In this document: one piece after another, positions 1 to 64,000 of the stretch | Position numbering within the stretch: the first letter of the stretch is position 1 | Layout: every line of letters starts with the position of its first letter | Source: an uncultured Pelagibacteraceae bacterium | Lineage (GTDB): Bacteria; Pseudomonadota; Alphaproteobacteria; Pelagibacterales; Pelagibacteraceae | Reading direction: 5' to 3' | Assembly (NCBI GenBank): GCA_902592265.1 | Contig: CACJDV010000001.1 | Coordinates: 124,001-188,000 of the forward strand | Length of the DNA: 64,000 nucleotides | Notes under the pieces: model-generated | What the model was told of the DNA's origin: nothing | Seen by the model: only the letters and a program-made list of their open reading frames with translations | Database searches by the model: none | Program-made: the position numbers and the translations under genes

Positions 1-929
1 CTTTTTACTTATCACCGACTGCCTTACAAAGACTTTTTCATTATGATGGAGAAAGAGCAGTTGGAAAAGCAGCAAAAAAATTCAATACAATGTTTGGTGT
101 TTCTGCTTTAGCTACAGTTAGCGTTGAGGAAATTTCTTCAATGGTTGATACACCGAAGATGTTTCAATTTTATTTTCATAAAGATAGAGGTTTAAACGAC
201 TCTTGTTTGGAAAGAGCTAAAGCTGCAAAATTTGATGTAATGGCATTAACTGTTGATACAATAACTGGTGGAAACCGTGAAAGAGATTTGAGAACTGGTT
301 TTACGTCTCCCCCAAAATTAACTCTAGCAAGTTTATTTAGTTTTGCTACTAAACCGATGTGGGGAATTAATTATTTAACAAAAGGCAAGTTTGAATTACC
401 TCATTTACAAGATTTTGTGAAAGAAGGTACCGATGTTAACTCATCAATTGGAAATTATTTTTCAACTATGTTGGATCAATCTATGAATTGGAAAGACGCT
501 GAAAATCTTTGTTCTAAATGGGGAGGTCATTTCGCTCTCAAAGGAGTTATGAGTGTAGAAGATGCAAAAAGAGCAGTAGACATAGGTTGCACAGGTATAA
601 TGGTATCAAATCATGGTGGAAGACAGTTAGATGGGTCTAGAGCGCCTTTTGATCAACTTGCGGAAATTGTTGATGCAGTTGGTGATAAGCTTGATGTAAT
701 TTGTGAAGGTGGAATTCACAGAGGAACTCATATGTTAAAAGCTTTATCGTTAGGTGCAAAAGCATGTTCAGGTGGTAGACTTTATCTTTATGCTTTAGCA
801 GCTGCTGGCCAAGCTGGAGTTGAGAGAGCATTAGAAAAGTATAGAACTGAATTAGAACGTGACATGAAACTTATGGGCTGTACAAAAATAAGTGATTTAA
901 ATAGAAGTAATTTAAGATTCAGAAGATAG
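1..929 (+). CDS. FMN-dependent alpha-hydroxyacid oxidase/dehydrogenase (L-lactate dehydrogenase/glycolate oxidase family), 5' truncated by window edge
   Basis: Frame is open from base 3 (FYLSPTALQRLFHYDGERAVGKAAKKFNT) into the listed ORF; SNHGGRQLDGSRAPFD motif; close paralogue of the next gene. Confidence 0.9.
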   Translation, partial: FYLSPTALQRLFHYDGERAVGKAAKKFNTMFGVSALATVSVEEISSMVDTPKMFQFYFHKDRGLNDSCLERAKAAKFDVMALTVDTITGGNRERDLRTGFTSPPKLTLASLFSFATKPMWGINYLTKGKFELPHLQDFVKEGTDVNSSIGNYFSTMLDQSMNWKDAENLCSKWGGHFALKGVMSVEDAKRAVDIGCTGIMVSNHGGRQLDGSRAPFDQLAEIVDAVGDKLDVICEGGIHRGTHMLKALSLGAKACSGGRLYLYALAAAGQAGVERALEKYRTELERDMKLMGCTKISDLNRSNLRFRR

Positions 930-2089
930 TGAATTTAAAAGATTGCTATAATTTTAACGATTTTAGAAATCTTGCAAAAAAAAAATTACCTTCACCAATT
1001 TTTCATTACATTGATGGTGGTGCTGATGATGAGACGACTTTAAAAAGAAATACCGAAGCTTTTAATCAATGTGATTTAGTTCCAAACATCCTAGCGAGTG
1101 TAGGAAAGCCAGATCTATCAACCACAATATTTGGAAAAAAAATTGATATGCCAATTTTTTTATCTCCTTGTGCAATGCAGAGATTATACCACCATGAAGG
1201 AGACAAGGCTTCAGCTAGAGCAGCTGAAAAGTTTGGAACTTTTTATAGCATGTCAACAATGGCAAATAATACTATAGAGGAGATCTCAAATATCTCAGGT
1301 GGACCAAAATTGTTTCAACTTTATGTCCATAAAGACCAATCAATAACAGACGATTTAATTGATAGGTGTAAAAGATCTGGGTTTAATGGAATGTGCTTAA
1401 CTGTTGACACATTAGTAGCAGGAAACAGAGAAAGAGACCATAGAACTGGATTTACAACACCACCGAAATTAACTCTGCAAAGTTTAATGAGTTTTGCAAC
1501 GCATCCTAGTTGGGTTTTCAATTATCTAACACACGGTAAATTTAAACTGGCTAACGTGGCATCAAAAACTGACAAAGGAACCAATATCGCTAAATCTGTT
1601 ATAGAATATATTAATGAGCAATATGATCCTTCAATGAATTGGAAAGATGCAGAATATTGTATAAAAAAATGGAATGGTCCTTTTGCATTAAAAGGAGTTA
1701 TGAGTGTTGAAGATGCAAAAAGAGCGATTGATATTGGTTGCACCGCAATTATGATTTCAAATCATGGAGGTCGCCAATTAGATGGCTCTCGTTCACCTTT
1801 TGATCAAATAAAAGCAATTTCAGATGCAGTAGGAGACAAACTAGAAATAATCTTAGATGGTGGAGTGAGAAGAGGGACCCATGTTCTAAAAGCCTTAGCA
1901 TCTGGTGCAAAAGCTTGTAGTTTTGGAAAAATGTTTCTGTTCTCTTTAGCCGCAGGAGGTCAGAAAGGTGTTGAGCATTTACTTAAAAATATTCATGATG
2001 AAATTAATAGAAATATGGTATTAATGGGCTGTAAAAATTTAAAAGAGTTAAACAGTTCAAAACTAATTTATAGAAACCAGGGAGTATAA
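929..2089 (+). CDS. FMN-dependent alpha-hydroxyacid oxidase/dehydrogenase (LldD/GOX family)
   Basis: Full-length 386 aa; SNHGGRQLDGSRSPFD active-site motif and DGGVRRGTHVLKAL phosphate-binding loop. Confidence 0.93.
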   Translation: MNLKDCYNFNDFRNLAKKKLPSPIFHYIDGGADDETTLKRNTEAFNQCDLVPNILASVGKPDLSTTIFGKKIDMPIFLSPCAMQRLYHHEGDKASARAAEKFGTFYSMSTMANNTIEEISNISGGPKLFQLYVHKDQSITDDLIDRCKRSGFNGMCLTVDTLVAGNRERDHRTGFTTPPKLTLQSLMSFATHPSWVFNYLTHGKFKLANVASKTDKGTNIAKSVIEYINEQYDPSMNWKDAEYCIKKWNGPFALKGVMSVEDAKRAIDIGCTAIMISNHGGRQLDGSRSPFDQIKAISDAVGDKLEIILDGGVRRGTHVLKALASGAKACSFGKMFLFSLAAGGQKGVEHLLKNIHDEINRNMVLMGCKNLKELNSSKLIYRNQGV

Positions 2090-2094
2090 AAATT

Positions 2095-3261
2095 ATGAAA
2101 TTGGCAAAAAGTTTAGAAAGATTAGGTACGGAGTCTGCGTTTACTGTTCTTGCAGAGGCAAAAAAATTAGAGGCCCAAGGTAAACCGATGATTCATTTAG
2201 GATTAGGTCAACCAGATTTTAAAACTCCAAAACATGTTGTTGATGCAGCAAAAAAAGCGCTTGATGATGGACATCATGGATATGTAATGTCAAATGGTAT
2301 CCCTGAATGTCGCCAAGCAGTCACAAGATGGATTAAAAAACGGTACAATGTAGATATCAATTTTGAAAGAATCTTAATTATGCCAGGTGGAAAACCTACA
2401 ATGAGTTATGCTATTCAATGTTTTGGTGAACCAGGAGCAGAGATTATACATCCAACACCCGCTTTTCCAATTTATGAGTCTATGATTAATTATACAGGCT
2501 CAACCTCAGTTCCATATGACTTAACAGAAAGTAAAGACTTAAAATTCGACCCAGATAAGATTTTATCTATGATAACAGACAAAACTCGATTGTTAATTTT
2601 GATAAATCCAAACAATCCAACTGGAAGCTTTGTTGAGAAAAAAGATGTTGATGTTCTAGCCGACGGTCTGAAGAAGCACCCTCATGTAACAATCCTTAGT
2701 GATGAAATTTATAGCAGACAAATTTTTGATGGAAAAGAAATGCCCACTTTTTTTAATTACCCAGAGTTAAGAGAAAGATTAATTGTGCTGGAGGGATGGA
2801 GTAAAGCTTACTCCATGACTGGATGGAGACTTGGTTGGAGTTTTTGGCCAGAACATTTAGTTGAACATGTTAACAAATTATTAATTAATAGCGTTTCATG
2901 TGTTAATGCTGCGGCTCAATTTGCTGGTATCGCTGCTTTGGATGGTCCTGATGACTCTATTGATGCAATGATGGAAAAATTTACTCAAAGAAGAGATCTT
3001 ATTTATAAAGGTTTAAATGATTTACCAGGTGTTGAATGTAGTTTACCTGGAGGAGCTTTTTATGCATTTCCAAAAGTAATTGGAACTGGAATGAATGGTG
3101 CAGAGTTTGCAAGAAAGGCTATGCATGAAGCGGGAGTAGCAATAGTTCCGGGATCAGCTTTTGGTGAAACTTGCCAAAACTATGTTAGATTTAGTTTTGC
3201 TGCATCTAGAGATAATATTTCACAAGCATTAGAAAACATAAAGAAAATGCTATCTAAATAA
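2095..3261 (+). CDS. Class I/II pyridoxal-phosphate aminotransferase
   Basis: NPNNPTGSF, SDEIYSRQIFDG and EGWSKAYSMTGWRLGW (PLP lysine) motifs. Confidence 0.93.
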   Translation: MKLAKSLERLGTESAFTVLAEAKKLEAQGKPMIHLGLGQPDFKTPKHVVDAAKKALDDGHHGYVMSNGIPECRQAVTRWIKKRYNVDINFERILIMPGGKPTMSYAIQCFGEPGAEIIHPTPAFPIYESMINYTGSTSVPYDLTESKDLKFDPDKILSMITDKTRLLILINPNNPTGSFVEKKDVDVLADGLKKHPHVTILSDEIYSRQIFDGKEMPTFFNYPELRERLIVLEGWSKAYSMTGWRLGWSFWPEHLVEHVNKLLINSVSCVNAAAQFAGIAALDGPDDSIDAMMEKFTQRRDLIYKGLNDLPGVECSLPGGAFYAFPKVIGTGMNGAEFARKAMHEAGVAIVPGSAFGETCQNYVRFSFAASRDNISQALENIKKMLSK

Positions 3262-3300
3262 GGTATATTTTTTTAGCATTATTTATTAATATCACTTCTT

Positions 3301-4674
3301 ATGAACGATCAAGTACAAGCTGAACTTAAGAAGATTTTTAATGGAAGATTTTCAACCTCCGTGTCTACGAGAACAAATTATGCTAGAGGTGAAGATACTT
3401 ATGATCCAATTTTATCAAAAGCTGTAGTATTCCCAGAAACTAATGAAGAAGTTTCTCAAATACTAAGACTGTGTAATGAAAATAAAATTCCTGTTGTGCC
3501 ATTTGGTACAGGTACTTCTTTAGAGGGCAATGTAGTTGGAAATGAGAAAGGAATAACTATCAGCCTAGAAAAAATGAATAAAATTTTAAGTGTTAATGCT
3601 GAGGACTTTGATTGTAGAGTCCAAGCTTGTGTCACAAAAGAGCAATTAAATGAATATTTAAGAGAGGATGGAGTCTTTTTCCCAATTGATCCAGGTGCAA
3701 ATGCAGCAATTGGAGGTATGGCTTCTACCTCAGCTTCGGGAACGATGGCTGTAAAATACGGTACAATGAAAACTGTAATTACTGGTTTAACCGTCGTTTT
3801 ACCTAATGGTGATATTATTAATACAGGAGGTAGAACGAAAAAAACTTCTGCAGGATATAATCTAACTAATTTATTCATTGGTTCTGAGGGAACTTTAGGT
3901 GTCATAACGGAAGTTCAATTAAGACTTTCTCCTATACCAGAGAGTATAATGTCAGCTGTTTGTCATTTCCCAACTTTAGAAAAAGCAGTTCAAACTGCGC
4001 AACAAGTAATACAGTATGGTGTACCCATCGCAAGAATTGAAATGTTAAATAAAGATCAAATGGGTATAAGTATAAACTATTCAAAACTTAAAGATATCGA
4101 AGAAACGCCAACATTATTTTTTGAATTTCATGGATCAGAAATATCTAATAATGAAAATATCAAAATAGTTGAGGAAATATCCAAGGATAACAATGGTAGC
4201 TCTTTTAAGTGGGCAAAAGATTTAGAGGAAAGAAATAAACTCTGGCAAGCTAGATGGGATGTTTACTATTCCGTCAAAGCCTTGATAAATAATGGAAGAG
4301 TTTATTCAACAGACGTATGTTTGCCTATATCGAATATAACAGAGTGCGTAAATTATGCAGAAGAACAAGCTAAAAAATTTGGACTCAGAGCACCGATGGT
4401 TGGTCACTTAGGGGATGGAAATTTCCATGTGTTGTTACCTTTTGATCCTGAAAAAAAGGAAACGTATAAAAAGATAAGAGAATTTAATGATTTATTAATA
4501 AAAAAAGCCTTAGAACTTAAAGGAACAATTACAGGAGAACATGGTGTAGGTCTTCATAAAAAAGAATATCTCTTAAAGGAGCATGGAGACAACATTCCTG
4601 TTATGAAATTGATTAAAAGAAGTATTGATCAAAACAACATTATGAATCCGGGCAAGATATTTGATTTAAATTAA
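3301..4674 (+). CDS. FAD-binding oxidase, GlcD/D-lactate dehydrogenase family
   Basis: VPFGTGTSLEGN and GSEGTLGVITEVQLRL FAD-binding motifs; C-terminal GHLGDGNFHVLL and GEHGVG. Confidence 0.92.
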   Translation: MNDQVQAELKKIFNGRFSTSVSTRTNYARGEDTYDPILSKAVVFPETNEEVSQILRLCNENKIPVVPFGTGTSLEGNVVGNEKGITISLEKMNKILSVNAEDFDCRVQACVTKEQLNEYLREDGVFFPIDPGANAAIGGMASTSASGTMAVKYGTMKTVITGLTVVLPNGDIINTGGRTKKTSAGYNLTNLFIGSEGTLGVITEVQLRLSPIPESIMSAVCHFPTLEKAVQTAQQVIQYGVPIARIEMLNKDQMGISINYSKLKDIEETPTLFFEFHGSEISNNENIKIVEEISKDNNGSSFKWAKDLEERNKLWQARWDVYYSVKALINNGRVYSTDVCLPISNITECVNYAEEQAKKFGLRAPMVGHLGDGNFHVLLPFDPEKKETYKKIREFNDLLIKKALELKGTITGEHGVGLHKKEYLLKEHGDNIPVMKLIKRSIDQNNIMNPGKIFDLN

Positions 4675-4687
4675 CAAAAAATATTTT

Positions 4688-5641
4688 ATGAAAAAAATTT
4701 TAATTACGAGAAAATTAATTAAAGAGAGCGAAGACAAAGCCTCTAAAACATTTGATCCAATATTCAATTCAAATGATGAGCTATACTCACAATCAAAAGT
4801 CATAGAGATGAGCAAAGGTTGTGATGGTATTCTATCCTCTTTAACTGAAAAGATGGATGAAGAAACTATAAATAAGTTACCTGATACAATAAAAATCATT
4901 TCAAATTTTGCAGTTGGTTTTGGAAATATAGATTTGGAAGCAGCAAAAAAAAGAGGAATCGTAGTTACTAATACACCCGAAGTTTTATCAGACGCAACTG
5001 CTGAGATTGGTATTCTTTTGATATTAGGAGCCTGTAGAAGGGCTGCAGAGGGAATTGAGTCTGCCAGAGATGGTGGATGGAAATGGTCTGCGGATTATCT
5101 TATTGGTAAACAATTAACTGGAACAAGACTCGGAGTTTTAGGGATGGGTAGAATTGGTCAAAAAATTGCAAGGATTGCTAAATCATTAGGTATGATTATT
5201 CACTATCATAACCGATCAAAACTCAGCGAAGAAAAAGAGCAAGGTGCAATTTACCATGATAATTTAAAAAGCCTTTTTTCAGTGTCTGATGTTTTATCTA
5301 TTTGTTGTCCAGCAACAAAAGAAACTGTAAATATGATAAACAAAGAAACAGTTGAGTATTTCCCCAAAGGAGCAGTAATAACTAATATTGCAAGAGGTGA
5401 TATAGTTGAAGATGAAGCGTTGATAGATGCACTTAATAGGAGAAAAATTTATGCTGTAGGACTTGATGTTTATAAGAATGAACCAAATTTAAATCCAGGA
5501 TATTTAAAGATCAAATCAGCTTTTATTTTGCCTCATTTAGGCAGTGCAACTAAAGATACTAGAATTGCAATGGCAAACCTCGCGATAGATAATATTGAAG
5601 AGTTCTTCAGGACAGGAAATTGCACCAATAAAGTAAATTAA
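4688..5641 (+). CDS. D-isomer 2-hydroxyacid dehydrogenase (glyoxylate/hydroxypyruvate reductase-like)
   Basis: GMGRIGQKIARIAKSLGM NAD(P)-binding motif; NIARGDIVEDEALIDAL; LPHLGSAT. Confidence 0.9.
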   Translation: MKKILITRKLIKESEDKASKTFDPIFNSNDELYSQSKVIEMSKGCDGILSSLTEKMDEETINKLPDTIKIISNFAVGFGNIDLEAAKKRGIVVTNTPEVLSDATAEIGILLILGACRRAAEGIESARDGGWKWSADYLIGKQLTGTRLGVLGMGRIGQKIARIAKSLGMIIHYHNRSKLSEEKEQGAIYHDNLKSLFSVSDVLSICCPATKETVNMINKETVEYFPKGAVITNIARGDIVEDEALIDALNRRKIYAVGLDVYKNEPNLNPGYLKIKSAFILPHLGSATKDTRIAMANLAIDNIEEFFRTGNCTNKVN

Positions 5642-5759
5642 TTCTACTTCAGATTGAAATTAATTTAAATTCTGCGACATCTACTCCATTTTTTGGAAAG
5701 ACTCTAATTTGATTCTATGCTTAAATTGCCCGAGTTAATTAACTTTAATAGGAGTAATA

Positions 5760-6917
5760 ATGACAAAAGAAAATAAATCATTGAAGGTGAAGACATCTTC
5801 AAGACGTAAGTTCTTTAAAACTGCTGCTAAAGCTGGTGCTGTAGCTGCAGCTGCGGTTGCAATGCCAAACATAGCAACTGCTGGCGGTCATAAAACTTTA
5901 AAGATGCAAGCTGCATGGCCAAGTGGAGCAAACATCTTTTTTGAAATGGCCGGAGACTACTGCAAAATGGTAGATGAGATGTCTGGAGGTACACTTAAGA
6001 TTGATCTTCAACCAGTTGGAGCAGTCGTAAAGACTTCAGAAATCGGACAAGCAGTAAGTTCTGGTGTAGTAGATATGGGTCACTGGGTGACGGCATATTG
6101 GTATGGTAAAAATCCAGCTGCATCATTATTTGGAACTGGTCCTTCATACGGTATGTCATCTCAAGAAGTTATGGGATGGATGGAGTATGGTGGAGGAAGA
6201 AAACTGTATGATGAAACTCTTGCAAAAGTAGGTTTCGATTACATTGGTTTTTTCCATATGCCTATGCCAGCACAGCCTTTTGGTTGGTTCAAAAAGAACG
6301 TAACAAAAGTATCTGATGTTAAAGGTATGAAGTACAGAACAGTTGGTCTAGCGACTAACGTTTTGACTGCAATGGGAATGGTAGTTAGACAATTACCAGG
6401 TGGTGAAATTCAGCCAGCTATGAAAACTGGTTTGATTGAAGCTGCTGAGTTTAACAATCCAACTTCAGACTCTCAATTTGGTATGCAAGACGTTTCTAAG
6501 CACTATCACTTAGGAAGCTTCCACCAATCTCAAGAGATGTTTGAGATTCCAGTTAACAAAAAAACATATAATAGTTTATCACCTGCGCACCAAGCGATAT
6601 TGAAAAATGCTGCTTATGCTGCAAACAGTGATAACTACTTTAAAGCTTTAGTAAGATACTCAGCAGACTTAGCTAAGTTGATGAATGAGCATAAGGTAAA
6701 TGTTTACCAAACTTCAGATGAGATTTTGGCTCAACAATTAAAAGGTTGGGACAAAGTAATTGGTGACTTTAATAAGAAAGATCCTTTCTTTAAGAAAGTT
6801 GTTGATTCTCAAAAATCTTATGCGAAGAGGGTGATGAAATACTTGCTGATGAATCAGCCTAATTACAAACTTGCATATGAAAATGAGTTTGGTCCAATTG
6901 CAAAAGTTAAGATATAA
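5760..6917 (+). CDS. TRAP transporter solute-binding protein (DctP; TakP/2-oxoacid-like)
   Basis: Tat-like leader SSRRKFFKTAAKAGAVAAAAVAMPNIATA; DctP-type body; followed by dctQ and dctM. Confidence 0.9.
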   Translation: MTKENKSLKVKTSSRRKFFKTAAKAGAVAAAAVAMPNIATAGGHKTLKMQAAWPSGANIFFEMAGDYCKMVDEMSGGTLKIDLQPVGAVVKTSEIGQAVSSGVVDMGHWVTAYWYGKNPAASLFGTGPSYGMSSQEVMGWMEYGGGRKLYDETLAKVGFDYIGFFHMPMPAQPFGWFKKNVTKVSDVKGMKYRTVGLATNVLTAMGMVVRQLPGGEIQPAMKTGLIEAAEFNNPTSDSQFGMQDVSKHYHLGSFHQSQEMFEIPVNKKTYNSLSPAHQAILKNAAYAANSDNYFKALVRYSADLAKLMNEHKVNVYQTSDEILAQQLKGWDKVIGDFNKKDPFFKKVVDSQKSYAKRVMKYLLMNQPNYKLAYENEFGPIAKVKI

Positions 6918-6940
6918 TTAACTTTTATAAATTTTAATGA

Positions 6941-6962
6941 GGGGGCTTCGGCCCCCTTTTTT
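6941..6962 (+). terminator. Intrinsic terminator/attenuator hairpin after dctP
   Basis: GGGGGC-TTCG-GCCCCC perfect 6-bp stem with UUCG tetraloop, followed by a T-run. Confidence 0.88.
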
Positions 6963-7002
6963 ATTTGATTAATTCAGAACAATTCAATACAAGTTTATAT
7001 CT

Positions 7003-7596
7003 ATGATGAGATCTTACATAAAATTCGCTGATCGTTTGAGTGTCTCAATGGGTAAAGCATTCTCGTGGTGTATAGTAATTTTGATGGGAGGAACATGCTA
7101 TGAAGTTTTTATGGCGTATGCTTTGAATGCTCCAACCTTGTGGAATTTCGATTTCAGTCTTCAAATGTATGGTGCAATTTTTATGATGGCTGGAGCTTAT
7201 ACTTTATGTACTGAAGCACATGTTAGAGGAGATGTTATATACAGATTATTTTCTCAGAGAATGCAAGCTTGGATAGATATTGTTTTATATTTTATTTTCT
7301 TCTTCCCAGGAGTTATCGCTTTAGCTTTTTATGGTTATGAATATGCAGCATTAGCATGGAAAATTAAAGAAACAAGTTGGAATAGTCCTGCACAAATTCA
7401 AATTTATATGGCAAAATCTTTAATACCATTATCTGGAACACTTTTAACACTCCAAGGAATTAGTGAGGTATTTAGATGTATCATCTGTATTCAAACAGGT
7501 AGTTGGCCTGAAAGAGGAACAGAGCGTGATGCTGAGGAAACTGAAAAAGTATTAATGAGAACTTCACAACAAGGAAACAAAGAAGATGTTATTTAG
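7003..7596 (+). CDS. TRAP transporter small permease (DctQ)
   Basis: 197 aa membrane protein between DctP and DctM; EAHVRGDVIYRLFS-type DctQ segment. Confidence 0.88.
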   Translation: MMRSYIKFADRLSVSMGKAFSWCIVILMGGTCYEVFMAYALNAPTLWNFDFSLQMYGAIFMMAGAYTLCTEAHVRGDVIYRLFSQRMQAWIDIVLYFIFFFPGVIALAFYGYEYAALAWKIKETSWNSPAQIQIYMAKSLIPLSGTLLTLQGISEVFRCIICIQTGSWPERGTERDAEETEKVLMRTSQQGNKEDVI

Positions 7597-8947
7597 TTTA
7601 ACAAATCCAGAAGTAGCAATTATGATGATGGGAATATTTCTATTTGCTGTCTTATTAGGTTTTCCTATTGCGTTCACTCTTATGGCAATGGGTTTAGGTT
7701 TTGGATACTACGCTTATTTTGATCCAACCAAGATGGAACATCTATTTGATAACAGGATATTTCAACTCTTTGTTCAAAATACTTATACTGTAATGGATAA
7801 CAATGTGTTGACCGCAGTCCCCCTCTTTTTATTTATGGGATATTTAGTTGAAAGAGCTGGAATTGTTGCAAAATTATTTTTTGCAATAAGATTAGCATCA
7901 CACAAACTTCCAGCTTCAATGGCAGTTGCCGCATTAATTACTTGTGCACTATTTTCAACCGCAACAGGTATCATAGGAGCAGTAGTAACTTTAATGGGTC
8001 TTCTTGCTTGGCCAGCAATGGTTAAAGCTGGTTATGATAAAAAATTTGCATCTGGAATTATTTGTTCAGGTGGTTGTTTAGGAATTTTAATTCCACCTAG
8101 CATTATGTTGATTGTCTATTCTGTTATTGCTCAATTGTCGCCTTTACGATTATTTGCAGCTGCAATTTTCCCAGGATTAATGTTAGCAGGACTTTATATT
8201 GGTTACGCAATATTTAGGGCTTGGATGAATCCTTCCATAGCTCCAAAACCTGCAGCAGAAGAGATACCCCCTACTGCGGTAATTATGAAAGAGGTTTTGG
8301 TTTCTTTCTTACCATTATTTTCTTTAATAATCCTAGTTTTAGGAACAATACTTGCAGGTATAGCAACTCCGGCAGAGGCAGCCGCTGTTGGTGCATTTGG
8401 TTCATTAGTGCTGTCATATTTTTATAAAACCCTTAAATGGAAAAATTTTAAAGAGTCAGTTTTTCTTACAGCAAAAACAACAGCTATGATCATGTGGTTA
8501 TTTATTGGATCTTGGACTTTTGCCTCAGTATTTTCATATTTAGGTGGCCATGAAGTTTTTGAGCATTTTTTTAAATCTTTAAATTTACAACCTTGGCAGT
8601 TTTTAGTTATTACCCAATTAATTATATTTTTATTAGGCTGGCCTCTAGAATGGACAGAGATATTAATTATATTTGTGCCGATATTTTTACCATTAGTTGA
8701 ATTTTTTGGTGTTAACCCATATTTTTTTGCAATGCTAATCGCTTTAAACTTACAAACCTCATTTTTGACACCCCCCATGGCAATGTCAGCATATTATTTG
8801 AAAGGAGTTCAATCAAAGAATGTTGAACTTATGCAAATTTTTGGAGGAATAATGCCTTTCTTAGGAATTGTAATTTTAGCGATGGTTCTAATGTATTTAT
8901 TCCCAGGAATAGCACTTTGGTTACCAGAGACATTATTTGCAAATTAA
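7586..8947 (+). CDS. TRAP transporter large permease (DctM)
   Basis: 453 aa multi-TM protein with FLFMGYLVERAGI, GILIPPSIMLIVY and ATPAEAAAVGAFGSL motifs. Confidence 0.92.
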   Translation: MLFSLTNPEVAIMMMGIFLFAVLLGFPIAFTLMAMGLGFGYYAYFDPTKMEHLFDNRIFQLFVQNTYTVMDNNVLTAVPLFLFMGYLVERAGIVAKLFFAIRLASHKLPASMAVAALITCALFSTATGIIGAVVTLMGLLAWPAMVKAGYDKKFASGIICSGGCLGILIPPSIMLIVYSVIAQLSPLRLFAAAIFPGLMLAGLYIGYAIFRAWMNPSIAPKPAAEEIPPTAVIMKEVLVSFLPLFSLIILVLGTILAGIATPAEAAAVGAFGSLVLSYFYKTLKWKNFKESVFLTAKTTAMIMWLFIGSWTFASVFSYLGGHEVFEHFFKSLNLQPWQFLVITQLIIFLLGWPLEWTEILIIFVPIFLPLVEFFGVNPYFFAMLIALNLQTSFLTPPMAMSAYYLKGVQSKNVELMQIFGGIMPFLGIVILAMVLMYLFPGIALWLPETLFAN

Positions 8948-8953
8948 TTTTAA

Positions 8954-10282
8954 ATGACAGATATATTTTCTTTAAGTCTTGAGGAACTAGCAAAAAAAAT
9001 AAAAGATGCCCAACTTACATCAGTTGAGGTTTGTGAAAAATATATTGAACGAATAGATAAGTTTGAAAAAGATGTAAAAGCCTGGGCACATTTTGATAAA
9101 AAAGTTTTATTAGAAAAAGCAACTGAGGCTGATGATCATAGAAGATCAGGAAAACCAGTAGGACCACTGCATGGAGTACCGATAGCAGTTAAAGATATTA
9201 TTGGAACTGTTGATATGCCTACTGAGTGTGGAACTGTAATCAGGAAAGGAAAATCATATTCTCAAAATGCTGAAATAATTGATTTGCTTCATGCATCAGG
9301 AGCAATTGTTATGGGCAAAACAGCAACCTCAGAACTTGCCTACTTAGGACCTCCAGCAACAACTAATCCTCACGATAAAGATAGAACACCGGGGGGTTCA
9401 TCTAGCGGATCAGCAGCTACGGTTGCTTCCTTTATGGCTCCAGCTTCTATTGGTTCTCAAACAGGAGGATCTGTAATAAGACCAGCGTCTTATTGTGGTG
9501 TAGTTGGTTATAAACCGAGCTATGGACTTATTTCAAGAAACGGAGTTCTAAGAACCTCATACAGCTTAGATCAAATTGGAATGTTTGGTCGTAAAGTTGA
9601 AGATGTAGCTATGTTAGCAAAGGTATTGATAAAGAAAGATAAATATGATCCAGCTACGATTCATTACTCTACAGAAAATATTTTAACTGAAACTAAGAAA
9701 GGTCCAATTTTTGAGCCTAAGTTTATTTTTTATAAAACTGATCATTGGAAAATAATTGATAAAAAATCACGAGAGTCTTTTGAATATTTTATTAAATCTT
9801 TTAAAAAAAATATTGAGGTATTTGATACTCCCTCATATTTTAAGGATATACACAAATATCACCAAATTATTCATGAAACAGACCTAGCAAATAATTTTTC
9901 TATTTATTTTCAAAAATTTAAAAAGAAACTTTCAAAGTATATGCAGGATGCTATTTCAAATGGAAATAAATACACCGCAAAAGAGTATGCTGAGGCAATT
10001 GATTTTATGAAAAGAAGTTATGAGTCTTACGAAGAAGTATTTGAAGACTATCATGGAGTACTATCCCCATCTAGTCCTGGTGTTGCACCTAAAGGATTAA
10101 AGAGTACTGGAACAGCAGAATTTAACAAAGTCTGGTCTTATCTAGGTACCCCTTGCATATCACTGCCTTTACTTGAGGGTGAAAATAATCTACCATTAGG
10201 AGTCCAATTAATTGGCAACAAATACGATGATCATAGATTTTTGGGTGTCGCCAATTGGCTTGAAAAGGAGTGTCAGGATTAA
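8954..10282 (+). CDS. Amidase (amidase-signature family)
   Basis: GVPIAVKDIIGT and GGSSSGSAATVASFMAPASIGSQTGGSVIRPAS amidase signature. Confidence 0.92.
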   Translation: MTDIFSLSLEELAKKIKDAQLTSVEVCEKYIERIDKFEKDVKAWAHFDKKVLLEKATEADDHRRSGKPVGPLHGVPIAVKDIIGTVDMPTECGTVIRKGKSYSQNAEIIDLLHASGAIVMGKTATSELAYLGPPATTNPHDKDRTPGGSSSGSAATVASFMAPASIGSQTGGSVIRPASYCGVVGYKPSYGLISRNGVLRTSYSLDQIGMFGRKVEDVAMLAKVLIKKDKYDPATIHYSTENILTETKKGPIFEPKFIFYKTDHWKIIDKKSRESFEYFIKSFKKNIEVFDTPSYFKDIHKYHQIIHETDLANNFSIYFQKFKKKLSKYMQDAISNGNKYTAKEYAEAIDFMKRSYESYEEVFEDYHGVLSPSSPGVAPKGLKSTGTAEFNKVWSYLGTPCISLPLLEGENNLPLGVQLIGNKYDDHRFLGVANWLEKECQD

Positions 10283-10285
10283 TGT

Positions 10286-10462
10286 ATGAATAAAATAACA
10301 ACAATAATAGGTTTGTCATTTGCTGTTTTCTTTTTAATTGGTCTAGCGACCACTCTTACTAGATCAATGATGATTGGTTTTTTGGATGTAATACCAGTCT
10401 ATTTATTAATGGGTGCTGCCATCATAATGATGATTTACGAAGCCTTTTTTGATAAAAGTTAA
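10286..10462 (+). CDS. Small membrane protein, 58 aa, hypothetical (absent from ORF track)
   Basis: ATG at 10286 four bases after amidase stop; translates MNKITTIIGLSFAVFFLIGLATTLTRSMMIGFLDVIPVYLLMGAAIIMMIYEAFFDKS*; two hydrophobic helices. Confidence 0.65.
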   Translation: MNKITTIIGLSFAVFFLIGLATTLTRSMMIGFLDVIPVYLLMGAAIIMMIYEAFFDKS

Positions 10463-10473
10463 ACTATCGTAAA

Positions 10474-11379
10474 TTGAATAATTCGAAAAAAAATTTTTTT
10501 TCATTTTCCTTATTATTTATTCAGCCAATTTTTATGGCTAGTAACCTTGTTGTAGCAAGAGGTGGTGTCGAGTTTGTACCTCCAATATCATTAGCTTTTT
10601 GGAGATGGACACTAGTTTTTTTGATATTATTACCTTTCACATACATAACATTAAAAAAAAATTATAAGGTTATTAAAAAAGAATATAAAAAATTATTTTT
10701 TTTAGGCTCAATGGGATGTGGAGTATGTGGAGCCTTTCCATTTTTAGCAGGTGAGACTACAACGGTGACTAATATGGGAATTATTTACACATCTTCGCCC
10801 GTGTTTATAATTTTGATTTCATACTTTTTTTTTCATGAAAAAATAAATTTTACAAAAATAATTGGATTAATTGCATGTTTAATAGGAGTCTTTACAATCA
10901 TTATAAAAGGAGATTTAAATCTATTAATAAATTTACAATTCACAATTGGTGATTTATGGATGTTAGCTGCCGCTATTGGATGGGCATTATATTCAATTTA
11001 TTTGTTTTACTGGAATTCAGAACTAAAAATTTTTGAAAGATTTACCTTAATATCATTTTTTGGAGCTTTAAGTTTATTACCATTCTATATAGGTGAGGAA
11101 ATATTTTATAAACAGACAGTTTTTATGCCTGAATTTTATTTTTGGGTAATCTTTGCTGCTATTTCGCCAGGAATAATTGCTTTTACACTTTACACTGTTG
11201 CTCAAAAAAAATTAGGTGCGTCTTTAACAGGCTTCACTCTTTACGTTTTTACAGTTTATGGAGCAATTTATGGTTATTTTTTATTTGATGAAAAATTTGA
11301 AAATTATCATTTCATCGGAACAATACTGGTGTTTTTTGGCATATACTTAGCAAAGAAAAAAAATGTTAAAAAAGTTTAG
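10474..11379 (+). CDS. EamA/DMT family permease
   Basis: About 10 hydrophobic segments in two EamA-like halves; TTG start assumed. Confidence 0.85.
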   Translation: MNNSKKNFFSFSLLFIQPIFMASNLVVARGGVEFVPPISLAFWRWTLVFLILLPFTYITLKKNYKVIKKEYKKLFFLGSMGCGVCGAFPFLAGETTTVTNMGIIYTSSPVFIILISYFFFHEKINFTKIIGLIACLIGVFTIIIKGDLNLLINLQFTIGDLWMLAAAIGWALYSIYLFYWNSELKIFERFTLISFFGALSLLPFYIGEEIFYKQTVFMPEFYFWVIFAAISPGIIAFTLYTVAQKKLGASLTGFTLYVFTVYGAIYGYFLFDEKFENYHFIGTILVFFGIYLAKKKNVKKV

Positions 11380-12181
11380 GAATATTTTGTTGTTATTTTT
11401 TCAAATAGTTATTTTTGTCTATTTTTTAATCTTAGTTTTTTTATATTTTTATCAGAGAAATTTATTATATCATCCTAATGAAAATAATTATTCTGGCGAT
11501 CAAATATCAGTCCCTATTGAAAAAGTAAAAATTAAGACAGAGGATAACATTGATTTATTGGGCTGGTTTCACGAAAAAGACTTAGAAAAATATAAAACAG
11601 TTTTATTTTTTCATGGAAATGCCGGTACTCTTGAAAATAGAATTCATAAATTAAACCATTTCCATAAAATGAATGTTAATTTTTTAATAATTGCCTGGAG
11701 AGGGTTTAGTGGTAATAAAGGTAAACCATCTGAGGAAGGTCTTTACAAAGATGGAAGAAGTGCAGTTAATTGGTTATTTAGAAAAGGCGTAAAAGAAGAA
11801 AATATTGTTATTTATGGTGAATCATTAGGAACTGGTGTCGCAACTCACTTGTCACAAAATAAAAATTTTGCTGGCGTCGTACTGGAAACTCCTTTTACTT
11901 CTATGATTGATGCAGCCAAAACGTTTTATCCATATGTGCCTGTAAGTTTATTATTGAAAGATAAATTTGATAATAAAAGTAAAATTGAGAATATAAATGT
12001 CCCAATTTTAATAATGCATGGTGAGGCTGATCAAATAGTTCCATTTTTTATGGGAAAAAAAATGTACGAAAAAGCAAATATGCCAAAATATTCTTATTTC
12101 ACAAAACATGACAATCATATGATGGAGTATGATGAAAACCTTGTTAAAGCCCTTAACTCATTTTTAAAAAGTTTAAATTAA
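11363..12181 (+). CDS. Alpha/beta hydrolase, membrane-anchored (BEM46-like)
   Basis: N-terminal TM, FFHGNAGT, nucleophile GESLGTG, D in HGEADQIVP, H in KHDNHMME. Confidence 0.85.
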   Translation: MLKKFRNILLLFFQIVIFVYFLILVFLYFYQRNLLYHPNENNYSGDQISVPIEKVKIKTEDNIDLLGWFHEKDLEKYKTVLFFHGNAGTLENRIHKLNHFHKMNVNFLIIAWRGFSGNKGKPSEEGLYKDGRSAVNWLFRKGVKEENIVIYGESLGTGVATHLSQNKNFAGVVLETPFTSMIDAAKTFYPYVPVSLLLKDKFDNKSKIENINVPILIMHGEADQIVPFFMGKKMYEKANMPKYSYFTKHDNHMMEYDENLVKALNSFLKSLN

Positions 12182-12230
12182 GCCACAATCTCAACAAATA
12201 TACTTCAAGAATTTAATTTAATAAAAGATA

Positions 12231-12794
12231 ATGAAAAGATTATCTGTTTTGTTTATTGTGTTCTTTGTTTTTACTACCAACGTTTATTCACAAGATGAAT
12301 TTTTTCAACCAGACGATTTATTTCATATAGATCACATGGATTCACATAACAAAGAATTTAGCTTGTATTTTAAAGGTAGAGAAAAATCTATTTTAGCAAG
12401 AGGCGAAAATGAAAATTATATAAATGATTATCCAAAGGATCTTTATATTTATAATCATTTAACAAAGTCCTCTTCACCTCTAATTTCTTATGAGTGGTTT
12501 CCTTCGCAAGCTAAATATCTTTTACAAGAATATGATTTTCCAGTGTTTCCAGATGATTTTGCATATTATTTATTAAAAGACGATAAAACATTAGTATTGA
12601 TTAGCGCCGTGAAAAGTTTAAATGCTAATTTTAAATATGACATCGCCAGTAAAAAACTAGAGCTTTACCCAACCACTGGTAAATTTGACTTTATAATCTC
12701 CTCATTTTCTAAAGATTGTGGTCATTATAAATTTGATGATAATTATAAATGTAATATCTACAAACCTTTGATCTCTAGCAATTTAATCAATTAA
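12231..12794 (+). CDS. Hypothetical secreted protein
   Basis: Signal-peptide-like N-terminus MKRLSVLFIVFFVFTTNVYSQ; no family recognised. Confidence 0.6.
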   Translation: MKRLSVLFIVFFVFTTNVYSQDEFFQPDDLFHIDHMDSHNKEFSLYFKGREKSILARGENENYINDYPKDLYIYNHLTKSSSPLISYEWFPSQAKYLLQEYDFPVFPDDFAYYLLKDDKTLVLISAVKSLNANFKYDIASKKLELYPTTGKFDFIISSFSKDCGHYKFDDNYKCNIYKPLISSNLIN

Positions 12795-13704
12795 TTTGAG
12801 TAAAAGCTTGGGCAAATTTTTCTGCTTCGAACAATTGTAAGTCGTCTTCTTTTTCACCCAAACCTAGCGCAATAATTGGAATTTCATATTTTTTTGCTAG
12901 CGCTAACAAAATTCCTCCCTTGGCTGTACCATCTAATTTTGTCATCACGATACCTGTTATCGGGATGATTTTATTAAATTCTTCGACTTGATTTAATACA
13001 TTTTGTCCTGAAGTTGCATCTAAAACTAAAATAACATTATGGGGTGCATTTGGATCTATTTTTTTTGTGACATTCGCTATCTTTTTATATTCTTCCATTA
13101 AATTTTTTTTATTTTGGAGTCTTCCTGCAGTATCTATCAAAACTTGATCAAAATTATTTTTAATAGCTTCATCCACTGCCTTAAAAGCAACTGAGGCAGG
13201 ATCAGCACCTTGAGATGATTTTACTATTTGAACATCTACTTTACTTGCCCAATTTTCTAGTTGTTCAATTGCTGCGGCACGAAATGTATCTGAAGCTGCA
13301 AACATGACCTTACTGCCGTTGATCTTTAATATCTTTCCTATTTTACCGATCGTTGTTGTTTTCCCAACACCGTTCACACCAGAAATTAATGTTGCATTAA
13401 GCTTTTCTTTTTTTTCAAAAAAGGATTTATTTTCCAAAGGTTTCATCAAAGAAATTATGTATTCTTTTAAAATAGAGTTTATCTCTTTAGATAGATCTTT
13501 ATTTGGGTCAATTTTTTTTCTAGAAATTATTTCTTTTATTTCAGAAGCAGCTTCAACCCCCACATCTGATTGAATTAAAAATTCCTCAATTTTATTTAAA
13601 TTTTCATCATTAATTTCTTTTTTTACAATTATTTCTTTAAGTCCAGATGTAATTGCTGATGCACTTTTCTTAAATCCAATTTTAAATTTGTCAAAAATTC
13701 CCAT
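12787..13704 (-). CDS. ftsY: Signal recognition particle receptor FtsY
   Basis: SRP GTPase motifs GVNGVGKTTTIGKIGK, DTFRAAAIEQL, DTAGRLQ, TKLDGTAKGG. Confidence 0.96.
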   Translation of the reverse strand: MGIFDKFKIGFKKSASAITSGLKEIIVKKEINDENLNKIEEFLIQSDVGVEAASEIKEIISRKKIDPNKDLSKEINSILKEYIISLMKPLENKSFFEKKEKLNATLISGVNGVGKTTTIGKIGKILKINGSKVMFAASDTFRAAAIEQLENWASKVDVQIVKSSQGADPASVAFKAVDEAIKNNFDQVLIDTAGRLQNKKNLMEEYKKIANVTKKIDPNAPHNVILVLDATSGQNVLNQVEEFNKIIPITGIVMTKLDGTAKGGILLALAKKYEIPIIALGLGEKEDDLQLFEAEKFAQAFTQIN

Positions 13705-14528
13705 TATAATTTTATCTTTATTTCTTTAATATCTGAAACAGGTCCTTTCATGTGAATAGAATTATTTTTATCTATAGAAATTGATAACTTTCCAGTTGCA
13801 AACTCTATATCAGTTTTATTTTCTGTAAGATTATTTAATTTACCTGCATATGCTGTAGCACACGCTGCAGTTCCGCAAGCTTTAGTAAGACCAGCTCCTC
13901 TTTCCCAAACTTTTACTTTGATCAAATTTTTATTAGAAATTTGCGCAATTGTTACATTACATTTCTCTGGGAAGATTTCGTGATTTTCTATCTCAGGGCC
14001 AATTTTCTCTATATTAAAATCCTCAATCCTTTTAACAAAAAAGACAATATGTGGGTTACCCACATTAATTGCAGTGCCACCTAAGTACTCATTATTATTT
14101 GTATCAATAATTTTGATATTTAAGTTTTTTGTATCCATTTCTTTTGATAAAGGTATTTCATCCCATTTTAACTTTGCTTTACCAATTTCTGTTGTAACAA
14201 TTTTTTTCTCTAAAATTTCAGATTTTAATTTTCCTGATAGCGTATTCAAAATAATTGACTTGTTATTTTTTTCATTTGAAATCAAATTTGCAACACATCT
14301 AGTTCCATTTCCACATGCTCCAGACTCTCCTCCATCTGAATTAAAAAATCTTAAATTTGCATCTGCAGAACTATCTGACTCAATAAATATTAGTTGATCA
14401 CAACCAATAAAATTTCTGTCACAAATTTTAACTATCTGATCTTTCGTCAAATTGGTAATTTTTTCTCTATTATCAATTATCACAAAATCATTACCCAATC
14501 CGTCCATTTTAAAAGCTTTGATGTCCAT
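13704..14528 (-). CDS. dapF: Diaminopimelate epimerase
   Basis: KMDGLGNDFVIID, SGACGNGTRCVA and TKACGTAACAT catalytic-Cys motifs. Confidence 0.96.
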   Translation of the reverse strand: MDIKAFKMDGLGNDFVIIDNREKITNLTKDQIVKICDRNFIGCDQLIFIESDSSADANLRFFNSDGGESGACGNGTRCVANLISNEKNNKSIILNTLSGKLKSEILEKKIVTTEIGKAKLKWDEIPLSKEMDTKNLNIKIIDTNNNEYLGGTAINVGNPHIVFFVKRIEDFNIEKIGPEIENHEIFPEKCNVTIAQISNKNLIKVKVWERGAGLTKACGTAACATAYAGKLNNLTENKTDIEFATGKLSISIDKNNSIHMKGPVSDIKEIKIKL

Positions 14529-14577
14529 ATATAGTTATTTAACTTATTTATTGACTTTTTGAACCTCTATTATAGTT

Positions 14578-14689
14578 TGTGGCGGTTTCCGCAAAAACAT
14601 TAAATTTGCGGTGTCTTTGGAAACAAAGAGATCGACACTAGTCAGCGAGGGTTCGCCCACTAGTGAGATTACTGCTGTGTGTAATAAAT
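14578..14689 (+). ncRNA. Candidate structured 5' leader RNA of ffh (multi-hairpin)
   Basis: Perfect stems CCGCAAA/TTTGCGG (14589-95/14605-11), GTGTC-TTTG[GAAA]CAAA..GACAC (14611-38), CACTAGT/ACTAGTG (14636-42/14659-65) enclosing GCGA[GGGT]TCGC, and ATTAC/GTAAT (14668-72/14681-85) just before the ATG at 14690. Confidence 0.7.
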
Positions 14690-16048
14690 ATGTTTGAAAA
14701 TTTAACAAATAAATTTGAGGAAGTTTTTTCCTCTCTAAAAAAAGCCCCATCACTTGATGAAAATCAGGTCGATGAAGGATTGAGAGGAATTAGACAAGCT
14801 TTATTAGAAGCTGATGTGTCTCTTGAAGTTGCTAAAGATTTTATTGAAAAGGTTAAACCAAAAGCATTAGGTCAAGAAATTATTAGATCAACATCACCTG
14901 GCGATATGGTGGTAAAAATTGTTTATGATGAATTAGTTAATCTTTTAGGTGAAAAAAATAATGATGTAAATTTAAATGCAGTTCCTCCAGTGCCAATGAT
15001 GCTTGTCGGGCTACAAGGTTCTGGTAAAACAACAACAACTGCTAAACTTGCGAGATATCTAGAGAATACAAAAAAAAAGAAAGTAATGATGGTCAGTTTA
15101 GATATTTACAGACCAGCTGCTCAAGAGCAGTTAAAATCTTTAGGTGAACAAAATAATATATTAACTCTTCCAATAATTGAAGGTCAACAACCTAGTGATA
15201 TTTGTCAAAGAGCAATTAGTGCAGCAAATTTGAATGGAGCAGATATTATCTTATTCGATACTGCTGGTAGAACACAAATAGATTTGCAGATGATGAGTGA
15301 AATTAAACAAATTGAAAATGCCATCAAACCTGCAGAGACGTTTTTAGTAGCTGACTCTCTTACCGGACAAGTAGCTGCATCAGTAGCAAAAGAATTTAAT
15401 AATACAGTAAATTTATCCGGAATTATTTTAACAAGGGCAGATGGTGATGCGAGAGGCGGGGCTGCTGTAAGCATGAAATTTGTTTCGCAGGTTCCAATTA
15501 AATTTTTAGGTATTGGTGAAAAGATCGAAAATCTTGAAGTTTTTCACCCAGATAGAATTGCAAATAGAATTCTTGGGATGGGAGATATTGTTTCTCTTGT
15601 TGAAAAAGCAGCCCAAGATCTTGGGGAAGAAAATATAAAAAAAACAGAAGAAAATTTAAAAAAAGGCCAATTTTCAATGCAAGATTATTTAACTCAACTG
15701 AGACAAATGAAAAAAATGGGAGGGATTGAAGGCATCATGTCTTTCATGCCAGGAGTTTCAAAGGTTAAATCTCAAATGGATGCCGCAGGTATTGATGAGA
15801 GTGTTATTACAAAAAATGAGGCTATAATTTTATCAATGACTAAAAAAGAAAGAGAGAACCCAAAAATAATTGATGGTTCTAGAAAAAAAAGAATTGCTAA
15901 TGGTTCAGGAACTGATCCAGCCACTATCAATAAATTGTTAAAACAATTTAAAATGATGTCTGAAATGATGAAGAAGATGTCAAAAGGAAATCTGAAAGGT
16001 ATGTCTGATAAAGGAATACCTCCAGAATTATTTAATCAATTAAAATAA
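14690..16048 (+). CDS. ffh: Signal recognition particle protein Ffh
   Basis: GLQGSGKTTTTAKLA, DIYRPAAQEQL, DTAGRTQ, TRADGDARGGAA; Met-rich M domain; internal ATG 14690 preferred over listed 14663. Confidence 0.96.
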   Translation: MFENLTNKFEEVFSSLKKAPSLDENQVDEGLRGIRQALLEADVSLEVAKDFIEKVKPKALGQEIIRSTSPGDMVVKIVYDELVNLLGEKNNDVNLNAVPPVPMMLVGLQGSGKTTTTAKLARYLENTKKKKVMMVSLDIYRPAAQEQLKSLGEQNNILTLPIIEGQQPSDICQRAISAANLNGADIILFDTAGRTQIDLQMMSEIKQIENAIKPAETFLVADSLTGQVAASVAKEFNNTVNLSGIILTRADGDARGGAAVSMKFVSQVPIKFLGIGEKIENLEVFHPDRIANRILGMGDIVSLVEKAAQDLGEENIKKTEENLKKGQFSMQDYLTQLRQMKKMGGIEGIMSFMPGVSKVKSQMDAAGIDESVITKNEAIILSMTKKERENPKIIDGSRKKRIANGSGTDPATINKLLKQFKMMSEMMKKMSKGNLKGMSDKGIPPELFNQLK

Positions 16049-16060
16049 AAAGGAGAGTAA

Positions 16061-16603
16061 ATGTTAAAATTAAGATTATCTAGAGGTGGCACAAAAAAGA
16101 GGCCTGTTTATAAGGTTGTTGTAGCCGACAGTCGATTTGCAAGAGATGGTAGATTTATAGAGAAAGTAGGTTTTTTCAATCCATTGTTACCAAAAGAAAA
16201 AAAAGAAAGAATTGGATTGGAGGCTGAGAGAATAAAATATTGGTTGGGTCAAGGTGCACAACCTACAACAAGAGTAGCTAGAATTTTAGGTGAGAATGAA
16301 TTGATGCCTATGCCTGCTAATGGAAATAACCCACAAAAAGCAATTCCAAAAAAAGATAGAAAAAAAGAAGGTTCGGAAGAAACTAAAAAGGAAGAGTCTC
16401 CAAAGGCAGATGCTGCTCCAGCTGGAGATGCTAAAAAAGACGAAGCACCAAAAGCAGAAGCTAAAAAAGACGAAGCACCAAAAGCAGAAGCTAAAAAAGA
16501 CGAAGCACCAAAAGCAGATGCTAAAAAAGACGAAGCACCAAAAGCAGAAGCTAAAAAAGACGAAGCACCAAAAGCAGAAGCTAAAAAAGAAGAGAAGAAA
16601 TAA
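16061..16603 (+). CDS. rpsP: 30S ribosomal protein S16 with long Lys/Glu/Ala/Pro-rich C-terminal extension
   Basis: N-terminus [41 protein letters not shown]; tail of [10 protein letters not shown] repeats. Confidence 0.95.
16430..16603 (+). repeat. In-frame 30-bp tandem repeat GCTAAAAAAGACGAAGCACCAAAAGCAGAA, five units plus a partial sixth
   Basis: Five consecutive near-identical 30-bp units (one A->T variant, unit 3), each encoding [11 protein letters not shown]. Confidence 0.95.
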
Positions 16604-16617
16604 AGTAAAGGATATTA

Positions 16618-17304
16618 ATGTTGCAAGCTCAAGTATTTACACTTTATCCAGATATTTTTCCTGGGCCTTTAGGAAAAGGTCTTTACGGAAAAGCAATGTC
16701 TAAAAAATTGTGGAGTTTGAATGTGATAAATATTAGAGATGCAGCTACAGACAAACATAAAACAGTTGATGATACTCCTTACGGCGGTGGAACAGGTATG
16801 TTATTAAAACCTGATGTTTTAGCAAATTCTATTGATCAAAACATAAATAAAGGAGATAGAATTTTGTATCTTTCACCGAAAGGTAAAGTATTTAATCAAA
16901 AACTCGCCCAAGATCTATCATTAGAAAAATCCTTCTCATTAATTTGCGGCCATTTCGAAGGTGTTGATGAGAGAGTATTATCTACAAGAAATATTGAAGA
17001 GATAAGTGTAGGAGACTATGTATTGTCAGGCGGAGAAACTGCTGCGCTAGTAGTGCTTGATAGTGTATTGAGACTTTTACCTGGAGTCTTAGGGAATGAT
17101 AAATCAGCTTCTGAAGAAACTTTTGAAAATGGCCTTTTGGAGTATCCACAATATACCAAACCCCAGATTTGGGAGGAAAAATCAGTTCCAGATGTGTTAT
17201 TATCTGGTGATCACGCTAAAATTAAAGACTGGCGTTTAACTCAATCTGAGGCTATAACACGCGACCGAAGACCAGATTTGTGGCATAAATATAAGAAAAA
17301 TTAA
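16618..17304 (+). CDS. trmD: tRNA (guanine-N1)-methyltransferase
   Basis: [55 protein letters not shown]. Confidence 0.96.
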
Positions 17305-17320
17305 TTTGTTAAATATTAAA

Positions 17321-17896
17321 ATGAAAACAATAGAGGAAATAAACCAAAATAACGTTAAAAAAATTCTTTCAGAAAAAAAGATCCCTGACTTTTTTCCTGG
17401 TGATGTTGTTAAAGTTGGTGTCAGAATTACAGAGGGAAAAAAAGAAAGAATTCAATATTTTGAAGGTGTTTGTATAGCTAAAAAAAGTAGAGACATAAAC
17501 TCCTCTTTTACTGTTAGAAAAATATCTTTTGGAGAAGGTGTTGAAAGAACTTTCCCGTTGTATGGAACTGTTATTGACTCAATCAAAGTAATTCGTTCAG
17601 GAAAAGTAAGAAGAGCTAAACTGTATTATTTAAGAGACAGAACTGGAAAATCTGCGAGGATCGCTGAAAAAATAAGAAAAAAAATTGGTATTGATATTGA
17701 CGTTAAGCCTGAGACTGTTACTGAAGAAAATCTAGCGCCAGCTGAAAAAGAAAGTGCACCAGAATCTGCAAAAGAGGCTACCCCAACTGTAGAGACTATA
17801 AAAGAAGATGCCCCAAAAACAGAGATGAAAAAAGAGGCACCCAAAGCTGAAACTAAAACTGAAAAAAAACTTGAAAATTTACAGGAAAAAAAATAA
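17321..17896 (+). CDS. rplS: 50S ribosomal protein L19 with charged C-terminal extension
   Basis: [46 protein letters not shown]; start chosen at ATG 17321 (track uses 17306). Confidence 0.95.
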
Positions 17897-17907
17897 TTTT
17901 TTTCTCA

Positions 17908-19311
17908 ATGCCTAATACTCTTTACGATAAAATTTGGAACGAACATTTAGTTCATCAGCAAGAAGATGGAACAGCTTTATTGTTTGTTGACAGACACTTA
18001 GTTCATGAAGTTACTAGTCCACAAGCCTTTGAAGGACTAAGAAATTCTAAACGTAAAGTAAGACACCCAAAATTGACATTAGCTGTTGCAGATCATAATG
18101 TTCCCACAACGGATAGGTCAAAAGGTATTTCAGACCATGAGTCTAAAATTCAAGTTGAAACTTTAGAGGCTAATTGTAAAGAGTTTGGTATTAAACTTTT
18201 TGGAATGAGCGATAAGAGACAAGGAATTGTTCATGTCACAGGGCCTGAACAGGGTTTTACGCAACCCGGTACAGTTATTGTCTGTGGCGATAGTCATACA
18301 GCAACACATGGAGCATTTGGTGCATTAGCTTTTGGTATTGGAACTTCAGAAGTAGAACATGTTTTAGCAACTCAAACATTAGTTCAAAAAAAAGCAAAGA
18401 ATTTTAGAATAAATGTCAACGGTACACTTCCATTAGGTGTTACATCAAAAGATGTAATTCTTCAGATAATTGGAAAAATTGGAACTGCTGGAGGAACAGG
18501 ATGTGTAATAGAATATGCAGGTGATCTAATTAAATCGCTTAGTGTTGAGAATAGAATGACAATTTGTAATATGACTATCGAAGGTGGTGCAAGGGCAGGA
18601 TTAATTGCTCCTGATGAAAAGATATTTAAATACTTAGAAGGTAGACCAATGTCTCCCAAAGGAGATGATTGGGATAAAGCATTAGAAAATTGGAAAAGTT
18701 TAAATACTGATGATGGTGCAAAGTTTGACAAAGAGGTAAACCTAACTGCTAATGAAATTTCGCCAATGATAACTTGGGGAACTTCACCTCAGGATGTTAT
18801 TACGATAGATGAAAGAGTACCAAATCCAAAAAATGAGAAAGATGAGGATAGAAAAAACTCTTTAGAACGAGCCTTAAATTATATGGGCTTGAAACCAGAT
18901 ATGGCAGCTAAAGATATTAAAATTGATAAAGTTTTCATTGGGAGCTGTACTAATGGGAGAATTGAAGATTTGAGAGAGGCTGCAAAAATTTTAAAAGATA
19001 AAAAAATTGCCTCTCATGTTCATGCTATGGTTGTTCCTGGATCAGGACTAGTTAAAGAACAGGCAGAACAAGAAGGATTAGATAAAATTTTTGTAAAGTC
19101 AGGATTTGAATGGAGAGAGCCAGGTTGTTCCATGTGTTTAGCTATGAATGCAGATAAATTAAAACCTGAAGAAAGATGTGCCTCTACATCAAATAGAAAT
19201 TTTGAAGGTAGGCAAGGCAGAGGTGGAAGAACCCATTTAGTAAGCCCAGGTATGGCAGCAGCAGCAGCAATATCTGGAAACCTTGATGATGTAAGGAAAT
19301 ACCAAAATTAA
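17908..19311 (+). CDS. leuC: 3-isopropylmalate dehydratase large subunit
   Basis: [54 protein letters not shown]. Confidence 0.97.
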
Positions 19312-19312
19312 C

Positions 19313-19918
19313 ATGCAAAAATTTAACACTTTGAAGAGTATACCAGCGTATTTGCCAATAGTTAATATTGATACAGATATGATTATTCCAAAACAATTTT
19401 TAAAAACAATTAAAAGAACTGGACTAGGCAAAAATTTATTTTTTGAGATGAGATATGACGATCAAGGTAAAGAAATAAATGATTTTGTTTTAAACACAGA
19501 TCCTTACAATAACTCAAAAATTCTAATTGCTGGAAAAAATTTTGGTTGTGGTTCTTCAAGAGAACACGCTCCATGGGCATTATTAGACTTCGGTATTACG
19601 TGTGTGATAAGTTCAAGTTTTGCAGATATCTTTTATAACAACTGTTTTAAAAATGGAATTTTACCAATAATTTTAGATGATGATAAAATTAAAGAACTAT
19701 CAGAGTATGCAAAAAGAAAAGAAGAAATTTTTATAGATCTTAAGGAAGAAAAAGTTATTTTTGGAAATAATGAATTAAAATTTAAAGTAGACTCGTTTAA
19801 AAAAAAGTGTTTGTTAGAAGGATTAGACGATATAGCTCTTTCATTAAAAAAATCTGATAAAATAGAAATTTTTGAAAAAGATTTAAAAGTCAAAAAGCCC
19901 TGGGTGTTTAATGATTAA
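19313..19918 (+). CDS. leuD: 3-isopropylmalate dehydratase small subunit
   Basis: [39 protein letters not shown]. Confidence 0.97.
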
Positions 19919-21017
19919 AGTTAAAAAAAGAAGAGTGTTATTGTTACCAGGTGATGGAATAGGTCCTGAAGTTATTGCAGAGGTAAAAAAAGTAATCAAT
20001 TGGTTTAATGATAAAAAATCTTTAGATTTTGAAATTGATGAAGATTTAGTTGGAGGGATTTCTTTTGATAAGCATGGAACACCTCTTACTGATGAAGTTT
20101 TTTATAAAGCATTAGAGAGTGCTGTAATAATGTTAGGTGCGGTTGGTGGACCAAAATGGGATGGTGTAGAATTTTCAAAAAAACCTGAGAGAGCCCTTTT
20201 AAAACTTAGAAAAGAACTAAAACTTTTTGCTAATTTAAGGCCAGCAATATGCTTTGAACAATTGGTAAATGCTTCAACTTTAAAACCAGAAATTGTATCA
20301 GGTTTAGATATTTTAATAGTTAGAGAGTTAACTGGTGGAGTATATTTTGGTGAACCAAGAGGAATTAAACCAATAGAAAATGGAGAAAGAAAAGGAGTAA
20401 ACACTCATACTTATACTAGTAGTGAAATTATTAGAGTAGCTAGAGTTGCTTTTGACTTAGCTAAAAAAAGATCAAATAGAGTCATATCTTGTGAAAAATC
20501 TAATGTAATGGAAGCAGGTCAACTTTGGAAAGAAGAAGTACAATCATTACATGATAAAGATTATAAGGATGTTGAGTTAAGTCATATGTTGGCTGATAAT
20601 TGTGCGATGCAATTAGTAAGAAACCCAAAACAATTTGATGTAATCTTAACTGATAATTTATTTGGTGACATGTTATCAGATGAGGCTTCTATGTTAACAG
20701 GCTCTCTTGGATTACTCCCTTCTGCATCATTAGGTGCAAAAAATAAGGATGGCGAAATGAGAGCTATGTATGAACCTATTCATGGTTCAGCTCCAGACAT
20801 TGCTGGAAAAGGAGTTGCTAATCCTATCGCCTCAATTTTGAGTTTTGCTATGGCACTAAGATATTCTTTAGATTTAGATAAAGAGGCAGAGGCCTTAGAA
20901 AAGGCTGTACAAGAGGCTCTTAATGATGGATTAAGAACAAAAGATATAATGTCTGATAAAATGAAAGAGGTTTCTACTTCTCAAATGGGTGATGCGATCA
21001 TTTCAAAATTGCAATAA
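19911..21017 (+). CDS. leuB: 3-isopropylmalate dehydrogenase
   Basis: [55 protein letters not shown]. Confidence 0.97.
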
Positions 21018-21043
21018 TTAATTAATTATCTTAAAGTCATACT

Positions 21044-22807
21044 ATGCCAAGCTATACCGCTCCTGTTGATGATATGATGTTTCTATTCGAGAAACTTAGA
21101 AATAATCAAAAATATAATGAGTTAGAAAAATATAAAGAGGTAACAACTGATTTAGTAAAAGATATTTTGCAGGAGGCAGCGAAAATTAATCAAAATTTAA
21201 TTTTACCATTAGCTAAAGCTGGTGACGAAAATCCTGCGGTTTTAGAAAATGGAGTAGTAAGAACTCCTCCAGGTTATAAAGAAGCTTACAAAAAATATAT
21301 CGAGGACGGATGGACTTCACTATCTTGTGATCCAAAATATGGGGGTCAAGGTATGCCAAAAACTGTAAGTGTATTTTTTGATGAAATGCTTTCCTCAGCA
21401 AGTCTATCTTTTAAATTATACAGTGAACTAAGTATAGGTGCATATAATTGTATTAATCATCATGCTACAGACGATATAAAAAATAAATATTTACCTAAAA
21501 TAGTTGAGGGAAAATGGAGCGGCACTATGTGCTTAACTGAGCCAGTATGTGGTACCGATTTAGGTTTATTAAGAACAAAAGCTAAGAAACAAGCTGACGG
21601 AACTTATAAAATAAGTGGTCAAAAAATATTTATTACTTCTGGTGATCATGATTTAACTGAAAATATTATTCATCTAGTTTTAGCAAGAGCAGATGACTCT
21701 CCAGCAGGTACAAAAGGAATAAGTTTATTTTTAGTTCCAAAATTTGTGGTTAAAGACGATGGAACAATTGGACCAAGAAATGGGATATCTACAGGATCAA
21801 TCGAGACTAAGATGGGAATAAAAGGATCAGCAACTTGTGTATTAAATTTTGATGATGCTACTGGATACATGATAGGTGCTAAAGAAAAAGGATTAAGTGC
21901 AATGTTCACGATGATGAATCTTGAAAGAATAGTTGTTGGTATACAAGGGTTAGGTATTTCAGAAATTGCCTATCAAAATTCACTTACTTATGCAAAAGAG
22001 AGAAAACAAGGAAAATCAAATAACTCTACTTCAAAAAATGGCGCAGATTTTATAATTGAACACGCAGACATAAGAAGAACCCTACTTAATATGAAATCAA
22101 TTATTGAAGGCGAAAGAGCTTTATGTTTTTGGTTGTCACAGCAAACTGAAGTAAGTTTAAATCATCCAGATGAAAAAACTCGTCAGGAAGCCTCAGATTA
22201 TGTTTCCCTCATGACTCCTGTGGTAAAATCATTATTCACAGATTTAGCAATGGAAATAACAAGTGATGCTATGCAAATTCATGGTGGATATGGATACACT
22301 AAAGATCAAGGAATAGAACAATTATATAGAGATAATAGAATTACGCCTATATACGAAGGTACAAATTCGGTCCAAGCTTCGGATCTAGTTTTCAGAAAAT
22401 TATCAAATAAAAACGGCAATATAATAAATAAATTTTTAGATCAGGTTAAGTCAGAGTGCGAGACTGACAATGAAAAAATTAAACCTTTTTTATCAGAATT
22501 TAATAAGAATTTAGATACTCTGAAAAAATTCAGTGATTGGATGACAGATAAAGCAAGCACAGCAAAAGATGATGTTAGCGCAGCGGCTAATGACTACCTC
22601 AAAACTTTAGGTTATGTATCTATTGCATATGCATGGATTAAGGTTCTAGAGGTGAGTTTTAAAGATTATGAGGAAAATAAAAATTTTTATAATGATAAAA
22701 TAGACACTGCTAGATTTTATTTTGACAAAGTATTACCTAGAGCTGAACATCACTATAAGTCTGCAATTTCTGGAAGTTCAAATATTATGAATTTCAAGTT
22801 CAATTAA
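21044..22807 (+). CDS. dmdC: Acyl-CoA dehydrogenase, DmdC-like (methylmercaptopropionyl-CoA dehydrogenase candidate)
   Basis: 587 aa; CLTEPVCGTDLGLLRTKA, QIHGGYGYTKDQGIEQLYRD, IYEGTNSVQA; long-form ACAD matching DmdC as recalled; adjacent to DmdB- and DmdA-like genes. Confidence 0.78.
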   Translation: MPSYTAPVDDMMFLFEKLRNNQKYNELEKYKEVTTDLVKDILQEAAKINQNLILPLAKAGDENPAVLENGVVRTPPGYKEAYKKYIEDGWTSLSCDPKYGGQGMPKTVSVFFDEMLSSASLSFKLYSELSIGAYNCINHHATDDIKNKYLPKIVEGKWSGTMCLTEPVCGTDLGLLRTKAKKQADGTYKISGQKIFITSGDHDLTENIIHLVLARADDSPAGTKGISLFLVPKFVVKDDGTIGPRNGISTGSIETKMGIKGSATCVLNFDDATGYMIGAKEKGLSAMFTMMNLERIVVGIQGLGISEIAYQNSLTYAKERKQGKSNNSTSKNGADFIIEHADIRRTLLNMKSIIEGERALCFWLSQQTEVSLNHPDEKTRQEASDYVSLMTPVVKSLFTDLAMEITSDAMQIHGGYGYTKDQGIEQLYRDNRITPIYEGTNSVQASDLVFRKLSNKNGNIINKFLDQVKSECETDNEKIKPFLSEFNKNLDTLKKFSDWMTDKASTAKDDVSAAANDYLKTLGYVSIAYAWIKVLEVSFKDYEENKNFYNDKIDTARFYFDKVLPRAEHHYKSAISGSSNIMNFKFN

Positions 22808-24424
22808 ATGAGCCATTACGAAACTAATCTTGATAAAAATAATGCAAATTATGTTCCATTAACACCTTTGACTTTTTTAAAAAGAGCTTATGAAATTTAT
22901 CCCAATTATGAAGCAGTTATTTATGAAGATAGGAAATATACTTGGAGTCAAGTTTATAAACGAACTGTAAAATTTGCTAGCGCACTTAATAAAATTGGAG
23001 TTAGCAAGGGTGATACTGTTTCATTTTTAGCTTTTAATACTCCTGAAATTTTTGAAGGACACTATTCAGTTCCAATGACAGGTGCAGTTCTTAATACTAT
23101 TAATATAAGATTAGATGCTAAGACAATTGCGTATATTTTAGAACATAGTGAGGCAAAAGTTTTAGTTGTTGATAGGCAACTTCATGTGGAGGTTAAAAAG
23201 GCCCTAAATACTTTAAAAAGAAAAATAATAATAATTGATATAAACGATAAATTTGCAGACCAATCTAAGTGTGAGAAAATTGGAGAATTAGAATATGAAA
23301 GTTTTTTAAATACTGGTGACGAAAATTATAATTGGGAAATGCCGGAAGATGAATGGCAAGCATTATCACTTAGTTATACTTCAGGAACTACTGGAAACCC
23401 TAAGGGAGTGGTTTACCACCACAGAGGATCATATTTGATGTCAACTGGAAGTGCAGTTGCATGGAATATGCCAAACAGATTAAATTTTTTGACAATTGTG
23501 CCCATGTTTCATTGTAATGGTTGGGGTTATCCGTGGACTGTTCCCATGTTAAATGGAAGAACTATTTGCTTAAGAAATATTGATGTAAAGAAAATTTTTG
23601 AACTAATTGATAAATATGATGTCACTCATTTTGGAGGGGCGCCAATAGTGCTGAACATGATTACAGGAGCTCCTGCGTCTGACAGAAAAAAGCTAAAACA
23701 AAAAGTTTATGTATTGACTGCTGGAGCACCGCCACCAAGCATTATATTTAAAAAAATGAAAGAACTTGGATTTGAAGTAATGCATGTTTATGGATTAACA
23801 GAAACCTATGGTCATGTTACTCAATGTGCTTGGAACGACTCTTGGAATGAATTTGATGAAGAAAAGCAGAATGAGATTAAGGCAAGGCAAGGAGTCAGAT
23901 ACCCTAATACAGAGGGAATTACAGTTATGGACCCTGAGTCAATGAAAGAAGTACCTAAAGATGGAAAAACAATTGGTGAAATAATGATTAAAGGAAATGT
24001 CGTTATGAAGGGTTACTTCAAAGATAAAGATGCTACCGATAAAGCTATGGATGGTGGATGGTTTCATTCCGGAGATTTAGCGGTCATGCATCCAGATGGA
24101 TATGTTAAAATTCAAGACAGATCCAAAGACATCATTATTTCTGGAGGTGAAAATATTTCTTCAATAGAAATAGAAAACACTTTAGCAAAGCATCCATCAG
24201 TTTCTATCGCAGCGGTAGTAGCAAAACCAGATGAAAAATGGGGCGAAGTTCCATGCGCATTTATCGAGATGGTCCAAGATAAACCAGTTACAGAAAAAGA
24301 ATTAATAAGTTTTTGTAAAGAAACCCTTGCCGGTTTTAAAGTGCCGAAACAAGTTGTTTTTTGTGAATTACCAAAGACTTCAACAGGTAAAATTCAAAAA
24401 TTTGAGTTAAGAAAAAAATTTTAG
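22808..24424 (+). CDS. dmdB: Acyl-CoA synthetase, DmdB-like (methylmercaptopropionate-CoA ligase candidate)
   Basis: 538 aa; AMP-binding YTSGTTGNPKGVVYHHRG, VYGLTETYG, GWFHSGDLAV, DRSKDIIISGGENISS. Confidence 0.78.
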   Translation: MSHYETNLDKNNANYVPLTPLTFLKRAYEIYPNYEAVIYEDRKYTWSQVYKRTVKFASALNKIGVSKGDTVSFLAFNTPEIFEGHYSVPMTGAVLNTINIRLDAKTIAYILEHSEAKVLVVDRQLHVEVKKALNTLKRKIIIIDINDKFADQSKCEKIGELEYESFLNTGDENYNWEMPEDEWQALSLSYTSGTTGNPKGVVYHHRGSYLMSTGSAVAWNMPNRLNFLTIVPMFHCNGWGYPWTVPMLNGRTICLRNIDVKKIFELIDKYDVTHFGGAPIVLNMITGAPASDRKKLKQKVYVLTAGAPPPSIIFKKMKELGFEVMHVYGLTETYGHVTQCAWNDSWNEFDEEKQNEIKARQGVRYPNTEGITVMDPESMKEVPKDGKTIGEIMIKGNVVMKGYFKDKDATDKAMDGGWFHSGDLAVMHPDGYVKIQDRSKDIIISGGENISSIEIENTLAKHPSVSIAAVVAKPDEKWGEVPCAFIEMVQDKPVTEKELISFCKETLAGFKVPKQVVFCELPKTSTGKIQKFELRKKF

Positions 24425-24432
24425 GAAAATAA

Positions 24433-25209
24433 TTGATATTCCAACTAGAAAACAAAAACATTCATGCATCCGACTCTGGTCAGGGTATAGATATAAATAA
24501 AGATACGATAGTATTTTTACACGGAAGCGGTCTCTCACACATTGTTTGGTCGCTTACTGAACAATTTTTTTCATCAAAAAATTATAATGTGTTATCTATA
24601 GATTTACCTGGACATGGAAATTCAGATGGTCCTTGCTTAGATAGTATTGAAAAAATTGCTGATTGGATGGAAAAAGTATTTGATAAATTAAAATTAGAAA
24701 ACTTAATTTTAGTTGGTCATTCTCAAGGATGTTTAGAAATACTCGAATATTCCTCAAAATATAAAGAGAGACTCAAAAAATTAGTTTTTGTTGGAGGTTC
24801 AAATAAAATGCCGGTACATCCAGATTTAATTGAATTAGCTGAAAGCGGACACTCAGACGCTGTTAAATTAATGATGAAATGGGGATATGAGGGTTCAAAA
24901 AAGTTTATTGGTGGTAACCCAGTAGAAAAAATCATTCAATCGCCGAGAGATATAAGTGAAATTTTGGCTGTTGATTTAAATGCATGTAACAATTATTCAA
25001 ATGGCTCTGAAGCTGCAAAAGTAATTGATCTACCATCGATGTTTATACTTGGAGAATTAGATAAAATGGTTAATTTAGAAGCAGGAAAAAAATTCTCTAA
25101 TTTGATTAAAAATTCAACTACTCACGTGATCAAAGGATGTGGCCATATGATAATGATTGAAAAAGCATTCGAAATGAGAGAAAAGATTTTAGAATTCTTA
25201 AATAAATGA
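24433..25209 (+). CDS. Alpha/beta hydrolase embedded in dmd-like cluster
   Basis: FLHGSG, nucleophile GHSQG, acid LGELDKM, His CGHMIM; TTG start; 4-bp ATGA overlap with next gene. Confidence 0.85.
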
Positions 25210-26315
25210 AAAGTTATCCAATAACTAAATCAAGAAGAGTGAGAAGTACTCCGTATACTTCAAGAATTGAAAATCAAGGTGTGACTGCCTACACAGTCTA
25301 TAATCATATGCTGTTACCAGCTGCATTTGGATCTTTAGAGGAATCCTGTGATCATTTAAAAAAAAATGTTCAAGTGTGGGATGTATCAGCGGAAAGACAG
25401 GTTGAAATTTTAGGTAATGATGCAGCTAAACTTGTTCAACTTATGACCTGTAGAGATTTATCTAAATCCAAAATCGGTAGATGTTATTATTGCCCAATAA
25501 TTGATGAAAGTGGAAATTTAGTAAATGATCCAGTTATTTTAAAGCTAGCTGAAGATAGATGGTGGATCTCAATTGCTGATTCCGATGTTATTTTTTTTGC
25601 AAAAGGATTAGCATCAGGCAATAAATTTAATGTAAAAATTTTTGAGCCTAATGTTGATATCCTAGCAATTCAAGGACCCAAATCTTTTGATTTGATGGAA
25701 AAAATTTTTGGTAAGGAGATAAAAGAATTAAAATTTTTTGGATTTGATTATTACGATTTTAAAGGTGTAAAACATTTAATTGCTAGATCTGGTTGGTCAA
25801 AACAAGGAGGTTTTGAGATCTATGTTGAAAATACTAAATCTGGACTAGATTTATATGATCAACTCTTTTTATTAGGAAAAGAATTCAATGTAAAAGCTGG
25901 ATGTCCAAATTTAATTGAAAGAATAGAAAGTGGCTTACTTTCTTATGGAAACGATTTTGACAATAATGACAATCCATTTGAATGTGGTTTTGAAAAGTAT
26001 GTAAATCTAGATACAAATATAGATTTCTTAGGTAAGGAAAAACTGAAAAAGATTCAAAAAGATGGGATTAAAAGAAAATTAATGGGTGTTCAGATTGATA
26101 TTAGCAAAATTAATTTAACCAAATCTCTTCATATTAAAGATGAAAAAGGAAATTTAATTGGGGATTTAAGATCTGCTTGTTATTCACCTCATTTTAAAAA
26201 GTCTATAGGTATTGCAATGATAAATGAGCCATATTGCAAAGCATCTGCTAAAGGATTATTGGAAATTGAAGGAAATTTAATTGCTGTAAAAGTTTGCGAT
26301 TTACCTTTCATCTAG
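25206..26315 (+). CDS. dmdA: DmdA-like aminomethyltransferase-fold protein (DMSP demethylase candidate)
   Basis: [94 protein letters not shown]: collinear with P. ubique DmdA as recalled, but divergent. Confidence 0.72.
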
Positions 26316-26330
26316 TATAAACCCTACATC

Positions 26331-27338
26331 ATGAATATAGCAATAGTAGGAGCAACGGGTAATGTTGGAAGAAAAACTCTAGAAGTTATAGAAAAAAAAG
26401 GACTTACTTTAGGAAACCTTTATTTAGTTGCTTCGTCTAAAAGCGCTGGAAAAAAAATTCATTTTCAAGGTAAAGATATCGCGGTGAGTGAATTAGAAAA
26501 TTTTGATTTTTCAAAAGTTAAAATCGCTTTTTTTGCAGCAGGGGGTAAAATTTCTGAAAAATTTGCTGAAAAAGCAGCTAAGCATTGTTTAGTAATTGAT
26601 AATTCTAGTTTTTTTAGAATGGATCCGGATGTTCCATTAATAGTCCCGCAGGTAAATTCAGATGCTTTAAGAAATATTAAAAAAAATATTATTGCAAATC
26701 CTAATTGTTCAACAGCGCAATTGGTAATCGCATTAAAACCATTGCATGATTTATTTGTAATTAAAAGAATAGTTGTTTCAACATACCAATCTGTTTCTGG
26801 TGCAGGTAAAGCGTCAATGGATGAATTGATTAAACAAACTAAATTAGCTTTAGATGGTAAAGATATTAAATCTGAAAATTTTACAAAGCCGATTGCTTTT
26901 AATGCTATTCCACATATCGATGTTTTTTCAGAAGATGGCTACACGAAAGAAGAGTTGAAAATGAGAAATGAGACTAAAAAAATTTTAGATGATAAAATTG
27001 ATCTTACAGCAACATGTGTAAGGTTACCAATATCTGTTTCTCACTCAGAGTCAGTAAATATTCAATTTGAGAAAACTTTTTCGTTAGAACAAATAAAAAA
27101 AGCGTTGAATAGTTTTGATGGTTGCAAAGTAATTGATGAAAGAATTGATGGAGGTTACTCGACACCATTAGAGGCAGAAGGAAAAGATGAAACTTTTATT
27201 TCAAGGATTAGAGAAGATAAAACAATAGAAAATGGATTAAATTTGTGGATTGTATCTGATAATCTTTTAAGAGGTGCTGCATTGAATGCAGTTGAAATAG
27301 CTGAAACATTAATTAAAAATAATTTTTATGGAAAATAA
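26331..27338 (+). CDS. asd: Aspartate-semialdehyde dehydrogenase
   Basis: IVGATGNVGRKTLEV; NPNCSTAQLVIALKPL; TCVRLPISVSHSESV. Confidence 0.95.
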   Translation: MNIAIVGATGNVGRKTLEVIEKKGLTLGNLYLVASSKSAGKKIHFQGKDIAVSELENFDFSKVKIAFFAAGGKISEKFAEKAAKHCLVIDNSSFFRMDPDVPLIVPQVNSDALRNIKKNIIANPNCSTAQLVIALKPLHDLFVIKRIVVSTYQSVSGAGKASMDELIKQTKLALDGKDIKSENFTKPIAFNAIPHIDVFSEDGYTKEELKMRNETKKILDDKIDLTATCVRLPISVSHSESVNIQFEKTFSLEQIKKALNSFDGCKVIDERIDGGYSTPLEAEGKDETFISRIREDKTIENGLNLWIVSDNLLRGAALNAVEIAETLIKNNFYGK

Positions 27339-27711
27339 ACCTCCTCTATCACCACATATTCAAATTTATAGATGGCATATTTCCTCTTTGGTTTCTATTA
27401 CTCATAGAATTACAGGAATAATAAATATTATTGGAATTACTTTTATTTGCATTTGGTCTTCCTTACTTCTTCTTGGAGAAAATAATTATGAAGCAATTAA
27501 TTTATTTTTAAAATCATTATTTGGAAAATTTATCATTTTGGGAATCACCTGGTCTTTTTCATTTCAAATATTAAGTGAAATTCGTCACTTAATAATGGAT
27601 CTGGGTTATGGTTTTGAATTGAAGATAACTAGGGTTACGGGTTTAATAGTAATATTGGGATCAATATTTTTGACAATTATTTTTTTTACATTAGGAAAAA
27701 ATTTTATTTAG
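27328..27711 (+). CDS. sdhC: Succinate dehydrogenase cytochrome b556 subunit
   Basis: PPLSPHIQIYRWHISSLVSITHRITG signature; adjacent sdhDAB. Confidence 0.94.
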   Translation: MENKPPLSPHIQIYRWHISSLVSITHRITGIINIIGITFICIWSSLLLLGENNYEAINLFLKSLFGKFIILGITWSFSFQILSEIRHLIMDLGYGFELKITRVTGLIVILGSIFLTIIFFTLGKNFI

Positions 27712-27712
27712 T

Positions 27713-28036
27713 ATGATTAGCGCAACTAAAAAATGGATTTTTCTAAAGATAAGTGGAGCTTTGCTAGTTCCATTGATGACATGGTTTATTTTAAATTTAA
27801 CAATGATTTATGATAAAGAATACTTAAATCTAATAGAATTTTTTACAAATCCTTTATCTAAATTTTTGTTTAGTATTTTTATAATAAATGCTTATTTTTT
27901 TTCTGCTTTAAGTATAAGTGAGGTTTTTGAGGATTATATTAAAAATGATAAAATCAAAAGTGTCGCAAATAAGCTTTTATATGCATCAGCAGTAGTAATT
28001 CCTTTAATTACAATTATATTAATATCTAGCTTATGA
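27713..28036 (+). CDS. sdhD: Succinate dehydrogenase membrane anchor subunit
   Basis: Small three-TM protein between sdhC and sdhA. Confidence 0.88.
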
Positions 28037-29808
28037 GTTCATATAAAATAATAGATCATGAATATGACGTTGTAGTTCTAGGTGCTGGTGGTTCTGGCTT
28101 AAGAGCCGCTGTTGGTTTAAGTGAAGCAGGATTAAAAACTGCATGTATTTCAAAAGTATTCCCAACAAGAAGTCATACTTCTGCTGCGCAAGGTGGAATT
28201 TCAGCTGCCCTTGGAAACATGGGCGAAGATGATTGGCGTTGGCATATGTATGATACTGTAAAAGGAGCAGACTGGTTAGGAGACCAAGATAGCATTGAGT
28301 ATCTTTGCAAAGAAGCTCCTAAGGCAGTTATTGAATTAGAAAAATATGGTGTCCCATTTAGTAGAACAGAGGATGGCAAAATTTATCAAAGACCTTTTGG
28401 AGGAATGACCAAAAATTATGGAAATGGAATAGTTCAAAGAACATGTGCTGCAGCTGATCGAACAGGACACGCAATTTTGCACACTCTTTATGGTCAAGCT
28501 TTAAAACATAAGACAGAGTTTTTTATTGAGTATTTTGCTCTCGATCTTTTAATGAAAGACGGGGAATGTAAAGGATTGATAGCATGGAATTTAAATGATG
28601 GAACTATTCATCGATTTAGATCTCATATTGTTATCATAGCTACAGGTGGCTATGGAAAAGTTTACTATTCTGCAACATCTGCTCATACATGCACTGGCGA
28701 TGGAAATGCAATGGTGTTAAGAGCAGGTTTACCGTTACAAGACATGGAGTTTGTACAATTTCATCCAACTGGAATTTATGGACACGGCACATTAATAACA
28801 GAAGGTGCGAGAGGTGAAGGAGGTTATCTTACAAATTCTAAAGGTGAAAGATTTATGGAAAGATACGCGCCTAAAGCTAAGGATTTAGCATCACGTGACG
28901 TTGTAAGTAGATCAATGTCAATAGAAATTAATGAAGGAAGAGGAGTAGGAAAAGATCAAGATCATGTTCATTTGAACTTAAGTCATCTAGATAAAGAAAT
29001 TATAGAAAGTAGATTGCCAGGTATAACAGATGCAGCAAGATTATTTGCCAATGTAGATGTTACTAAGGAACCAATTCCAGTTGTTCCCACAGTTCATTAT
29101 AATATGGGTGGTATACCAACTAATTATAAAGCAGAAGTTTTGACTGTAAATGGTTCTGAAAAAACCGTTCCAGGACTAATGGCCATTGGAGAAGCAGCTT
29201 GTGTTTCGGTGCATGGAGCAAATAGATTGGGGTCTAACTCTTTAATTGATCTTGTTGTTTTTGGAAGAGCAGCTGCAAAAAGAGCTGCTGAACTAATTAA
29301 ACCTGGTACACCACATGAGAAAATTAGTGAGTCAGAAACTCAAAAATGTTTAGATCGTTTTGATAAGATTAGAAACTCTGATGGAGATATTGGTACTGCT
29401 GAACTAAGACTGTCCATGCAAAAAACAATGCAATCAAAATGTGCAGTTTTTAGAACAGAGAAAACACTTAAAGAGGGTGTTGATGAAATAAGAAAAACGT
29501 TTGATGGAATGGACTCTTTATCGGTTAAAGATAAATCTTTAATATTTAATACTGACCTAGTAGAAACTTTAGAATTTGATAATTTGATAAGACAAGCTGT
29601 TGTGACAGTTGACTCTGCCTATAGTAGAAAAGAAAGTAGAGGAGCTCATGCAAGAGAAGATTATCCAAAAAGAGATGATGAGAAGTTTATGCAACATACA
29701 TTAGCTTGGTGTGATGGAAAAAAGTCAAAAATAAGTTATAGAGATGTTCATAAGTCTACGTTGACCAATGAAGTACAGTATTTTCCACCTCAGGAGAGAG
29801 TATATTAA
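28033..29808 (+). CDS. sdhA: Succinate dehydrogenase flavoprotein subunit
   Basis: [62 protein letters not shown]. Confidence 0.98.
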
Positions 29809-30587
29809 TGGTGCAAATCAGTTTACCTGAGAATTCCAAAACGAAAAAAGGTAAATATTTTAAAGATAAAACCGGCTCAAAAAATTTAAGAAAAGTTAAT
29901 GTTTATAGATGGGATCCATCTTCAGGAGAAAGTCCGAGAGTCGACACATATGAAGTTGATATGGATAATTGCCCATCAAAAGTATTAGATATTTTAAACA
30001 AAATTAAAAATGAAATAGACCCCACTCTTGCTTACAGACGATCATGTGCTCATGGTGTGTGTGGATCGTGTGCAATGAACATGGGTGGTAAAAATGGTCT
30101 TGCTTGTACAACTCCTCATGAAAGTATTGATGGAGATATTGATATTTATCCCTTGCCACACTTAAAAGTTAAAAAAGACCTGATAGGAGATTTAGATGGA
30201 TTGTACAAACAATATAAATCTATTGAGCCATGGTTAAAATCGAGTTCAAAATCTGAGTCAGCTGAATTGATACAATCAAAAGAAGATAGAGCAAAGCTTG
30301 ATGGTGCTTATGAATGTATTATGTGTGCTTGTTGTTCTACTTCTTGTCCAAGTTATTGGTGGAATGGAGATAAGTATTTAGGACCTGCAGTTTTATTACA
30401 AGCTTATAGATGGATCATTGACAGCAGAGATGAGGAAAGACAAGCTAGATTAAAAAAAGTAGCAGATGAACTTAAATTGTATCGTTGTCATACTATTCTA
30501 AACTGTACTAGTGCATGCCCTAAAGGTTTAAACCCTGCAAAGGCGATCGCTGAAATAAAGAAAATGTTAGCAACAGCCAATATTTAA
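29808..30587 (+). CDS. sdhB: Succinate dehydrogenase iron-sulfur subunit
   Basis: [49 protein letters not shown]. Confidence 0.98.
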
Positions 30588-30629
30588 ACAATAGACTAAT
30601 AAGAATTTTTAATCTAAAAGATCCTATTC

Positions 30630-32123
30630 ATGAAATTAATTGAACATTTTGTAAGTGGGAAGATAATTCCCGGAAATTCAGATAAAAAAGGAAAAGTTTT
30701 TAATCCCGCTACTGGCGAACAGGAAAAGGAAGTAAGACTTGCCTCCTCTAGTGACTTAGACCAAGCAGTAGTAATTGCAAAAAAAGCTTTTGAGACATGG
30801 TCATTAAAACCTTCACTTCAAAGAGCAAGGATAATGTTTAAATTTAAAGAGTTAATTGAAAAAAATTCTGATGAATTGACACAATTAATTGTTTCTGAAC
30901 ACGGAAAAGTTTATGAGGATGCAAAAGGCTCATTAACACGAGGATTAGAAGTTGTAGAATTTGCTTGCGGAATACCACATTTGCTTAAAGGAGAATTTTC
31001 AGAAAATGTAGGGACAGATGTTGACAGCTGGTCAATGCGTCAACCACTAGGTGTTGTTGCCGGAATAACACCATTTAATTTTCCAGCTATGGTTCCGATG
31101 TGGATGTTTCCAATTGCTATTGCATGCGGAAATACATTTATATTAAAGCCATCAGAAAAAGATCCCTCTTGTGCAATAAGATTAGCAGAATTATTAAAAG
31201 AAGCTGGTCTTCCAGACGGTGTATTTAATGTGATTAATGGAGACAAAGAAGCAGTGGATGCAATTTTAAATAACAAAGATATTAAAGCAGTTAGTTTTGT
31301 TGGTTCAACTCCTATAGCTAAATATATTTACGAAAATTCAGCAAAAAATGAAAAAAGAGTTCAGGCATTAGGAGGAGCTAAAAATCATTTAGTAGTGATG
31401 CCAGACTGTGATTTAGATGGTGCTGTGAATGGCTTAATGGGTGCAGCTTATGGCTCCGCTGGAGAAAGATGTATGGCTCAGTCTGTGGCTGTAGCAGTTG
31501 GTGATATTGGAGATGAACTAGTGTCTAGATTATCAAAAAAAGCAGAGGCTTTAAAAGTTGGACCAGGAATGGATAAAAATTCAGAAATGGGCCCTTTAGT
31601 CACTAAAGAACATTTAGAAAAAGTAAAAAGTTATGTTGATTTGGGCGTAAAAGAGGGTGCGAAATTAGTTGTTGATGGAAGAAATTTAAAATTACAAGGA
31701 TATGAAAATGGCTTTTACATTGGTGGCTGTTTATTTGATAACGTGAAAAAAGATATGAGGATTTATAAAGAGGAAATATTCGGCCCAGTTCTATCTGTTG
31801 TAAGGGTTAAAACTTTTGAGGAGGCTTCTAAATTAATTAATGATCATGAATATGGAAATGGTGTAAGTATTTATACAAGAGATGGAGATGCTGGAAGAAC
31901 TTTTGCAAGCAAGATTCAGGTTGGAATGGTTGGTATAAATGTGCCAATACCTGTGCCGATGGCCTTTCATAGTTTTGGTGGTTGGAAAAGATCTTTGTTT
32001 GGAGATAGTGCAATGCATGGGATGGAAGGAATAAAATTTTATACTAAATTAAAAACGATAACCTCAAGATGGCCCTCAGGAATTAGATCTAATGCTGAAT
32101 TTGTGATGCCAACAATGAAATAA
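30630..32123 (+). CDS. mmsA: CoA-acylating methylmalonate-semialdehyde dehydrogenase
   Basis: GVVAGITPFNFPAMVPMWMFP; AYGSAGERCMAQSVAV catalytic Cys; FGDSAMHGMEGIKFYT. Confidence 0.93.
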   Translation: MKLIEHFVSGKIIPGNSDKKGKVFNPATGEQEKEVRLASSSDLDQAVVIAKKAFETWSLKPSLQRARIMFKFKELIEKNSDELTQLIVSEHGKVYEDAKGSLTRGLEVVEFACGIPHLLKGEFSENVGTDVDSWSMRQPLGVVAGITPFNFPAMVPMWMFPIAIACGNTFILKPSEKDPSCAIRLAELLKEAGLPDGVFNVINGDKEAVDAILNNKDIKAVSFVGSTPIAKYIYENSAKNEKRVQALGGAKNHLVVMPDCDLDGAVNGLMGAAYGSAGERCMAQSVAVAVGDIGDELVSRLSKKAEALKVGPGMDKNSEMGPLVTKEHLEKVKSYVDLGVKEGAKLVVDGRNLKLQGYENGFYIGGCLFDNVKKDMRIYKEEIFGPVLSVVRVKTFEEASKLINDHEYGNGVSIYTRDGDAGRTFASKIQVGMVGINVPIPVPMAFHSFGGWKRSLFGDSAMHGMEGIKFYTKLKTITSRWPSGIRSNAEFVMPTMK

Positions 32124-32126
32124 TAA

Positions 32127-33091
<965 letters not shown>

Positions 33092-33092
<1 letters not shown>

Positions 33093-34252
33093 TGAATATA
33101 CACGAGCATCAAGCTAAACAAATTTTGAAAAAATTTGGAGCATCTGTACCAGAGGGTGTATTTGGCTCAACAGTTGAAGAGCTTTTAGAGAAATGTAAAT
33201 CACTAAAAACAGAAAAATATGTTTTAAAAGCTCAAATTCATGCTGGTGGAAGAGGAAAAGTTGGAGGTATTAAAATTGTAAGCACTCTTGAAGAACTTGA
33301 GAAATCTGCCAAAGAACTTTTAGGAAAAAAATTAATAACTCATCAGACTGGACCAGAAGGAAGAGAAGTTAAAAGATTATACGTAGAAGCTTCTTCAGAT
33401 ATTGAAAAAGAATTTTATCTATCATGTTTAGTAGATAGGGCCACTTCAAAAATTGCATTCATCTCTAGCTACCAAGGTGGAATGGATATTGAGGATGTAG
33501 CAAGTAAATCACCAGATAAAATTTTGAAAACCAAAGTAGAGTTAAAAGACAAAATCTCAAATGAAGAATGTGAAAAGATTATCCAAATATTTAAATTAGA
33601 GAATAATTCCAAAAATGAGGCAATATCTTTAATTAAATCAATTTATAAGATGTTTATTGAAACTGACGCAAATTTAGTTGAAATAAACCCTTTAATACTT
33701 TCAAAAGCAAAGAAAATTATTTGTTTAGATGCAAAGGTTATTTTCGATAGTAACGCTCTATTTAGACATCCTGAAATTTTAAAACTTAGAGATCTGAATG
33801 AGGAAGATTCCACTGAAATTGAAGCTAGCAAGCATGATCTTGCCTATATTAAATTAGATGGCAACATCGGATGTATGGTTAATGGAGCTGGCTTAGCAAT
33901 GGCTACTATGGATATAATAAAATTATATGGAGAAGAGCCAGCAAATTTTTTAGATGTTGGTGGAGGAGCATCTAAAGAAAAAGTATCAGCTGCTTTCAAA
34001 ATAATTTTGTCAGATGAGAATGTTAAGGGAATATTAATAAATATTTTTGGTGGTATAATGCGGTGTGATATTTTAGCCCAAGGCGTTGTAGATGCTGCAA
34101 AAGAAATGAAAATCAATGTTCCTCTAGTAGTAAGACTTGCTGGTACCAACTTTAAAGAAGGTAAAAAAATACTAGATAGTTCAGGTTTAAAATTAATATC
34201 TGCTGAAAATTTAGATGATGCAGCAAAAAAAATTGTAAAGGCAATAAAATAG
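33092..34252 (+). CDS. sucC: Succinyl-CoA ligase beta subunit
   Basis: MNIHEHQAKQILKKFGASVPEG; AQIHAGGRGKVGG; NIFGGIMRCD. Confidence 0.97.
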
Positions 34253-35128
34253 ATGTCGGTTTTAGTTGATAAAAATACGAGATTAATCTGTCAAGGATTT
34301 ACAGGTTCTCATGGGACTTTTCATTCTGAGCAGGCAATAAAATATGGAACAAATTTAGTTGGAGGGGTGACACCAAAGAAAGGTGGCCAAAAACATTTAG
34401 GTCTTCCGGTTTTTAACACAGTAAAAGAGGCAAAAGACTCTGAGGGAGCTAATGCAACAATGATATATGTTCCAGCTAAATTTGCTGCATCAGCAATAGT
34501 TGAGGCGATCGATGCATCTATAGAATTGATCGTATGTATAACCGAGGGAATTCCTATTCTGGATATGCTAAGGGTTAAACAGAAATTAAATAATTCAAAA
34601 AGTAGATTAATTGGCCCTAATTGCCCTGGTATTATAACTCCTGATGAATGTAAAATCGGTATCATGCCTGGTAGCATCCATAAAAAAGGAACTGTTGGAA
34701 TAGTCTCAAGATCAGGAACTTTAACTTATGAAGCAGTCGCACAGACCACAGAAAATGGCTTGGGACAATCAACTTGCATTGGAATCGGCGGTGACCCTAT
34801 AAATGGTACAAATTTTATAGATTGTTTAGATTTATTTTTAAATGATGAAGGCACTCAATCAATTTTAATGATTGGTGAAATTGGTGGAACTGCCGAGGAA
34901 GACGCTGCAGATTTTATTAATAATCATAAAATAAAAAAACCAATTGTTGGATTTATAGCTGGAGTGACTGCTCCATCAGGACGAAGAATGGGTCATGCAG
35001 GAGCTATAATTTCAGGTGGTAAAGGTGGCGCAAAAGAAAAGATAAAAAAAATGGAGGATTGTGGAATAACTATGGCAAACTCTCCATCAAAAATTGGAAA
35101 AACATTATTAAATAAATTGTCTAATTGA
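34253..35128 (+). CDS. sucD: Succinyl-CoA ligase alpha subunit
   Basis: [48 protein letters not shown]. Confidence 0.97.
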
Positions 35129-35163
35129 AAAATTCTTTTCTAGGTCTATATTAACCAACAGAG

Positions 35164-38037
35164 ATGTCATCTTCTAAAAATTTTGAATTTGAGAAAACTG
35201 CTTTTTTAAGCAAGTCTAATAACGCTTTTATTGAGGAGATGTATCTTAAGTTCGTCAATAATGATCCATCTTTGCCTGATAGTTGGAAAACATATTTTCA
35301 TCAGATTGGTGATGAGGCAGATATAATTATAAATGAAATTAATGGCCCATCCTGGAGTCCATCAAAAAAAGTATCTATAAAAAGATTACAAAATTTAAAT
35401 AACGGTGATGAAAATCAGGGTGAATTAGTTTCAAAACAATCTAATGCAAATTCTATAAAAGCTGTTGCTATGATTAGATCTTACAGACAAAGAGGTCATT
35501 TGATTGCTAAATTAGATCCTCTAGGTCTTTTGAAGGCTGATTATTTAGAAGAACTCCATCCTGAGTCGTATGGATTTAAGAAGGAGGAATATAATAATAA
35601 AATTTTTTTAGATGGAGTCATTAACAGACAATATTCTAGCATTTCTGAAATTTTAAAATTTTTAAGAGATAAATATTGTGGATCCTTAGGTTTTGAATAT
35701 ATGCATATCTCAAATCCGACTGAAAGAAAATGGTTTAGAGACAGAGTTGAAAAAGCAGATGATTTTAAATTTACGCAGAATGGAAAAGAGGCTATTCTTA
35801 AAAAATTAATTCAAGCTGAAGGTTTTGAAAAATTTTTACATACAAAATACGTTGGTACAAAAAGATTTGGTTTAGATGGAGGTGAAAGTTTAATCCCCGC
35901 CCTTGAGCAAATAATTAAAATTGGTGGTCAATCAAAAGTAAAAGAAGTTAAAATAGGAATGTCTCATAGAGGAAGATTGAACGTTTTAGCCAATGTCTTA
36001 CAAAAATCTTATAAAAGAATTTTCAATGAATTTGCAGGAGAAGTTAGTTCAAAATCAGAGGATGACACAGGAGATGTCAAATATCATTTAGGGGCTTCAT
36101 CAAACAGAGAATTTGATGGAAATCATGTGCATGTAAGTTTAACAGATAATCCTTCACATCTTGAAGCAGTAAACCCTGTGGTATTAGGACAAACAAGGGC
36201 TAAACAATATTTCCATAAGGATAGAGAGAGAAATAAAGTTATACCAATTTTAATTCATGGAGATGCAGCTTTTGCAGGCCAAGGAGTTGTAGCAGAATGT
36301 TTTGCAATGTCTGGTCTTCCAGGACATAATACAGGTGGAACCATCCATATTATAGTGAACAACCAAATAGGCTTTACCACAAGTCCAAGATTTGCAAGAT
36401 CATCACCTTACCCTTCTGATATTGCTAAAATGGTTGAAGCGCCAATTATTCATGTTAATGGCGATGACCCTGAGGCAGTTGTTTATGCCGCAAGAATAGC
36501 AACTGACTTTAGATTAAAATTTAACAGAGATGTTGTTATAGACTTAATTTGTTATCGAAGATTTGGTCATAATGAGGGGGATGAACCGTCTTTTACTCAA
36601 CCATTAATGTATAAAAAAATCCGTTCACACCCTTCACCCATCAAAGTTTATGGTGAAAAATTAATAAATGAAGGATCAATTACTGATGATTATTTTAGAA
36701 GATCTATAAAAGAATTTAAGGAATTACTTGATGATCAATATAAGAATGCAAGAAATTATAAGCCTAAAATTGAATGGTTTGAGGGTACATGGTCAAGATA
36801 TAAACCAGCGAGAGGAAAAGATAAAAGAGGTGTTACGGGTTATGATGTTAAAAAATTAAAGAATATTTCTGAAAAAATAAATACAATACCTAAAGAAATT
36901 AACATCCATAAAACTATAGCTAAAGTCTTAGAAAATAGAAGATCAAACGTTAATAATGAGAAAAAAATTGATTGGTCTACGGCTGAAGCTTTAGCATTTG
37001 GATCTTTATTAGAGGAAGGTTACCCAGTAAGATTAGTAGGTCAGGACTCAGGAAGAGGTACATTTAGTCAAAGACATTCAGTATTAAGAAATCAAATAGA
37101 CAATACTCGATATGTTCCGTTAAACAAAATATCTAAAAATCAAAAGAATTTTGAAATTGTAGATAGTTTCTTATCTGAATTGGCTGTTTTAGGCTTTGAA
37201 TATGGTTATAGTTTAGTTGAACCTAATACACTTACAATTTGGGAAGCCCAATTTGGTGATTTTGCTAATGGTGCTCAAGTAGTCATAGATCAATTTATTG
37301 CTTCAGGAGAAAGAAAATGGTCAAGAGCTTCAGGGTTAGTTATGTTATTGCCTCACGGCTATGAAGGTCAAGGTCCTGAGCATTCTTCTGCTAGATTAGA
37401 AAGATTTTTACAATTATGTTCAAATGACAATATGCAGGTAATGAATTGCACAACACCTGCAAACTATTTTCATGCACTAAGAAGACAAATGCATAGAGAT
37501 TTCAGAAAACCTTTAATTATAATGACTCCAAAGTCTTTACTTAGACATAAACATTGTGTTTCAAGCTTAAGCGATTTTAGTAAAAAAAACACATTTCATA
37601 GAGTTTTATGGGATCACGCAATAGATCCAAAAGTGAAAGGTTTTATTAAATTGAAAAAAAAGGAAAAAATTAAAAAAGTAATTTTATGTTCAGGAAAAAT
37701 TTATTTTGATTTGCTTGAGGCTAGAGAAAAATTTAAGAGAGATGATCTTATATTTTATAGAATTGAGCAACTTTATCCTTTTCCAGCTAAGGCACTTGCA
37801 AAAGAGCTAAAACCTTATGCAAAAAAAGCTAAATTTTATTGGTGTCAGGAAGAACCAAAAAATATGGGAGCTTGGTTTTCTGCTAGAGATTATATCCAAT
37901 GGACATTAGATAATATAAAGGCTAATAATAAAAAGATTTCTTATATTGGAAGAAGTCCAGATGCGTCACCAGCTACTGGTTATGCAAAAAGACACATTTC
38001 ACAACAACAAGAAATTATTAAGAAAGTTTTTGAATAA
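35164..38037 (+). CDS. sucA: 2-oxoglutarate dehydrogenase E1
   Basis: 957 aa; SHRGRLNVLANV; HGDAAFAGQGVVAE; LPHGYEGQGPEHSSARLERFLQ. Confidence 0.98.
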   Translation: MSSSKNFEFEKTAFLSKSNNAFIEEMYLKFVNNDPSLPDSWKTYFHQIGDEADIIINEINGPSWSPSKKVSIKRLQNLNNGDENQGELVSKQSNANSIKAVAMIRSYRQRGHLIAKLDPLGLLKADYLEELHPESYGFKKEEYNNKIFLDGVINRQYSSISEILKFLRDKYCGSLGFEYMHISNPTERKWFRDRVEKADDFKFTQNGKEAILKKLIQAEGFEKFLHTKYVGTKRFGLDGGESLIPALEQIIKIGGQSKVKEVKIGMSHRGRLNVLANVLQKSYKRIFNEFAGEVSSKSEDDTGDVKYHLGASSNREFDGNHVHVSLTDNPSHLEAVNPVVLGQTRAKQYFHKDRERNKVIPILIHGDAAFAGQGVVAECFAMSGLPGHNTGGTIHIIVNNQIGFTTSPRFARSSPYPSDIAKMVEAPIIHVNGDDPEAVVYAARIATDFRLKFNRDVVIDLICYRRFGHNEGDEPSFTQPLMYKKIRSHPSPIKVYGEKLINEGSITDDYFRRSIKEFKELLDDQYKNARNYKPKIEWFEGTWSRYKPARGKDKRGVTGYDVKKLKNISEKINTIPKEINIHKTIAKVLENRRSNVNNEKKIDWSTAEALAFGSLLEEGYPVRLVGQDSGRGTFSQRHSVLRNQIDNTRYVPLNKISKNQKNFEIVDSFLSELAVLGFEYGYSLVEPNTLTIWEAQFGDFANGAQVVIDQFIASGERKWSRASGLVMLLPHGYEGQGPEHSSARLERFLQLCSNDNMQVMNCTTPANYFHALRRQMHRDFRKPLIIMTPKSLLRHKHCVSSLSDFSKKNTFHRVLWDHAIDPKVKGFIKLKKKEKIKKVILCSGKIYFDLLEAREKFKRDDLIFYRIEQLYPFPAKALAKELKPYAKKAKFYWCQEEPKNMGAWFSARDYIQWTLDNIKANNKKISYIGRSPDASPATGYAKRHISQQQEIIKKVFE

Positions 38038-38043
38038 TTTAAA

Positions 38044-39369
38044 ATGAGTGAAAAAATATTAGTTCCAGCTCTTGGAGAAAGTATAACAGAGGCAACGGTT
38101 TCAAAATGGTTAAAGAACGAGGGAGATTCGGTTGAAGCTGATGAACCAATTGTAGAGCTAGAGACAGATAAGGTAAATTTAGAAGTCCCCTCACCAGTGA
38201 CAGGGCAGTTATCCAAAATAAATTCCAAAGATGGTTCAGTAGTTCAAGTTGGAGAAATTTTAGGCTCGGTTTATGAAACTGATATTAAAGTAAAAAAAAC
38301 AGATGAAATCACAAAAATTCAGCCAACAAATTTACAAAAAGATGAAAAGTTAAATGAGGAAGACAATGTAATAAAGTTAGATCCAATTAAAGAACAAGTT
38401 GAACCAAATATTTTTGAGGAAAAAGAAAATAAAAATAATGTGAAAGAGGAGCCTCTAGTTTTAACAGATGAAATAAAAAGCAGTGAAACAGAGGAAGATT
38501 CTCCCGAAGAAAATCAAATTTTATCCCCAGCAGTAAGAAAAATGGTAAATGAAAATAATATCGATCTTAAATCAGTAAAAGGATCTGGAAAAGATGGTAG
38601 AGTTCTCAAAGGTGATCTAATAAGCTTGATGGGAGTAAATCCTTTACCTTCCGAAAGAAAAATTAAATATGGTCAGGAAGAGAGAATTAAAATGACCAGG
38701 TTAAGACAAACAATAGCAAAAAGGCTGAAACAAGCACAGGAAAATGCTGCACTACTCACCACCTTTAATGAAGTAGACATGACAAATATAATTAATATGA
38801 GAAAAGATAACCAGGAAGATTTCCAAAGTAGATATGGTATTAAGCTTGGCTTTATGTCATTTTTCGTTAAGGCTTGTATAGTGGCTTTAAAAAATTTCCC
38901 AGCTATTAACGCTGAAATAGATGGGGACACAATTGTTTACAAAAATTATTATAATATAAGTTTTGCAGTTGGAACAGATAAAGGTCTTGTAGTCCCAGTT
39001 TTAAAGAATGCAGATGAATTATCTTTTGCAGACATTGAAAAAAATATTAAAGAAATTTCTGAAAAAGCAAAAAGTGGAAAACTTGTAATTGAAGATCTCC
39101 AAGGAGGTACTTTCACTATTAGCAATGGTGGAGTTTATGGGTCGATGCTTTCAACTCCAATTCTTAACTTACCTCAATCTGGAGTATTAGGGATGCACAA
39201 TATTGTCGATAGACCTATTGTAGTGGATGGTGAAATTAAGATAAGACCAGTAATGTATTTAGCATTATCGTATGATCATAGAATTATTGATGGCAAAGAG
39301 TCCGTATCCTTTCTTAAAATGATTAAAGAGAGTCTTGAGGACCCTAGAAGGTTATTTTTGGATATTTAG
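38044..39369 (+). CDS. sucB: Dihydrolipoyl succinyltransferase (OGDH E2)
   Basis: Lipoyl domain [16 protein letters not shown]-terminal [16 protein letters not shown]. Confidence 0.97.
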
Positions 39370-39370
39370 G

Positions 39371-40771
39371 ATGTCAGAAAAATTTGAAGCAGTAGTCATA
39401 GGAGGTGGCCCAGGAGGTTATGTTTGTGCAATTAGACTTGCCCAACTAGGATTAAAAACCGCATGTATAGAGTCCAGAGGGTCTCTTGGTGGTACATGTC
39501 TGAATATTGGTTGTATCCCTTCAAAAAGCTTACTTAATTTGTCTGAGGAATTTCATAAAGTTAAAGGTTTAGCAAACAAAGGTATTGAAATAGGAGAAGT
39601 AAAACTAAATCTTGATAAAATGATGAAGAGTAAGGACAAAGCAGTCACTGTTCTTACAAAAGGTGTAGAATTTCTTTTAAAAAAAAACAAAGTTACTTAC
39701 TTTAAGGGGCATGGAAGTTTTAAATCAAATAATGAAATCTTAATAAAAGATGATCAAAAAAAAGAAACAATAATTCAAACTGAAAAAACAGTTATAGCCA
39801 CGGGATCTGTACCAGTATCTCTACCAGGTGTTGATATAGATGAAAAAATAATAGTTTCATCAACTGGGGCTTTAAAATTAGAAAAAGTACCCAATAAAAT
39901 GGTTGTTGTTGGTGGAGGTTATATCGGTTTAGAGATGGGGTCAGTGTGGTCAAGACTTGGTGCAAAAGTAGAAGTTGTTGAGTTTTTGGATCATATAACA
40001 CCTGGTATGGATAAAGAAATTTCATCTGAGTTTATGAAAATTCTAAAGAAACAAGGAATGAAGTTTAATATGCAAAATAAAGTTGAAACAATTCAAAAAA
40101 ATAATTCAGGCGTAACAGTCTCAACAATCGATAAAGACGGTAACAAAAATAATTTTGAATGTGATGTAGTTCTAATTTCAGTTGGCAGAAAGCCAAATAC
40201 AGAGGGTTTAAATTTGAAAAATGCAGGTGTGAGTTTAGATGAAAAAAATAGAATAAAAACTGATAAGAAATTTAAAACAAATGTTGAAAATATTTATGCA
40301 ATAGGTGATGTGATTGTTGGACCTATGCTGGCACATAAGGCTGAGGATGAAGGTATAGCAGTTGCAGAAAATATAGCGGGTCAATCAGGACACGTAAACT
40401 ACGACACAATACCAGGTGTGATATATACTTCACCAGAGGTTGCCTCAATCGGTAAGACAGAGGAGCAATTAAAAGAATTAAATAAAAATTATAAGGTTGG
40501 GAAATTTTCATTCATGGCCAACTCTAGAGCCAAAGCTATAGATGATGCAGAGGGTTTTGTGAAAATTCTGGCGGATGCACAGACAGATAAAGTTTTAGGC
40601 GCACATATAATTGGCCCCCATGCAGGAGAATTAATTGCTGAAATCGGTGTTGCTATGGAATTTGGTGCAAGTGCAGAAGATATTGCAAGAACCTGCCATG
40701 CTCATCCAACTTTTTCTGAAGCGGTTAAAGAAGCTGCGTTATCAGTAGATAAAAGAGCAATACACTCTTAA
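39371..40771 (+). CDS. lpd: Dihydrolipoyl dehydrogenase
   Basis: GGTCLNIGCIPSKSLL; YAIGDVIVGPMLAHKAEDEG; CHAHPTFSEAVKEA; ATG 39371 preferred over listed 39335. Confidence 0.97.
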   Translation: MSEKFEAVVIGGGPGGYVCAIRLAQLGLKTACIESRGSLGGTCLNIGCIPSKSLLNLSEEFHKVKGLANKGIEIGEVKLNLDKMMKSKDKAVTVLTKGVEFLLKKNKVTYFKGHGSFKSNNEILIKDDQKKETIIQTEKTVIATGSVPVSLPGVDIDEKIIVSSTGALKLEKVPNKMVVVGGGYIGLEMGSVWSRLGAKVEVVEFLDHITPGMDKEISSEFMKILKKQGMKFNMQNKVETIQKNNSGVTVSTIDKDGNKNNFECDVVLISVGRKPNTEGLNLKNAGVSLDEKNRIKTDKKFKTNVENIYAIGDVIVGPMLAHKAEDEGIAVAENIAGQSGHVNYDTIPGVIYTSPEVASIGKTEEQLKELNKNYKVGKFSFMANSRAKAIDDAEGFVKILADAQTDKVLGAHIIGPHAGELIAEIGVAMEFGASAEDIARTCHAHPTFSEAVKEAALSVDKRAIHS

Positions 40772-40793
40772 TTTTTTTTCATATTATAAAGAT

Positions 40794-42749
40794 ATGAAAT
40801 ACCCGATTCTATTACCTAATATTTTTAATCATCCTTTTACCTATGAAAGTGAAATTAATCTTAAGCTTGGTGAATTTGTTCTAGTCCCTTTTGGAAAATC
40901 TAAAATAACAGGTGTAGTATGGAATGAATTTGAAAAAAATGACAATAAAAAATTTAAAATAAAAAGTATCCTAAAAAAATTAAACATAACTCCACTAAAG
41001 AAAGACACGATAAATTTTTTAAATTGGTTTTCTGAGTATAATCTTATCCCGAAAGGAATGGCGTTAAAGCTTGTTTTGTTGAGCAACAATGCAATAGAGA
41101 AAATGGAAAAAAAAATTTATGAACCGTATAATAATAAAATAAAAAAAAATTTTTTTAAACTATCTATCAACCAAATTAAATCCCTAGAAAAAATGAGTTA
41201 TTCAAATAAAAAATTTAGAGTTCATGTTTTACAAGGTACAACAGGATCGGGTAAGACTTTAGTTTATTTTGAAGCGCTAAAATCTTTAATAGAAAAGGGT
41301 TTTCAATCATTAATTCTTCTTCCAGAAATAGGTTTGACCAGTCAGTTTGAGCAAAAATTTTCAGAATATTTTGGATTTAATCCAGCAATTTGGCACTCTG
41401 GTATCTCCAAAAAAAAAAAAGAAATAGTTTGGAGTGGTATTTCTTGTGGCGAAATTAAAGTCGTAATTGGTGCAAGATCTTCTTTATTTTTACCGTTTAA
41501 AAAACTAGGAATAATAATTGTTGACGAGGAACATGATCAATCTTTCAAACAAGATGAGGGTGTTACATATAATGCACGTGATATGGCTATTTCAAGAGCA
41601 TCATTTGAAAACATCCCTGTCAACTTGATTACAGCAGTACCTTCCATAGAAACTTTTGAAAATATTAGAAAAGGCAAATATGAAATTTCCAGATTAAGTG
41701 AAAGATATAGAAATGCAGCATTACCTAACTATGAAATCATTAATTTAAACAATACAAAACTTGAAAAGCAATCATGGTTATCAGATAAGATAATTGAAAA
41801 AGTAAATTTACATCTTAAAAAAAAAGATCAAGTTTTGTTTTTTTTGAATAGAAGAGGTTTTTCACCTAACGCATTATGTAACAAATGTCTTTCAAGCTTC
41901 ACATGCCCAAATTGTACAATAAATTTGGTTTATCATAAGAATAAAAATAATTTGATATGTCATTACTGTGGTTTCAAATCAGAGTTAAAAAGAAATTGTA
42001 AGAAAGGTGATAATTGTGAATTTATTTTTAGTGGACCAGGTGTTGAGAGAATTTCTGAGGAAGTAAAAAGAAAGTTTCCTGGTAAAAAAATTGATATTTT
42101 CTCAAGTGATACGATGAATAAAAAGAACTCAAAAGAAAAAATTAGAAAAATAATAAATAATGAAATTCAAATTTTAGTAGGAACTCAATTAATATCAAAA
42201 GGTTTTCATTTTCCTCACTTGAATTGTATTGTTGTTGTAGATATTGATCTTTCATCTCATGGTCACGATCTAAGAGGGGCTGAAAAGAATTTACAACTTT
42301 ATCATCAGCTTTCGGGAAGAGCTGGAAGAACCGGAAAACCAGCCATAGTTTATTTTCAAACTTATGAAAATAATTCTAAAATGATATCTGAAATAACTAA
42401 TGAAAATCCAGATATTTTTTTAGAAAGAGAGTTAGAGATAAGAAAAAAAAACAAACTTCCTCCTTATCAAAGATTTATTTCTTTAATTTTTACAGGAGAA
42501 AATGAAAAAAAATTAGAGAAAGAAGCTTTTAATTTTAAGAATTTTATTGAAAACAAAATTAACGGAAAGATTTTGGGTCCTGTAAATGCGCCAATATTTA
42601 GAATAAAAAAAAAATTCAGGATAAGGCTTTTGATAAGAGGATCAAAATCTATGAAAATGCAAAATTCTTTAGCTAAAATTATTCCAAAATATAAATTTTC
42701 TACTGGAATAAAACTTTCAGTTGATGTTGATCCAATAAACTTCAATTAA
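40794..42749 (+). CDS. priA: Primosomal protein N' (PriA helicase)
   Basis: LQGTTGSGKTLVYFEA; VDEEHDQSFKQDEGVTYNARDMA; zinc-cysteine cluster CNKCLSSFTCPNC; QLSGRAGRTGKPA. Confidence 0.95.
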   Translation: MKYPILLPNIFNHPFTYESEINLKLGEFVLVPFGKSKITGVVWNEFEKNDNKKFKIKSILKKLNITPLKKDTINFLNWFSEYNLIPKGMALKLVLLSNNAIEKMEKKIYEPYNNKIKKNFFKLSINQIKSLEKMSYSNKKFRVHVLQGTTGSGKTLVYFEALKSLIEKGFQSLILLPEIGLTSQFEQKFSEYFGFNPAIWHSGISKKKKEIVWSGISCGEIKVVIGARSSLFLPFKKLGIIIVDEEHDQSFKQDEGVTYNARDMAISRASFENIPVNLITAVPSIETFENIRKGKYEISRLSERYRNAALPNYEIINLNNTKLEKQSWLSDKIIEKVNLHLKKKDQVLFFLNRRGFSPNALCNKCLSSFTCPNCTINLVYHKNKNNLICHYCGFKSELKRNCKKGDNCEFIFSGPGVERISEEVKRKFPGKKIDIFSSDTMNKKNSKEKIRKIINNEIQILVGTQLISKGFHFPHLNCIVVVDIDLSSHGHDLRGAEKNLQLYHQLSGRAGRTGKPAIVYFQTYENNSKMISEITNENPDIFLERELEIRKKNKLPPYQRFISLIFTGENEKKLEKEAFNFKNFIENKINGKILGPVNAPIFRIKKKFRIRLLIRGSKSMKMQNSLAKIIPKYKFSTGIKLSVDVDPINFN

Positions 42750-42767
42750 CCAATAAAAAAAGGCATT

Positions 42768-42796
42768 TTTGACATATCAGTTACTTGAAGACATAA
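42768..42796 (+). promoter_or_regulatory. Possible sigma70-type promoter upstream of atpHAGDC
   Basis: TTGACA followed by about 17 nt and CATAAG, a weak -10, in the priA-atpH gap. Confidence 0.4.
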
Positions 42797-42857
42797 GGGT
42801 CATATGTTATTTAAAGCGATAATTTTTAATAATCTTCAACATTAAATAGGAAACAAG

Positions 42858-43415
42858 TTGAGCAAAGATACAGGATTTTCAATTTCATCAGCTGAAAGGT
42901 ATTCTCTCGCACTTTTTGAACTTTCAGAAGAAAATAATTTATTAAAACAGATAGAAGAACAATCTTTATCTGTATTAAACCTAATTGATCAAAGTAAAGA
43001 TTTTTTTTATTTAATTAAAGATCCTACTACTAGCCAAGAGGATCTCTCAAAAGTGATAAACAAAATAGCTGATATTAATAAATTTGAAAATTTATTTAAA
43101 AATTTTTTAAATTTCTTAATTCAAAAGAGACGTTTCTTTTTTATAGAGCGAATTCTAAAAAGTTTTATTGAAATTTGTTCCAAAAAAAGAGGTGAGCTTA
43201 TAGCTGAATTGAAATCAGCAAAAAAATTATCAAGTGATGAAATTAAAAAGATTACAGATGAGTTATCAATGAATTTTAGCTCTAAAATAAAATTAAACTA
43301 TAAACACGATGAAAGTTTAATAGGAGGCCTGGTAGTCCAAGTTGGAAGTACTATGGTTGATTCCTCAATTAAAAATAAATTACAGCAAATCGAAAATAGA
43401 ATGATAGAGGCATAG
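42858..43415 (+). CDS. atpH: ATP synthase F1 delta subunit
   Basis: Position 5' of atpA; GGLVVQVGSTMVDSSIKNKLQQIENRM tail; TTG start. Confidence 0.93.
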   Translation: MSKDTGFSISSAERYSLALFELSEENNLLKQIEEQSLSVLNLIDQSKDFFYLIKDPTTSQEDLSKVINKIADINKFENLFKNFLNFLIQKRRFFFIERILKSFIEICSKKRGELIAELKSAKKLSSDEIKKITDELSMNFSSKIKLNYKHDESLIGGLVVQVGSTMVDSSIKNKLQQIENRMIEA

Positions 43416-44951
43416 ATGGAAATAAATCCTTCAGAAGTTACAAAAATATTAAAAGAACAGATCAAAAATTTTGGTGAAAAAGCCGAAGTTGCAGAAGTAG
43501 GGCAGGTATTATCAGTTGGAGATGGTATAGCAAGAATTTATGGTTTGGATAATGTACAAGCTGGTGAAATGGTGGAATTTGCAGATGGATCAAAAGGGAT
43601 GGCTCTTAACTTAGAAAGTGAAAATGTTGGTGTTGTAATTTTTGGTGATGATAGAAATGTAAAAGAGGGTGATGTAGTCAAACGTACGGGTAACATTGTT
43701 GATACTCCTGTTGGAAAGGAATTGTTAGGAAGAGTTGTAGACGGTTTAGGTAATCCTATTGATGGAAAAGGTCCATTTGATAAAAATATTAAAAAAACTA
43801 GAGTAGAAGTAAAAGCACCAGGAATTATTCCTCGTCAATCAGTTAATGAGCCAATGCAAACTGGATTAAAATCAATCGATAGTTTGGTTCCAATTGGAAG
43901 AGGTCAAAGGGAATTAATTATTGGTGACAGACAAACAGGTAAAACTGCAGTTGCTGTGGATGCAATTATTAATCAAAAAAAAATAAATGAATCTGGTGAT
44001 GAAAAGCAAAAATTATATTGTATTTATGTTGCAATCGGGCAAAAAAGATCAACGGTAAGACAAATTCAAAAAACTTTAGAAGAAGCAGGTGCAATGGAGT
44101 ATACAACTATTGTTGCAGCTACAGCATCAGATTCTGCCCCATTACAATTTTTAGCCCCATATACAGGATGTGCTATGGGTGAATATTTTAGAGATAATGG
44201 AATGCATGCACTTATTATCTATGATGATTTATCTAAACAAGCTGTTGCGTACAGACAAATGTCTCTATTATTGAGAAGACCTCCAGGCCGTGAGGCTTAT
44301 CCAGGAGATGTATTTTATCTACATAGTAGATTACTTGAAAGAGCTGCAAAATTAAGCGACGAGCACGGTGGTGGTTCATTAACAGCACTTCCAATTATTG
44401 AAACACAAGGGGGAGATGTTTCTGCATTTATTCCTACTAATGTAATTTCAATTACTGATGGTCAAATATTCTTAGAAACAGAATTATTTAACCAAGGTAT
44501 AAGACCAGCAATTAACGTTGGATTATCAGTATCTAGAGTTGGATCATCAGCTCAAACTAAAGCTATGAAAAAAGTTTCGGGATCGATGAAACTAGAATTA
44601 GCACAATACAGAGAAATGGCAGCATTTGCTCAATTTGGATCTGATTTGGATGCATCTACACAACAACTTTTAAATAGGGGCTCAAAACTAACTGAACTTC
44701 TAAAACAAAAACAATACTCACCATTGACAGTTGCTGAGCAAGTAATAGCAGTTTTCTGCGGTGTTAAAGGTTATCTCGATGATATCGATTTAAAAGATGT
44801 ATCGGAGTTTGAAAGCAAAATTATTAATAAATGTAAATCAGATAAACCTGAAATAATTGAAGCAATTCAAAGCACTGGAAAACTTGATGAAGATAAAGAA
44901 AAGCTATTGGTAGAAGTAATTACTCAGCTAAAAGGAAACTTTAAATCTTAA
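43416..44951 (+). CDS. atpA: ATP synthase F1 alpha subunit
   Basis: [15 protein letters not shown] Walker [27 protein letters not shown]. Confidence 0.99.
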
Positions 44952-44957
44952 TATAAT

Positions 44958-47250
<2,293 letters not shown>

Positions 47251-47251
<1 letters not shown>

Positions 47252-47643
47252 TGAGTGAAGAATTTAAAATTGAAATTGTAAACCCGGAAAAATCTTTTTT
47301 AGTTAAAGAGGATGTTATAGAGGTTGTTGTACCTGCATTTGAGGGTGAAATGGGGATTTTAAAAGATCACATATCTATTATTTCTTTTTTAAAACCTGGG
47401 ATAATTAAAGTATTTTCGAAATCAGGTGATGAAAATTATTATGTAGAAGATGGAATTATTGAATTTAAAAATAATAATTTATCTATCTTAACAAGCACAA
47501 TAATCTCTGTGGCAGATTTAGATAAATCTAAACAAGGGGATTTACTCAAAAAAGCTGAAGCGGAAGCAAGTAAATCTGAGATCAGTGATCAGGCTAAATA
47601 TTTAGCAGATCAAAAAGTCGAAGTTCTAAGATCGATTAACTAA
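47251..47643 (+). CDS. atpC: ATP synthase F1 epsilon subunit
   Basis: VVVPAFEGEMGILKDHISIISFLKPG; follows atpD. Confidence 0.95.
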
Positions 47644-48111
47644 TAATAACTCTAATTTTTTTTTAATTTCTTGATAAACGTGTAATTTAAAATCTACCAC
47701 AACTTTTGTTAAGGATTCCAAATCAATCCATTTCCATTCAAGAAATTCAGGCTTTTTTGTTTTAATATTTATTTCACTATCTTCTCCAGTAAACTTCATT
47801 ATAAACCATTTCTGTTTTTGTCCCTTATACTTACCCTTCCAAATTATACCCAATAAGTGATCTGGTAATTCATATGTTATAAAACCATCTAATTCTTTAA
47901 TTAGCTCTACTTTTGTAATACTAGTCTCTTCCTTTAACTCCCTGTATGCGGCGGTAAGAAAATCCTCACCTTCATCAATACCTCCTTGTGGCATTTGCCA
48001 AAAGTCTTTTGGGTTGTCTATTCTTCTTGCAACGAAAATTTTATCTTCTTGATTAAGAACAACAATGCCTACACCACTACGGAGTGGTAGATGTTTATAT
48101 TGCTCTTTCAT
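47626..48111 (-). CDS. rppH: RNA pyrophosphohydrolase (Nudix)
   Basis: LPLRSGVGIVVLN; GGIDEGEDFLTAAYRELKEETSI Nudix box. Confidence 0.93.
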   Translation of the reverse strand: MKEQYKHLPLRSGVGIVVLNQEDKIFVARRIDNPKDFWQMPQGGIDEGEDFLTAAYRELKEETSITKVELIKELDGFITYELPDHLLGIIWKGKYKGQKQKWFIMKFTGEDSEINIKTKKPEFLEWKWIDLESLTKVVVDFKLHVYQEIKKKLELLLVNRS

Positions 48112-49251
48112 TTAACCGTTTAAAAGTTTTAATGCGTAGCTTAGTTGATTATCAGTGTCTGTCTTAATCCTAAATTCATCCGTATCTTCATCAATCTCAA
48201 TGTCAGGACTTACTCCAACTTCAGAAATTGATTTGCCTGACGGTAGGTAATATTTTGCAACAGTGAGTCTTATTGCTCCTTTATTCTTTAGTGGAATAAT
48301 TGATTGCACTGAACCCTTTCCATAACTATTTTCGCCTAAAATAATTGCTCTTTTATGATCTTGTAGTGCTCCAGCAACTATTTCTGAAGCAGATGCAGAA
48401 CCGTAATTAATTAATACAACCAAAGTTTTGCCACCTATCAAATCTCCTTTTTTGGCAAACCATTTTCTATTTTCAGAGGCCTTTCTACTTTTGGTAGATA
48501 CAATTTCCCCATTATCTAAAAAAAAATCTGATATCTTTATAGCTTGTGATAACAACCCTCCAGGATTATTTCTTAAATCTAGTATGTATGAATTTATATT
48601 TCCATTTTTTTCAAATTCTCTAATTTGCTCTCTTATCTGTTCACCACTATTTTCATTAAAAGAAGTTAATCTAAGGTAACCAACTTTATCTTTTAAAAGA
48701 TCTGCTTTAACTGACTTAATTTGAATTATTTCTCTTACTATTTCAAATTTTAGAGCTTTTCTCTGTCCAACCCTTCTTACAGTTAAAATAATAGATGAAC
48801 CAACAGGTCCTCTCATCAAATCTACAGCTTCACTTAGGGATTTACCTTGTACCTGAATATCATCTATTTTTATAATGTAGTCCCCAGCTTTAATTCCGGC
48901 TCTAGATGCTGGAGTATCGTCAATTGGGGAAATAACTTTTACAACACCAGACTCCATATTTACCTCTATACCTAAGCCGCCAAACTCACCGCTTGTCTCA
49001 GTTTGCATTTCATTAAAAATTTCTGGTGACATGTATGCTGAATAAGGATCTAATGATTGAAGCAAACCATCTATTGCAGCATCCATACTTTCAGATTGAT
49101 TTATTTCATCAACATATTCTTTATTTATTTTTTCTAATACTTCTCCAAATAAATCTATTTTCTTATAAACTTCATTTTCTGCTGCAACAACAGGATTAAA
49201 AATTGAAAATTTGAGGAAAAATATACTGATAATAAAAAAAATTTTTCTCAT
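48112..49251 (-). CDS. ctpA: C-terminal processing peptidase, S41 family
   Basis: PDZ plus S41: LRNNPGGLL; VLINYGSASASEIVAGALQDHKRA; GKGSVQSI. Confidence 0.94.
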   Translation of the reverse strand: MRKIFFIISIFFLKFSIFNPVVAAENEVYKKIDLFGEVLEKINKEYVDEINQSESMDAAIDGLLQSLDPYSAYMSPEIFNEMQTETSGEFGGLGIEVNMESGVVKVISPIDDTPASRAGIKAGDYIIKIDDIQVQGKSLSEAVDLMRGPVGSSIILTVRRVGQRKALKFEIVREIIQIKSVKADLLKDKVGYLRLTSFNENSGEQIREQIREFEKNGNINSYILDLRNNPGGLLSQAIKISDFFLDNGEIVSTKSRKASENRKWFAKKGDLIGGKTLVVLINYGSASASEIVAGALQDHKRAIILGENSYGKGSVQSIIPLKNKGAIRLTVAKYYLPSGKSISEVGVSPDIEIDEDTDEFRIKTDTDNQLSYALKLLNG

Positions 49252-49598
49252 ATAATAAGTTTTTCTTTAGGAATAAATTCAGACCACATTTTTTCTAGTT
49301 CATAAAATTTTCTTTTTTCTGGGTGAAATATATGTACTATGAGATCGATACCATCTACCAGTTTCCACTCAGTACTATCTTTTCCCTCGATTTTTGAGTC
49401 TTTCATTCCATAATCTTTAAATTTTTCTAAAACTTGCTCAGAAAGTGACTGGATATGTCTAGATGACGTACCACTTGCAATAATCATGTATTCAGCCATT
49501 GAACTTTTATCTTTAAGATCGATGCTAACAATGTCTAAAGCTTTATTGATATCTAAAGTTTGAATTATGATTTTTTTTAAATCAGAAATTTTGTCCAT
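49248..49598 (-). CDS. rsfS: Ribosomal silencing factor RsfS
   Basis: MAEYMIIASGTSSRHIQSL; DSTEWKLVDGIDLIVHIFHPEKRKFYELEKMW. Confidence 0.95.
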   Translation of the reverse strand: MDKISDLKKIIIQTLDINKALDIVSIDLKDKSSMAEYMIIASGTSSRHIQSLSEQVLEKFKDYGMKDSKIEGKDSTEWKLVDGIDLIVHIFHPEKRKFYELEKMWSEFIPKEKLII

Positions 49599-49615
49599 TA
49601 ATTAACTAAACCATA

Positions 49616-50158
49616 TCAAATTTTTCTCAATTGAGAAGAAGAAATATTGACCTTTTCAAATTCAATAAATTTCAAATTTTCTCTATTTAATCTTTTATAT
49701 GTAGTTGAATTTAATGATTTTTTTTTATAACCATGCCTATCAAATACTATTATTTTACATTTCTGTGAAATTAATTTCCATTTATACCATTTGTGAAATT
49801 TTACTAAATTATCAGCGCCCATTATAAAATAAATTTTGTTTTTTTTGTTCTTTGAAATATGATTTATCAAATCAAAAGTTTTATTCGATTTAATTATGTC
49901 CTCATAAAATTTTACTTTAATCAATTTACTTGATCCAATAATTTTTTTGCAATGCTTGATTCTATTATCTAAACTTGTCTGCGTCTTTTTTTTAAAAGGA
50001 TTTTTTTTTGTTATTGCCCAAATAAAATTTCGTAATTTAAATCTTTTAATTGCTTCTTTTGATATAGTTAAGTGACCTTTGTGTGCAGGATCGAAGGATC
50101 CACCTAGGATCCCAATTTTGTTTCTTTTTGTAACCAATTTACTTTCTAATTTTACCAT
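49616..50158 (-). CDS. nadD: Nicotinate-nucleotide adenylyltransferase
   Basis: IGILGGSFDPAHKGHLTIS; FIMGADNLVKFHKW; ISSSQLR. Confidence 0.95.
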   Translation of the reverse strand: MVKLESKLVTKRNKIGILGGSFDPAHKGHLTISKEAIKRFKLRNFIWAITKKNPFKKKTQTSLDNRIKHCKKIIGSSKLIKVKFYEDIIKSNKTFDLINHISKNKKNKIYFIMGADNLVKFHKWYKWKLISQKCKIIVFDRHGYKKKSLNSTTYKRLNRENLKFIEFEKVNISSSQLRKI

Positions 50159-51388
50159 TACTTGTTACTTGATATTTGTAGGAAATTAGTTGTCCAAGTC
50201 CTACAGGGCCTCTTGGTGGAAGAACATTTGTCGAAATTCCAACCTCACCACCAAATCCAAATTCTCCACCATCTGCAAATTGTGTAGATGTATTGTGCAT
50301 CGCTATTGAACTTTTAACTCCCATTAAAAATTTTTTAGCAGTTTTTTTGTTTTTAGTAATAATACAATCAGTATGCATAGTTCCATATTTATTAATATGA
50401 GAAATAGCCTCTTGTAAGTTTTTGACAGATTTTACAGAAACAGTAGCAGACAAATATTCTTTTGACCAATCTTTGATTGATGCTTTTTTGATTTTACCTT
50501 TATAAATTTTTCGTATTTTATTATCACCAATAATCTGACAACCTTTTTCTTCTAATATCTTTAATATATGAGCTCCAAACTTTTTGATTATACGCTCATT
50601 AAGCAAAATTGTTTCAGTTGCTCCACAAATCGCTGTATTTCTTAATTTTGCATTTACTATCACTTTGGTAGCAATTTTGGGATCCGCATCTTTATCTACA
50701 TATGAATGACAAACACCTTCTAAGTGACCAATAGTTGGAATTTTAGAAATGTTTTGTACTTTTTTAACTAAATTTCTACCCCCTCTTGGTATCATCACAT
50801 CAATAAAATTAGTCATTTTAGTGAGTAAAAAATCTACTACTTTTCTATTCTTTATATCGATGAATTGAACAAAGTTTTGATTAACTTTATTAATCTTCAA
50901 AGCTTTTCTGAATAAATTTGATAAAATTTTATTAGAATAAAAAGCCTCAGAACCACCTTTTAAAATAACTGGATTTCCAGATTTAAAACATAATGATGCT
51001 ACATCTGAGGTTACATTTGGTCTACTTTCATAAATTACACCTATTACTCCTATAGGGATTGATATTTTTGAAAATACAAGTCCATTAGGTCTTTTCCATT
51101 TTTCAATAACATTATGAATTGGATCCTTTAACTTAATTATTTTTTGGATTGAATTGATAATACCCAAGATTTTTTTTTCATTTAAAATAAGTCGATTTAT
51201 TAAATTATCTTTAAGCTTAATTTTGATAGCCCGATCTACATCTTTTTTATTTTCTCTAAGAATTAAATGCTTATTTTTTTTTATCATTTTAAGATAATCA
51301 CTTAAAACTTTATTTTTTTTATAAGTATTAATTGGTTGAGCAAAAGCTTGTTTTGATCTTTCTCCAATATTAATTAATATCTTTCTCA

Positions 51389-51389
<1 letters not shown>
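50139..51389 (-). CDS. proA: Gamma-glutamyl phosphate reductase
   Basis: GVIYESRPNVTSDVASLCFKSGNPVILKGGSEA; GFGGEVGISTNVLPPRGPVGL. Confidence 0.96.
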
Positions 51390-53492
<2,103 letters not shown>

Positions 53493-53495
53493 CTA

Positions 53496-53750
53496 TTAAT
53501 TGGGTTTTACTGAAACAAAAGTTCTATCTGACTTTGTTTTTTTAAAAACTACTTTACCTTTTATTACTGAAAAAATTGAGTGATCTTTACCCATTCCTAC
53601 GTTTTCTCCAGGAAATATTTTTGTACCCCTTTGTCTTACAATAATGTTTCCAGGTATAACAGATTGTCCTCCATACTTTTTGACACCAAGTCTTCGTCCA
53701 GCACTATCACGTCCATTTCTAGAAGATCCACCTGCTTTTTTTGTTGCCAT
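53496..53750 (-). CDS. rpmA: 50S ribosomal protein L27
   Basis: [43 protein letters not shown]. Confidence 0.98.
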
Positions 53751-53763
53751 AATTAATTACTAG

Positions 53764-54162
53764 TTATTTACTAGCCTCTTTTTTTGTTTCTGTTTTTTTT
53801 GTTACCTTAGAAACTTTTTCAGCCTCTGAAAGAATTTTACCATCTTTTGCAAAAATTTTATTTATTCTAATCATAGAATATTCCTGTCTATGCCCATTTT
53901 TTCTTCTTGAATTATGTCTTCTTCTTTTTTTAAAAATTAATACAGTCCTATTTTTACTATTTTTAATTAAGTCAGCCTCAACTTTTGCACCACTTACCAT
54001 TGGGGCTCCAACTTCTATTTTACTGTCATCTCCATAAGCTAAAATTTCATTAAATTCTATTTTTGAATTAGCCTTAGCGTCTGATAATTTTTCAATTTTC
54101 AAAATCTCTCCAGATTTCACTTTGTATTGTTTACCACCTGTTTTTATGACTGCGAATGACAT
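53764..54162 (-). CDS. rplU: 50S ribosomal protein L21
   Basis: MSFAVIKTGGKQYKVKSGEILKIEKL; KKRRRHNSRRKNGHRQEYSMIRI. Confidence 0.97.
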   Translation of the reverse strand: MSFAVIKTGGKQYKVKSGEILKIEKLSDAKANSKIEFNEILAYGDDSKIEVGAPMVSGAKVEADLIKNSKNRTVLIFKKRRRHNSRRKNGHRQEYSMIRINKIFAKDGKILSEAEKVSKVTKKTETKKEASK

Positions 54163-54188
54163 ATAAATACTCTAAATTTTGTTAAGGC

Positions 54189-54216
54189 AATATAGTCTGA
54201 GCAAGCCTATAGTCAA
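54189..54216 (-). promoter_or_regulatory. Sigma70-type promoter of the rplU operon
   Basis: On minus strand TTGACT-N16-TATATT, about 27 nt upstream of rplU start. Confidence 0.65.
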
Positions 54217-54226
54217 GTTTTATAAA

Positions 54227-54958
54227 TCAAAAATTATCCTTTAAATCTCTTAATTTTGAAAAACTTTCAACATCTTTAGCTTTAAGAAATATATTGCATT
54301 CCATTTCATCAGATAAAATTGATGGAATAGTGGGATGGCCATTTTTTATTTTTTCTTTAATTTCTTTAATTTTGCTTTTCAAATTTGAATTATCAGGATC
54401 GTTTGACTCACAAAATTTTGAATTTTGTAATGTATATTCATGGCCGCAATATATCTTAGTATCTTTTGGAAGTTCTTTTATTTTTTTTAATGAGTTGAAC
54501 ATCTGTTCATAAGTTCCCTCAAAAATTCTACCACATCCTAAAGAAAATAAGGTATCGCCAGTAAAAATTATTTTTTCCAAAAAAAAATGAAAGGCAATAT
54601 GCCCACTAGTATGACCTGGAATATGATAAATTTTCGCCTCAAAATTTTCACCTTTCCATTTTTGATTATCTTCCACAAGTATATCAATTTCTGGAATCCG
54701 ATCTTTATCTTCTTTAAACCCAACTATTTTAGAATTATATCTTTTCTTTAATTCTAAGTTGCCACCCACATGATCATAATGATGGTGAGTATTAAGAATA
54801 TATTTTAACTCAATATTATTACTTTCAACATATTTTATAATTGGAGCTGCCTCACCAGGTTCAACAACACATCCAATATTTTTAGTGTCATCGATTAACA
54901 GGTAACTATAATTGTCTTGTAAACACTTAATTATTTCTATTCTCATCTTATTTTTCAA
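54227..54958 (-). CDS. gloB: Hydroxyacylglutathione hydrolase (glyoxalase II)
   Basis: LNTHHHYDHVGGN metal-binding motif; IYHIPGHTSGHIAFHF; FTGDTLFSLGCGRIFEGTYEQM. Confidence 0.95.
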   Translation of the reverse strand: MKNKMRIEIIKCLQDNYSYLLIDDTKNIGCVVEPGEAAPIIKYVESNNIELKYILNTHHHYDHVGGNLELKKRYNSKIVGFKEDKDRIPEIDILVEDNQKWKGENFEAKIYHIPGHTSGHIAFHFFLEKIIFTGDTLFSLGCGRIFEGTYEQMFNSLKKIKELPKDTKIYCGHEYTLQNSKFCESNDPDNSNLKSKIKEIKEKIKNGHPTIPSILSDEMECNIFLKAKDVESFSKLRDLKDNF

Positions 54959-55544
54959 TTAAGAATATACCTAATTCTGCAAATAAATTTTTATAAAATA
55001 AATTAGAATTATTAATATTTGAAATATTTTTATTTGTCATAGCTAAAGATTTAAAAATTTTAAAGTTTATAATTTTTGAAAATTTAACAAAATCTTTAAT
55101 CGTACACATATGAATATTTGGGGTGTTATACCAATCATTTGGTAATGATTCTGTGATTGGCATTGTTCCTTTGATAAGCAAATTTAATCTTACTTTCCAA
55201 TGACCAAAATTTGGAATTGTTATGATTGCTTTCTTTCCAACTCTTAAAAGTTCTTTTATGACAATTTCAGGATTTACGAAAGCTTGTAAAGTTTGCCCTA
55301 GGACAACATAATCAAAAGAATCATTTGGAAATTGTTTTAAATCCAATTCCGCGTTTCCCTCAATTACAGTAAGTCCTTTTGATACGCAGATTTGAACTTT
55401 ATCCTTTGAAATCTCAATCCCTCTCGCATCAACATTTTTATTTTTTTTTAATGACTCCATTAATGTTCCATCATCGCAGCCAACATCTAAAACTCTTGTT
55501 TTTTCCTTTATTAAATCGACTATTATTTTATATTCTGTTTTCAC
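54948..55544 (-). CDS. metW: Methionine biosynthesis protein MetW
   Basis: RVLDVGCDDGTLMESL; PNFGHWKVRLNLLIKGTMPITESLPNDWYNTPNIHMCTIKDF; adjacent to metX. Confidence 0.95.
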   Translation of the reverse strand: MKTEYKIIVDLIKEKTRVLDVGCDDGTLMESLKKNKNVDARGIEISKDKVQICVSKGLTVIEGNAELDLKQFPNDSFDYVVLGQTLQAFVNPEIVIKELLRVGKKAIITIPNFGHWKVRLNLLIKGTMPITESLPNDWYNTPNIHMCTIKDFVKFSKIINFKIFKSLAMTNKNISNINNSNLFYKNLFAELGIFLIEK

Positions 55545-55546
55545 TA

Positions 55547-56665
55547 TTATCTCTCTATGTAAGATTTATCTAAAAAATTTTTAAGGGTTTTCAAAAAGTC
55601 TGGAACATCTAATAAGAAAGAGTCATGACCTTTGTCAGATTTTATTTCAACAAATCCAACATCAGCACCAATTGCATTAAGAGCGATAACTATATCTTTA
55701 TTTTCTTGAGTTGGATAGAGCCAGTCTGAGGTGAAAGATATTACAAAAAACTTAGCCTTAGTTTTTTTAAATGCATTAGATAAATTACCGTCAAATTGTT
55801 TAACAAGATCAAAATAATCCATTGCTCTTGTAATATAAAGATAACTATTAGCATCAAATCGATCTACAAAAACGGATCCTTGATATCTTAGATAACTCTC
55901 TATTTGAAAATCTGCATCAAATCCAAATTTAAGAGCATCTCTTTCTTGAAGTTTTCTTCCAAATTTTTCTTGTAAACCTTTTTTAGACAAATAAGTTATA
56001 TGAGCAGCCATTCTCGCCACTGATAACCCTTTATCAGGAAGAGTATTATTAGATAAATATTTTCCGTCTGACCAATTATGATCCGACGCTATCGCTTGTC
56101 TACCCAACTCATTAAAAGCAATATTTTGAGCGGAATGACTAGAGGTACATGCAATAGGTACTACTGTACTAGCTTTATCCGGATAATTACTTATAAATTG
56201 CAAAACTTGCATTCCACCCATCGATCCACCAACAACTGAAAAAAGTTTTTTGATATCAAAATGATCTAATAAATTTACTTGTGCGTTGACCATGTCATTA
56301 ATGGTAATTACAGGAAAATCGGTTCCATAAATTTTATTTGTATCAGGATTTTTATGACTTGGACCAAATGATCCCATACAACCACCTATTACATTCGCAC
56401 AAATAACAAAATATTTATTTGTATCTATTGATTTGTTAGGACCCACTGCATAAGACCACCAACCATCTTTTTTTGTGACAGGATTAATACCCGTAACAAA
56501 TTGATCACCAGTAAGCGCATGAAAAACAAGGATTGCATTATCTTTATTTTTATTAAGCGAACCATAAGTCTCATATGCGAGTGGAAAATTATTAATAGTT
56601 TTACCACAATCAAGTTTCAATGGTTTTTTAATAACAAGCGTTTTAATATTCTCTATAATATTCAT
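55547..56665 (-). CDS. metX: Homoserine O-acetyltransferase
   Basis: [26 protein letters not shown] nucleophile; KGHDSFLLD catalytic His. Confidence 0.96.
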
Positions 56666-56704
56666 AATTATTAATGCTAATTATTGAATTGTGAGAAAAA
56701 AAAA

Positions 56705-56753
56705 CTTTTTTAGCGGTTTTTTTAGAGCGCTCGCAATTCAGGTAAATCAGCGC
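56705..56753 (-). promoter_or_regulatory. SAM-II riboswitch upstream of metX
   Basis: Minus strand GCGCTGATTTACCTGAATTGCGAGCGCTCTAAAAAAACCGCTAAAAAAG; matches the SAM-II pattern GCGCUGAUUUAACC..AUUGCAAGCGC....GCUAAAAAG with GCGCU/AGCGC stem P1. Confidence 0.9.
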
Positions 56754-56759
56754 ATAAAT

Positions 56760-56788
56760 TTTGTACAAGATGTTATTTAGTATGTCAA
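56760..56788 (-). promoter_or_regulatory. Sigma70-type promoter driving SAM-II/metX
   Basis: Minus strand TTGACA-N17-TACAAA ending about 6 nt upstream of the riboswitch 5' stem. Confidence 0.65.
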
Positions 56789-56860
56789 TTTTTAAAATAT
56801 TTGAACTAATTCTATATGAAAAATTGTTATTTTATTTATAAAGAGGCTAAAATTTAAAAG

Positions 56861-57946
56861 ATGACAACTATAAAATTTAAAAAATTTAATATCGAGGCTT
56901 ATCAACCTGGCAAATCAACTATTAAGAGTTTTAATAAAATCATTAAACTTTCAGCAAATGAGTCAGCTCTCGGAGTAAGTGTTAGGGCAAAGAAAGCAAT
57001 ATCAAATAAAAAATTGAGTCTTTTCAGATATCCTGATGGAAAGTCCAAAAAATTACGGAGTCAGATTTCAAAAAAATTTAGTTGTGACAAAGAAAAAATA
57101 ATTTGCGGAGCTGGTTCAGATGAAGTTATTCAAATGTTGTGTCAACTTTTCCTTAAACCAAAAGATGAAGTGATTCTTCCTCAGTTTAGTTTTTTAATGT
57201 ACAGAATATATGCAAAAATAATTGGTGCAAAAGTTGTTTTTGCCAAAGAAAAAAATTTTAAAGTTTCCGTCTCTGAAATAATTAAAAAAGTAAGCAATAA
57301 AACTAAAATTGTATTTCTTGCGAATCCAAATAATCCGACTGGCACTTACTTGAACAGTTTTGAATTAATTGATTTAAGAAAAAGATTAAGAAAAAATATC
57401 TTACTTGTTGTAGATGATGCTTATGCAGAGTACATGCAAAATAGAGACTATAAATCTGGTTTAGATTTATTCAAGAATAAGCAGAATGTTTTTATACTAA
57501 GGACATTCTCAAAAATATACGGATTATCATCTCTAAGAATTGGTTGGGGATATGGTTCAAAAAAAATTATTGATGCTTTGAATGTTATTAAACCTCCATT
57601 CAATGTTAATGAAGTAGCTCAAAAAGCAGCTATTGAGTCACTTAAGGATAAAAAATTTATTTCACGTTCAGTAAAACATAATCATATTTATGCAACAAAA
57701 CTGAAAAATTTTTTGAGCAATTATGATATTAGCTCAAATAAAGTTTCTGCTAACTTTCTATTATTGAATTTTAATAAATGTAAACTAAGAGCTAATAGTT
57801 TCTATGAAAAATTAAAAAAAAAGGGAATTATTTTAAGGTCTACTGAAGAAGGTTATAAAATAAAAAATATGCTACGATTAACGATTGGCTCAAAAGAGGA
57901 AAATATGAAATTTATCAAAGCAACACAAAATATATTTAGAAAATGA
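56861..57946 (+). CDS. hisC: Histidinol-phosphate aminotransferase family
   Basis: KLSANESALGVS; LANPNNPTGTYL; VVDDAYAEYM; RTFSKIYGLSSLRIGWGYG. Confidence 0.9.
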   Translation: MTTIKFKKFNIEAYQPGKSTIKSFNKIIKLSANESALGVSVRAKKAISNKKLSLFRYPDGKSKKLRSQISKKFSCDKEKIICGAGSDEVIQMLCQLFLKPKDEVILPQFSFLMYRIYAKIIGAKVVFAKEKNFKVSVSEIIKKVSNKTKIVFLANPNNPTGTYLNSFELIDLRKRLRKNILLVVDDAYAEYMQNRDYKSGLDLFKNKQNVFILRTFSKIYGLSSLRIGWGYGSKKIIDALNVIKPPFNVNEVAQKAAIESLKDKKFISRSVKHNHIYATKLKNFLSNYDISSNKVSANFLLLNFNKCKLRANSFYEKLKKKGIILRSTEEGYKIKNMLRLTIGSKEENMKFIKATQNIFRK

Positions 57947-58839
57947 GAAATATATTAATTATAGGCTGTGGGTTATTAGGCTCTTCTTTAGTTAGGAGGA
58001 TTTCCAAAAAAAAAATAGCAAAAAAAATATTTATTTATGAAAAATCAAAATCTAATATCACTAAAATAAAAAGACTCAAATTACCTGGAACAATTGTTAA
58101 GTCACTTAAAGATGGTTTGATAAATTCAAACCTAGTGATTGTTTGCACATCAACGAGTGAATATAAAAAACTCATTCTCAAAATTAATAAAACTATTTTG
58201 CCAAAGACACTAATTACTGATGTTGGATCTTCAAAAATAGAGTCATCAAAGATTATTAAAAAATTTTTGAAGCGCGGTATAAATTGGATAAGGAGTCACC
58301 CTATCGCTGGATCAGAAGTGAGTGGACCAGAATTTGGAAAAGCTGATATGTTTGAGAATAAATGGTGTGTATTAATTAAGGACAAAAAAACAAGTTCTAA
58401 AAATTTAAAATTTTTAAGTTCTTTTTGGAAAAAGATGGGCTCAAAAACTGTTGTTATGAACTCTGAAAAACATGACAAAGTTTTTTCTATCACAAGTCAT
58501 TTACCACATTTAATCGCTTATAATTTGGTTAAATCTGCTCAAGATTTTGAAAAAATACTCAAATTTGGTCTTATTAAATACAGTGCCGGGGGGTTGAGAG
58601 ATTTTTCAAGAATAGCTGCTTCAAATGAAATTATGTGGAGAGATATTTTTTTTGATAACAAAGTTAATGTTACAAAAGCAATAGATTTATTTATCAAAAA
58701 TCTAAAATCCTTTAAAAAAGATATAAATTCCAAAAATAATAAATCGATTTTAAAAAAATTATCACAGACAAAAAAAGTTAGGTCTAAAATTATTAAATTA
58801 AAACAGGATGTTAACAAACCTGACTTTGGTAGAGATTAA
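57943..58839 (+). CDS. tyrC: Prephenate/arogenate (cyclohexadienyl) dehydrogenase
   Basis: IIGCGLLGSSLVRRISKK; TDVGSSK; SHPIAGSEVSGPEFGKADMFENKWCVL; ATGA overlap with hisC. Confidence 0.88.
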   Translation: MRNILIIGCGLLGSSLVRRISKKKIAKKIFIYEKSKSNITKIKRLKLPGTIVKSLKDGLINSNLVIVCTSTSEYKKLILKINKTILPKTLITDVGSSKIESSKIIKKFLKRGINWIRSHPIAGSEVSGPEFGKADMFENKWCVLIKDKKTSSKNLKFLSSFWKKMGSKTVVMNSEKHDKVFSITSHLPHLIAYNLVKSAQDFEKILKFGLIKYSAGGLRDFSRIAASNEIMWRDIFFDNKVNVTKAIDLFIKNLKSFKKDINSKNNKSILKKLSQTKKVRSKIIKLKQDVNKPDFGRD

Positions 58840-59588
58840 ATATTACTAATATTACTTACTTTTTTAACTTTCAGATTTGCAGTTTTATCAATTAATTTAA
58901 TTGTTTGTACTGTTGGCATTATTAACACCTTCTTTTCTGGTCCATAAGCATGAATAAATTTAGACTTATTTAGACATATACCAACATGTCCTTTCCAAAA
59001 TACGATGTCTCCTTTAAGTTGATTTCTACCTCTTTTTCTTTTACAAAATCTTATTTGATCTTTTGTATCTCTTGGAAAAAATATTCTATTGTAATAAAAA
59101 TAAATTTGAATTAATGCTGAACAATCAATTCCAACACAGGTTTTTCCGCCCCATAAGTATTTTGTGTTTAAAAAACATTTGAATATTTTGATATAATTTT
59201 TTTCATGATGATCAATATTTTTGATATCAGTTTTTTTGATCCATTTATTTTTTTCAAATTCTATATACTTTTTATTTTCATTTCGTTTACAAACACCAGA
59301 TCCATAATATAGATAATGGTTTGAAGACAAAAATCTTTTACCTCTTTTAAAGAAGACTCTAGATTTAATTTTTGAAATTTTATGTGAGGGTTTAAAATTT
59401 TCTAAAAACTTATCTTTTTTTATATATCCAATATAATTGTCATAATGAGTTTTTATTTTTATATATTTTTTTCTTTTCAATAGAATCTTAAATTTCTCTC
59501 CATATAAAATTTGTGAAACTACCTCAGAATTCGGAGAAGGTTTAAAGTAAATGTTAGCTACAGATTTATTTAAAAAATTATTTTTCAC
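58836..59588 (-). CDS. NlpC/P60 family peptidase with N-terminal SH3-like domain
   Basis: YLWGGKTCVGIDCSALIQIYFYYN catalytic Cys; GDIVFWKGHVGICL His. Confidence 0.9.
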   Translation of the reverse strand: MKNNFLNKSVANIYFKPSPNSEVVSQILYGEKFKILLKRKKYIKIKTHYDNYIGYIKKDKFLENFKPSHKISKIKSRVFFKRGKRFLSSNHYLYYGSGVCKRNENKKYIEFEKNKWIKKTDIKNIDHHEKNYIKIFKCFLNTKYLWGGKTCVGIDCSALIQIYFYYNRIFFPRDTKDQIRFCKRKRGRNQLKGDIVFWKGHVGICLNKSKFIHAYGPEKKVLIMPTVQTIKLIDKTANLKVKKVSNISNI

Positions 59589-60969
59589 TTAGTTGTAGTT
59601 TATTTTTCATAATCCATAGGATTATTAATGAAGGAATGACCATTAGCGCAGTTAAAATAAAAAATATTCCCCAATCACCATTTAACCAATCAACCAGGGC
59701 GCCAGAGGAGGAGGCTAAAGTTGTTCGACCAGCGGTGCCTATTGATGCTAAGAGCGCATATTGAGTTGCTGTATAAGCTCTATCTACTAGCATAGATATA
59801 AAGGCTACAAAAGCAACTGTTGCAAATGCAGCAGCTATATCGTCAAAAATAACTGCAACAGCAAATAAAAATTCTGATTTATCGCTCCAGGCCAACACAC
59901 TAAATAAAAGGTTTGTGCTTGCCATCATTACTCCAGCAAAAAACATTGCTTTTAAAACCCCGGATCTTATTACAAAAAGTCCACCTAAAAGAGTAAACGT
60001 CACAGTAGTGATCCAACCTAACGTTTTAGAGTAAATAGCGATATCTGATTTACTAAAACCTATTTCTTTATAAAAAATTATAGACATTCTTCCAAGAAAT
60101 GCCTCTCCCACTTTAAATAAAAAAACGAATCCTAAAATTCCTAGAGCAATTGAAAAGCCATTTTTTCTAAAAAAACTAATGATTGGGCCACTAATTGTTC
60201 CAGCAACCCAGGTTATCAATTTTGTAAATAAATTTTCTTTTTTAAATTGAGATGATATCAATTTATCATTTTCTTTTTGTTGATTTTGTCTCTCTAAATT
60301 TCCAGACTCGTCAACGAACATTAAACCAATGTTCATTAAAATTACTAAAATCCCCAAAATTAAGAAAGTTAGTTGCCAATAATTTTCAAAACCAATATTT
60401 TGTAGAATATCTGCTGCAAATAATGATAGTACGCCTCCTAACTTGTATCCTGTCCACCAACCGACAACCGCCATTGCGGCCCCAGCGGCCATGGATTTTC
60501 CCTCATTTTCACCAATCTGTTCAATTCTTAAAGCATCAACTGTTATATCTTGAGTTGATGATGCTATAGCAATTATTAAGCCTACTGAAACAACTAAAGC
60601 TAAATTTTCAGATGGATCAAGTAAACTCCAAAGAGCGAGTGAGAGTAAGATGATAATTTGCATCAAAACAATCCATCCTCTTCTGTGACCTATCTTTTTT
60701 GTTAAATATGGTATTTGTATTCTATCTATTAAAGGTGCCCATAAATAATTAAATGCATAAACTGCAAAAATTAATCCAGCCCATCCGACAGTTGATCTAC
60801 TCAATCCATCTTCTTTTAACCATAAACTTAGACTACTTCCGATCAAAACCCATGGAAAACCCGATATTGCACCAAGCAACAAAATTTTGAGCATTCTTTT
60901 ATCAAAATAAACCGAGAACATTTCAGACAAAGAATTTTTTTTAATTTCTATCAAATTTAATTCCTCCAA
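59578..60969 (-). CDS. MFS transporter, AmpG-like
   Basis: GFPWVLIGSSLSLWLKEDGLSRSTVGWAGLIFAVYAFNYLWAPLIDRI; SSTQDITVDALRIE. Confidence 0.87.
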   Translation of the reverse strand: MEELNLIEIKKNSLSEMFSVYFDKRMLKILLLGAISGFPWVLIGSSLSLWLKEDGLSRSTVGWAGLIFAVYAFNYLWAPLIDRIQIPYLTKKIGHRRGWIVLMQIIILLSLALWSLLDPSENLALVVSVGLIIAIASSTQDITVDALRIEQIGENEGKSMAAGAAMAVVGWWTGYKLGGVLSLFAADILQNIGFENYWQLTFLILGILVILMNIGLMFVDESGNLERQNQQKENDKLISSQFKKENLFTKLITWVAGTISGPIISFFRKNGFSIALGILGFVFLFKVGEAFLGRMSIIFYKEIGFSKSDIAIYSKTLGWITTVTFTLLGGLFVIRSGVLKAMFFAGVMMASTNLLFSVLAWSDKSEFLFAVAVIFDDIAAAFATVAFVAFISMLVDRAYTATQYALLASIGTAGRTTLASSSGALVDWLNGDWGIFFILTALMVIPSLIILWIMKNKLQLSEK

Positions 60970-62396
60970 AAAGATGGTAAAAATAATACAAGGATTGCAA
61001 ATAATTCCAATCTACCCAAAATCATACCAAAGCTTAAAATCCACTTAGAGATATCAGGTAGCGATGAAAAATTCCCATTTGGCCCAATAGTTGAACCTAG
61101 GCCAGGTCCTACATTTGAAATAGATGTTGCAGCACCAGAAATTGAAGTAATAAAGTCAAGACCTGTCAAAGATAATAATGCTGTAATCACAAAAAAAATT
61201 ACCAGGTACATATAAATGAAAGAGATAATCGATGCGGTAAACTTATCATCAACAGGGTTTTGGTTATATTTTAGAACGAAAATTCCCTTAGGATAAACTA
61301 TTTTTTTAAGCTGATTCAAAACAAGTGAATAAAGTATTTGAAATCTAAATATTTTTATACCACATGTTGTTGAGCCAGCACATCCACCAATAAACATTAA
61401 ACCTATAAATATAATTAAAGGAAATCCACCCCAGTTATCAAATTGTGCATTTACATATCCAGTTCCTGTCAAAATTGATATTACATTGAATAAAACTGTT
61501 CTGAAGTTTAGTTCAGACGATTTATCTAAAAACAAATAAATTGATAAGATAAGAATACTTATTAAGATTATTTTCAAAAAAGTTCTAATTTGAATATCTG
61601 AAAAAAATATTCTTCTATTACCGTTTAAGAATTTGATATAAGCGATAAAAGGTAAACTTCCCAAGATAATAAAAATCATTGCTGAAATTTCTATTGAAAA
61701 ACTGTTAAAGAAACCAATGGACTCGTTATAGTTTGAAAAACCTCCAGTTGCTATTGTTGTCATAGAATGGGTTATACTATCAAAAGTATTCATCCCAAGA
61801 ATTTTATATGATATTGCGCAAAGAGTAGTGAGACCTGAATAAATATAAATTAATCTCAATGCAATTTCTTTTGATTTAGGAAGAATTTTTTCTGATGAAT
61901 CACTGTTAGAAATTTTGAATAATTGCATACCACCAACATTCATTATTGGCATCAAAGTGATCGCCATAACAATTATTCCAATACCACCCAACCATTGAAG
62001 AATTGCTCTCCAAAGCAAAATTGCTTTAGGCATCTCCTCTAAATTTGGAATGATTGTTGAGCCAGTTGTTGTAATGCCTGACATACTTTCAAAAAATGCA
62101 TTGGTAAACGAAAAATTGACTTCAGAAAATATTAGAGGAAGTGAGCCAAAAATTGCGATACTCAGCCAAGATAACGCGGTTAATAAAAAAGCTTGCTGTA
62201 AATTTAGCTTCTTATCATGATCAAGATTAGATAAAAAAAATAATGTTCCAAAAATTATTGTAATAATTGAGGCGCCAAAAAAAGAGGAGTCAATTTCTTT
62301 AAAAAAAAATTGAGCAAATATTGGTAGCAACATAAAAATTCCAAGAATTATTTGAAGAATTCCAAGAGTAAAAAAAACGGTTTTATAATTAGACAT
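60957..62396 (-). CDS. trkH: Potassium uptake protein TrkH
   Basis: FFESMSGITTTGSTII; MTTIATGGFSNYNESIGFF; ILTGTGYVNAQFDNWG; FIGGCAGSTTCGIKIFR selectivity-filter repeats. Confidence 0.95.
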   Translation of the reverse strand: MSNYKTVFFTLGILQIILGIFMLLPIFAQFFFKEIDSSFFGASIITIIFGTLFFLSNLDHDKKLNLQQAFLLTALSWLSIAIFGSLPLIFSEVNFSFTNAFFESMSGITTTGSTIIPNLEEMPKAILLWRAILQWLGGIGIIVMAITLMPIMNVGGMQLFKISNSDSSEKILPKSKEIALRLIYIYSGLTTLCAISYKILGMNTFDSITHSMTTIATGGFSNYNESIGFFNSFSIEISAMIFIILGSLPFIAYIKFLNGNRRIFFSDIQIRTFLKIILISILILSIYLFLDKSSELNFRTVLFNVISILTGTGYVNAQFDNWGGFPLIIFIGLMFIGGCAGSTTCGIKIFRFQILYSLVLNQLKKIVYPKGIFVLKYNQNPVDDKFTASIISFIYMYLVIFFVITALLSLTGLDFITSISGAATSISNVGPGLGSTIGPNGNFSSLPDISKWILSFGMILGRLELFAILVLFLPSFWRN

Positions 62397-62484
62397 TTTG
62401 ATAGAACATTATTTTATGGTAAATAAATTTCAACTCTATAAGAATAAGTTAAAGCGTTAATTTGAGATTTTATTTGAATTAATC

Positions 62485-64000
62485 ATGATTAAAAAAGAGA
62501 ATTTTGATAAAACAAGTGCATGGCCTTTCGTTGAAGCAAAAAAAATGCTTCGGGAAAGAAAATCTTTTATAGATAAAAAAGGCAAAATAATTCTCCAAAC
62601 AGGTTATGGTCCTAGTGGACTTCCACATATAGGAACTTTTGGAGAAGTTGCAAGGACATCAATGATTGTAAATGCCCTAAAACATTTAACTGATTTACCA
62701 ACCGAAATCATTACTTTTTCAGATGATATGGATGGTCTTAGAAAAGTACCTGACAATGTTCCACAAAAAGAATTATTAGAAAAAAATTTACACAAACCGC
62801 TTACTAATGTGCCTGATCCTTTTCAAAAATTTAATAGTTTTGGTGAGCATAATAATGAAATGTTAAAAAAATTTTTAAATAATTTTAAATTTAAATATAA
62901 TTTTAAAAGTTCAACATCACTTTATAAATCGGGTTTCTTTAACTCTTCTCTCCAAGTTATTCTAGAGAATTATGATGGTATAATGAATATAATACTTCCT
63001 ACACTAGGGAAAGAGAGACAAAAAACTTACAGTCCATTTCTTCCAATTTGTCCAGATACAGGTCATGTTCTAGAAATACCTGTAAAAAATATCAATAAAG
63101 AAAAATCTATTATTGTTTTTGATAATAATGGAAAAGATTTGGAAACAAGCATTTATGATGGAAATTGTAAATTACAGTGGAAGGTTGATTGGGCTATGAG
63201 ATGGTATGCGCTAGATGTTGATTTTGAAATGTATGGAAAGGATCTTATAGAGAGTGCAATACTTTCAACAAAAATTATCAAATTGATTGGGAAAACTAAT
63301 CCGTCAGGGTTTGCATATGAACTATTTTTGGATGAAAAAGGAGAGAAGATTTCAAAATCAAAGGGAAACGGCATCACTATTGATCAATGGTTAGAGTATG
63401 CTTCCCCTGAAAGTTTGTCGCTATATATGTATCAAAATCCAAAAAGAGCAAAAAAACTATACAAAGAAATAGTTTCAAAAACTGTTGATGATTATTTGGA
63501 TCTGATTGAGAAAGCAAAAAATCAAAATGAATTGCAGCTTCTTATGAATCCTGTATGGCATGTTCATAATAGTTTGGTGCCTAAAGAAAATATGATTATG
63601 TCATTTTCAATGTTATTAAACTTGGTCGAAACAAGTAATGCTGACAGCAAAGAACTTCTTTGGAAATTTGTTAAAAAATATAAAAAAAATATTTCGGAGA
63701 AAGATAATCCTATCTTTGATAAATTAGTAGGCTATGCAATAAAGTATTTTAACGACGTAATAAAATTGAAAAAAAAATATAAAAAACCTAATGGTGAAGA
63801 AAAAAAGGCTTTAGAAGCTCTGGTGAAAACTTTAGATAAATGTGACGATAAAATGAAACCAGAAGATATTCAAACAATGATATATTCGACTGGTAAAGAA
63901 AATGGATACACTGAGAACCTTCGAGATTGGTTTAAATTAATTTACGAAGTAGTTTTTGGAGACGAAAATGGACCAAGGATGGGTTTTTTTATAAGTTTTT
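62485..64000 (+). CDS. lysS: Lysyl-tRNA synthetase, class I; 3' end beyond window
   Basis: ATG 62485: MIKKENFDKTSAWPFVEAKKMLRERKSFIDKKGKIILQTGYGPSGLPHIGTFGEVARTSM; HIGH-like LPHIGT and KMSKS-like EKISKSKGNG; open to the window edge. Confidence 0.92.
   Translation, partial: MIKKENFDKTSAWPFVEAKKMLRERKSFIDKKGKIILQTGYGPSGLPHIGTFGEVARTSMIVNALKHLTDLPTEIITFSDDMDGLRKVPDNVPQKELLEKNLHKPLTNVPDPFQKFNSFGEHNNEMLKKFLNNFKFKYNFKSSTSLYKSGFFNSSLQVILENYDGIMNIILPTLGKERQKTYSPFLPICPDTGHVLEIPVKNINKEKSIIVFDNNGKDLETSIYDGNCKLQWKVDWAMRWYALDVDFEMYGKDLIESAILSTKIIKLIGKTNPSGFAYELFLDEKGEKISKSKGNGITIDQWLEYASPESLSLYMYQNPKRAKKLYKEIVSKTVDDYLDLIEKAKNQNELQLLMNPVWHVHNSLVPKENMIMSFSMLLNLVETSNADSKELLWKFVKKYKKNISEKDNPIFDKLVGYAIKYFNDVIKLKKKYKKPNGEEKKALEALVKTLDKCDDKMKPEDIQTMIYSTGKENGYTENLRDWFKLIYEVVFGDENGPRMGFFISF

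What the first reader, a model, noticed from the sequence alone, without database searches (positions are those of the whole stretch)
14578..14689. Compact multi-hairpin leader RNA before ffh, with mutually exclusive stems
The 5' UTR of ffh holds four successive inverted repeats: CCGCAAA/TTTGCGG (9-nt loop); GTGTC-TTTG[GAAA]CAAA-GAGATC-GACAC with a GNRA-type tetraloop; CACTAGT/ACTAGTG enclosing GCGA[GGGT]TCGC; and ATTAC/GTAAT ending 4 nt before the ATG. GACAC (14634-14638) and CACTAGT (14636-14642) share bases, as do the first stem (ends 14611) and the second (starts 14611), so full pairing of neighbours is mutually exclusive, as in a switch. A TATAGT box at 14571-14576 is well placed to start transcription near 14580. 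I recall a computationally predicted ffh-leader motif from P. ubique intergenic surveys; if this is it, its ligand or partner is still unknown to me.
Basis: partly seen in the sequence, partly recalled or inferred. Interest (0 to 1): 0.8.

Follow-up and report, generated by a model that had tools for sequence, protein, structure and literature searches.

The report
ffh leader RNA, probably ribosomal-protein regulator
The folded RNA before the ffh gene is a known but unexplained bacterial RNA; an ocean clade that has lost ffh and the rest of its protein-targeting particle still carries it, now directly before the gene for ribosomal protein S16, so it most likely regulates ribosomal-protein synthesis and does not sense Ffh.

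Summary
The hairpins are real, and 14621-14674 matches Rfam RF01793 "ffh" (50.4 bits, cut-off 35).

Comparison of 86 SAR11-family leaders and about 80 other alphaproteobacterial ones extends and corrects the structure. Hairpin P2 is 14609-14634 (CGGU/AUCG base, G·G mismatch, 6-bp stem, GAAA loop); it covaries strongly and occurs class-wide. P3 is the Rfam hairpin, with a nearly invariant C·C mismatch. P1 (14589-14611) also covaries. P1 and the P2 base share C14609-G14611; this alternative pairing has only suggestive support (two triple compensatory changes).

The main new evidence concerns the partner. The marine PS1 clade lacks Ffh and FtsY (0 of 18 genomes) and 4.5S RNA (0 of 4), yet keeps RF01793 directly upstream of rpsP (S16) in all 14 matching genomes. 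Elsewhere rpsP follows ffh in 51 of 52 loci. Ffh therefore cannot be the general effector. An autogenous leader for the rpsP-trmD-rplS unit, S16 first candidate, fits best. Protein binding is inferred, not shown.

The parts
14571..14576 (+). -10-like box TATAGT (5 of 6 to TATAAT); would start the RNA near 14583, just before P1. Inferred, not shown.
   Evidence: sequence; -10-like boxes at this place in relatives; no -35 at normal spacing
14589..14611 (+). P1 hairpin: CCGCAAA / UUUGCGG, 9-nt loop
   Evidence: 98% of cells paired, double changes at 14591-14609 and 14592-14608
14609..14634 (+). P2 hairpin: CGGU 14609-12 / AUCG 14631-34, G14613-G14630 mismatch, UCUUUG 14614-19 / CAAAGA 14624-29, GAAA loop; shares 14609-14611 with P1
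   Evidence: 99.7% paired, 7 of 10 pairs with change on both sides; class-wide hairpin before P3
14636..14665 (+). P3 hairpin (the Rfam stem): CACUAGU / ACUAGUG, internal loop C14643-A14644 opposite C14657-C14658 with C-C mismatch, GCGA[GGGU]UCGC
   Evidence: RF01793 14621-14674, 50.4 bits; 100% paired in SAR11; C-C kept in about 81 of 83 class sequences
14666..14680 (+). Tail behind P3 (consensus GCRNUU..UGYUGG in relatives)
   Evidence: TTG/TTGG-type tail in 66 of 70 class sequences by a loose pattern; leaders listed
14690..16048 (+). ffh, SRP GTPase; ATG 24 nt behind P3
   Evidence: Pfam SRP54, SRP54_N, SRP_SPB
16061..16603 (+). rpsP, ribosomal protein S16 with a repetitive C-terminal tail
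   Evidence: Pfam PF00886
16618..17304 (+). trmD, tRNA (guanine-N1) methyltransferase; no rimM between rpsP and trmD
   Evidence: Pfam PF01746; ORF list
17321..17896 (+). rplS, ribosomal protein L19
   Evidence: Pfam PF01245
13704..14528 (-). dapF, divergent neighbour, also divergent upstream of the motif in SAR11 and PS1
   Evidence: Pfam PF01678

Best explanation
The leader is a member of RF01793 and works as a cis-acting regulator of the ffh-rpsP-trmD-rplS transcription unit, most likely by autogenous feedback from a ribosomal protein of that unit, S16 first and L19 second. Excess r-protein would bind the P2-P3 hairpin pair, recognising the C-C mismatch and the AUCG/AUCA segment, and lower expression of the unit. 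In the window the first AUG lies 24 nt behind P3, so bound protein could block initiation at ffh. Shown here: the structure, its conservation, and its attachment to rpsP where ffh has been lost. Inferred: protein binding, the protein's identity, and whether control acts on translation, termination or mRNA decay. A refolding step, P1 against the P2 base, is possible in SAR11 but only suggestive. By step: Ffh is not the general effector 0.85; r-protein unit leader 0.6; S16 itself 0.4.
For: PS1-clade genomes have no SRP54-type GTPase, so neither Ffh nor FtsY (0 of 18; 4 of 4 also with relatives positive), no 4.5S RNA (0 of 4 against 5 of 5 relatives), but SecY in 14 of 18. Fourteen of the 18 keep RF01793 above cut-off, each with rpsP starting shortly behind it, and the P2 base varies in a paired way there (CGGU/AUCG, CAGU/AUUG, CAAU/AUUG; model hits in 16 of 16 loci). 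In other class loci with enough sequence rpsP follows ffh in 51 of 52, the exception a chimeric contig. Published precedent: a predicted S16 leader in Flavobacteria (PMC7247131); regulation of the trmD operon is stated to be unknown (PMC10931766).
Against: No binding data. Outside PS1 the gene next to the RNA is ffh, and rpsP lies about 1.4 kb downstream, apparently with its own Shine-Dalgarno sequence, so control would have to be polar. The distance from P3 to the ffh start varies from about 25 to 300 nt, which does not suit simple blocking of one start site. No resemblance to a 16S site was found with simple patterns. S16, TrmD and L19 genes stay together in every locus seen, so synteny cannot separate them.
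Confidence: 0.5

Rival explanations
1. Ffh autoregulation: free Ffh binds the leader in place of 4.5S RNA and represses its own gene.
For: In most carriers the first gene behind the RNA is ffh, and P3 shares the string GUCAG with the known 4.5S domain IV (own knowledge).
Against: PS1 keeps the RNA without Ffh, FtsY or 4.5S RNA. The A of GUCAG is replaced by C, G or U in 36 of 83 class sequences. Meyer et al. also found no resemblance to the Ffh site.
Confidence: 0.12
2. Not a sensor: a 5' stabiliser, processing signal or source of a short RNA, with little regulation.
For: Rfam classes it as sRNA; short transcripts are reported in Bartonella and in marine metatranscriptomes. P1 would sit close to the 5' end of the RNA.
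Against: Mismatched and apparently unpaired bases (C-C, the AUCR segment) are conserved across the class, more than a protective hairpin needs.
Confidence: 0.2
3. Small-molecule riboswitch with P1 / P2-base exchange as its expression platform.
For: P1 and the P2 base share 14609-14611, and the triple 14591-14609-14634 changed together on two lineages. The 5' end pairs with the tail in a genus-specific way (13 other genera p 0.004).
Against: Only two triple events; the 5'-end pairing is not supported within the window's genus (p 0.61); in PS1 P1 does not overlap P2 by inspection; the conserved core is two short hairpins without an obvious pocket.
Confidence: 0.1

Closest known systems
Rfam RF01793 ffh / ffh motif of Meyer et al. 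2009 (PMC2704228)
   Same: Same element: the P3 hairpin and the segment 5' of it, upstream of ffh in SAR11; 50.4 bits against a cut-off of 35.
   Different: The published model is one bulged hairpin named for ffh. Here P2 is a full covarying hairpin, P1 and the tail are added, and the element is found on rpsP without ffh in PS1.
Predicted S16 r-leader of Flavobacteria (Eckert and Weinberg 2020, PMC7247131)
   Same: Conserved leader upstream of rpsP(-rimM), with S16 proposed as ligand.
   Different: Other phylum; its structure was not compared here; no Rfam match other than RF01793 approaches its cut-off in the window leader.
L19 leader (Firmicutes, also found in Flavobacteria; named in PMC7247131)
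   Same: r-leader for a protein that is also encoded in this unit.
   Different: Other phyla; no match in the window leader.
4.5S RNA domain IV (Ffh binding site)
   Same: Shares the string GUCAG and an internal loop in a hairpin (own knowledge).
   Different: The loop sequence is not conserved as in 4.5S RNA, and the element outlives the SRP in PS1.

Membership tests
RF01793 ffh | Covariance-model score above the gathering cut-off | tested here: met
   50.4 bits against 35
RF01793 ffh | Bulged hairpin with two conserved bulge cytosines | tested here: met
   C14643 and C14658; C-C kept in about 81 of 83 class sequences
RF01793 ffh | Lies upstream of ffh | tested here: met
   ATG of ffh at 14690; but upstream of rpsP in PS1
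Ribosomal-protein leader | Conserved structured RNA upstream of an r-protein gene or unit | tested here: met
   ffh-rpsP-trmD-rplS in the window; rpsP directly behind it in PS1
Ribosomal-protein leader | Binds the r-protein encoded by the unit | not testable with these tools
   needs binding assays
Ribosomal-protein leader | Resembles the protein's rRNA site | tested here: inconclusive
   simple pattern search in the 16S rRNA and flanking sequence of the window's genome found nothing convincing
4.5S RNA decoy / Ffh-binding leader | Conserved 4.5S-like internal loop | tested here: not met
   position 14644 varies A, C, G, U; no 4.5S-type loop
4.5S RNA decoy / Ffh-binding leader | Occurs only where Ffh exists | tested here: not met
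   PS1: no SRP54 GTPase in 18 of 18, RF01793 in 14 of 18
Switch with alternative helices | Mutually exclusive helices both under selection | tested here: inconclusive
Switch with alternative helices | Structure changes on ligand binding | not testable with these tools
   needs probing with and without ligand

The most novel reading that the evidence does not exclude
RF01793 is the alphaproteobacterial S16 (bS16) leader, misnamed after ffh: S16 binds the P2-P3 pair and, in SAR11, shifts the RNA from P1 to the P2 base so that the 5' end can pair with the tail and shut off the unit. It outlived the complete loss of the SRP pathway in the PS1 clade.
Probability: 0.25. Interest if true: 0.75.

Novelty: new member of a known kind. 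Interest (0 to 1): 0.58.

Why it matters
RF01793 has been an orphan since 2009 and was tied to ffh. A natural loss of ffh that leaves the RNA on rpsP redirects the search for its partner to S16, L19 or TrmD and makes it testable with a small set of binding assays. Regulation of the trmD operon is described as unknown. If S16 is the ligand, this would be an r-leader for it across much of the Alphaproteobacteria, including the very abundant SAR11. The element itself is already catalogued; what is new is the extended structure and the functional reassignment.

Tried and rejected
ATTAC/GTAAT hairpin: confined to a few own-genus leaders. 4.5S mimicry: rejected. Extension of P3 by AUC/GAU, seen in the single-sequence fold: GAU is not conserved in the alignment. 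5'-end x tail helix: supported between genera, not within the window's genus. Shared rRNA motif: nothing convincing with simple patterns. L134 looked like ffh without rpsP, but its ffh frame runs into sequence antisense to a recF-like gene beside dnaA/dnaN, so it is taken as a chimeric contig. The all-pairs covariation test with a tree-preserving null is strict: only one pair lies above every null value, so the helices rest on pair counts and same-branch changes. Literature on SRP loss in PS1: no paper found.

Full report
Observation. The leader folds more stably than its shuffles (z -2.9), and Rfam RF01793 "ffh" matches 14621-14674 at 50.4 bits (cut-off 35). Meyer et al. 2009 (PMC2704228) described this motif in P. 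ubique as a single bulged hairpin upstream of ffh, found also in Rhodobacterales, Sphingomonadales and Rhizobiales, with two conserved bulge cytosines.

Distribution. In the genomes held here RF01793 occurs in 169 of 197 SAR11-family genomes and 106 of 385 genomes sampled over the class. Leaders were collected from 95 SAR11-family and about 80 other loci, and ffh starts were placed by tblastn.

Structure. On 63 distinct SAR11 leaders (A1), P3 pairs in 100% of cells. P2, read as CGGU/AUCG + G-G mismatch + six pairs + tetraloop, pairs in 99.7% with changes on both sides at 7 of 10 pairs. P1 pairs in 98% with double changes at 14591-14609 and 14592-14608. RNAalifold gives P3, the same P2 less its outermost pair, and a shortened P1 without being told. 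Same-branch compensations on a tree support 14616-14627, 14617-14626, 14619-14624, 14639-14662 and 14592-14608. The last hairpin is found in 3 of 18 own-genus leaders and nowhere else.

Beyond SAR11. A covariance model of P2+P3 built from SAR11 (R1) finds nearly all class loci. Pair counts on the fitted alignment, which lean towards the model, show change on both sides in 20 of 21 pairs. Without any model, the bases 3-6 nt before P3 have pairing probabilities of 0.63-0.81 against 0.44-0.52 in shuffles. So a P2 hairpin next to P3 is a class-wide part that the 52-position Rfam model holds only on its 3' side. The internal loop of P3 is a C-C mismatch (5' C in 81, 3' C in 82 of 83) beside a position that takes A·C, C-G, G·U, U-A or A·A.

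Mutual exclusion. P1 (CCG/CGG) and the base of P2 (CGGU/AUCG) both need 14609-14611. Position 14609 stays complementary to both 14591 and 14634 (C with G and G, U with A and A) in nearly all leaders. The triple changed together on two lineages, the deep split of the family (its root is ambiguous) and the L061/L065 pair. That is what alternating helices would leave behind, but two events are few, and in PS1 P1 does not overlap P2 by inspection. A long-range helix of the RNA 5' end with the tail behind P3 is supported between genera (own pairing better than swapped by 1.5 kcal/mol, median p 0.002; 13 other genera p 0.004), but not within the window's genus (p 0.61). A switch is therefore possible, not shown.

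The natural experiment. Two class loci had the motif with rpsP directly behind it and no ffh (L149; L123). They belong to one family, which genome records name as the marine PS1 clade (L210, L212). Its 18 genomes have no SRP54-type GTPase over the cut-off, that is neither Ffh nor FtsY (one sub-cut-off partial hit), while all 14 named controls and the related genomes ring. SecY is found in 14 of the 18 and in 6 of 6 good assemblies. Four of four also lack 4.5S RNA, against five of five relatives. Fourteen of the 18 keep RF01793 over its cut-off, each followed shortly by rpsP; dapF is divergent upstream in 13, and the remaining locus (L297) has its motif at a contig edge. The R1 model finds the element in all 16 PS1 loci tested (E 3e-12 to 8e-8). 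The P2 base varies in a paired way (CGGU/AUCG, CAGU/AUUG, CAAU/AUUG), so selection on the RNA continued after ffh was lost. In other class loci with enough sequence rpsP follows ffh in 51 of 52, the exception being a chimeric contig.

Meaning. Ffh cannot be the effector in PS1, and it is unlikely that the RNA changed its ligand there only. The partner is best sought in what all carriers share: the rpsP-trmD-rplS unit. RimM is absent from the unit in the window and in part of PS1 (L212, L291), so it is a poor candidate. Ribosomal-protein units are usually controlled by one of their own products (established knowledge); an S16 leader is predicted in Flavobacteria (PMC7247131), and a 2024 review states that there is no information on regulation of the trmD operon (PMC10931766). 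S16 is the first candidate because its gene is the one next to the RNA where ffh is gone; L19 and TrmD are not excluded. The step from RNA to lowered expression is not settled: P3 ends 24 nt before the ffh AUG here but up to about 300 nt away elsewhere, and rpsP seems to have its own Shine-Dalgarno sequence in the window (AAGGAG before 16061).

Verdict. Known element, corrected and extended structure, and a strong reason to reassign its role from ffh to the ribosomal-protein genes behind it. Binding is untested.

Noticed in passing
PS1 clade genomes (family of G049), e.g. L149, L123, L210, L212, L290-L303: The whole clade appears to lack the signal recognition particle: no SRP54-type GTPase (Ffh, FtsY) over the cut-off in 18 of 18 genomes and no 4.5S RNA in 4 of 4, while SecY is present in 14 of 18. 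No paper describing this was found in the held library.
   Followed up: yes
window 16061-16603: S16 carries a long C-terminal tail of repeated [10 protein letters not shown]-type units behind its PF00886 domain; PS1 S16 (L149) has a tail of another repeat (PAPAAEVAPA).
   Followed up: no
window 16603-16618; L212, L291: rimM is missing between rpsP and trmD in the window and in part of the PS1 clade.
   Followed up: partly
window 12787-14528 (-) and 14690-16048 (+): Both SRP GTPase genes lie within 4 kb: dapF-ftsY runs away from ffh on the other strand.
   Followed up: no
L134: Probably a chimeric contig: an ffh start runs into sequence antisense to a recF-like gene next to dnaA/dnaN.
   Followed up: partly
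G000 (window's assembly), G207: Bacterial small SRP RNA (RF00169) is not found in the window's assembly (85.7% complete) and scores below its cut-off (34.3 bits) in a complete genome of the same genus, so the SAR11 4.5S RNA fits the Rfam model poorly.
   Followed up: no
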